Shown here: positions 1 to 64,000 of the stretch, piece by piece
Layout of the letters: each line of letters opens with the position of its first letter
Numbering within the stretch: the stretch's first letter is position 1
Assembly (NCBI RefSeq): GCF_000002985.6
Contig: NC_003282.8
Coordinates: 9,610,001 to 9,674,000 of the forward strand
Length of the DNA stretch: 64,000 nucleotides
Reading direction: 5' to 3'
Source of the DNA: Caenorhabditis elegans
Taxonomy: Eukaryota > Nematoda > Chromadorea > Rhabditida > Rhabditidae
Notes under the pieces: model-generated
Told to the model about the DNA's origin: nothing
The model's database searches: none
What the model saw: only the letters and a program-made list of their open reading frames with translations
Made by a program: the position numbers and the translations under genes

Positions 1-281
1 CTTCTTCTTCTCCAAGGCATGGTCGTAACCGAATGTGAGGAGACGATTGATGAGTTATCGAGAGTCTGACACGTTCATAACAAAAGAGAAGCAAAATGGT
101 TGAAGATGGGCGGTGAGGAGCAATTCATTCACAATAACTTAATCCGTCGACAGATTTTGAGGGGAGGAGCTGATGGGTTCGAGAGGAAGTTGAGAAGGAA
201 ATGAAATTTAGATGGCTTCTGAGCCATCGTGAGCAATTATTTTGATCGTTTCATTTTTTTTGTTGCTTTTGCTTTTTTTCA

Positions 282-325
282 CCTTTCATGTTCCTTTCAT
301 GTTCCCTTTCATGTTCATATAACTT
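282..325. repeat. Short direct repeat, CTTTCATGTTC x3
   Basis: Three near-identical copies of CTTTCATGTTC follow each other with one or two extra C residues between them. No function is apparent. Confidence 0.7.
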
Positions 326-3300
326 AATTTCGGGTGGCTTTAATGATACTTCCTTTATTGATCGATTCTAAAAATTAAAATATAACGTTATTATTTAATG
401 ATAAGCCATTTTCAGTAATTGCATTTCACAATTATCCTTGTCAAACTAACGCGATGTCTGTTTCTGTCGATTTTTTAAAATTACATTTTTTGAAACGACA
501 CCAATTACTGTGGGGTATTTTAGGTAAATTACTGGTTTTATCAATTTTTTCTTGACCTTAACTTTTTTAACTGTATTTCCCATCTTATAAGAGACTATAG
601 TCTTGCACTCCTTCCGATTAAAAATTGTTTTTTGCATTCTCTGATAGTAGTTGCCGTATTTTTTGCAGATGTCAAGTCCCTCACTTTTTAGTCAAATAGA
701 CAAGCTGTATCGAATCAATACTTTGGAAAACTAAGAGACATTCTAGAATTAATTTTGCACCAACAATTCATACATGACTAATAAACATTTTTTGTGAATA
801 CCTTTCCATTTTGAACATTTAGTAGAGTTGGAAAGCTTGTTGATTTGATTTGAAAAAGAAAACAATAAAATTGACTTTTCCCATCTTTGCCCACCTGTGA
901 TGGGACCTCATCATCATCATGACTTTATGATATACAGTGTTGCCCCTAAACATTTTACTACCCACCACAAAACTTAACGATGTGTGGCAACAGACACGTT
1001 TATGATTGGTGCAAGTGTCGATAAAACTGTACGCGTAACATCATCAGTACTTGCAAAAAATATACAGCAACTCACTTCATCAATCTCTATTCTTGACATA
1101 TTTGGTGTTGTATTGGTTCCACCGTTCCTAGTTCTTGCCTTTTGAATGGAAGATGGTTATCTTGAAGACATGTACACAAGACTGATGACGTTGCAAGACG
1201 GGAATACGTGGCAAAGCGGCTTCTCTCTTCTTACAACACCTGAATTTTTAATCGTAGTTTTGATAGTATTTCTACATCTATCTAAATTTTTTTGGGGTAT
1301 AAATTTTTTTCCTATCAAAAAAATTATATAAAAATTATTTTAGAAGTAAAATTAACAATAAAACATAGAAAAGTTATTTTTTCAATACTCCAACTCAAAA
1401 TTTATACCTACGTTAAAGTTTCCTAAATATTCGAAAGAAATTATTTATTGAAATTATAGTTTTTAACTCAATTAACAAAAAAAACGAACGTATTTGTGCT
1501 GATAGAAAATAAAAGTTTTCCCTAAATAGTTCGTTAACATATGTTGTTCTTTTTTTTTAAACATTTTAGTAATCTGAAAAATTTCAAAGTCCCCTGAATT
1601 TGAACCCTGCCTGATGTCCCGTTACCTATCAATTCAAAACCCCATGGGGTATTTACTTTCACCCACACTTCATGCTAAAACTTCAATTATTATGATGTGC
1701 TTCACCCGTTTAGTTTTGAGTTGATCGACACCCTTCACACCGATAACCCCGAGGTCAATTCTCTAAAAGTCCCGGGGAGCCGCCAAACGTCTGTCACCTA
1801 TAATTGTGATGTCCGGAAGCTATGAATCTCGATTAAGAGTCGGCTATTCTGTTGTTGTGGTTTAGGGATTGAAAAGAGGAGATAGTCCCCGGGGAACTAT
1901 CTACTCTTCGTTTATTTTCCATTTCTCTTTAGCTCTTTTGATTCTATTCGAGACGAATCAAAAACGAGAGGGGGAGGAGGATCATTGAAGAAAGTTAGAA
2001 TGACTAATCGTGCATTTATTGAAATAATGAAGATAACTTTTACCTATAACTTTATGATTTTTAACATGACCCATAATTTGAAATCTTAGTGTTTGCATAC
2101 ACTTGTAAACTTTTCTGTTTTATTTGAAGGTAATCTACCTTCTTTCTCCCTTTTGCAGTTTTTTTCGTCGCAATTCCAATTAGTCAATTCTAGAAACATC
2201 GTATCTTTTTTCCAATGGCATGCCTGACATAGTGTGAACACTTTTTTTTCAAATTCCGCTCACTGACACCTTTCAAAGCGTGCGGTGCCTGCCTGACAGT
2301 CAAACCTGGAGATGGCCTCTTTAATTTCTTTGAACTAAGCGCTCAGAAGATGTGTTACCGGAAAGGTGACAGAGCAACGGAAGGAAGATACATAATATAT
2401 GTGGACGAAACCGGTGGTCGTCTTCTTTTATTGATTTTTTTAGACGGTTGCCGTTTGAATTTCAATAAAGGTGTATGACAAACGAACTTTAAACTATTTG
2501 GCATTCTGAAACTAAAAGAAAATTTGAATTTGAATAATTTCAATAGTAAACTGACATTAAAATTCAAGTAATTATCAACTAGTTTCATCAATTAGAAATT
2601 TCTAGTAGATTTTTTTCGCTGTTCTTCAATAAATGTTCCAATAATATTTTACTAATACCATCTCCACTTGTTCTGCTCACACGTGTTCTTCTATCACTTG
2701 TTTCTTTATTCAAATTACATCTTCTCTTATAAACAAAGAATTACACCCGATTTCGCACCTCGAGTGAGACTGGTATGAGAGCATAGAGACACGCGCAAAA
2801 ACCAAAAATTTTACGAGCAACAAACAAATTTTTCAAGACTTAGGTGAACTCTTGCAATTTGAGAAGTATCAGCTGGCATTTTAGGATTACGCGTTCCGCA
2901 TGCTCACAACTATTTTGCTGTTTCAAAAATGCAAAATAAAGATGAACGTAGATGAATATACCGTGTTTAATTTTTGTTCTTCTCTCTTGTGGACATACAA
3001 AATTAAGGCAGTGCTAATAGAAAAAACGAAGATACGAAAAAACATCATCGATACCTTTTTACCGTTTTACCACCTTTAACCGACATTATGGAGATGCCAG
3101 GCAATAAAAACTTTAACAATGACGATGTAACATTAGAAAATATATCAGAATATATACTTTCGAAAACAAACATCCATAACATCCAATGTCACGCATTCAT
3201 CATAAAACATTGGCAAAAAGGGCACTGAAATGAGTGGCATCAGATGGAAATCTCAAGAAGATTGCCGAGTCGCGATACAGTGCAGTATGTCATTTGCGGT

Positions 3301-4240
3301 AAAAAGCGGCTACCTCTCTGACTTCCTGTCACACCAATCACCACCACAACCACCACCTAAAGAGCAATAAATCAGTGGAGGGGGAGATAGTGCGAGCTCG
3401 ACGCGTGGGGTGTCAGGGTTCCTGAGGAATTTAAAGTGGATCGAGGAGACGGGGACAGGCGCCAGTGCTTTCATCTCTCCGCCCTTTTCTCTTCATCCGA
3501 AGTATGGAAATGGATTAGTGTGATTTTGATGGCATACTGACTGCGCTAATTGATTTTGCGGTAGACATTGTGAGCATCTATTTTGAGTCTCTCTAACTTT
3601 GTCAAAATCACCTTATATTCGGAATAGATTATTAGATTATTAAAGCTAACGATTCTACCCTTCTTCCATACTAGTTTCTGAGCTCCAACTGTTTGTAGAA
3701 ATTTCTCTAGAATATCATGTTGTCTAGTCAAATACTTACTAATTTATATCCCCCCATTCAATTCATCTCGTATTTGTTTCTTCGAAACATTGAATGTAGC
3801 CGAGCTCATTTCTTCGTTGTGCTGCTAAACACAAAAAAGAAGCTCCTTCTTCTCGTTTGCCTCTCACTCCTGCCATGATTTAATGGGGTGTTCAATGAAG
3901 CGAGGAATGAGCTCAGAGGATAGGCTACGGTAGTCAAGAAATAAGAAGAAGCTTGTCTTTTTGAACATCCGGTGGGAATTCGAGACGATGAAACTGAACA
4001 CAGACAAAATGAATCCGAAGCAACGTGTATTCACATCATTTATTCTGGCGAATTCTTGGAGAAGAACCTAAACGTATTTTATAAGAAAAGGATTACGGTA
4101 TTCGATTTGCCTTTTTGGCAGAGTTCAAAAATTAAGCTTCAAAAGAATCTAAAACTCAAAATAAGACTGCCAAAAAAATGACCCAATCAGGCATTTTTTG
4201 AACCACAACATGTAACACTTCCGCTATGATCTTTATATTG

Positions 4241-4284
4241 TGATAAGATCCCAATCTGTGATCTGATAATGTCCAATGTGATAA
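4241..4284. promoter_or_regulatory. Cluster of three TGATAA GATA-factor sites
   Basis: TGATAA occurs at 4241-4246, 4264-4269 and 4279-4284, with a further TTATC near 4349. The cluster lies about 0.9 kb upstream of the first elt-1 coding exon. GATA factors bind this core, so the cluster may be an auto- or cross-regulatory element of elt-1. That role is inferred from spacing only. Confidence 0.5.
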
Positions 4285-4433
4285 AGTCCGCTCGATAGCG
4301 TTTCGGTTTTTAATCTGTCACACCTATCCTCATGTTCACACTTTGTTTTCTTATCCGACCTACTGATCTAGATTCAGTTTTACCACTGAAAGTTCTAACA
4401 AATTACCACCATCTGGTGGAGTAATTTCAATAC

Positions 4434-4505
4434 TTTCACTGTTTTATTCACTGTATTCACTGTGTATTCACTGTATTCACTGTGATTTCACTGTATTCAC
4501 TGTTT
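4434..4505. repeat. Tandem repeat of TATTCACTG-like units
   Basis: About seven imperfect copies of a 9-bp unit (TATTCACTG, with TTTCACTG and GTGTATTCACTG variants) run head to tail. This is a simple minisatellite with no coding potential. Confidence 0.85.
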
Positions 4506-5160
4506 TATTTATTAGAGTTATTACCTTGGTTAAAAAGTATATAACATAAGATCTAGAATATTCAGAGTTTTGATTTCTTGTTTTATTCTTAGAAGACATT
4601 CCACACCTAAAAATTTTTTGACCTATCTTTCCCGCCCAAACTCCAATTACTGCTTCGTTCGTTTTCAGGAATTATTTTTAATCTTTTTGTGTAATTTTTC
4701 ATTATTTTGAGTGCCAACTGTGTTGTCAGATGCTCAGTTATAATTATCGCTTGGCTCAAAATATTGCTCTCACCATTTTATCGCTTGAATTCGAGTTTTT
4801 TGACATAATAGTCACTTTGCTCGCATTTTCCAATGAAAGATGAATAATTTTTTTTATTTTTTATTTTTTTCATTTTTTAAGTTTTTTTAATTAGAAAATC
4901 AATATACCACGCTTCGATAACTTTTAAACATTTTTTTCACGGACCACGTGGAGTTTCAGCAAAAAGATTATTTCTTATTAAAAAATGAACTTCTCATGAA
5001 CTTTCGTCATTAGTTCCACAATTTCCTTCGACAAGTCTCCACGAAATTAAACAATTTGTTGTGATCGACAGTCTAAATCATCTTGAACTGTTTGAAGACG
5101 GTAAGCCCTCGTAGCCTAGATGTCGAGGCCAATTAATCTAATTTTTATAGTAAGAGGATA

Positions 5161-8100
5161 ATGCATTATCGTGATGCTAACTACTCTATATCCCGAAATA
5201 AAGTGAATCTACATCATGAAGAGTTTATGTTAGATGGAGTTGTCGGTGGCGAGGACCATGATATGCAGAACACGAATGAAGTGCGTGCGGAGTTGGACTC
5301 TTTGCTCCGTCTTGATCCTGACACAAACTCCATCATTGATGCTCTTCATATTTCACAACCAATTGAGGTACAATATTATGTTCTCTGCAACAAGTCTTAT
5401 TCTAGACTTCTCTATCCCACTCTCAGCCAGCAAGCTCCGCCTCCATGGCAAGTCGATTGGACGATGGGTGACAATTAGCTGGATGGGAAGACGAGAAGGG
5501 AGGAGGCCGCCCCGCCTCTCGTCTCGCCTTGCCGTGTGTCTGATTCAGTCCACATTGAAAAGGACCGTATCTAGAAACCCTAGATAGATAGACCTAGATA
5601 ATCTTGAAAACTACCACAACTACTCAGGGTGGCCCTGAAGGATGCAAAAGGAAAACCCCCGATCTGCAATTTCGATCTGTAACTTGATCTAATTTTCTCT
5701 TATCTCGGTTGGTCCCCTCTCTCATTTAATCTCAACTTTCGATGACTTGCTGATAATCTTTTATCTTCAAGCCGCAGATGGTTATCATCATTACTCTATC
5801 AGATATGGCGCCGTGCCCTTTTCGTTCCCACGTTCCCTTTCCTCTCATATCTCTGCACACTCCTCTATTTCTTCATATAATTCTGCTATTCGGGTTCCTG
5901 TGCTTGTGCTCTTAAGCCTTTTTTCGTTTCACTTCTCGTCCTTCCTTTACTCTACTCTAATCCATCAACTCTCTTCAATAACTTTTTCTTTTTCAGCAGG
6001 AAAACATGGACTACGAAGGAAAACCCGTTGAATTTACTCTCGGCACTTCTTCTGGAGGCGCATCACTGGCACCAACAAGCTCAACGACGGCTGCATCCAT
6101 TGCACCATTTTCATACAATACATCAGCAACCAACTATTACAACACCACACCGAGTAGTATGTTTTATTTGTTTCTTCATGTTGTGCTTTTTCTTCTTCTC
6201 ATGCTCCCGTCTGTCTAAGACATCTAAGAATCAATTTCCTCTTTAGAATGGGGAAATTAGGAGGCTCCTCCACCCTCACACCGTCCTCATCATCAAACAA
6301 CTTTCTTTAAACATTTATTTTTCAGGTTATCCAATGTTCCTCAACTATCAATATGCTGGAGGCACAACAGTGACAACTGATATGGATGCATTTAGTGGAA
6401 TGGATATGTCAATGAATAACGGAGTTTTTGGAAGTTAGTTTTAAAAAAAAATCTTTAGAATCAGTGAGCCTTGTTTTTTAAACAATACACTGGATTTTCC
6501 CATAGAAAAATTTGATTGAGATATGATACTATTCTCTTTTCTGATAACTGGCAAAGATAAAATGCCCTCGAGATTTCTCTCGTTTCAGTTCATTCTTAGA
6601 AACACCTGAAACCGTGTTAGGAGCACCATGACCTAATTTTTTTTTCTTCAAATCCTGTTTGATTTTCGTGTTACTCTAAATGACAGGAACATTTCGAGTG
6701 ACCACTACGCACACAGAGACCTATAAAAATTCCCCCTGACATGTTCAGTTCACCGTATCTTTATGGGTAATTTTCCCTCAACTCCTTCCCACCCGTTCAT
6801 TTAACTCCTTTTCAAATGTTATCAATTCACTTTCAGCACAAAACAATCCGAGTTACTTCTATCCAACGACACAACTCAACACATATGGATATGATACACT
6901 CGCCGCTGCCACGACAGCATCTGGAATTACTGTTAATAACAATCAATTGAATGTTAATATTGTACAAGGAAATGGAACTATCGTACCACAGCCAATCACT
7001 CAAAACATCATCTCCACTGTTTCAAATGTTCAATCATCGGTTCCTATCAATAACAGTCAACCTCTCACCCCAACTGGATTGGCTGGCTGCTCGACGTCTT
7101 CAGGATCATCATCGGCTTCAAGCTCATCAGCAAACTCAACTTCTACACCGAAGAACACCATCTCCAAAGCAAACCGATCATCAGGAGGAGCCAACAATTC
7201 TCAATGTAAGATTAAATAATTATATCAATCAATAACATCTGTAATTTCAACTTTTCAGTCAGCACGGAAGATCGTGAGTGTGTCAATTGTGGAGTTCACA
7301 ATACTCCATTATGGCGTCGGGATGGATCAGGAAACTACCTCTGCAACGCATGCGGCCTCTACTTCAAGATGAACCATCATGCTCGTCCATTGGTGAAGCC
7401 GAAAAAGAGACAGGTAAGAGAATCTCCGTTTTTGGCGTCACCTACACCTTCCATCACTTGTCACTTTTATCCTGTTGATGACAGAGAGAAAAGAGGCTCG
7501 ACCTTGGGATTCCGACTCGGAATGACTTTTTATTAGAGTCGGCGGTAGGTATCCCTCTCTAGTCGAGAGAGTGAAAGAGTGATAAAGATCTTTTGGGAAG
7601 AGGGTTCCTCCTTTTTTCGTCTCATTGAGCAATTGATCAGGACTACCTTATTGATGATGACAAATTGGGAACAGAAAAGGGCAAGGACCATTTGGATAAG
7701 AACGGTCTTTCATAACACATAACACGACTGAGTTCAGATGGCGTAATGAGTAACTTCTAGGATACATTGCGAAATAGGACATTGAGTTGGGAATACATGA
7801 GTTTTTGACATGAGTTTTGCTGTAACATATTCGAATGACGAAGATTTATCTGGGGACTTTTGGAGTTAAAATCTGAATAAGCGGATTTCCAGACTAAAGT
7901 AAATTTATATAGTTTTATGATGCACTGAGTTTGAGATGACAATTCTCAATTCGTAGTGTTGTTTTATGATTCAGACATACATTTTTTTACTAGAGTTCCT
8001 AAGAGTTTTGAAAGTCAAATCTTAACAAACAAGACCTCGAGAATAAAACGCCACATTCTCGTTTCTCGCGTTTCATTCACTTACAGTAGGCATTTGTTCA

Positions 8101-9658
8101 TTAATTTTCCGAATGAATTCTCTCTTCCTCTTTTCGTCACTCATTTTCACTCGTTTCTGCCCCAAAAATTTGTCGCTTCGTCTTAGTTGTCGTCGTCGTG
8201 TCAATGTCTATACACGGAAAACAAGAGGCACCGAAATTCAAGATAACCATCTTTTTTCTCTTTTTGCCTCTTTCTTTCTTCCTCTCTGCTGAAATTCAAA
8301 CGTTTCGACGCTGAGAATGTGAAAGAGAGAGACAGAAAAGAATTTGATGAAGAGAAAGTACGGTAGCTATTGGTGATGATTCCTACAAAAGTCATGACAT
8401 GGTTGTTAGCACAGGGGTATGCAATATAAATCAATAAATACCAAAACGCCAGTTTGCTTCTCCTTTTCTTTTGAAAACTATATCTAAAATAGTTTATTTA
8501 TCAGCAGAACGCTCAAAAACGGACCGGAATCGAGTGTGTCAACTGTCGTACAAATACAACAACACTCTGGAGAAGAAATGGAGAAGGGCATCCAGTGTGC
8601 AATGCTTGTGGACTCTACTTTAAACTTCATAAGGTAAGATAAAATTATATTCTTAAGGGATCAGTTTTTTGGCGCTCTACTGAAAAAAATTGGATTTGAT
8701 TTAAAAACGCTGTTTCAAATTTTAAAGTTGAACGAATGCAGAAAACCATTATGTGATTTGCGCTGTATTACCAAGGGTCAAATTTTTTATAGATTATTCA
8801 ATAATCTTGACTTTTGGAAAACCACAAAAGGATCTATGCATAGCTATAAAAAATACAGTACACTCCAAACGATCAAAGCTCCTCCTTTTACCGACAAATT
8901 GGTTGCGCGAAATAGAGTTGCGTAAGTTTAGTGTCGTCTTTAAACCTTCTTCGCGCTCTTTACCTTATCGTATCATCCCTCCTCCGATATGTAATTACTT
9001 CCACCACTACCCTAAGCAAAACATTAATCGCGATGCCGACGCGATAAACGGATTCATCGTTTTTGCTATAAAGTGTCATGATTGATGGGATTTTCCCACG
9101 GCATTGTTTTCTTTTGGTCAGTGTCTGATTGGATAATTATACTAAAGGCAATTATATGAGCATCCGGGAAAAGAAAGGAAACTGTTTAGTTTTATGGCGC
9201 AACACTATTTAAGTGAGCCGACTGTTTATGATTGTAATGAAGAAGAAGTGAACATTTGATGGTATTCACATCATAAAATGCAAAAATCGATTCAAAAACT
9301 GAACATCATTATTTTTCAGGTGGAACGTCCAATCACCATGAAGAAGGATGGAATTCAGACCCGTAATCGCAAGCTCTCCGCAAAGGGATCGCGAAGAATG
9401 AAGAAAGAGAATGGCGGAACTCCGACTTCAATGGGAATGCCTACAACATCTTCAAGTATTTCATCTGGAATCGAACTTGATCAAAGTGGAGTTTGGGGAA
9501 TGAAAAACACTCAACCAATGCTCATGACACCGACAGCATATGCATTCCCAGCATCCAATTTCTACTTCAACTCGATCGAGGATCAATTGGAGTATAAAAC
9601 GTGCCCTCCAATGATGGTGGACTTTGGAGGACAAATGAAAAATTTGAATTTGAACTGA
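5161..9658 (+). CDS. elt-1: ELT-1 two-zinc-finger GATA transcription factor
   Basis: ELT-1 is the GATA factor that specifies embryonic epidermal fate (established knowledge). Coding exons: 5161-5367, 5997/6000-6156, 6326-6433, 6837-7205, 7259-7413, 8505/8508-8633 and 9320-9658. Starting at ATG 6006 gives 416 aa, the length I remember for the protein. Including the first exon at 5161 gives about 488 aa. In the 416-aa numbering, the N-terminal finger is C217-X2-C220-X17-C238-X2-C241 (with [12 protein letters not shown]), and the DNA-binding C-terminal finger is C272-X2-C275-X17-C293-X2-C296, followed by a basic tail. Each finger has its own exon. The region before the fingers is Ser/Thr/Asn-rich. 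The ATG at 5161 lies 10 nt after a TTTTTATAG acceptor. Two acceptors are NAGNAG, so Gln before the second finger is optional. GATA sites in the first intron suggest self-regulation. Confidence 0.95.
5751..5806. promoter_or_regulatory. GATA-site cluster in elt-1 first intron / short-form promoter
   Basis: TGATAA at 5751-5756, TTATC at 5761-5765, TTATCA at 5782-5787 and CTATCAGATA from 5796 fall within 60 bp. This is about 200-250 bp upstream of ATG 6006, where a promoter for the 416-aa form would be expected. Autoregulation by ELT-1 is an inference. Confidence 0.5.
7414..8504 (+). other. Large elt-1 intron between the two zinc-finger exons
   Basis: This 1.09-kb intron separates the exons for the N- and C-terminal fingers. 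It starts GTAAGAG and ends in TTTATCAG with a second in-frame AG three bases on. I see no separate gene in it. Its size in a compact genome makes an internal enhancer plausible but unproven. Confidence 0.6.
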
Positions 9659-10309
9659 TAAAATATTCATTTTAGCAACTCTTTTTTTTCATTGATTCTC
9701 CTCATTTCAAGACATTCCATTCTTCTTCTGCCTCCCAAAATTTCTTTCATCCTCTCATATTTCTGTGATATAAATCATCATCATCTCCACACTTTCACAT
9801 TGAATATAGAATAATTTGTGACATAATTTATTAATTTTCCTGCGGTTTTCATTACCTCAAACCACGTTTGTTTTTATGTTTTTCCTCAATCTCACAATAT
9901 GTGTACTATATTTTTGTTCTCGCTACAATCACTTTTCCTGCCCGGCTACTCACCAAAACTCTGAATATTTGGAAGAGTTTGTATGTTTTCCCCCTTTTCA
10001 AACACCAAAAAGGTTTCTTGATGTTTTTCTCATTATTTCAAGGGGTAGTTTGTGTTTCCCTTGGATCCCTCGCATGGTCAGAAATGACAACTCTGGTATT
10101 TTTGTGAATTTATTTATTGAACATAAAAATTAAAAATTAAACAATTTTATTCATGGAAACCTGAATTTTAGATATTGTTAATAAGGATCAGCAGATTTTC
10201 GAGAAAATTTTGCTTAACATTTCTGTAACTTACTCATTAAAACTCATTAAAATGCTCAATAAAAAAATTAGGTTGTCGAATTGAAAGTTTAAACAAAAAT
10301 AAATGTTTG
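9659..10309. other. elt-1 3' flank
   Basis: AT-rich DNA after the elt-1 stop. No open frame here resembles a gene. It includes the elt-1 3' UTR and, at 10268-10280, a stray 13-bp fragment (TTAGGTTGTCGAA) resembling the mariner terminus that begins 44 bp further on. Confidence 0.6.
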
Positions 10310-10311
10310 TA

Positions 10312-11566
10312 TTAGGTTGGTCGAAAAGTCTTTGCAAAATTTTGATTTTTTTTTTGGAAGTAGTATTTTTTCAAAGCGAACAAGATTCAATGGGTAATAT
10401 ATTTACCATTAATTCCTATGACTTCTTGCCAACACAACGGAAGTTGAACAGTACCCTCCGCCTAGAACTCCTGCGATTGGGAGGCAAAGAAGTCGTCCAA
10501 CCCCGTTTCGACGACCTTTCGATCATGAAACTTCTGCCCGGCAAGGTGATTCTGGAGTGAGCGGAACAGATGGTAGTCAGTAGGAGCCAAGCCCGGCGAA
10601 TACGATGGGTAAGATAAAATTTGGATTCCAACTGTCTGGAGCTTCTGGCGGGTCTTAAAAGTTGTATGCGGTCTTGCGTTGTCATGGAGCAGCAACAACT
10701 TTGATCCTCTAGGGCGATGTAATCGATGAGCATGGACCATCTTTTCCAATTAAATGCAGTATAGGCCAGCGTTGATTGTAGCAAAGTCTGGAAGAAGCTC
10801 TCTGGAAATGACACCCTTACTGTCCCGCCCAATTGAGAGAAGCACTTTTTTCCGTGAAGTTCTAATTTGAGGTCAGGTGTCGCGGTTTCCTCGACCGGGA
10901 CCCACTCTTTTTTCCTGGTATGGCTAACATACAATACCCATTTATCATTTCCAGTAATGATATCCTTAACCCAGTCCGTTGTTCGTTTCCTAGTGAGCAG
11001 CGAAAGAGAGAGGTCACAAAACAATTTTTCTGAGAATCGGGCAAATTGTGAGGAACGAGTTGACCGAACTTTTCTACCCTTCCGGTTTCGTGGAGATGGT
11101 TGATGATGGTTTTTTGGGGATGCTTGAGAGTCGCAGAAAGTTCGCGGTTCGTTGCTCTTGGATCATCTTCCAGGGCTCTCGAAATATCCTCGTCGATATT
11201 CAAACGAGAGCGATCTTATCTTGGTTTATCATCGAGATCGTAGTTCTTTTTCGTGAACTTTTCGAACCAAAACTTCATGGTATTGTAGGTGACAGAGTTC
11301 TTGCCTAACACTGCACACATGTTACGACGAGCTTCGTTGCAATTGCAGATTTGGGGGAACTCGTACAGAAAAACCCATCGGAGGGCGTGACGTTCGGCGA
11401 GCAAATTCTCGGTCATTTTGAACAGCACCCAAAAGTTTTTTTTTTAATATATTAAACATGCACATTACGTACTATGCAAATAAAAAAACAGAATCAGAAA
11501 AAAATGAATTAACGCTGAGAAATGAAGAAAAGTACAAATTTTGCAAAGACTTTTCGACCAACCTAA
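10312..11566 (-). mobile_element. mariner-family transposon, degenerate
   Basis: The element is 1255 bp and bounded by near-perfect inverted termini of about 31 bp: TTAGGTTGGTCGAAAAGTCT at the left and its reverse complement ending at 11566. A TA dinucleotide abuts each end (10310-10311 and 11567-11568), the expected mariner target duplication. It carries a broken transposase on the minus strand. Length, termini and TA duplication are all typical of mariner elements. Confidence 0.95.
10387..11416 (-). pseudogene. Broken mariner transposase (DD34D)
   Basis: Minus-strand frames together cover a mariner transposase but are interrupted. The N-terminal helix-turn-helix part starts at 11416 and ends in a stop after DDKPR near 11216. 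The next block (NIDEDISRALEDD) resumes in frame past that stop, then shifts frame near 11030. The catalytic part contains TGNDKW, HDNARPH and LAPTDYH; the last two aspartates are 34 residues apart, the mariner DD34D signature. A further shift near 10750 and a stop after SQEF (10462) complete the damage. The protein cannot be made intact. The well-matched termini could still be mobilised in trans, though nothing here shows that they are. Confidence 0.9.
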
Positions 11567-11993
11567 TAAAATTATTTTGTAAAACTATTGTGTTCGAATT
11601 CATATAATTTTAATTTTTTACTAGGTTTTCTATTAGAAGAGAGGGTCCTTACTTTTTTATTTCAAAAATTACCGAGCCGGGATCCAATTTTTTCCTGCAC
11701 TTAATAGTTTTTAATATTTGTGAAATCTTGAAAAACTTGCCAGGTTGTGTTTTTTTCAAATCAGTAAATAATTGTGAACGCTCCACATTTCATTAAAACC
11801 AATAAATCACTAAAACGTTTAGCACACGAAGCTCCATTTTTTGTGGATTCTCATTGGCTCGGCTAACAGCTGTTGGGGCAGTTTCTCAGTTCTTGCAGTT
11901 GTTGGTGGCAAACAGATTTATTAGTTGAAACGAGAAGAAGAAAAATGATTTGAATATCAATTAATTATTAATGCCTGGAGCTTGGAGTGTTTA

Positions 11994-12366
11994 TCAATGA
12001 GCTGGACGCCGATTTATGGGAAGAAGTGATCGCTTTCCACGAACCATCGGAGTTTGATTCCTTTTGGAGAATGATGAAGTCACTCCACGTATTATAGGAA
12101 GATTATTTCTCCTGTTGATTGAACGGGGATTTCTAAAACCTCCACTGTTCCGCTGTCTTAGGGCTTCATCCAACAGCGATCCTCTGTAAGTATAAAAATC
12201 AAGGATTCACAGTCTTATGATAAATTGAAAAGACGTGTTTTAAAATGGAAGAATTGCATTTTTTTTTCAAAATAACAAACCTTCCAGCTGGACGTCTTCC
12301 ACCAACTCGAACAGCAAAAACATTAGCGAATAAAAAAATAATGCAAAGAATTATTATGAGTTTCAT
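11994..12366 (-). CDS. Small secreted basic peptide precursor A (91 aa)
   Basis: I do not recognise this gene. Two exons, 12366-12281 and 12183-11994, join in phase (AG|A) to give 91 aa. Residues 1-18 (MKLIIILCIIFLFANVFA) are a clear signal peptide. The mature part is very Arg/Asn-rich and is divided by dibasic sites: RR, NRR, SKR, GKR and NRR. NQTPMVR followed by GKR looks like a peptide that would be cut and C-terminally amidated. This organisation resembles a neuropeptide-like prohormone or a cationic antimicrobial precursor; which one cannot be told from sequence. A TATA box (TATATAAG, 12409-12402) lies about 36 bp upstream of the ATG. It is the first of four same-strand secreted-peptide genes between the mariner element and mca-1. 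Confidence 0.7.
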
Positions 12367-12924
12367 TGAAACGAGTCTTGTGATTTCATTTACACAGTTA
12401 TCTTATATACTTTTCCTACTTCCTCTTTACCTAACCTCAACGATAAATGTACTGTTTACTATCACTGTTTGTTCATTTTGAACGTTTTCAAAGATGCGTG
12501 GTGAAATTGTTTTTCAAAGCTTTGTTGTTATTCGTTGATCAATGTATTCGCATACACAAAATGAATTCACAAGGAAAACATTATAAGCATCGAAGCTTCA
12601 TTTTTAACTCATTAAATTTCGATCTGAAATTTTTTCAGTACGTTTTTCATTTCTTTTGAGGTCTATAATAAAATTGGAGAAATTAATGAAAATTACATTT
12701 CATTAGAATATTAGGGCATGTAATACACAAGTACCTAAGATATGTATATCTTGTTCTGGAGTTTAAAATGAAATGAAAATCCTTTCTTTTGAGTAAAGTG
12801 AAAGACTTTTGAAAATAAGTTATTTGTGATGCATGTGAAACATTTAAAATTCGAACAGTTTATTATACTCAAAAAGTTTATAAGTTCGTCATTCCCTTGA
12901 AAGTATATTCAATTCCTCAGCAAC

Positions 12925-13365
12925 TCATTTTCCTGGGATATGGATACTGAAAAATTAATGTATATAATTATTTATCTGTAACATGCGATTTGAATTAAAG
13001 TCAAACATGACTGAACATAAGAAGCATTTAAAAAAAATATATACTGGTTGAGCTCACCAATCAACATTCACCATAATCTCAAACTTTTTAATACTTGATA
13101 TTATAAAAAATTGCTCAAAGTTCAATCTGATAATAATAGAAGTCACTTACTGTCCTTCAAGTTTTCCTCCGAGTTTTATTCCATCAGAAGACGTTCTTGG
13201 TCTTGGTCTTGGTATTGGCCTTGGCTTTGGCTTCTGAATTCATCATAAGAAGTAATTGCTTCAAAAACTACCTACTTTCCCTCCACCACTAGACTTTCCT
13301 TTTGCAGTAGTTACATCAGCTACTACAAGTAAAATGAAGAAGAACAAAATCCAATTGAGCTTCAT
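12925..13365 (-). CDS. Small secreted Pro/Arg-rich peptide precursor B (64 aa)
   Basis: Unrecognised. Exons 13365-13276, 13233-13151 and 12946-12925 join in frame to give 64 aa. MKLNWILFFFILLVVADVTT is a signal peptide ending near residue 21. The mature part begins KGKSSGGGK, continues with an alternating Pro/Arg/Lys tract (PKPRPIPRPRPR), then GIKLGGKLEG, and ends HIPGK. Pro/Arg alternation is typical of proline-rich antimicrobial peptides; a terminal Gly-Lys also suits amidation after Lys removal. If the last donor (CA|GTAAGT, 13150) is not used, the frame stops at once after GQ, giving 58 aa. I prefer the three-exon form because the acceptor TTTTTCAG at 12947 is strong and the ending matches neighbour C. 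A TATA box (TATATAAA) lies about 40-50 bp upstream of the ATG. Confidence 0.65.
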
Positions 13366-14034
13366 TTCAGATTTCGTATCCGTGGTTTTGGAAAATCCTG
13401 TCATTTATATATTTTGTTGACTTCCTTGTTTACCACTTATCCTATCACGGCCAATTGTTGTTTGTTGTACGGAAAAATAAATACGAGTTATCATATGGGA
13501 GTGGATGTTTATGGATCAAACTATATTTTTTGACGTTGTCTTTAAAAAACCAATAACTGCTGTATTTTTCAAATAATTATTGTTGAGATATCATATTTGC
13601 TCATTACCAAAAATAAAGCAAAAATCAACGAGAAATAATCATTAAATTAATTAATATCACTGATCCTACATCTGTAGGCCCATACCGTACATTTTATCGG
13701 TGATTTTGATGTTTTTAAGTTTAATTCACTCGAAATGAAACGGTTTACCAAAATTCCCACTAAAGAAGAAATACGGTATGTAACAACAATCCACTTCAAT
13801 TTTGTTCTCAATTTTATCTCAAATCTTTTTTATCTTCAAAGTTCATCATATTTATTGAATGTTTGTTATGTTCTTAGTTTCTGGAAATACCTTGGTTTTA
13901 TAACAACCACAACTCTGATACAAACATCTTTTATTTAAAAAAAAAGAATAAACTATTTATTAGTGAAATTAGAAATTCACTTAAAACCATATAACCCCAG
14001 AAATATTCAATTAATTTCAATTTTCGATCGCTCG

Positions 14035-14367
14035 TCATTTGCCGCCAGGACGAACAGCCCATGGTTTATTTGTTGTTCTGTAACCATTGTTACCGTGATA
14101 AGCACGAGGAGGACGGTTATGACTGAAATATTCTTATATCTTGGTGCAAAAAAATCTTCAGAAAGTTACATTTGACTTTTAAAGTCATCTGGTCGTTTTG
14201 CCTTGTTTCGTCGATTGAACTTCTGCTATTTTAATGAATAAATTTCAAAGTTGATATCATGAACAAACCTTTTTACCAAGAATTTCATTTGTTTTCTCAG
14301 ACTCCGCAGTTGCTAGGTCTAAAAGAATTAGAGCAAAAAAAAGAATGATTGAATAATGGATCTTCAT
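14035..14367 (-). CDS. Small secreted basic peptide precursor C (79 aa)
   Basis: Unrecognised. Exons 14367-14269, 14222-14170 and 14122-14035 give 79 aa. The signal peptide is MKIHYSIILFFALILLDLAT (cleavage near residue 21). The mature chain is basic, with KKKFNRR and KAKR, then HNRPPRAYHG and the ending KPWAVRPGGK. Dibasic sites and a terminal GGK fit a processed, possibly amidated peptide. Exon number, first-exon length, splice phases (0 then 2) and the PG(G)K ending match gene B, so the two are probably old duplicates. The last donor (AT|GTAACT) is weak; a GTCAAA donor 5 nt earlier is the alternative. TATAAA lies at 14426-14421, about 55 bp before the ATG. Confidence 0.65.
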
Positions 14368-14712
14368 GTTTTTTGGAGGAAACAACTATTTTGAAGTTTA
14401 CCCAGTACAGCTGATCACATTTTATAGTAGTCTTGAGCAAACTTCCTTATTTATTTTTTGCGGAGAAAAGGTGTTTAGCCGTTCATTTTTGTTTATTCGG
14501 ATACTTCACGAATCAAACAGTCATTTAAATCAGATGAAAAGCTTCAGACAACAATTATGTCAGCCGATTAGAGGCTGCTTGGCAGATTGGTGTAAATAAA
14601 CAAGAGTGGAAAGTAGTGTTATGTTCTCAATTTCAAATTGTTTTCAATATATTTTTTTCAGTTTGTAATCCGTAAATTCATAAAAAAATGTATTAAATGA
14701 AAAAATAAATAA

Positions 14713-15074
14713 TTACAACATGCAGTAAATGCACTTAATAATATTCCCATTTTCGTGAAAAACGAACTCGCTCTCCAGGTCATTTACAAATGTTGGTGGA
14801 TTAGTTTTTGAAAGAAAACTGGCACGTGGGTATCTGCTTCTGAAATTCAGGTTTTTGATAGAAGCTAAAGTTAAATTATATTATAAACATTAATATTAAA
14901 AAATGGAGAGTTTATAACAGTATTTCTTAGTTCCAATAGACCTTACTTTATTTTTTCAGTTATGAAGTTTCTTGCGCGATTTGCTTCATTTTTATCAGGG
15001 ACTTGCACAGGATCCAAGAATCCGAAACTCATCGCAATAAGGCAACATAAGACAAGAAAACATTGTGCATTCAT
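14713..15074 (-). CDS. Small secreted protein D (84 aa)
   Basis: Unrecognised. Exons 15074-14947 and 14839-14713 join as AA|A to give 84 aa. MNAQCFLVLCCLIAMSFG is a signal peptide. The mature part holds DPVQVPDKNEANRARNF, a basic KSRYPRASFLSKTN stretch, and an acidic segment (NDLESEFVFHENG) before a terminal CIYCML. It is less basic than its neighbours A-C and has two C-terminal cysteines, so it may be a different class that merely shares the location. The donor is A|GTAAGG and the acceptor TTTCAG at 14840. TATAAAA (15118-15112) lies about 40 bp upstream of the ATG, the same layout as genes A-C. Confidence 0.6.
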
Positions 15075-16522
15075 ACTGATAAAAATACTTATGGTAAAAA
15101 CTATCGTGTCATTTTATACTGAAGCGTCCCGTAGCAAGTGGAAATAATTGTGTTTATTTATTTTGATGTTAAGTTTGAAGGAGCATCTAATGGTATGCTG
15201 CGGTCGTAGAAAAAACTTATAGCAAAAGTCATTCATCCTTGTTTGTAAAGGTTCACTTGAGATTTTGTTGAAATTTCTCAAATTTATCCCTTTTCAAAAC
15301 ATTGTTATCACGGTTTGACCATGTTTCTATAAATACTTGTCACCTTGTAGTACTATTTTTAATTGATTCAAAACACTACAAACTTCCTCAATCTCTTGTT
15401 TATTTGCTCTCCTATTTACTTTTTTGTCTTATTTTGACAGGATAGATCAAATATCTATCAAACGGTAAAAAGTGGTAATACAGATAAACACTTATATCTT
15501 TTGAAATATATTTTAATTGAAAGAGGAAGTGACTTCAATAAGGAAGATGCTAAAAATTTTGCTGACGAAAACAAGCTTTCATGTTCTTATTCAATTGAAA
15601 TATGTATTTTAAATTTTGAATTCGTGATTTTTCCGGTCGTAATTTCCCCATTCTACTTTTCCCAAAAATATAACTATGAAAAATTTCGATTAAATTTTTA
15701 ACATGCAAATCGTATAGTGCTTAACTTTTGTTTTTGAATGCATTATATGTACGAATGTATAGTATTAATGTTGAAATGACAAAACCTTTTAGTGCTCATT
15801 TGCATAAGCTTGAAATATAATGTTGCATGCTTTAATTTTTATGGAATTGATTGTTATTTATCATTGACTGTATAATATGTGTAGACTTTCCTCAAAGTGT
15901 GAACAAAAATCAATTGAATTCATTTTATTTTCGCCTGTTGTTCATGGGGTATATATACCCTATACGTCATTTTTTCATAAGTTTGAGTGAGTGTGAGAGA
16001 GCAGAGACACAGAGAGATAAATTATACAACTGTGGTCACGAGAGAGAGAAAGTGAAAATGTCTGAAAGTTAAGAAAAAGCGGGGGGTAATTAGAGTGGAA
16101 ATGAAAGAGGAGCTGCACCTTTAGCTGAAGCGCTAAATGTTTTGCAAGAAAATTGATGGGGGCTCATCGAAACGATAAAGTTTTACTTTTAGATGCTATA
16201 ACAACAAAAAATGAAAACGCATTCGAATATATAAACAATGGAATATGAGACAAATAGCTTCTACGATTTTCCATCCAGTTATCAAAAAACCGGATAGAAG
16301 ACCCAGAGAAAAACATTTGGAGGATATGTTTGGTCATGTTTCTACACGCTTTTACACACATTTTACAGCACAATTTGAGGGAGAAATGTTTTCTGTTTCA
16401 GTATTAAGAAAAGTTTTAAAGTGATGGGGGTGGAGATATAGGTTAGAAGCTGACGAGCGGGAGCCAATGAAAGCATCTAGAGGTGGATGATAATGATGAT
16501 GTCTACAAAACTACGAGGTAAT
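15075..16522. other. Gap between peptide cluster and mca-1 3' end
   Basis: No gene that I can support. A plus-strand open frame at about 15439-15700 follows a TTTTGACAG acceptor and reads KHLYLLKYILIERGSDFNKE, faintly ankyrin-like, but has no start exon. A purine-rich GAGAGA tract lies at 15985-16060. The right end includes the mca-1 3' UTR. Confidence 0.5.
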
Positions 16523-19500
16523 CTAATTGAGTTCAATGTCTTCCATATCGACATTTGTCTGATCCTTCCTCTTCTTGTGATGCTGAAAATTTATTTTTAA
16601 ATTCGGCAGTTCTAATTCTGTACTACAAACCTTCTTAGAATCCTTGTCAAGACTCTTTCCACGTGCAACCTGTTTGATCTGTTTGAACGTCTTCTTCTTT
16701 TCCTTCTGTTCCTTGGCCCAGTCGGCAGATTTCACAGATTCAGCAGTTTCCGCGGTGGCTTCTGAAAACAAAGGTTATAAGTTTGCTCAATCATAGCTCG
16801 ATATCTCAAACTTACTCTTCTCTTGATGTTTCTGGTGACGGTACTTGCGGTAACTGGCACGCCAGCGTTCAGCAGCTTCAGCCGTCATTGCTGGAGCAGT
16901 ACGTCCGAAGGCAGCCTTTTCACTCTTTTCCATTCCGAAAGCACGAAGAACGCGGAGCTAAAAATAATGTTGAAAATGGTTTTAGATTTAAACAAAAATC
17001 TTACATGGTTTCCAATAATGAACATTCCTCTAACCCAGAGTGACTTTCCAGATCTGCGAAGAGTAACCGCACGGGAACGAGCACGGACATTGTAGTCTCC
17101 ATTGATGTGAAGATTGGCTGGTTGAACTTCTCCCTTTCCAACTTTCCAGGCCTTTGGTAGCTTCTTTGATGGGATAGTTGCCACAATTTGTCCCCAGATA
17201 AGAGTTGAGAATCCAAGAACGAGGCATACAATCCATTGTTGAAGCGTAAGTGGAGCAGTTGAGAACCAGGCACCTCCGAATTGAACAATAATGATTTGAG
17301 CAATGAATGTTGTAACCCAAATGACACAGAAAACTCGGTTAGATGCCAATCCTTTAAACACGTTACGCTCTCCGTGAACCTTACGAGCATTGATCTCATT
17401 GAAGACAGTCATCATAACGAATGCATTGAAAACCAAAGTGAAATGTTGTGATGGTGGAGCGAAGAGTGGTGCATAGAGTCCTGTCTTGATTCCAAAGATG
17501 GTGTCTCCGTAGAAGAAGATGACAAAGATAATGATAAGTTGGTAAAGAGCATGACAAAGAATATTCTTGACCATTGTTCTTGAGATGAGCGACTTCTTGC
17601 GACCGTATGGTTTTCTTTCGAGTAGTTCATCAGTTGGCTGTTCAGTTGCGAGGGCCAATGAAGCAAGAGTGTCCATGATAAGATTAATCCAAAGCATGTG
17701 AACTGCCTTCAATGGTGAATCAGACACTGTGACAGCTCCAACGAAGGCAGTGATGACAGCGACGACATTGACAGTGAGTTGGAATTGCAAGAACTTGGAG
17801 ATGGAATCGTACACATTTCTTCCCCACATAACTGCTTTAACAATTGAAGTGAAATTATCATCAGTCAAAATAATATCAGAAGCTTCCTTTGCAACGTCAG
17901 TTCCAGCAATTCCCATAGCGAATCCAACATCAGCCTTCTTCAAAGCTGGACCATCATTTGTACCATCTCCAGTTACAGCAACAATTTCTCTTTGTGGAGT
18001 AGCTTTTGAGTCGATAATTCCCTTAACAAGAGTGTACTTATCAGCAGGTTGAGCACGAGCCAACACACGAAGACGTGGCCAGATTTCATCAAGTTTTGCC
18101 TGAGAGACTTTTCCATTTTCGTCGCGGATTCTCTCATTGAATTCCTTTCCTTCAAGAGCCAGAAAGTCCTCTCCGGGTTCCAAGATTTTACAGGACATTG
18201 CAATTGCTCTGGCGGTCATGATGTTATCACCAGTAACCATTCTTACAGTGATTCCAGCTTTTTTGCATTTTGAAATTGCGACTGGTACCTCTGGTCGAAC
18301 TGGATCTTGAATTCCGCAAATAGCAATTCCGGTGAAGTTTTGGTACATGGCATCCTCGTCATCCCAATCGATATCAGAGTCTTCGGCGAATTCGATCTGC
18401 AAAAAGCGAAATTGATATTGGTAAAAAGCCAAAGTTTGAAATGAAAGGGCGGGAAAAAATAGATCAGAAAGACAGAAGACATCCTGTTTCGGCGAATGAA
18501 GAACGTAAGGAAATATCTATTGACAAGACATGGAGAAAGGAAGATCTAGTGTTGATAATCATAACTTTTAATGTGATGATTCTCTGATTTTTAGTCTCAT
18601 ATTGTGACTAAAGTGGAAAATACTAGCGTAACCATAATGTACCTAATGTTTCAGAGATTATAATTGACGAAGTGGGTCTTCGGTACTTTCTAAGAATTGA
18701 TAAGAATGAAGGGGTTTCTAAGTGTTGTAAACAAATAATAATTACCTCAGTCTTCTCCACATCTCTTGTTCCCTTCTTGATGATTGTCTTATAAGCAACA
18801 CAGATAGTTCTCAGACCACTGTTAGCCATCTCATGAATGATAGTAGATGTAATCTCCTTCAATCGATCACCAGTAAGCTGATGTGGCTTTCCGTCAGAAC
18901 CGATCAAGTATGTACATCTGCCGAGCACAATCTCAGAGGCTCCTTTGCAATAGACACGGTATCCGATATTCTGGCCATTCTCGGCATATGGCACAACAGT
19001 CATCATGCATTTACGAGAAGAGTTGAAAGTGTAGACCTTGGTGAGGTCATGTTCTGGGAACTTCTTTCTGATGGCAGCATAGTCACCTCCAAGACGGTTT
19101 ACAAATCCTAGAAGACCACATTCGGTCTTGTTTCCAAGTTGCTGAATTTGCTCTCCAGCTTTTGTTGGCTCCACAATCATTGAGTTATAGGCACAGTTGA
19201 CTGAGATAGCCTCCATAAGAATTGGGCCAGTGCTTCCTGGAAGGTTGGCTCCATGTGGTTGAGCTTCTTGACTGGTGTAATGGTTTCCGTTGATGTATGA
19301 TTGAACAACAGTCATTCGGTTGGTAGTGAGAGTTCCAGTTTTGTCAGAGCAAATTGAAGTAGCATTTCCCATAGTCTCACATGCATCCAAGTGACGGACC
19401 AAGTTGTTATCGTGCATCATTTTTCTGACAGAGTAAGTAAGAGCAAGAGCAATAGCTAATGGAAGACCTTCAGGTATGGAAATGACCAAGATGGTAACAG

Positions 19501-22500
19501 CAATAATGAAGAACTTGACGAACATTTGAATATCGACCAGTGAGAACTCGTTCTTTTCAAAAACATAGTGGTCAAGACAGAATCGAGTGACCAAGACGAT
19601 AAGTGCAATGATGGCAATTGTAGTTCCACAATAGATGATTTGAAGGGCCAACTTGGAAAGTTTAGCTTGCAGAACTGATTTGGCTGTCAAGTCGTCATCG
19701 CCAGATTTTGAGCTGTCAGAGCTTCCGTTAGACGAACTTCCGGATGAACTAGATGATGAAGAAGAACTTGAAGATGTTGATGTAGAGTCATCATCTCCGA
19801 TTCCAGCTTTTCCAGCCCCGAGAAGAGTCATGATAATACCAGTTTGTGAGTTGACTCCTACGGCAGTGATGAGCATTTTTCCGGAACCTTCCATAGCATA
19901 TGTTCCCGAAAGGAGAACTGGATCGGATTCAATGCTCTTTTTGATGTGATCTGATTCTCCAGTGAGGGATGATTCATCGATCTGAAAATATTTTTGATGA
20001 AGTTCAAGTTTTTTTATGAACTTAAAAACTACTAACCTTCAAATCATTACTCTGAATCAAAAATCCATCGGCAGGAAGAAGATCACCATATTTGACACGT
20101 GCAATGTCACCGACTACCAGATCAGAGACGGGGACATCAATAGCCTCCCCATTACGAATAACAGAGAACTTTTGGCCAGTTTCAATCTTTTCCTGAAATT
20201 TAAATATTTATAACTTTAAAAGAGTCAGCAACAAACCTGCAAACTTCTAAACTGTCGTTCTTTCGAATAATCGTTGACAGCGGTGACCAGCACGACGACA
20301 ATAACACAGAGAAGAATAGCAACTCCTTCAATCCATGCAGTTCCATGACCTTCAGATGGTGCTTCGGTGGTTGACATAAAGGTTCCATTGGCAAGAATTG
20401 CCGCCGTCGTCGCGTTGACAAGGTGTTGAGTTGCGTCTTCGGCCGCCGATGTCGGTTCGTAGAATGATAGAGCTAAATTGATGAAGCCGGAAAGTACCAG
20501 GATAACAAGAGTCGGGTCCTGAAATAAATAAAAATAATTTAATCACATTAGCTTCACTATGTATTTTCAATTGTTTAAAAATTAAATTTATGATCTGATT
20601 CTCTAAAACAAACCTTGCATGCATCCAAAACGAGCCGCACGAATCCTTTACTTTTGGCTGGTGGAATAGTATTGGCTCCGTAGACATGTCGTCGTCGATC
20701 GAGATCTGCTTGTTCACCATTGAGACCAACCAACGAGTCAGTCTTCAATTTCTTGCACAATCCCTCGACGCCTTCGTGTTCTGTGGACAGCTGAAATTTT
20801 GAAGTTTTATTGAAGTTTGAGGTCAGTTTTTGTTTCTTGTTTCTTTCTCAACATCATCAGCTGATTATTACACAATCTGTTTATCATTATACATATCATT
20901 TCAAATAAGAAGTTTATAGGTCACTCGAAACTTTCCAGCCAATTCTTTTCATTGTTTCATCCTCTTAAAGGCCACAGCCAACTTGATTTTTATTGCATTG
21001 TATCAGTTGGTCAGCCGGTGGGAAAATAATAAATATTGAGAAAAAATGGATGAAAAAAATGAAAAAGAGGCACGAGAGATAAAGTGTCACAAATCAGAAT
21101 GACGTGTGTAGACTGTTAAAGAACAAATTAACAAATTTCTGGTAGGAGATGTCAGAATGAACTTTCGATTTGAAATAGTGTATTTCGATATCAAATTAGA
21201 TTGTTTTGTATATAAATATTATGAAAATCAAAACACTAACCCGAACTATCGCCTCAGCTCCGCGAGCCTCCATGAGTCCGCGAAGGTCGCCAAGACTGCA
21301 GCCAAATTCTTTTGCATCCTGAAAAATATAGTTGTATGAAGGGAACAAGATGTGTTAAAAGCAATTTTAGTTCTTTGTGGATATTCAAAACATTAAATGA
21401 TCTTAACTATTTCAAGTTTGACCTAAACCAATCTCTAGTTTTAAAACTAATTAGAACTGTGAAACGGAAGATTTTGATTGAAGAGTTAAATTATCTTATC
21501 CTCCAAATTTTGATTCAAAAAATACTGTTTCAATCTATAAATGAATCAAACCTTTTTGCCATTTTCGCCTTTCGGCTCACGCTTCCAAAAGTAGACAATA
21601 AGACGTCCAATAAAACAAACAACTAGAATTATAGCAATAATTGGCATTATATTTGTCACAACTATAAGACCCGCTAAAAATCAATGGATAGAAACATAGA
21701 CGCATTTGAGAAATAATGATGTGACCGTGATTCAGTAGGTTACTTCCAAAATGAACAAAGTTTTCGCCTAACAGACGGTCAGAGAAAACACACGGGACAG
21801 ACAGTTGGTCAGTTTCTCATAATAAAGGTCATGCGGATATTTCTAATTTCTTTGAAATTTGCGCGTTCTCCTTATTTTGTTTTTTGAGTTCACTTAAATT
21901 CGTCATTGTTTATTTTTTTCGAGATAACGACGGTGTTATTTGAAAGATCAAATTTTCACTGATGTTTGAAATCGTTTGATAAAGCTAAAAATAGAAGTTT
22001 GTTAAAATTTCAGTTACCTCATCGTAGGTATGACCTCTTCTCAATCTCATCAGTTTCCTTTCTGGATTTTCCACTTATTTGGGAAACTTGTGCAGGAGTA
22101 GGAAGCAGAACCTTTGATTAAAAACTATGAAAAACGGATATTAAATAAAAACGGAAGAAACTGGGATCACCGGAAAATTATGAAAGAAGAGATGTGTTCA
22201 ACAAACTTTTAAACAAACTTTTTCCAATAGATAAAAATAAAATTTAGTAGATCATACTCATGGAGATCACGTTGTTCAAGCAACGGACGCAATGATTAGA
22301 CTAAAGAACGATGAAAGGTTCAAAAAAGTCATACGGTTCAAGAGAAAAGATCAAAAGTTAGGCTAGATTCAAAAGTGACGTATGGAACTAGTTGATCTTA
22401 AAAATAAAACTTTCTCGCTAGAAAATGTATTACTAATCGGGTTTATTGAATAATAACCTAAGAGATTCGACTAGTATTATAGAAAGCAGATAAAGGTGAA

Positions 22501-24869
22501 AGTTAAGGTGAATACTTATTAGGTTTAGACCTACATTCGAAGATAAACAAGGTTAAACAAGAAAATATTTAATTTTCAAATTGGTATAGAAGTGAAGGTA
22601 AATTATCAGAATGTCTAGGATGTATGAGGATAAATAAAAATATATCAAGTGCATTGATTGGGAACAGTGAAGGTGGGAAATTCCTTTATTGAGTTTTATA
22701 ATTTATATTCATTTATGAGTTGAAAGTTAGAGCTAACTGGGTAGATACATAAATAAGGAGAGAAAATATCGCGATGAGAACTACACAAAAAGCCATCATA
22801 TTTCGGTTATCAGATTATCAAATCTGCCTACTAGCTTATCATCACTTCGTTCCTCGCCTCCTTGTATCATCACAGTCCTGTTCGAAACGAAAACCGAACT
22901 GACTGTGTGGGGACGCTTCAAAGAGGAAAAGAATGAGCGGATCGAAAAGAGAGTCGATTGATCATAGGACGATGTCTTCATCTACTTCTACATTTTCTTC
23001 AACGTCTTCTTTCAACACTATTGTCGGGGCGGTGGCCCCTCCTCTTATCACTCGCGCCTCCGCTCTCTTTCTACAATATATTCACATGTACAACAACCGA
23101 TGGAAATGGAGAAGACGAAGACTTCGATATGTCAATCAGTCATTTTGGGTCCTAAACTATCTTCGAATCGTGGTCAGAGAGTTAAGAGAGCGCCTGACGT
23201 GCAACAATAGACGTATTTACCCAAAGATTCTTCATCTTTTTTCTTTTTGAATGCTTCCGCCCCATTCGGTCAACGAAGGCCGTGACGACGCCAGATTCGA
23301 GAAGGGGACGTGAGGACGGATGGACGGAAGGACCCCCTGATATGATATCTTCCTTATCACACTACTTCTTATCAAACCGTTGCTTCTTCTTTTGCGCAAC
23401 ACCTCATCTCCTAATATACCACTGACCAATTTTTTCAACTGTCTGTTCGTTACTATTCTTGTCGAATCCAGAAAATTTCATATTTTGTTTAACTGTTTTT
23501 TGAGGCCTTTTGAAACTGTTTGTCTAACAGCAACTACCCATTATCCAGTTTTGTAAAAAAAGGCGTACGCTATGAACTTTTAAATTATGGTGGCAACCAG
23601 TGGAACAAACGATTTTCCACGTTTTTTTTTGAGTGGTCAAAGTTCGAATTAATGAAGTGGAACTAGAAACACTGTTCTACTCCTGAAAGTCTGAATGCTG
23701 AGAAAGTTAGATATGAAATTTTGGAATTTTCCTGGCATTTTTGGATTAGAAAACTATCGCCTAACTATGTGTAAGTGCTAAAAACGATTCAACAAGATTA
23801 CTTTCCCTGACAATGATTTTTTTTTATTTGGTTTTGGAGCTCCGACTTTTTAAGCACTCGCTCCATCCGCCATGGAGAACTAGTTTTCTAGTAATTATAT
23901 CATATGATCATTTTACTATTTTAGTGATATTTATGGTTGATAAATAAGTAAACACTATGACTCATAACAATTGTTCCCTTATATTCTATCATATTCCTAT
24001 TTTCGTTGACACCCTCCTTTTCCTGCATCATCAATCAAATACTCATACACCTGTTCATCACGTGAAACTTTCTGGATATCCGCGTGTTTGTAGATAGTTA
24101 CCACAGTTACGAATCATAGTAAAGCATATCATCACTTTTCTGTAAAAGTGAAATTTTCACAACTGGCTGACCCATCGCAATGTCTGTTTCATTGTTGCGG
24201 GCACAGGTACAAAGGGGGAAAAATCGTATTACACTAAGTACTCTATGAGACCTTTCGAAGACGTTATCATAGTTAAGAGGAAGTTGTAAAGTTTCAAAGA
24301 TATCAATAAATGAAATTAACAAAAAATCATTTCCGTATGTCGCCCGAGCTGGATTTGTTTTTGTTGATACTAGTTGAATTCTCAACTACGGATGGAAAAT
24401 ATAACAGATTTCATGCGTTTCAGCTTTCATTTTGCAAGAAACCTTATCCTAAAACGTTCACCAAAAGTTAACTGCAATCTTAATTATAGGTATCGCCGTT
24501 GGTCCAGACGCCATCTTTACGTTAGCATTTATTTCTTGAATCAAAAATTGAATTTCAACGCATAGAATAACACACTAGCAGAGCTGGTCGTGAAAGATCT
24601 AATCCTACTTTACCGGAAAATAATTATCCTGCTCGAATTATAACCTATGCCAATTTAAGTCACATTCAAGACATGTTACGCCTGCCTAAAGGAACATAAT
24701 AATAAGTATGCTTTTTAACCTTTTATGGAAGTTCATATAAAACTTATTTAAATTTTTGTCTTACCTTGGTCTTTCCTGCGTTAGTATCAGGAGAGGTGTG
24801 GTGGCCGCCCAGTGCTGCCGCCACACCATTTGTTTCCGTTACTGCGGTCACATTTTGGCTCTTTTGCAT
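16523..24869 (-). CDS. mca-1: MCA-1 plasma-membrane Ca2+-transporting ATPase
   Basis: MCA-1 is a P2B-type ATPase that exports cytosolic Ca2+ and is controlled by calmodulin (family knowledge). Common exons: 21318-21241, 20790-20614, 20518-20237, 20192-20037, 19981-18746, 18396-17005, 16957-16816, 16761-16631, 16582-16523. The first exon is either 24869-24765 (1252 aa) or 21647-21552 (1249 aa). In 1252-aa numbering the phosphorylation site is D479 in [20 protein letters not shown] is M4; [10 protein letters not shown] lies near 821; ten membrane segments are present. The cytosolic M2-M3 loop has a Ser/Asp-rich insert (about 325-363). The C-terminal tail [16 protein letters not shown] matches the calmodulin-binding region, followed by Lys-rich sequence. 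The last intron (48 nt) is stop-free and in frame. All key residues are intact. Confidence 0.95.
21552..21647 (-). CDS. mca-1: Alternative first coding exon of mca-1 (membrane-anchor N-terminus)
   Basis: ATG at 21647 opens 32 codons that splice in phase 0 (AAG|GTTTGA) to the shared exon at 21318. The peptide begins [20 protein letters not shown] and continues [12 protein letters not shown]: one hydrophobic segment followed by basic residues, like an uncleaved signal anchor. It replaces the soluble Gly/Thr/Asn-rich 35-residue start encoded at 24869-24765. A TTTTTAG acceptor at 21674 lies just upstream and could receive a spliced leader. Ordinary P2B pumps have a cytosolic N-terminus and ten segments, so this form may carry an eleventh. 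The splice fit is seen; the membrane topology is inferred. Confidence 0.75.
21648..24764 (-). other. Large mca-1 intron / internal promoter region
   Basis: This 3.1-kb stretch separates the two alternative first exons and must hold the promoter of the short form. Open frames at 22933-23250 and 24107-24385 lack splice logic and are discounted. Five TGATAA sites (as TTATCA on the plus strand) lie at 22807, 22815, 22836, 23354 and 23369. A TCACGTGA palindrome is at 24058-24065. Confidence 0.6.
22807..23374 (-). promoter_or_regulatory. TGATAA cluster upstream of mca-1 short form
   Basis: TTATCA (TGATAA on the coding strand) occurs at 22807-22812, 22815-22820, 22836-22841, 23354-23359 and 23369-23374. 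TGATAA is the preferred site of intestinal GATA factors such as ELT-2. The cluster is 1.2-1.7 kb upstream of ATG 21647. Gut expression of this isoform is inferred. Confidence 0.45.
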
Positions 24870-24948
24870 TCCACGAGACGATTCAATTGTCGACAGCTTC
24901 GAAGACTTTGGATAGAGGCGATCGGTGACGTGCCGATGAGCCTTTTCC

Positions 24949-27209
24949 CTGCAAAAAAAGGGGTTGGATGGAAAATATCCTCAAACAAAAACAGGATGAA
25001 CGCAAATTGCACCGAAGTCAAAACGAGAGGCGGTAGGTAGAAATTGGTTAGGATCGGAAGGTCAAATTTTGTATTCAATTTGATGGATCGACACGAGAAT
25101 GTGATTTTGTTTATAACGGAAAGAATTATTGCTGGCGGAAGGGGAGAAACGTGATATTTGACGAACAGTGCCACGCGTGGTAAGAACTTTCGGACAGAAG
25201 CCAAATTATTTTTGGGGAAATTAAAAAATGAAATAACTGATTATAATGATGATTCAGAAAATTTACAAAATCTAAAAAACAGCCACAGATAAAATATAAA
25301 TTTTACTAGATCTAAATGTTATGCTTTGAAAAGTGTGATACATTTTGTTTAAGGTTTTTTTTAGGTTTTAATATTTATGCTGTTGAAAAAAAAACTTTTA
25401 AAAAGTGAACAAAACTAGAAAACTGAAGTTATGTCCCATCATGGGTGTATTTATATAAAAACCAGGCGTTACAGTACACTAAATTCGGACGGAAAATGCT
25501 AATTCCAACCAATTCTCTTAAAATTTGCATACCGTCAACGATTCCCACTTTTCCAATGTACTTTCGAGAGCACGAGTTCTGGTTAATCTGCACAAAAATT
25601 AAAATTTTTGTCGGCACGGCGCACTGCGGCAAAGTCGTAGAATCGAGTGGAAAACTTTTGAATTTCATAGAGATCAATGGAAAATACGGATGAAAAAAAA
25701 AACGAAAATGGCGATGAAACAAGAGAGAAATTGCGGGAAAAGAGCAGAATGTGTTGTCAGAGAAAATAACAAGAATGAAATGACATCGAAGAACAATGCG
25801 AGTTATCGATTCCTACCATCTGGTGCTTAGTTGCATACGTCATAGCGTTTACAGCTGATTTACAGCTAGATGTGTCAGGAGGGGACAAGGTGGATAAGAA
25901 GACATGTGAATACCATGTGGATCTAATAGGACATTTGACGCATCCTGATTCAAACACAAATGCACGAAAAGTCCTTAATATTTCAGTGATTTCACGTTAG
26001 CAACTGTATTCCTGTTTCAGAATCTCATTTACTATTAGATCAAGAAATAAAAATAAAAATTGCATTCAAATTGAAAAACTGTTGCAAGCAGTCCGAGATA
26101 CTACCTTGTACCGCCAATCTAAAGAAACGAAATTTAGTTTGAACTCTAGATCAAAAACCTCACTTCGTTAATAAACGCGGTGTTTTTACTCATTGTGTGG
26201 AGGAGTAGGTCAAAATATTCTTCTCACTTTTCAGGTCTGATATTGATGGAAAAGTTTTTGGAGTATTGTAAATGACCAAGAAAATATTAAAAGTTCGAAT
26301 TTGAATTTCGAAACTGTTTGAAAAATTCGTTCAAAAAAATTGATTTGCATCCAAAATTCTAAATTCGATGTTTCGGGTTACCATTTTTGATTTTTAAACA
26401 GTTTTTTTCTTTGGTAATTCAAAATCTGAAATAAAATTCTGCAAAGGGAAACAAATTTGTGAAAAATGGAAACTATTTCACAACTCACTTGGAACAAAAT
26501 GGCGTATAAAGTATCTAAGCATTTATTGTTTTTAAATTCTGAACAATGATGCTTTAACAAGAATGCAATAAAATAACCGAGCAAAAACCGTTTTCACCAA
26601 ATATTGTTCACTACTATGATCTAAAGTTAAGAAAATGGTAGTGAAAAAAACAGAATTTCATAAATAAAAATTCTGACATTCCATTACTATAGACGAATCA
26701 GTAAACGCTTGATCATACCAAGAGACAAGTCTATAAGCTGAAACAGTGATTTTTCTTGAAATAAAAACTAAAACTGTTTTCAAACTAACACCGAAAGTTA
26801 AAATAAAATCGATTCATTAAAAAAAACTTTTATTCACAATTTTTGTCATTTTTACCGCTTAATTTGTTCAGTCCCGAGAATGTTCAAATCAAACCTTTTG
26901 AAAATTATATTCGCCCAAATTAACAAATTTTATGAAATTGAACTTGAAAACCAATTCATAACTATTACCACAATACAACTTAAACTTGTTGAAAGATCAT
27001 TTTTAAAGAAAAATAAACGAAAGAAAATGGGTTTATCACATGAATTAAAATTTGCATCGTCGTTTTTGTTTTGTTCTTCTATTTTGATATTCGATATGTA
27101 TTTGTTGATAGCAATGGGTTATTCACAAACAACATTTTATTCATGTAGGCAATCTGAAAATAAACTCAAAATTTTAATATTGAAACGGAAAAAGTTGAGA
27201 CTCACTTGA
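24949..27209. other. Gap between mca-1 long-form start and the upstream gene
   Basis: The frame of the 24869 exon stays open upstream to a TTTTTTTGCAG acceptor at 24949, so the long form could be trans-spliced there or joined to an undetected upstream exon in phase 2. Several open frames here (for example 25429-25722 and 25757-25957, minus) have no supporting splice sites. CTGTTTCA cores lie at 26012 (plus) and 26739 (minus). No other gene is visible. Confidence 0.5.
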
Positions 27210-30200
27210 TCACATATTGTCAGGCAAGTTTCTTCTGGCATTCAAAGTCAAGAGCTCACTGTGAGCTACACTGATAAAATCAATAACTTCTTGAGATTCA
27301 ATCGGCATTTTTAGGAGTTTCTTCCAAACTTCTTCAATTCGACGATCTAATTTTTCTTTATTCTGTTCGATTCTCACACGGTACCGCTGAAATCAAAATG
27401 GTTCTAGCACTGAAGCTACAGAACGTTTTCGTTTAAATTCTAAACCAGAGACTTTTTATTGGAATCATATTATTTTACCAAAACGTTGACTTTGAAAATA
27501 AAAATGACAATTTTTGGGTTCTATTTCAAACATAATAAAATTAACTAACTGACCGTTTGATAATAATTACACTCTTCGCTCAATTCTTTCATCGTTTTTG
27601 CTGGCAAAATGTCCATAGCTTCCTTCGCTCGATCTCTTTCAACTACCAAAATTTTAAGGTCCTTATAGAAACTTTCAGACAATTTAAAAGAAAATGCACG
27701 GATCCTGAAAACGAATCAAATTCAATTGCATTTCAGTTTAGTTTGCTCACATATTTTCCTTTTCATCAAAATTTCTGTCGCTTTGAGCTTTCGTGAAATT
27801 AATTGGTTCGTAGTTGACCAGTTGTACAACTTCTTGTGACACTGGAGTTTGTGATGCAGTTGTTTTAATAAGAATGTTTCCGTGTTCCGAAGTAGTGGTT
27901 CCTCTATTAATTTTTTCAAGATTTTTAGTAGTTTCCAACTCAAAAAATCTGGTTTCAACAGTTTGATCTGTGATTTCCAGAGGCTCATCTAACTCTCGAT
28001 CTTTCTCTTCGTTTGAGTTCATTTTGATATGCTTTTCAATCTGAAAATGTATAGTTTTATACATTTTAAATTTAAAAATTTAAAAAGAAATAAAGAAATA
28101 TACCTTCCCAGTCTTCTGAACATGAATTCCGGCAAAATCCAATTTGATAGGAGACAACGCAATTCCAATTGACCTTCAAATCGAATATTCAACAATTACA
28201 TTTACAACTTAATTGTTTAACACTAAAAGTAGCATATCTCAAAAGGATCGCAAGACTTTTGAAAGTACAAAAAAAATTCTGTAAAATGTTTCAATCTAAA
28301 AAATATTTACCTTTCACTACTAGAAGTTGACGGAATTTCCATTTTAATGGGATAAATCAATTCATCCGAAAATTTCTGGATATCATCTTTTTCGTATAAA
28401 TAATCCCAAAATCTGTCAACATCCGCAATATCAATTTCACTTAGTGCCTCTGATGCTTCTTTCAGGTTGATTGTAAGTTTTGATTTCAATAGACTGTTCA
28501 CCGTGACATTGGATGATAATATTGAGTCTTCGGTGCTCTGAAAAATGAACTTTTTTCAAAGTATCAAGAAAAAACAGAATTTTTCCATTCATTCGGTTTT
28601 ATATTCTTTATCAGCATGAAAATTTGTTACCTGACGAGCAACTGGTGGTATTAGACCAACAGGCACCGTTTCTTCATCCTTTTCGTCATTCAATTCACCC
28701 GTCCCAGTTCCCACAACACTCTCTGCCAGTATATCATTGTTTTCCATGTCCAGTTCCAACTCTTTTTCTGTTGGTACATCATCGCTAGTTGTTCCACCCT
28801 CAGCCAAATTTTCAGTTGATGCTTCAACCCACATCTCTGTTCTACTCTTCCGTTCATCAGAGTCAAATGGATCCGCAAACACATTTGTCACAAGATGCCC
28901 AGTTTTTTCAATAAAAAGTCTCATTTCATCTTCATAACTAATTTCTTTTGCTTGACTAGAGGTGATATCGTTTGAAGAATGACTGAAAAATCCAATATAA
29001 ATAAAAACGTAATATCTTTTAGTGGGGTACAGCAGAAAACGTAAACTTGTAGATTAAATATTTACCTATTATCACTATCGGTTAAAGATAAAGTTGATGG
29101 CATTTTATTGTCCAAAAATTCAATTGCTGCATCAAAATCTGTGTGCCCTTTCATTGCAAGTTCAGATGGTCCACTTGACAGAGAAATCTGAAAATGCTCA
29201 AACAAAATAATATAAAAAATATTTTAAAAATTTAAAAAATTGAATATTTTAAGTTTAAAGAAAAATGTGTCAAGTTGAAAACTCAAGTACAACTTTCTGA
29301 ATTGTGTTTTATTGATGTGTCACAATTACGTAACTTAGAATGTTCAAAATAAAATTAAACCTTAAAAATGAACTTCAATATGAAATACTATATCTTTGCA
29401 AAAAGTCAATTTCCGTTCGTGAGCATAGAAGAGAAAATAAGCTCCAAATGATGTAAAAGAAGAAATAGGAAGAGGTTGCCCCTCCTGTCAAAATTTGTTT
29501 GCATCTGCCACCTGGCTAGGTATCGTCAGCATTACAATTAGGAGAGAATGTTGCCATGGAAACCATTCAAATAAAAAAAAATAGAAAAGAGAAATGAGAG
29601 CTTTATCTAAACGCATTCAAGCGTTGTTTTTAGATAAATAACGGATTGAAAAATTACAGTAATATGAAATTTTTGGAAACTAAATGTTTGAGCTTATTGC
29701 TAGTCTTAAATGTGAAAAGATCATGGTGCATCACAAAAATTAGGTGCAGATCTCTCGATTTGAAGGAAATGGTTTTATCTGAAATTTCTTTTTCAAAAAG
29801 AGTTTTTAAAACAGTAAAATAAATAGCTGGAGAAGCAAAATGTGTTTTAAAAAAGAGAACAATATGATTTTTACCCATTTTTCAGTTAAAAAACATTTTT
29901 ACGGACCCATTGGAACCGAAATAAAAAGTAGTTTAAAATTTTGTGATAACAAATAATGTAAATTACTCTAAAATTGGAAGAAAGCAAGAAAGAACACTTT
30001 CCGAGGATCCTATTGGAACCACACAGAAACACGTCACTCGTTTCCCTTTCTTTCCAGATATTTCTCATGAGCCTCACAAAAATTATGGCTTCTTGACACC
30101 TACCTCTGACGTTTTGTGTGCTTCTTGCTTTTTGAGTCTCTCTTTACGTCGATGTTGATATTCAGCAAATGAAGATTGAATTGATATTGAATCGACTGTC

Positions 30201-32003
30201 ATATTCCATTCCGGATCCCTGGAATATAATTCGAATAAAAAAGATCCGAAAATTTCATTAATTAATCTCTAATTAATCTTAAATTAAACTGATTTCGAAA
30301 AAAATTACGAACCTTAGAGAAAAACATCTGCAAAATTTAAACGACTAATTAGAGACAATCATTAAAAAATTTCAGAAATAGAACATTTTATCATTTAAAG
30401 TTTAAAAACTTACGTTCTACTAGTCATTGTGATATTTTCATTAGTCAATGTCATTGGTTCACTACGACTTCGCCGAAACAATAATCGTCGTTCATTATGA
30501 TTCATTGCTTCTTCTGGAAAATAAATTGGAACAATTTATCTCACACACAATAAAACTCACCTAAATTTCTTTTAGTAAAATCAATAACTTCTGCCGTCAT
30601 CTCTGCGGAATAATACTGATATAACCTGAAAAATAGAAGAAGGGATTAGTGACAACAACTTGGGACGGGCTGTCTCCGGAAATGAAAATTTTCAATTGAA
30701 ATTTTGGAATATTAACTCAGTTTTTTAAGGAGGTATCTTTTGCAGATAACTCGAGCCCAAAAAGTGTCAGCTCAATGAATTATAAATTACGAAGCTAGAT
30801 GTGGATGAAAAATGAAGTATTTTTATAGTCAGAAAAAACGAAAAATTATCTAGAGAATTTGGATGTGGAGATACAAATGGGGTCTCTTGCTGTAAAAGTA
30901 ATAACGTTTTTCTGTAATTCACCTTTCAAATTTTTTTAAATTACGGTAAGAATGTAAAAAAAGGATAAATATTTGAAAAATATAAAAATATTTAAAATCA
31001 AAATTTTTTGTTGGGGATGTTGCGTCTTAAATTTCAGCTTAACAGTCAAATTTCAGCTTCACAAAAAAAAATGAAAAAATTTTATGAGCATTACAATTCA
31101 AACTTTGGAAATAAATAACCTGAATGAATTTAAGCGCTTCTATAAATTTTTACATTTTCATTAGTACATGAAAAATCTTTGAGGTCACCGGTGGTGCAAT
31201 CAAGGAACAAAACAAAAGGGCTGCAAGATTATTTTCCGTTTTATAATATTAATTCTAAGAGTATTAAGCAAAGCAAAAGTTACGTTTCAAATAAACATGT
31301 TATACTTTACATGTGTTAAAAACTAAAAGTTTATTTATGAAAATTTGGCGAGCTGCAAATGCTTGCTTCATCGCTCCGCGACGTTGTTCTAAACAAGTGC
31401 AATATTAACATTTAGTATTATTCTTCTTCCAAGTTCAATGCACATATTGTAGAAAGAAGTAATTTTTCAAATGCCTTCTTACGCGGGTTTCTTCTCGACT
31501 AGGGTACCGTATTTCCAATACTAGTCTAGTATTTTTACTTGTATTGAACTACATAGTTTTCAACATTATAAAATTATTCAAAAGATTGACAACGTTTTTT
31601 TCAATCTTGTGATACCAAAATTAATAGAAAAAAAGATATAATTTTGACCATTCTAACACATATTTTTTTAAATTTTTGAAACATTTTTTTATTAAGCGAA
31701 AAAACCTGCGCATCCCACTATTAGTTTTTTGGTATATTTTCTTACGAAATTATTTTTGATTGACATCTAGTAATTTTTAAGGGTTCCCTGAAAAAAAGTT
31801 TAACAACAAAAAATTATAAGCTTGCAACAAAAAATGATTTTTTACATTAAAATAGATATAATCCAACTTTTCATACTTTACTAATCCTCTTAATACTTTC
31901 TTTAATCATCATCAACTCACCGTCCACTATTAGTAATCCTATCTATTGTTGAAATGTGTACAGAACTGTTTGGATGGTACGGTAACTGCAGAAAGCAGAA
32001 CAT
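27210..32003 (-). CDS. Unrecognised 12-exon gene, about 588 aa
   Basis: I do not recognise the product. Exons 32023-31921, 30625-30561, 30513-30414, 30326-30312 (15 nt), 30218-30104, 29187-29066, 28982-28631, 28537-28311, 28173-28104, 28040-27751, 27704-27554 and 27386-27210 join in phase throughout. ATG 32003 gives 588 aa; the frame is open upstream to the acceptor at 32024, so an earlier exon is possible. The N-terminal third is basic (NHNERRLLFRRSRSEP; AEYQHRRKERLKKQ). The middle is acidic and Ser/Thr-rich, probably disordered. The C-terminal 110 residues are Lys/Glu-rich, charged and coiled-coil-like. The ending (KMPIESQEVIDFISVAHSEL) faintly recalls the tail of axonemal dynein heavy chains, but I would not name it on that. 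One acceptor (TTTGAAG, before 28173) is non-canonical. Confidence 0.7.
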
Positions 32004-32023
32004 TTGATGTTCTACGAGAGCAT

Positions 32024-33529
32024 CTGAAATAATGTTGCAATGAGAATTTTAGCGAGAAGAGGAGGAGAAAAGTGATTGAATAATTATAAGGTTTCCCTTG
32101 CAGGAAGCTATAGCCGAACACAAGTGGAAACAAGGATAAGCAGGCAGTGAGAGATAATGAAAGAATAAGAGACATAGAGATTATGAGGAAAGCAGGTGAA
32201 GGATCGGTTTCAAAGTGCAATTTCCTTTTCTTCGGCACGGCTAACCCAAATTGGATGTAGTCGGAAGCGATGAACAAAAACTGAAAATATCACTGAAAAA
32301 CAAGGAGACGCATACAATTAGAGCTCAGACAGGTGCATTACTCAAATGAATGTGCAAGTAGAAAGATGGAGTTGTAGGAGAGGAAAAGGGAAAAAGAGAC
32401 GAAGGTGGAATATAAATTTTGGTGACATATTCATATGTTGTTGAGCAGGCGAAGAATGGGAAGCTCCTCTCTTTTCTTTTACTCTTCTACGCGGAATCGT
32501 CATGAAAGCGGAAGGAAGGTGTGCGTGAATGCACGATTTATGACAAAATGGAAAGAATGGAGATGGAAATGGCATTGGATCTTGTGGAAATCCAAATAAA
32601 TTGTTGAGTTGAAAGCGAATACTGTAATTTTCAATCCTAACTAGTTACAAAGAATCCATGACCAGGTAAACACAATACCAGCGAACGCTGAACTTAAGAT
32701 TTTCTGAATCTTCTCGCTTGCTCTTGTGTAGGGTTGTTTATACCGGTGAGCTTGTATTTGAAATTGTATTTGTATTTTGACAATGAAATTTGATTTTTTT
32801 TGTTATAGTTCATATTTTGTTTTGAGACCTAGGCTCTCATGTATCGAGAGGAACGATCTAAAATATCTTAAATAACAATTCTATCTCATGTAAAAATAGG
32901 AATCTGTTGAGATACTATTTTCTTGAAGCACGCTCAATGTGCGTTCTGAAATATGCCCTTTTTCTCTGTTGTACTTTACCAATACGAATGAATTATTCAA
33001 GCATTGTTTCCGCAGTCACACAACGCGAAAAATTCCACTACAATGTTTAAATGAAACTAAATGAAACATACTCCAATTAAAAAATCGGAGAAAATGGTTT
33101 ATGGCCAACATCCAAAATTATGATAAGTAAAACATCATAATTGTCATTTTTGACAGTATTTTTTTCAGATCTAGCGCAAGTGAAATAATACGCTTTTCCT
33201 TGCACTGATTCTATAAAAAATGTTTTGTGATGTCCTCTTTTACTTTATTTTACAGATTCCGAATCGTTAGATGTGAAAACTAGGATTTTGTTTATTAATT
33301 ACTGCACAGTAATTTGCATGCACCAAATAGAGTTTGAAAATCAAACCGCCGTGCATCATAAGATTTTTTCAAACATTTTTGAGCACTTTTCTTTTGTTCC
33401 ACTATGTAAAGTCATTTAAAAATGGTATCCGTTGGACACCAAATCTTCTCACTTTTGAGTTTCACACTTTTTTCACACTTCATTTTCGGAAATCCATTTC
33501 TAATTCTTCACTTTTCTGTTCCGGTCAAA
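32024..33529. other. Divergent intergenic region
   Basis: This lies between the 5' ends of the unrecognised minus-strand gene and the plus-strand channel gene, so it probably contains both promoters. Acceptor-like TTTTCAG sequences at about 32281-32300 on the minus strand leave a possible 5' exon for the minus-strand gene. Open frames at 31939-32277 and 32342-32575 are not convincing as proteins. Confidence 0.5.
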
Positions 33530-34268
33530 ATGGCTTTACCATCCAGCGAAGGTCTTCGAAAACGTAAAGATTCTTTATCCGTAAGTTTAATAATTTAACT
33601 CCAATTTGTTAATTGAAATCTTAAAAGGATGAATTTGATTCCGATCTCGATGACAACGAGATGAAGGCCATTGTTAGTGACATCGAGCAAGACAAGCTTC
33701 ATGACGAAACCCCTGATACCAGATGGATGTAAGTACAAAAAACTAGATAACCAATTTAATGTCTTTCCTGTCAAGATGATTAATGCAGTAATAAAGTGTG
33801 TGGGAAGTTTCAATATGTTCTGTCCGGGCGGCTTTTAGTTCACTATTTTGCTCCGGGCTAGAATTACGGATGTTGTATAATAAAGTTCAACTTTAGATTT
33901 AATTCTTGATTACAAAATTGGGTTATTTCAGTCAATTCAAAAACCATCTGAAAAATTGGGGAGAGACTGCAACAATCCACGGCGTACCGCATATGGCACA
34001 AGCTCATACAGTAATTGCGATCATCGTTTGGAGTATCATTTTGATTGTCAGTGCAGTTGCATTTGTCTACATGTTCTACTCAATTGCAGCATCTTATCTT
34101 GCATTTAATGTAGTCGTAAACTTGAATACTGGATTGGATTCTGAACCATTTCCATCTATTACTTTCTGTAACACTAACCCATACAAGTTGAGTGAAATGG
34201 TCAATGTTCCCGAATTGAATGCATTACTCACTGTTTATCAAGCATCTGCTGATGGTAGCTTAAGCTAA
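33530..34268 (+). CDS. Truncated DEG/ENaC channel subunit (162 aa)
   Basis: DEG/ENaC proteins are amiloride-sensitive Na+ channels with two membrane helices and a large Cys-rich ectodomain, usually over 500 aa. Exons 33530-33580, 33628-33728 and 33932-34268 give only 162 aa. Present are an acidic N-terminus (DEFDSDLDDNEMKAI), the conserved pre-TM1 His-Gly motif (TIHGVPHM), TM1 (about residues 75-100, IAIIVWSIILIVSAVAFVYM) and the start of the ectodomain with FPSITFCNTNPYK. The frame then ends after ADGSLS with AATAAA at 34278. The rest of the ectodomain, TM2 and the pore are absent before amph-1. It cannot form a channel alone; it may be a remnant of a duplication or a dominant-negative fragment. 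The splice sites and frame are intact, so it is not obviously decayed. Confidence 0.85.
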
Positions 34269-34686
34269 TTGTTTTGTAATAAAACTGTTGAATAAGAAAA
34301 ATGATTTAAATACTTCGGTGTTTAAATAAAAATACAAAAGAGGAGGGAAGATGGATGAGAAAGGCACAAGCGAGGAGACAATCTGTTGGAAGCTAAAGTA
34401 AAATGCAACTACTGTCAACTTATATCATTGAAGGAAGGAAACGTATTATAAATGAATCACAACGGTTTGGGAGAAGCTAGAACACGAAAAAAAAAATTTT
34501 AGCATTATCTCGATGGAGTAGGCAATATAAAGTTATAAGGATCTTAAAATTTTCAACTGAATATATATTATTGTACAGCAAAATCTTGGAATCCAGTTAT
34601 ATGTTTGAATGTTATGTAAGTAGGATAAATAAAATGAAATTCGTCATAAAAACAAAATGCCTTGAATTCTAATATTCAACAAAGTG
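34269..34686. other. Convergent gap between DEG/ENaC fragment and amph-1
   Basis: AT-rich 3' flanks of two convergent genes. It contains the AATAAA signal of the channel fragment at 34278-34283. I see no leftover DEG/ENaC coding sequence in any frame. Confidence 0.7.
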
Positions 34687-37600
34687 CTACACCTTCTTTG
34701 TGAAATTCTCCGGAAAAACACCTCTCTTTCCATCTTCAAGTTCTCCAAGTCTCCATCCATCATCCAATTGATCATCTTCATTTGCTTCAATTACCTTAAT
34801 CTGCACACCTTGTTCAAAACTCAGTTCATCTGTATCGACAGCTTTGTAATTATGAGTTGAAGTCACAAAGTATAGTGTTTTTCTCTTTTCATTTGTAATT
34901 CCATCAAGTGGCTTTGGAGTTGGTTCTGGATCTTTTTTCTTTGGAGCTTCTTCTACTTCTGTTGATTCATCATCCTCGTCATCGAATGGATTAGAAGCTT
35001 CCTGAAAATAATCAATAAAATTTTCATTTAAATAGTTAAAGTTTCAATCTGTAAGGGTTTGATTTAAAATACCAAAAAGTCAGAACTACACCAAAAGAAA
35101 AACAAAAAAAAAGCTTCTAATTTTTGAAAAGAAAATTCAAAAATACAGATTCGTCACAATTGAGAAATGGCGTTTATAATGGTTGGATTTTTCATTTTTG
35201 CTCGGTTTGTTTTTTTAAATGTTTTTCTGAATTCCAGATTGTTTAGATGTTTTACTCCACTTTACATTCCATTACTTTACATTAGTACATTTATACACCT
35301 GTTTTTGTGTGAACTTTTCCCCCAAATTATTTTATATATCTTACCTTCTTTTCCCTTTTTGCGGCGGCAATTGCTTGCTCGGCAGCAGCTGTTTGTTGAG
35401 CGTTGAGTTTCTGAACAACCCACACATTATTACATCTTGTTTTTTTTTTTCGAAATGAGGATCTAAGTTTTCATCTCCAAAATCATTTCCTACCGGGTAG
35501 ACTTTAGCCTCAAACTTCTCCTCAACGTCGGTTGGAGTCGCTTCTTTGTCGTGTTCGGCGTCGTCATCATCGAATGGATTTGTAGAGTTGGCCTGGAAAA
35601 ATTGAAATTATTTAAATTTAAAGATTTAGATTATCTGATTTTAGCAGCCACATGGCCGATAGGATTGAAGGATTTCAATATTTCAACAAAAACATAAAAA
35701 TTGAAAGCCAACGTTTAAGGAAAAAACAAGTACAGCTTCATTTAAAAGTTTAATTTAAAATAGCATGCTTTTCAAGTATCAAATATATTTGTGTACTTAT
35801 TATATTTTCATAAAATTCCACTAATACACGGTTTGATGCGTCTTTAAAAGGACATCAAGATAACCTAAAATCTCACCATTGAGACGACACTTTCTCTCGG
35901 TTTCGCCATCGGTGCCGGCACTGGAGATGGTAAAACCGATGGAGATGGAGTTTGACGGAGAGATGAGTTCTATAAATATCAATTAATTATTTAAAAGCAG
36001 AAGTAACAAGTTACTTACATCAGATTTATTCTGGTCAGGAGTAGCTGGAGCATCACTCGATGCAAGAGACGTCGTGTCGATTGGAGTGAGAGCTCGGGCT
36101 TCAGGACGAGCAACTCTCAAATAGTCCATTGATTCTCCCAGTTTATCCAATTGCATAACGATTTGCTTGTGGAACTAAAATTAAACAATTTTGAAAATTG
36201 ATGATTTAAAAAGTTTTCTAATAGTAAACGAAGTATACGAAAAAACACTGTTTCGAGGATTTTATTTATTTTCATTGGACTAAAAATTTGTTAAGGAATA
36301 TACAATTTTTTTTGATCTATTATCGAAATTATTTTTAAAAATAGGATTGAATTAAAAAAAAAGTTAAATGCATTTTTGGATTAGAATTAAAAATATTTTG
36401 TTAAAAAATCACCGTTTCAATGTGTCAATTTATCTGTAGATAAACTGAAAATTTATTAGCGTGTCTACAAATCTTTCCTTTTAGAAATGTTGTTTTTTAA
36501 CTTTTAAACAAAAAATAATACAATTTCAGATCAGTAATTTGAAAACTTGACTTACCTTGCTGGCATCAGTTTGATAAACGCTGTTGGCATTGAAAAGAGT
36601 CTGAAGAGTGTCAACGAAGAATGTGATACGACTGTCAAATACAGCTGGTAAAATCTGAATTCAGAAAATTGATGTTCCATTACAGATATCGATATGTCTT
36701 ACTTCAAGTAACTCATTATTCATTTCTGTGTACATTTGCTCAGCAGCTTGAAGCTCCATTGTTGCTTTCGCAAGTTTTGGATCATTATCCTGGAAATAAT
36801 TTTTTGAGTTTAACTCTAGGAAATTTTTTTTTGTCTAGTTCTCAAAAATTAAAGTATTTGATGACTAATTAATTTTTATCTATAGAAACATTATATAAAA
36901 TTTACAGAGTTTTATCTTATAGGCATTAAAAATAAAAATTCAAACCTTTTTGCTCGACGCTTTCACACTGTTAAACGAGTTCTTGGCACTGTCATAATCA
37001 ACAAGTTTGCGGCCACGTTTTTCAATCTGAAATTTAACTTAATTGTTTAAATTCCCACTAGATTTCAAAATAACCTTCTTCTTAAGATCTGGAAATTGGT
37101 TCACATATTGCGTAACAGTTTGTGGCAAGTCATCACATACAGTCTTCTCGAGCTCATTTGTTTGAATGTCCAAATTCTAAATAAATTTTCATCTAGAATT
37201 CGTTGAAAGTTCTCGAAACTTACATCAAAAATAGCAGTAAGATGCTCTCGATCAGGCCATTCTGGCTCATAAGCATCTCGTATTGTGTCTCGCAACTGTT
37301 TTTCAGCTGACAAAAGGGTCCGAAGAGCAGATGAGTAGTTCTGAAATTTTAAGTTTTTCAATCCGAAGAAGTAGGCCAGAAGCAGTTGCTTTCATGAAAA
37401 TAGAGTTTTTGTTTTTTTTGTTTTACTTACATTTGTTGAAATCAAAAATCAAATGAGATACTTTGGTATGCCTACCTTAACGTCCTTGTGCAACTTTTCA
37501 CATGATTTGCTCTGTTTATTCAAATTAGCGGCATGTTGATCAAATACCTCATCTTGTGTTGCTTTTGCCTTTCCGATTCCTTCGAGAAGCTGAAAGCTTT

Positions 37601-37691
37601 AAATATTTTTAAGCAATTTGGTTTGGAAATTTACTTTTTCCTTGGTACGATTCGTTGCTTTTTTCAGATGTTTGTTGAACAAGTCAGCCAT
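34687..37691 (-). CDS. amph-1: AMPH-1 amphiphysin/BIN1 (BAR + SH3)
   Basis: Amphiphysin/BIN1 senses and bends membranes; in C. elegans it acts with RME-1 in endocytic recycling (established knowledge). Twelve exons: 37691-37635, 37589-37476, 37340-37224, 37176-37075, 37026-36946, 36789-36703, 36654-36556, 36174-36019, 35969-35877, 35592-35494, 35410-35345, 35001-34687. All are phase 0, giving 461 aa. Residues about 1-240 are an N-BAR domain: amphipathic start MADLFNKHLKKATNRTKEK, then coiled coil. A Pro/Ser linker follows. Two NPF motifs sit in acidic context (STNPFDDDD and ASNPFDDED), the type bound by EH domains such as that of RME-1. The C-terminal SH3 spans about the last 70 residues (YFVTSTHNYKAVDTDELSF to GVFPENFTKK). 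Because every exon is phase 0, exons can be skipped freely without a frameshift. Confidence 0.96.
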
Positions 37692-39216
37692 TTCTTTCTG
37701 GAATTTTGGGAAATATGAAAAGAAAATTTGAAAGTTGACGACTCACAAAAAATGTTTTCAAAAGATGAAATAAAATGGGGGAAACGAAGGAAAAAAGAGA
37801 AAAGAATGTAAAACACACTATGACGTGTCAATTGATAACAATAACAGTGTGGAACCCTTGTCATCTACAGAACAAACCGAATGAAGAAAATGCGGAAAAA
37901 GAAGACCAATAATCGATGAACACACTGTGAGAAATAGAGAGGATTCATTGGGAAAAAGAAGAAGAAAGTGGGTAGAGATAACAGACAAAGAGGGGAAAAG
38001 TGCAATGAATAAAGAATACGGAATGTCAGAGACGCAGATAGATTGCTTAAAAAAATGAGGCCGAGAGTAAGCGATTAACGCCCTCTCAGCTGGAACGACA
38101 ATCGTTGAATGGACTGCGCGGTTTTTATGGATTATGGACATGAAAATTGAATTTGGAATGAGGGAGAACCCAGTGATTCTTTCTATTTTTGAAATGTTTT
38201 TTTGGTAAAAATGACGTCACTTTGTTTATTCTGTGACTGAAATACATTGCCAAAGTTCTAGAATAACTTGCAATTTTAAAACTGTTTCTTCCATGAAATT
38301 CTAGTAAGGTTTCTAGATGATCTAAAACTATATAATTACTGAAACATCTGTACAGAAAGTGGACAAAGTTTTAATTTTAAAGGAAAAAATAAGTTATTCG
38401 GTTACATAATTAATTTTGTTTTCAGACAGTTCAATTCAACTCTATTTTTAAATGTTCCCGGACAGAAGAAATTAATTCCTTGCCAATTGATTGCATGTTC
38501 ATTTCTGGAAATAATAAAAACATCTATGGAAACCTGATTTAAGTGATCACATTTTTAAATTACATATCTAATTATATTGAAATATTTTAACGAGCTACTT
38601 TTAAAAATAATAACTTCTTGGACATATTTTTTAATTCAATGTTTTTTTAAAATTTATATTCTGAAGCGCTAGGGAGCTGCTGAAAGACTGCATGTCTTCT
38701 TAGAGGATATGAATTCTAATAGAATATTTTAAATGTGTTGTTGTTAAAGCTGCTTTTTTTAAGTGCAGCGTTATTAATAAAAATTGTTTGTAAAATTTTC
38801 AACGAGACAAATAAACTTTCAACTTGTTATTTTAAGTTCAGTAAGTTTCGTTTTGTATACAACTTTTCAAAAACTATAAGAACCAATAAACTTGTGTGTA
38901 TACATGAAAGTGTACACAAAGTTCCATAGTTTTTGCATTCCTCATTAATCACTAAAATAAACTTTTCATCAATATAATTTGAGTCATAAATTCCTCGATT
39001 GTTTGCTTCGTCGACAAATTCAAATCAAATTGCAACCAGGAAATGAGAAGTTTGTGAGTATCGCACAAAATCAGTTTCCAATTTCTATTTTCTTCATTAG
39101 CAAAAATGTTAGAAAGAAGAAAAAAAACATTTTAAAACAGGCAGACAGATTTCAAGATATTATTTTTGAAATTGAAAACATAACTTGGCATAATACACAA
39201 AAAAGAAGGTTTGAGT
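37692..39216. other. Divergent intergenic region, amph-1 promoter side
   Basis: It probably holds the amph-1 promoter. CAGAGACGCAGA at 38027-38038 (TCTGCGTCTCTG on the amph-1 strand) lies about 340 bp upstream of the ATG. No gene is visible. I looked here for the missing first membrane segments of the downstream receptor and found none in a usable frame. Confidence 0.6.
38027..38038 (-). promoter_or_regulatory. TCTGCGTCTCTG promoter element upstream of amph-1
   Basis: A 12-mer identical to one in the nhr-34 upstream region (60156-60167). CTGCGTCTC is a recurrent C. elegans promoter motif as I recall. Position upstream of amph-1 is consistent; function is inferred. Confidence 0.5.
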
Positions 39217-40490
39217 ATGGAAACTACCGCTCAAAGGATGTATCAAAGTTTCAATAACAGTTTCATCGATGACATTAACTGTTATATTTCTAACTGTTAT
39301 ATTTCGCGGGTTCAGGCAATTATTTACTCGAAAAGTATGGCATCATTATACATAATTAAAAATGGATTTGACTTTCCCACACCAGTAGGTGATGTGTTTC
39401 TATCACTTTTTGTGGCTTTTATTGTTATGTCTTGTAATGGACCAGCAGTACAATATCTCCAAGTTGCTCATCTTCTCTCTTCGTAAGTTTTAAACTATTC
39501 CATTTAAAACTAGCAAAACAGCATTTTTGAAACCATGTTTATTCAGACTCCAACAAAATAATATTTATTAGAAAGAATATATTTTTTTCACAGATCATCA
39601 AAAAAGGAAGCTAATAAAGCAATCTCAACAATGCCGATTGCAGTTGTTATCAGTTCCCTTATTCTTATTTTCTTTGGATATGTTCCTCCATTTTACGAAA
39701 TTCACATAAGCAGCCTCGTATTAGAAAAAATCGCCGAGCAAGGAGACACGGCTTTCTTGATTGTTACTGTGAGATTGGTACGTTTCAAAAACATTTTGCC
39801 GAAATTTCGTGAGCAACTTACTAATATTATCACAAACTTCAAATGCGGTTGAAGTATTATTCAAACTTTTTTTTATAATTTAAAAAATGTATGATTCATT
39901 TACAGACAATCGAAGACACGAACACATTTCAACTTTTATCTCAAATATGTACACTTTTCATTCTAATCGTCATGTTCATATCAATTATTATTGTAATTTT
40001 GTGCTACACTTTTATTCAAAAACAAATGAAAACCCGCTTTTCCGCAAGCTCGATCACTAAAAAATCTCAGGAACAATTAAACATGACGCTATTATTGCAG
40101 GTATGATAGCTCATAATAAAAGTAATATTTACAAGAAAACAAAGAAATAAAAGTTGACAAATTTGATTTTATATTTTCAGTTCATACTTCCATTTGTAAC
40201 AATTCATGTTCCGTTCTACATCATTGTTATACTTCCATTCTTTAGAATTGCCGGACGAGTTCTTTCAGATCATTTGCTTCTACTTTTCTGTTGGTGTCCA
40301 GCTATCAATCCTATTTTAGTAATTCTAATGATCAAGGTATTTAATGGCTCATTTTTTATTTCTAAAACTTGATATTTGTTTTCAGAACGTCCAAGATCAA
40401 CTTATTCCAAAAAAGTTTTCCAAAACATCAACAATGTCAAAACTAAGCCAAGCCCAAAGTAAATCCATCCGAGTTATTAATTTGGAATAA
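39217..40490 (+). CDS. Serpentine chemoreceptor-like protein, N-terminus short or missing
   Basis: The C-terminal half looks like a nematode serpentine receptor; from memory of this cosmid it is probably a class M (srm) member, but I cannot verify the name. Exons 39217-39482, 39594-39777, 39906-40100, 40181-40336 and 40386-40490 give 301 aa. Five membrane segments are clear: VGDVFLSLFVAFIVMSC, AVVISSLILIFFGYVP, ICTLFILIVMFISIIIVI, FILPFVTIHVPFYIIVILPF and LLLLFCWCPAINPILVILMI, the last with a TM7-like PAINP. Comparison with seven-TM order suggests that TM1-TM2 are absent. The first 55 residues are polar, and a hydrophobic MTLTVIFLTVIF read in another frame overlaps them at about 39266. The start may be wrong, or the gene may be 5'-truncated. 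AATAAA at 40533-40538. Confidence 0.65.
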
Positions 40491-41683
40491 ATTAGTTTTT
40501 CGATTTATGCATTATTTCACAGATCGAGTTTGAATAAATAAATTGCATAAACAAGAACCAAAAAAAAACTCACAGCTGTGAACAGTAACTAATTATTTCA
40601 CATTTTTATAAATTTGAACCGAAACAAATTTTAACATACGGCATTTAAAGTTGCGGGTATTAACTTGGTGAAACAGTTATTTTTTACAAATTCAATCAAA
40701 AATTCATTCAATAAAATTTCTTTTCAAATAAAAAATTTAAGTTACTAAAATTTGTTTCTGAAATAAAAATATAATTTCTAAACCAGCACTAAACTCCTCC
40801 TAAATGAGAAATTGGAAATAGTCTTTTAATAAAGTCTTATAACTCGTTTTTTAAAAATTATTACATATGATGGATTTCTATCATAAGACATTTTAAACTT
40901 AACAGAAATATGAAACAACAAAAATATAAACAATGTGAAATAGCAAAAATTGCTCATTTAAGTACTTATTGTTGTTTCTTATTTTGAGAACTTCCCAGTT
41001 GGAAATTTAGCTTTTGTAGCACAAAATACTGTTTCACATCAAGTCTGTTGTCTCGTCACAAAAAGGCTGTCTTACCAAAACATGACAAAAATGGTCACAG
41101 TTTTACGTTTTTGATCAACACCAAATCGAAAGCAAACCACATTTTTCTTTTAAAGAAACATAAAATATTTAATAATTTTCAAAATTAGAATCTCTATTCC
41201 AGTTTCATCTCTAGTTCTTTCCCTTTTTGAACTCAATTACAATCAAAAAGTTCAACAAACCAACACATATTTTATTTGTAAATATTTCATTGACAACACC
41301 TTGAATTTTATCAGTGACAGTCTCAAGTTTTAAATTTGCATCATGATTTGGTATCTAGTCCGATAAGAAGGCATGATGCAAATTCTTTAGTTTATGCTTT
41401 AAATTTAAGTTTATGATTCTTCTGTATCTTAATAGTATATTTAGAAGTAACAAATTGAAGGATTCCAAAAAAATCATATTATTTTTTCTGTTAAATTTTT
41501 GACTCAATACGTCTTATCATTAAACACGTATACACCGTTATCAGTGAAAGTCGATTTAGTTGTATTATTGTGAAATTTACATCTAAACTGGGAATCAAGT
41601 TCAAGTTCAGTTTATTTTATTTATTTGTTTTTTTTTCATATTCAGCACTTCAAAATATAAATATTTCTAACATTAGATTGAGA
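40491..41683. other. Gap before the copper-transporter cluster
   Basis: AT-rich, no gene visible. Contains CTGTTTCA cores at 40669 (minus) and 41029 (plus). A TTCATATTCAG acceptor at 41645 probably marks the trans-splice site of the next gene. Confidence 0.6.
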
Positions 41684-42374
41684 ATGAACATGATGAACAT
41701 GAGCATGACAACAATGTCTGGACCCGTTGCCAAACGTCATAGGATGTGGATGTGGTACCACGTAGATGTCGAGGATACTGTACTTTTCAAAAGTTGGACG
41801 GTTTTTGATGCCGGAAGTTAGTTTGAGACTATTATGTTTTCTGTAGATGTCATGTTTTAGCAATGGTATGGACATGCTTCGTTGTCGCTGCTGCTGGAAT
41901 TTTGCTAGAAGCTCTGAAATATGCAAGATGGGCAACTGAAGAACGCATGAAGATAGATCAGGAGAATGTAGACTCAAAAACCAAGTACGGAGGAATTAAA
42001 ATACCGGGGAAGAGTGAGAAATATAAGTGGGTTCTTTTGGGCAGGAAATAAAACAAAAAACGGGAAATTGTAATTCAAAGTAACTAGTAGTTTGAAAATA
42101 ATACATTTCTATTTTGTCATTGATTGTCAAGTTTAATCGGAACAATGAAAAAATTCAGTTTTTGGAAGCGACACATTATCGATTCTTTGTATCACTTCTG
42201 GCAACTTCTACTTGCATATATTTTGATGAACGTCTATATGGTTTTCTCGGTAAGTTCTGAAATTTAGTACAAACATTTTAATTTTATTTTCAGGTCTACA
42301 TTTGCTTGTCATTATGCTTTGGCCTAGCTATTGGGCACTTTGTTTTTGCTTCAAGAACTGGATCATCGCTATAG
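41684..42374 (+). CDS. CTR-family copper transporter 1 (156 aa)
   Basis: CTR proteins are trimeric high-affinity Cu(I) importers with three membrane helices. Exons 41684-41816, 41861-42026, 42159-42249 and 42294-42374 give 156 aa. The N-terminus is Met-rich (MNMMNMSMTTM, then MWMWYH), as expected for Cu(I) capture. LFKSWTVFDAG and MVWTCFVVAAAGILLEALKY form TM1. TM2 contains the copper-gating MxxxM (MNVYM). TM3 has the packing motif GxxxG (GLAIG). The TM1-TM2 loop is long and basic. A trans-splice acceptor lies at 41645 and AATAAA at 42402. It is the first of three tandem CTR genes; the copies share the architecture but differ widely in sequence. Confidence 0.88.
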
Positions 42375-43545
42375 AATTGCTCAAATGAAAGTAAATGTTA
42401 AAATAAATGTTGTGAGAAAACTATTATTTTATTGTTAGTTGACATTAAATCAGAAATAAATAAATTCGATTTCGGTTCGATCCCACAATGCCATACTTAA
42501 ATTCCACAGGCGTCACTTCTGAGCTATTCAAATCGATTCAACTTATTTGAATCAGCAGCAGATCATAACAAACGTGTCCCAACTAGCTTAAATTCGCATC
42601 ATGATTACATCAGAAATACTCTTAAAACGTTACAATTTTATTAAAAAGTTCAGCAGTATTGAAAACCAGACATTAAAATTTAATAAGGTTTACCTGCTGT
42701 TCTTCAATGAGACTGCGTTTCACTGTGGAAGTATGGAAAAACTGTACAAAATTCACACATTGGTGAAATTACCGAGTTTGGCAAGGAGACCAATTATCTC
42801 CTATCGATGGCTCCCCAGGAGGCCAATTTGAAATTTTGTCCTAAAAGTGGCTTTTTGTCCTATTAGTGTTACGAATTTTATACCGTATATCTCCTATTAA
42901 TATGGCCTCCCTATTAGACTTGCACTCCCTATTAGTGTTGCCCCTCGGAGACCTTCCGAAAATTAGTATGGCACTCCCTAATAGTCTTGCGTTTACTTTT
43001 TTTTATTGCAGGCCCGTCTCGTTAATTTCAGGATTTCAACAAAAAATTTTGCCTATTTTGCAACAGTTTTTCACAATATTTCTACGAGATTGAAGTTTTT
43101 GAACTTATATGTTACAATTAAAATCAAATATTCTGAATTTTTACATAAGATTCGAGCTTTTTCAGAAAAAAAAACTAGTAAGCTCAAAGTCAGAAAAATG
43201 TTCGGAAAATTAGTATTGCACTCCCTAATAGTCTTACACTCCCTATTAGTATTGCAAGCGGGAAGACCATCGAAAAATAGTATTACAGCCATATTAATAG
43301 AAGAAATACGGTAGTTTAACTGTGGTGACTACGGTATCTCTTATCCAATCCTGACTTGAATGTCTTCCCATACTTGCACCCAAAGAATCTTATCATTTCC
43401 CGGCTTTTCGAGTTTCTTTATCATTTTGCTTCGTCTCAGTCAATCATTGTTCACTTGGTTTGGTCTCAAAATATTAATACACATTATTTTTACTTTTCAA
43501 ATTTTTATTGTTTTATGATTGTTTAACTTATTGCAGATACCAACA
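42375..43545. other. Gap between CTR genes 1 and 2, containing a TIR element
   Basis: No gene. About 430 bp of this stretch (42883-43314) is a small inverted-repeat element described separately. The rest is AT-rich, ending with TTATTGCAG at 43536, a likely trans-splice acceptor 10 nt before the next ATG. Confidence 0.7.
42883..43314. mobile_element. Non-autonomous TIR element (MITE-like)
   Basis: The ends are inverted: TACCGTATATCTCCTATTAA at the left and, at the right (about 43285-43314), a sequence whose complement reads TACCGTATTTCTTCTATTAA, both continuing into TATGGC. Inside, near each end, CTCCCTATTAGTxTTGC or CTCCCTAATAGTCTT is repeated (about 42926, 42974, 43211 and 43229). No transposase is encoded. 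The element looks like a deletion derivative or MITE; the family is not identified. Confidence 0.7.
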
Positions 43546-44171
43546 ATGAATCATAATTCAATGGATATGGACATGAATCAAGGACCTTTCATGTGGATGT
43601 GGTTTCATACAAAACCACAAGACACTGTTCTTTTTTCCACGTGGAATATTACTAGTGCTGGAAGTATGAGTGAAAATTCCTTGCTTTGAAGATACATTGA
43701 ATAACTAAATTTTAGAAATGGTTTGGGCGTGTATACTCGTTGCAATTGCTGGAATTATCTTGGAAGCAATTAAGTATAACAGAAGACTAATTCAAAAACG
43801 ACAATCACCAAGCAAAAAAGAAAGGTTAGCTGATAAACATTTTCCGAAACAAAAAATACTGAAAATTATACAATTGGCAGTTCCATGTTTTGAATATTTT
43901 TAAACTTAAAAAAAACATTTCATTTTCCGATTCGAAATTACCCAAAATTTGAATTTTGAAAAAACGGCTTGTACAATTCTTTAATATTTGCAGCTACATT
44001 TCCCGCCTGCTCTCCACAATGCACTTTTTTCAAACATTCTTATTTTTTGTTCAACTCGGTTTCAGTTATTGTCTTATGCTCATTTTCATGACGTTTTCAA
44101 TTTGGTTGGGATTAGCTGTTGTTATTGGCTTGTCTATTGGATTTTTAATTTTTGGAGGAAGGAGTGAATAG
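43546..44171 (+). CDS. CTR-family copper transporter 2 (134 aa)
   Basis: Exons 43546-43663, 43716-43824 and 43994-44171 give 134 aa. The N-terminus is Met/Asp-rich (MNHNSMDMDMNQ) and continues MWMWFH. TM1 is WACILVAIAGIILEAIKY, preceded by the family signature VLFSTWNITSAG. TM2 carries MxxxM (MLIFM) and TM3 GxxxG-like packing (GLAVVIGLSIG). The cytosolic loop (KYNRRLIQKRQSPSKKE) is short and basic, and TM2 and TM3 share one exon, unlike gene 1. The protein acts as a Cu(I) importer at the plasma or endosomal membrane by family. Its stop lies only about 145 nt from the trans-splice acceptor of gene 3. Confidence 0.88.
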
Positions 44172-44350
44172 TTTTTATTTTTTAATTTCATTTCTAGAAT
44201 TTCATATAAATGTTATCAACAATTTTTGATCATTTATTCTGAGTGTTTCTTTGTTACTGACAATATTGGTTTACCTCTGATTTTGAAATGCGTTCCTTAT
44301 TCACCTACTCTTCCAGATATTCTTTTAACTTCAAATATATTGTACTCAAA

Positions 44351-45295
44351 ATGATGCACATGATGATGGAAATGTATTTTCATTTTCGAATTGAGGAGCC
44401 CATTCTTTTTCGCGAATGGAAACCACTGAACACCACTGCTTATGTATTTTCATGCATTGAAATTTTTTTAATTGCTTTTTGTTTAGAAGCTTTGAAATTT
44501 GGAAGAACAAAACTCTCTCCAAAAGTTAAGATTGTGGAAAAGGTGAGTTTTAATAATTAATATGGTTATAATGCACGAATTTTCAGAAAGTAGATTGCTG
44601 CTGTTCAACAGAAAAAGATGGATTATGGAATATTCCAGAAACAATTCCTTTGACACAAAAAACTGTCACTTTGGCACCGTTAGTTATTTGCTGCATCATT
44701 GTATGAGAGATGCATGCCTTTTGTTTAAAAAAATATTCACGAGTAACATTTTCCTAAACTGTAAACTTTTAAAAAACTCTTTTTGAGCTGAAATTTTCTT
44801 TTTCAACTACCTCTACATGTTTTAAAATTAAAATTAATACCTCTACAATGAAAAGCTTCTAAATATGTTTTTTATAACTAAACTTTGTTTACTGTTTCAT
44901 AACAAGTGAATTATTTTCAATTCTTCCAGATTCACCCGTGACTCCTTAATTTCAAAATTTCACATGGCTTCTTCACTTCTTGTATTTGTGCAACATTTCA
45001 TTGATTACTCTCTTATGCTGGTTTCAATGACTTACAATTGGCCAATATTTCTCTCCTTGCTTGCAGGTAATGTAATACCTGCTGGCTAAAAAAAATGCGT
45101 ACGTTAGAGTACAAATACATTTTTGAAAATCAGTCTTTCAAGATTTCAAATTGCTCATAAGTTTTTCGCCTGAAGATAATTATAATAAGGATATTCTGAA
45201 ACAGTAATTTTTCAGGTCATACCACCGGATATTTCTTCCTAGGACCCATGATGACTGTGGAGGAGAGTGAAGCAGCTGGAAGTTGTTGTTCATAA
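44351..45295 (+). CDS. CTR-family copper transporter 3 (166 aa)
   Basis: Exons 44351-44542, 44587-44678, 44930-45066 and 45216-45295 give 166 aa. I chose ATG 44351, which follows a TCTTCCAG acceptor at 44316; an in-frame ATG at 44288 lies before that acceptor. The start is Met/His-rich (MMHMMMEMYFHF). ILFREWKPLNTTAYVFSCIE leads into TM1 (IFLIAFCLEALKFGR). The loop has a Cys cluster (VDCCCSTEKDG). TM2 holds MxxxM (MLVSM), TM3 GxxxG (GHTTG), and the tail ends AAGSCCS. Cytosolic cysteines at the C-terminus are where CTR1 hands copper to chaperones in other animals. CTGTTTCA cores lie in introns 2 and 3 (44892 plus, 45197 minus). Confidence 0.87.
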
Positions 45296-45804
45296 TTTTT
45301 AGCTCTATGTATTTTTAATATCCACAATCATCAATGGTTTTTATTGGATTACGAAAGTAATGTATTCGGTTTTTATCTTTCTACATACACTTTGCAAAAC
45401 TTTCTTTTACTGCCACTTTGTAATCTAATTTATGTCTAGCCATTCAACATTCTTACTATTAGATTGATATTTAACATCACTCTTCAAAGATCGAACTTTT
45501 TCATATGTATGACAGATAAAAACACTTTTTTATGTTGTGTTTAAAAAATTTTAATTTCAACAAATTTCAAATAAATGTTTGAATTTTGGTTAACAATTAA
45601 TTTTTCTCTCTTTGAGCAGTTTTCTATGAGTGTTAAAGATTGCAAAAAATGCCCTCAAATCATACAAGTATCATCTCCCTCTTTTCTCAATTTAAAATCT
45701 TTTGCCTCCTTCCATTGCCTTTGGCCATATGCAATATAATAATAATTCAATTTGTTGGCCGAGGAGCATCGTAGCTTCTGATTACGGCTCTCTTCTCACA
45801 GAAT

Positions 45805-45841
45805 TACGTCAGTCACGTCAGTGTGTCCCTTCGACATATAA
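45805..45841 (+). promoter_or_regulatory. Two CRE-like sites followed by a TATA box
   Basis: TACGTCA (45805-45811) and CACGTCA (45814-45820) sit nine bases apart and are followed at about 45835 by CATATAAACA. The spacing suits a plus-strand core promoter with CREB/ATF-type sites, but no gene starts nearby. Which transcript it would drive is unknown. Confidence 0.4.
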
Positions 45842-48028
45842 ACACTTTTGAATTCAGCTGAACATCAGTTTTAGTTTTAAGAAAATATAAAGCTATAATA
45901 GATTTTCTAGTAGTTAAACATTGTAAGAACGAATCAAAATTTTGAAGTCATAAGTTTATCGGAAACTACAATAAATTAGTTTTTCGAATTTTTTACGTTT
46001 CCTGAAAAGTGTACGTTTGAAGAAAAACTACGCATTGATGTTGCACTTAAATCCTCGAACTAATTAACTTGCTTTCAGTTTTCCGTTGTTATTCTCTCTA
46101 TGCAATCTCCCTTTTTCTGATCACTCCCTTTTTGTTTTGTTTAGTACACCAATTGTGTTGATACCATTTATAATTGTTGTCTTAGTAAATATGAAAGAGT
46201 ATTGATACATAAGTTTTCAATGATTGCATATAAATCATGAGCATATACAATTTCGGTAAAACATCTCTGTTAGAGCTGAAAAATGCATCGTCTCATGAAA
46301 TGTCTCTAGTTAATTGACTGGAACAAAAAATCATTACTATTGAAATCATTAACCATTAAAAACCTAATAAAAAAAATATTCAGACACAGAATTATTGTCT
46401 TCTGACTATAGTATATTGCTGTATGGTAAACTTATGGTCAAAATATATACCAAAATTTAAACAGTAATTCAAAAAAAAAAACTATTGAAACTATTAAACT
46501 ATTTTTCAAAATGTGAAAAAGCGGTTCTCAAAATAATAAAATAGTTTATATTTGAAGCACTCTTAGTCAAGTACTTTTTCCTTCAAAAAATCAACCGATA
46601 TCTTTCTTTATACTTGAAAATGTCGCGTCAAATGCCACTCCTTCTTTCTCTCCAGAAAAAACGTTTTGCATATGCTCTTTCCACTTCTCTTCTTCTACTT
46701 TTTGCTGTCCATTCTTCTCCTTCGTTTTATTTCTTGTTCACATACATACACACATGGATATCTTGAAATATGTCACACATCCTTTGTCCCCTTTTTTGCT
46801 CCTTTTGCTCATGCTGCTGATAAAAATGTGAAAGATGAGGAAGAACACTTGGTCAACGTGAACACTTGTCTCGTGGGAATTTGATTGAAGGACACCAGAC
46901 GACGACAACACACACAAGTAGAACTATTTGCCTATCTATCTCTTTTGAGACATTTTCTCATTTTCTAAAGTTTCGACTTTGATCAAGGCTTGTCTGGCTT
47001 TTGTTGATCAAGGCTTGTCTGGCATCTAATTGGCTCCTGGAGAACTTTTGAAACTTTTAGGCACTCGAGGCCATTTATTTTTCCTAATATAAGTTATTTA
47101 CAATCTAAAATATTCTGCGTTCAGAACTGAAATACACAAATTTTTCAAATAAAATTCGATAAAACGCTTAAAGAAATAATTTTCGACCGGTCATTATTAA
47201 AAGTGATTAAAAACCATTCAAATTGGAATTAAATAAATATTATTAAATCTAGAAGTGGCAATGGATTGATATTTTGAACGGGTTTTTGTTGGTCGTATCC
47301 GAACAGCGCTGCTAACTTAAAAAGGGTCGTGATGCTACCCCAAATCAAATCTATTTAAAGAAAGACTGACTGTTTTGGATGTTTTGCATGTATAGACTCA
47401 AAAAGTGCCCAAAAGAAATTCGTAACGAGAATTTTCAAAAATTGCTTTTGTTTTGGCGATTCAAAATTTTGAGACGTGGAGAATTGGGGGATTTCCGGCG
47501 GCAAAGGATCCCAATCAGGGATTGGTCACGCCCATAACACTGTAAAATTTTCAAATTTTGCAACCTCAGCACTGTTCACTTTTGCTCCAATTCTATTAAA
47601 CCCAAAAAAACACACAATTTTGTTTTCTAAACAGTGCGGAGATTTCAAAATTCTTTTGCAATTTTTCAACAAAGTTTTCTGGGTTTGACCAATTTCCTAA
47701 ACAAAACGTTCCAGAAAACATTGGTCCAATGACTTTTTTTTTGAAATAATCATTTCTTGACTATTTGCTACTCTTAATTTTCCATCTGCCATGCAACAAG
47801 AGACACAGAAGACCACCATGTTTTTGCTTCGTTTACATCGTCCAATTTGTCAAATCTTCGCAACTCAATGCACTATTTCTTCAACGAACGAGTAAACGGA
47901 CGGCCGAAGAAAAAACGTTGGAGTAGGCTTTCAACCTCTTCTTTTTTTCTTCACTTTCAATCTGTGTGCATCATATTTTAAACTTTTAAAATTCTATCGT
48001 TTCTTTTCTACATCCCTTTTGTTTCGAA

Positions 48029-48199
48029 TTAAAGCAATATACACAATTTCAGGTATCCATTCGAATGAAACGGGATCTCTTTTTTGGCAATATGATATTC
48101 AAATTGTTGTGATTCTTCAAAAGTCATAGCAAACATCGACGGCAGCTGTGCCAATAGATCCAAGAAGGTGAATTTATTTTTGTTTCGAACTTTTGCCAT
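48029..48199 (-). CDS. Candidate small protein, 56 aa
   Basis: ATG 48199 follows AATTTAG on the minus strand at once, a plausible spliced-leader acceptor. The frame runs to 48029. It reads MAKVRNKNKFTFLDLLAQLP, then MFAMTFEESQQFEYHIAKKE and FHSNGYLKL: mixed composition, not low complexity. There is no second exon and no recognisable domain. It could be chance or a remnant. Confidence 0.25.
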   Translation of the reverse strand: MAKVRNKNKFTFLDLLAQLPSMFAMTFEESQQFEYHIAKKEIPFHSNGYLKLCILL

Positions 48200-50963
48200 T
48201 TCTAAATTAAAATTCATTTCAAGTTCCGATCAATAAAGGCATTAAATAACAGTTTTTCAAAGTCACAAATGTAAGTAGATATTTATCTAAATTCGTTTCA
48301 ATTTTAAAAAAAAACTATAAATAAATGGTTTAACAAGTTTAAGATGTCTGATGAATTTTTAAGAAAATGTTCACTCCTAGAAACTGAATAAAAAAGACAT
48401 TTGACTGAATTTTCAATCATGTCATACACAGAATATCCCAGCTTACCAGTTAATTAAAAATGTCTCAATAAACGAAAAGTTGATTTTAAATTTAATTTCT
48501 TCATCATTTTTAACTTTACTTCCTTCCTTCCCATTTACCCCTTCCACCAGACCAATTCTTGTTAAAAACTAGCCATTGTCCGAAGAATGTCACCAAAAAG
48601 TTCCATTGGTTTGTCTAAAAACTGGCGGAAATGCATGAAAATTGGGAGTTTTTATTGTTTTGCAACATGTGTTCAGCTTCTTCTCCTTTTCGGGTTTTTT
48701 CTTGGCTCGTCATATAATGTGCCCCGAGGCGGACATATCTGGAAAAAGAGCCGACGAACTGAAGCAAAGTTTTCGGGGTGGTGTTTTCTGTTCACACCAA
48801 AACATATCGCTCTTTTGATATAACTTCTAAAAACTTTCAGCATTTTTCAAGAGTTTTCTCATTCCCTATAGACCCCCTGTTAAAGTGTTACTATTTTCAT
48901 CTTGTCTTTCTTGTTGCAAAACTCTTCTCAAACCTAAAGAAATCAAATAGTAGGAGGTCATGAAAAAAACACGTAAAAAGAAAAAAATCGCCGAAATTTG
49001 AATTTCCTGTGCACATTTTGTTGACTTTGTTTCGATTTCACATAGGCGTGTAAGTCATGAGTATCTACACAATTTCATTTGATTTTCAATGATTACGGTA
49101 GTTCTGTATTTTCCTGAAATATATTCCACCTTATAAGTTTATACAGAAGATACTCCCAAACCTACTTCAATATTTTTCATTCTTGAACCCAAGCTCTCTA
49201 GAAGAAACTTGAAAATCTAAAAATCAAAAACCCAACAAAACCGGAAAGGATGAGGCATCCGGTGTCCTTTTGCTCAGAAAACCAAAAATTAAAAAAAAAA
49301 AAGAAAAAACATCTGCAATTTAGTCGTGGTACATGTTTTCTCTTATTGAAAATTTTTGAAGAAGTCGACTCCGTTTATTTTTTTTACTTTGTGTTGCTTC
49401 TAAACAGCGCGGCCGGTTTTTATTTTCTTATTTGAATGTTTTTTATTTATTTTGAATTTCGAATCGTCTCTTCTCTGTGGAACGAGAATATTCGGTATTT
49501 GTGTAGTAGCTGTACCCAAAATGCAGCAAATGTTTTCTTGCACTAAAAACAAGCATGAGAGTTCAAAAAAGCCGCAGACCGGTTTGACAACGTTGTATTT
49601 GATAAAACGAATTTGAGAATCATTTTATTTTAATAATCTTAAAACTAGACCAAAATTATTGCATCAATTTTAATGTTGTTCCTAGTTTTTCGGCGAGTAT
49701 TTCAAGAAATACTATAGTTTCAAAAACATTTGTGCAATCTTAATTAATTTTTCATAGTTCTTCTTACGATTTCTTAAAGTTTATTTTAAATTTTTTAATT
49801 AAAAAAAAAGAGATTTTGAAACTACAGTGCTTTTTAATGGCGTACATCTTTGCAAATTTAGCCAATAATTGTCATGTCTGTACCTGGTACAGTATTTCTC
49901 GCAAAAACATCGCAAAATTTCGCTCCTGGGTAATACAAAAAATAATTTACAAACTTAATGTGTTTTAATGTTTTTCATAGTAAAAAATCGAATAAATGTT
50001 CCGTTCACTATCTTACATGTTTTATTTCTTCGCCGTACATTTATTCAAATTGTACATTTGTTTTCTTTTCCCTATTTCTTCAAATCTATAACATTCTTGC
50101 TCTTCCATCCCGTCTTCAACAAATCAAGAATAGACGTCAATGAAGTCATCCACTCGTCCCGTCCCGTCGTCCGTAACTCAATTCAGACGTCGTTTTCCTC
50201 CCGCTACTTCTATGACCTTCCTTCTACGTCTGCTCATACTTCTTCTTCATTTTGACACACTGTTTCTTCGTTCCTCTTCATTGTCAGCTTTTGCTTCTCA
50301 AACTGAACTTTTTCTTTTATATTTTCGTTGAAAATCTGATTTCTCTGAAAACTCCCTGTTCTGAAGGATATCATTGTGGTGGTAACGACGTCGGTGCGGT
50401 GACACATCATGACACGATGGGTAAGAAGAAAAAGATACTGAAGCCAGAAAACAACTATGGGAAATTGTATTTTAAAATTTTTTATTCGGTTTTTACATAG
50501 TCGCTTGCAGTTCCACTAGATCACGAAAAACAATATCGTATTTCCTGATTTTCACAAGGTTTTTTTGATTTCTGAGAAACAACTATTTTCTTTGAATTTA
50601 ATTTTAAAAAGTAAACGGAAATGTTCTGAAAGTTTCCGAAGTACTTGATAAAATGTTTCAGAACCTCGAAAACTTTGTAAGGGTGTTACAATTTTACATA
50701 TTGTATGTGTAGTATTAAATTTATATTATAAAAATAAATATTAAAATAATAGAGAAATGATTCAAAGTTATTTTGTAAATCAAAAATTTTTATCAAAACA
50801 AAATACAACCAAGATATGAGCTGCCAAATTTGAGCAACTGAGCCAAATATAATACTATTTGAGATAATATGGTATCTAGTTTTGTATTATTTTTGTGCTA
50901 AATAGTTTAACGCCAAATGACGAAACAATTTTCCAGTATTCATAATCTATTATAATATTTTAG

Positions 50964-53853
50964 ATGAGTCATCCGGGTTGGATTATGGTGTCGTTCCTAA
51001 CCGAATTACTATCACAATCATCAAAAGGAATAGCTCAGTCACTGGATAATTGTGCAAATGACACAGAAATCATCAATGCACTACTCAAAGATAGCTACAA
51101 TAAAGTTCGTTTTTCGCACGTTGACAGAGCTAAAACTGTTTTTTTTTCAGCATTATATCCCTTCTCATCCTACACATGTTCGAGTGGATATGTGGGTTCA
51201 GGAAGTAACATCAGTTTCAGAATTAACGCAGGATTTTGAAATAGGTAAGTGTAAGAAATTTCAAAAATAAACATAATTTCAAAACTCGATCGTTTAAAAT
51301 ATGAGAAATGTTCTTTTTTAAGTCAAATGACTGGCAAACAATTAAATTGTTCTAGAATCATCCAATTTTTGCGTAAAGCTAAAATTTTTAGATTTGTATA
51401 TCAACGAATTTTGGGAAGATCCTGCATTAGTATACGAAGATATGAATCCATGTAAGCGAAATATATCATTTGATGATAAGGTCTTACAACGATTATGGTT
51501 GCCGAACACTTGCTTCATCAATTCAAAAAGTGCAGCAATTCACGAATCTCCATTCAAGTAATTTTCATTTTTATTTGCAATTTTGTTCGTTATTCTTGAA
51601 AGAGAAGTGAAACAGTTAATACTCAAAAATTTTCTGTTTCACGTTATCAATAAGATACTTTACGAAAATACTAATAGTAAATGTAATTTAGTTAGTCTAT
51701 GTAAACCAAAATTACAGGAACGTCTTCCTGATGGTTTTCTCAAATGGTACTCTCTGGACAAACTATCGAATGAAATTAACAGGACCTTGTGATATGAAAC
51801 TAAAAAGATTTCCGTTCGATAAGCAGAAATGCTATCTCACTTTTGAATCGTAAGTTTTTTTAGATAATATTTTTATTAAAATTAAAAAATAATGCGAAAA
51901 TGTTTCCATAAAGTGTAAAAAGTGAAAACAAAACTACTGAAACAAATTTCAATTCAGTTCAATCCATTGATAAATTTTTAAAATGTTTTGAATTCAGTTT
52001 CAACTACAATACTGGAGAAGTGAGAATGCAGTGGAATCAACCGTATCCAGTAATTCTGCTCAAAAGAATTGAACTTCCTGATTTCAAATTAGTCAATTTT
52101 AGTGTTATTGCTGTTGAACAGGTAAGTCATACAGTTTTCAAAAGAGTGAAAATGTAAACTGTTGCAGTTGAAGTTTTCAATTAAACTAAACAACTCATTT
52201 TCAGATGTACCCAGCTGGTTGGTGGGATGAGCTTACTGTAGCGTTTGTATTCGAACGAAGATATGGTTGGTATGTTCTTCAAGGGTTAGTTTTTGTTATT
52301 TCTCTTGGTTTTTATTGAAAAACAAACATTTTCAGATATATTCCTACCATGGTGACCATTGTTATCTCTTGGATTTCATTTTATTTGGGACCAAGGTGAG
52401 ACTTTTTAATTTTTGCACATTTCTATCAGTTCCATGACTAACGTCGATGCAATGCACATGGGAGATGTTCCAGTTCCAACTCAAAAAATTTTTTTTTCTG
52501 AAAATTGAGTTTCATTTACTTAAAATAATGTTACAGAGCAATCCCAGCTAGGACTATGCTTGGTGTCAACTCTCTTCTAGCAATGACTTTTCAGTTTGGA
52601 AATATCATTCGAAATTTGCCACGTGTATCTTATGTAAAAGCAATTGATGTTTGGATGTTATCTGGAATGCTTTTTATATTTTTATCACTTCTTGAATTGG
52701 CAGTAGTTGGATTTATGTCAAGGAATGAAGGTCTACCGCCTAAAGTGAGTTGTTTTTAAAAAATTACTTGTTATTCTATTCAAAAGTTAAAATTTTAGGT
52801 AGTAAAATTCTGTTCATTTTGTTGTGTTTCTGTTCTTGTTGTTTTGTTTATGGCGTTTTTTTTCCGGATTTTAAATGAGAATCATTATGATTCTGTTGAT
52901 ACATACAACTCTAGTTTTTCCATTGAAATAATTTTAGGTCAAAAAACGGAAACGACAAGAAGATGATGATGAAGGATTTTCATGGAAAAGTATGCAAACT
53001 AGTCCGCACTTGGAATTAAGACAGGTTTAAATAATTGTTTGGTGTATAATTTAACATTTTAAAATTTTACAGTTTTGGGTAGACAAACGGGTGAATTCAT
53101 TACGGAATGACAGCGCAGTGCCGCCTGTTGAAGATTATGTAAGTTTTGAGTTTAGATATTTGACGTCGATCTAACAAGAAAAGTGTTTGAGCCCAGTGTT
53201 TTCATATTCCACTTCCAAATGAAATCTGAGTTGTTTCCAAACATTCCCTAAAATTTCCAGTTTTTTTTGAGGAATAGTGTTTTTCTAGTTCAAAATGTTC
53301 TTTTGAAACTAAATGGCCAAGGAGTATAATGTTTTAACGTAGGTGAATAGTAGGTTTCATTTAAAGATCTATGTATTGTCTTGACACAAGAATGTTTATT
53401 TTTAAGGCGCCAATGGAACTCGAACAACCGTATCAAAATATTACAAAACGAAGAGAAAAACGGAAATGGATGAGTGGGTTGAGGAAAAAATGGAGGGCGA
53501 TGAGGGAATTACGGCCTGAAACAGTAGATTTTTATAGGTAAGTTAAGGTTTTCTTCTTTTAAAAAATAATACTCTTGAATTGAAAACCATGGAAAACAGT
53601 TGAAATATAAGAAATTTCAAACCAAAAGTCATTTTTTTCAAAGCAAGTTTAGAACAAAATACCTGTTTGGATTTAAAATAACCATTTTCAGCGCAATCTT
53701 CTTCCCAACAGCGTATATGCTTTTCAACATTTCGTAAGTTTTATTCTATAATACTTCTGTTGTTAAATTATTTTAATTTCCAGATATTGGAGTTTCTACC
53801 TGACAAGTCTTTCCGAATATTTTGATGAAGATGTGAATATTGATCAACCTTAA
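50964..53853 (+). CDS. acc-1: ACC-1 acetylcholine-gated chloride channel subunit
   Basis: ACC-1 is a Cys-loop receptor whose pore conducts chloride on acetylcholine binding, giving inhibitory cholinergic transmission (established knowledge). Thirteen exons: 50964-51104, 51151-51244, 51392-51557, 51718-51849, 51998-52121, 52205-52284, 52336-52395, 52537-52744, 52938-53024, 53073-53138, 53407-53537, 53692-53733, 53784-53853. They give 466 aa. The Cys-loop is [17 protein letters not shown]1 follows [18 protein letters not shown]2 begins [17 protein letters not shown]; the PAR triplet is the anion-selectivity mark. TM3 is [20 protein letters not shown], then a long basic/acidic M3-M4 loop spread over three exons, and TM4 is [19 protein letters not shown] follows TATTTTAG directly, so trans-splicing could place the leader on the start codon. 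The N-terminus is only weakly hydrophobic, so a signal peptide is not obvious. AATAAA at 53978. Confidence 0.92.
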
Positions 53854-54683
53854 TTAATATGATTATCAAATTTATCTTTTTTTTGCAGTTTTAAATTCAA
53901 TTTCAACAATATCAAAAATTTCAATGATCTCAAATCTGTTCTATGTATTTCTTGTTGTTGGTTTTTGTATTTTTATGAATAAAATAAACATTTTTTATCA
54001 AACAAATATAAATGTTATATTATTATACAAATTAAACAGTTTTGAATTATTTTGAAAACATATTTTTCTGAACAACCATGTGATTATAAAAAACAAATCG
54101 CTCTGAAAATTCTGTTTTACATAGCAAAAGGATTGTCATTCCAAGTATTGCAAAAATACCGTTTTTCTTTCAAATAATTATATACGGCTCCTAAAATGCG
54201 GTTCTTGCCTAGAAATTACCTCATCTCGACTGGGTAGAATGTAAATGGTAATGTGGCAAATTTGTTTAGTTCCATACAGTTTCAGATCAGCCAACGTCTC
54301 AAAATCTCTTCAATCTGAACTTCCTGTGAATGACATTTTGACTCCTTCTGTGTAATAAAAATTTGTGAAATGAAATGTTTCATGTGTCATATAAACATAC
54401 ATAATATAAACAGATCACACTGATAAGCAAAATGAGAGAATAATGAGAAAAAATAGGATGATGCTAATAATCACAATAAAAACTGGAAATTGGCAAAAGA
54501 AAAACATCGTTGGGATGTGTGAGAATTGGAGAGCGAATCGTGAAGAAATGTCCCTGAATACTGTAGCACTTATCACATTGGTATTTGATAGAAATCGCAG
54601 AGAATGTCAGCGGAAAATTTATAATTTAAGTACAACGAGAATACGACGAGATTATGCATTGATAAGTAGAAAAAGCTAGACGA
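53854..54683. other. Convergent gap between acc-1 and nhr-34
   Basis: 3' flanks of two convergent genes. It includes the acc-1 AATAAA at 53978-53983. A plus-strand open frame at 54443-54679 runs antisense into the nhr-34 3' UTR and looks like chance. Confidence 0.6.
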
Positions 54684-62661
<7,978 letters not shown>

Positions 62662-64000
62662 GCTAGGTGCCTGCAAAAGCGTTACATCACGTGGTCTTTC
62701 GATGACCCTGTATGACAGAGAAAAATGGGAGAAATTGATGAAATTCTGATGATGATGGTGGATAATATTATCGAATGTGGGATAGGAAAAAGAGTACAAA
62801 ATACGTTATTTTTCATGAAAACTATTAGGAAAACTGGAACAACTGTTTGATCAAGTTACAGATAATACGGCAAGAAAAAATGTGACAAAGTCGTCAAAAC
62901 TTACAATTAGATTCAGCAATATTTTCTAAATTTTGTAATAATCACTGTGAGCTCTAGGTGTTTTTTTCAGTTTTGCCGAACCTATGTTCAAGAATTCTCA
63001 ACTACGATTTTTCAACAAAAAAATAATTTTTTGGGAAAAGCAGGGCACAGTGTTGAGTGCACCAATTTTTTTGTAGGACTCTTGATTACAGAACTGAAAA
63101 AATGCTTACAATTATAAAATTAAAAAAGGCTTTAACTGCAAATTGTAAATTGTGGAATGTAACCTTTTGAATTTCTTATTCGGTATGCATAAAAACATGT
63201 CAGGCGTACAAAATTTTGAAAATTGGCTGAACGGATGAAAATGAAAAAGCTTACTAGTCAGAACATAAATTGTATGGAGCACGATTTTATTCATTTTCAG
63301 TCGCGTCCCGTCGGCTCTGTATTTATAACAGGTATGTATGTCGGTTAAATTTTAAAAAATTAAGTGAAAGTTTGCATTATTCATAATTGATGTCACGTGA
63401 AGCAGTTGAAAAGGTGAGAAGGTCATGCGAAACCGGATCGCTTGATTAGAGTAAGAGTACGGCAAACTTTCATTAAGAAGTTTTGATTGCTGACAGTACA
63501 AAGTAGTAGTTTTAAAAATTGAATGTTATAAAAAGTACAATTTTCAAAATGTAGTTATTCGTAATCAGTTGCAAAGAGAATTCTATAAAATAAATTACTA
63601 AAACTTGCCCAGAAATGAAAAAAACATGGGAATAAACGTAGCATTTATACCACACAAACTATATTAAATATCAATTTCAAAAATGTTCATTGATCCAAAA
63701 AGAATCAGAAGAACAAAACAAAATACACATTTTCTCTTCTGACCTGACTTCACTTTAGTCAAAATCTCTGGCAGGGGAATTCGAAAGATCAGTTGGCGTA
63801 GACCAGCTTCTGACATATTCCTACAATCAGAATAGCTCTCTGCCCTCCTCTCCCGATAATCAGCTGTTATTGCACAGATTATCTTTTGCTCTTTTTACGT
63901 ACTTCAAGCACGTAGCAGCATATTGAGATTATTCAAGTAGAGTAGAGACGATCATTTGATCTTCTCATATTTCTCGCCCCTTTTTCATCTGAAACCAACA
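62662..64000. other. Upstream region of nhr-34 at the window edge
   Basis: Promoter-side DNA of the long nhr-34 form. Contains CACGTG at 62688-62693 and TCACGTGA at 63393-63400. A short minus-strand frame starting at 63816 (MSEAGLRQLIFRIPLPEI) follows a TTGTAG acceptor and may be another first exon. A pyrimidine-rich stretch with GATA cores lies at 63840-63890. Confidence 0.5.

Follow-up and report, generated by a model that had tools for sequence, protein, structure and literature searches.

Four short genes, here called A to D, were found side by side on the minus strand of the Caenorhabditis elegans DNA analyzed and, judging from the DNA, all four look like real small genes, each apparently for a short secreted protein. 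An earlier sequence-only reading had proposed such a cluster, and the proposal was upheld by the gene models, all of which closed, by a spliced-frame search that returned four loci against a null mean of 0.005, by a TATA box at 4/4 starts, and by the coding scores. The exons and introns, the rule-based signal peptides, the charge and the TATA boxes could be read directly from the letters. As to function, the explanation that we rank first, at somewhat less than an even chance, is that A-C are secreted cationic defence effectors and that D, though adjacent, is of a different type.

Gene models and genomic setting

The window, meaning the whole 64-kb stretch analyzed (bases 9,610,001-9,674,000), lies on a contig that we take to be C. 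elegans chromosome IV. It carries a plus-strand GATA-finger gene (Pfam GATA, E = 5.8e-18), presumably elt-1 (W09C2.1), and minus-strand reading frames of a P-type Ca2+-ATPase, named by eye rather than by a family search and presumably belonging to mca-1 (W09C2.3). Genes A-D are situated in the gap between these two, downstream of mca-1 and on the same strand as mca-1 (Table 1). The names elt-1 and mca-1 stand in print under the W09C2 prefix in excerpts of PMC6381180, PMC1175957 and PMC3048360. In literature searches of main texts, the prefix occurred only for elt-1 or mca-1 and there was no mention of W09C2.2 or W09C2.4 to W09C2.8, while a search by topic gave no title on A-D among the matches listed. 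Our guess from the flanks is that A-D bear W09C2 names; given how thoroughly C. elegans has been annotated, they have probably been predicted as genes before.

Rebuilding the models from the sequence exactly reproduced the limits and lengths that had been claimed, with GT..AG ends in 6/6 introns (A 97 nt; B 42 and 204 nt; C 46 and 47 nt; D 107 nt) and closing frames in 4/4 genes; the many short exons were found as well, 7 of the 10 being under 100 nt. Splice scores, calculated with splice-site matrices, were at least 3.1 except in C, whose first acceptor scored -0.29 and second donor 0.93, and a two-exon rival form of C had better splice scores and a weaker coding score than the three-exon form. 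Signal peptides, also part of the original claim, were borne out on all four proteins by a simple rule (hydrophobic stretch plus -3/-1) rather than by a trained predictor. For the calculation of charge, the signal-peptide ends were set by eye at residues 18, 21, 21 and 18 (A-D), the rule itself cutting at 14, 16, 21 and 14. The mature part of A (73 aa) contains 22% Arg and five dibasic runs including a GKR; B has a Pro/Arg-rich stretch with the PRP motif three times and ends in ..IPGK; C is basic and ends in ..VRPGGK; and D, with its signal peptide by rule, is near-neutral, has no dibasic site and ends in CIYCML.

Table 1. Positions in the window of genes A-D and of the signals flanking them
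Feature	Position	Strand	Exons or elements	Remarks
Gene A	11994..12366	-	12366-12281, 12183-11994	91 aa, 2 exons
Gene B	12925..13365	-	13365-13276, 13233-13151, 12946-12925	64 aa, 3 exons
Gene C	14035..14367	-	14367-14269, 14222-14170, 14122-14035	79 aa, 3 exons
Gene D	14713..15074	-	15074-14947, 14839-14713	84 aa, 2 exons
Promoter of A	12403..12424	-	AGGAAGT, 8 nt, TATATAA	TATA at -43
Promoter of B	13405..13426	-	AGGAAGT, 8 nt, TATATAA	TATA at -46
Promoter of C	14420..14447	-	AGGAAGT from 14447, TATAAAA	TATA at -59
TATA box of D	15112..15118	-	TATAAAA	at -44
AATAAA after A	11917..11922	-	AATAAA	72 nt past stop codon
AATAAA after B	12859..12864	-	AATAAA	61 nt past stop codon
AATAAA after C	13956..13961	-	AATAAA	74 nt past stop codon

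Several repeated elements were noted in and around the same gap. Genes A-D adjoin the remnant of a mariner-like transposon at 10,312-11,566 (Pfam HTH_48, E = 2.1e-13), which has TTAGGTTGGTCGAAAAGTCTTTGCAAAAT at each end in opposite orientation and a minus-strand transposase split into several frames, the first of which carries a Mos1-type HTH domain. Between A and B, a repeated element at 12,666-12,749 was the source of 46/47 genome matches of the DNA of the A-D locus; its copies are 82-94% identical, their number being a lower bound, and some have an inverted partner 100-200 bases off, like a small inverted-repeat transposon. Upstream of the GATA-factor gene, units resembling CTGTATTCA form a short tandem array at 4,440-4,505. 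Rfam and tRNA scans of the 64-kb window gave 0 matches.

Spliced frames and coding scores against chance

We assessed how often such genes arise by chance with a rule-based finder, which requires a hydrophobic stretch plus the -3/-1 rule, scores splice sites by the same matrices, and accepts products of 50-130 aa with 1-2 introns. On 11,500-16,500 it returned four minus-strand loci at the exact starts of A-D, with C in the two-exon form, and 0 loci on the plus strand; a strict version of the rule kept 3/4. Applied to all 64 kb, the finder gave five loci by the loose rule, namely A-D and a start at 19,525, and four by the strict rule, namely A, B, D and a start at 20,346, C being lost; both additional starts lie inside the ATPase gene and are presumably false. 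Composition-matched order-3 Markov sequences, drawn in 400 trials of 5 kb each, yielded 2 loci by the loose rule (mean 0.005) and 0 by the strict rule. As a genomic control, 20 stretches of 10 kb were searched on both strands by the loose rule and gave 4 loci per 200 kb, none of the four having a TATA box in place; at this rate the Poisson chance of at least four loci in 3.1 kb is 6e-7, although all these chance figures flatter the result because the finder thresholds were fixed after the scores of A-D were known. One of these control loci, a spliced secreted frame at 9,682,421 (minus strand) on the window's contig, looks like an insulin-like peptide gene, and the remaining ones look like other kinds of frames.

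Coding potential was scored against local non-coding DNA, the genes on either side supplying 1080 codons for training. The observed score was reached by 13/2000 null draws for A, 0/2000 for B, 4/2000 for C (45/2000 for its two-exon rival) and 66/2000 for D, which is the weakest coding call of the four. The true frame scored highest in B, C and D. In A, one shifted frame (-17.6) and one antisense frame (-8.2) exceeded the true frame (-19.7), and the coding score is therefore not frame-specific there.

Promoters and gene ends

A TATAWAR match starts 43-59 nt before the ATG in all four genes, at positions where the motif is rare in the background: among the remaining ATGs, it was present between -65 and -35 at 34/2284 in the window as a whole and at 6/239 in 9.7-16.4 kb (1.5-2.5%). 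Since each start has a TATA box of its own, A-D look like four separate genes, each with its own promoter, and each would have a short leader. In B, an upstream ATG that would extend the frame comes right after the TATA box. Past the stop codons, AATAAA was found at 61-74 nt in A-C, a hexamer present in 31% of random non-coding 150-nt stretches; D has none inside 150 nt of its stop codon, the first one being at 216 nt.

These signals bear on the possibility that the frames of A-D opened by chance or belong to dead genes, which we consider very improbable. The short exons, the lack of any relative found, the weak splice sites of C, and the lowest coding score together with the missing nearby AATAAA in D would all suit such an origin; against it stand the TATA box, the rule-based signal peptide and the closing splice phases in 4/4, the AATAAA downstream of A-C, and the finder null with its mean of 0.005.

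In each of A-C, the heptamer AGGAAGT lies ahead of the TATA box. The upstream regions of A and B have in common GGTAAA..AGGAAGT-N8-TATATAA, a likeness reached by 3/1000 resamplings, and only this pair stands out of the six, the other five being reached by 26 to 441/1000. When TATA boxes were planted in the null, the A-B likeness was reached by 45/2000 and that of the other pairs by 92 to 1142/2000. At -85 to -50, AGGAAGT occurs at 10/2288 ATGs, those of A-C among them. Any 7-mer common to three of four upstream regions was, however, obtained in 564/3879 random sets (521/3368 with intergenic ATGs only), and since random sets so often share some 7-mer, the sharing of AGGAAGT alone is not significant and gives only a hint of common regulation of A-C. 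Similarity downstream of the genes was reached by 44/1000 for A-C and by 227-970/1000 for the other five pairs, and we claim no relation from it.

The arrangement AGGAAGT-N6..15-TATATAA was also considered as a genome-wide signature of a gene set and was rejected: it has 12 genome matches, of which only A and B have a signal-peptide frame within 120 nt downstream (2/12), the reversed pattern gives 40 matches, which means no enrichment of the element, and the scan led to no larger set of genes. A fourth minus-strand AGGAAGT lies at 15,388, 314 nt upstream of the D start; between it and D the finder gave no signal-peptide gene.

Relations among the genes and to other sequences

B and C had been regarded as probable duplicates. 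Their introns are in phases 0 and 2 in both genes, Lys codons flank the first junction in both, both proteins terminate in Gly-Lys, and their full-length similarity was reached by only 2/1000 shuffles. The similarity of the mature parts was reached by 534/1000, i.e., it is no better than shuffled, and the sequence similarity of B and C lies in the signal peptide. The claim was thus sustained as to intron phases and signal peptides, but not as to the mature parts, which have no alignment. Among the other mature pairs, A with D was reached by 7/1000 shuffles and C with D by 25/1000; since 12 comparisons were made, neither similarity is claimed.

In protein searches of the own genome, A, C and D matched only themselves; B had one other match, on another chromosome at E = 3.6, and B and C did not match each other. 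Pfam gave nothing above cut-off for A-D (the sole hit, with A, had E = 0.17 and 12.2 bits vs a cut-off of 25), and a search of the PDB by sequence with B and C only returned best E-values of 2 and 2.1. The lack of a genome relative at this search sensitivity and of a family match would also be expected if A-D were other fast-evolving secreted proteins, of seminal fluid, gland, cuticle or extracellular matrix, having no antimicrobial or receptor function. The basic charge would then serve binding to acidic surfaces, and the CCAARR-like hexamers that encode the Pro-Arg stretch of B, which starts after a KK, would likewise fit; against this, there is no positive evidence for any of the named sites, and we consider such an identity rather unlikely.

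Peptide properties and known peptide classes

The strongly basic mature regions that had been described for A-C were confirmed, the net charge (K+R-D-E) being +16, +10 and +11, respectively, vs +1 for mature D. The idea of a cluster of effector-like genes held in part: four genes are clustered and A-C are basic, but D lacks the charge, the dibasic sites and the C-terminal Gly-Lys, so that a cluster of four alike genes was not obtained. Speaking against a defence role, hydrophobic residues are scarce in mature A-C (27, 14 and 17%), and many membrane-active peptides are richer in them.

A resemblance to nlp/cnc-type clusters, minus their Gly/Tyr repeats, had also been suggested, and both halves of the suggestion fit. 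According to excerpts of PMC2453101, genes for the putatively secreted nlp-29/cnc antimicrobial peptides of C. elegans form small genomic clusters, and the family is rich in glycine and tyrosine. A-D are like them in having a signal peptide (by the simple rule), a short protein and side-by-side genes, as far as these excerpts describe the family; unlike them, they are not Gly/Tyr-rich, with Gly+Tyr at 11, 21, 12 and 5% and Tyr residues numbering 0, 0, 2 and 2 (A-D), and they have no sequence relation to nlp-27..34 in the own-genome searches.

B was also compared with proline-rich antimicrobial peptides, which by the definition in excerpts of Welch et al. (2020; PMC7736402) contain at least 25% proline; further criteria applied were a net charge of +1 or more and the PRP motif, which is indicative, and the class is antimicrobial with DnaK or the 70S ribosome as target. 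B resembles these peptides in its charge of +10 and in the three PRP motifs within PKPRPIPRPRPR, but it falls short of the proline threshold as excerpted, with 7/43 residues (16%) in the whole mature part and 21% after the KK; only the first 19 residues after the KK reach 32%.

Another rival explanation is that A-C are hormone-like or neuropeptide-like precursors, which would be cut by EGL-3-type convertases and amidated to act on the worm's own receptors, with NQTPMVR-amide (A) and C-terminally amidated peptides (B and C) as example products. In agreement with this, A, B and C have 5, 1 and 3 dibasic runs, a G-KR is present in A, and B and C end in G-K. Gly-basic sites gave p values of 0.076, 0.146 and 0.050 for A, B and C. 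On the other side, a terminal Gly-Lys/Arg also turns up in 7.8% of the shuffled versions of B and in 3.0% of those of C, composition alone accounts for the number of dibasic runs (p = 0.13, 0.99 and 0.73 vs shuffles), and the cut products of A, B and C contain no repeated peptide and no common motif, as would be looked for in neuropeptide precursors. Moreover, NQTPMVR, PWAVRPG, WAVRPG and KPWAVRP had 0 occurrences among the literature matches listed, and a term search found none of six peptide fragments in the main text of a paper on nematode NLPs (PMC8764417). The C-terminus of C, ..VRPGGK with its amidation-type Gly-Lys, is reminiscent of the RPamide neuropeptides NLP-2/22/23, but standard processing would give RPG-amide and C matches only itself in the genome. 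The motif of the NLP-2/22/23 RPamides is GFRP-amide. Taken on both sides, a hormone-like role of A-C seems to us unlikely, about as much so as the other secreted functions above.

Proposed function and implications

In the explanation that we rank first, A-D would be genuine genes, each with a promoter of its own and each encoding a short secreted protein. After removal of the signal peptide, A-C might be trimmed at KK, RR or KR, and B and C may in addition be amidated at the C-terminal Gly; once freed from the cell, A-C would attach to negatively charged surfaces of microbes and so act in defence. B and C, perhaps together with A, could go back to old tandem duplications, after which the mature parts diverged past recognition while the signal peptide, the intron phases and perhaps the promoter stayed alike, and D would be a neighbour of a different kind. 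We infer the processing, the amidation, the site of secretion, the antimicrobial action and the duplication alike. A bolder form of this explanation, in which A-C are cationic secreted effectors restricted to the C. elegans lineage and outside the Gly/Tyr families, with layout and promoter kept and mature peptides diverged, and in which B has a nematode proline-arginine antimicrobial domain, appears to us improbable, more so than either a hormone-like or another secreted role.

If A-C are defence peptides, the effector set of the worm would be wider than the Gly/Tyr-rich peptides, and the locus would offer, within a compact 3 kb of a model animal, a place in which to follow the origin and divergence of orphan secreted peptides. 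If they are not, A-D would be four further small secreted genes of unassigned role.
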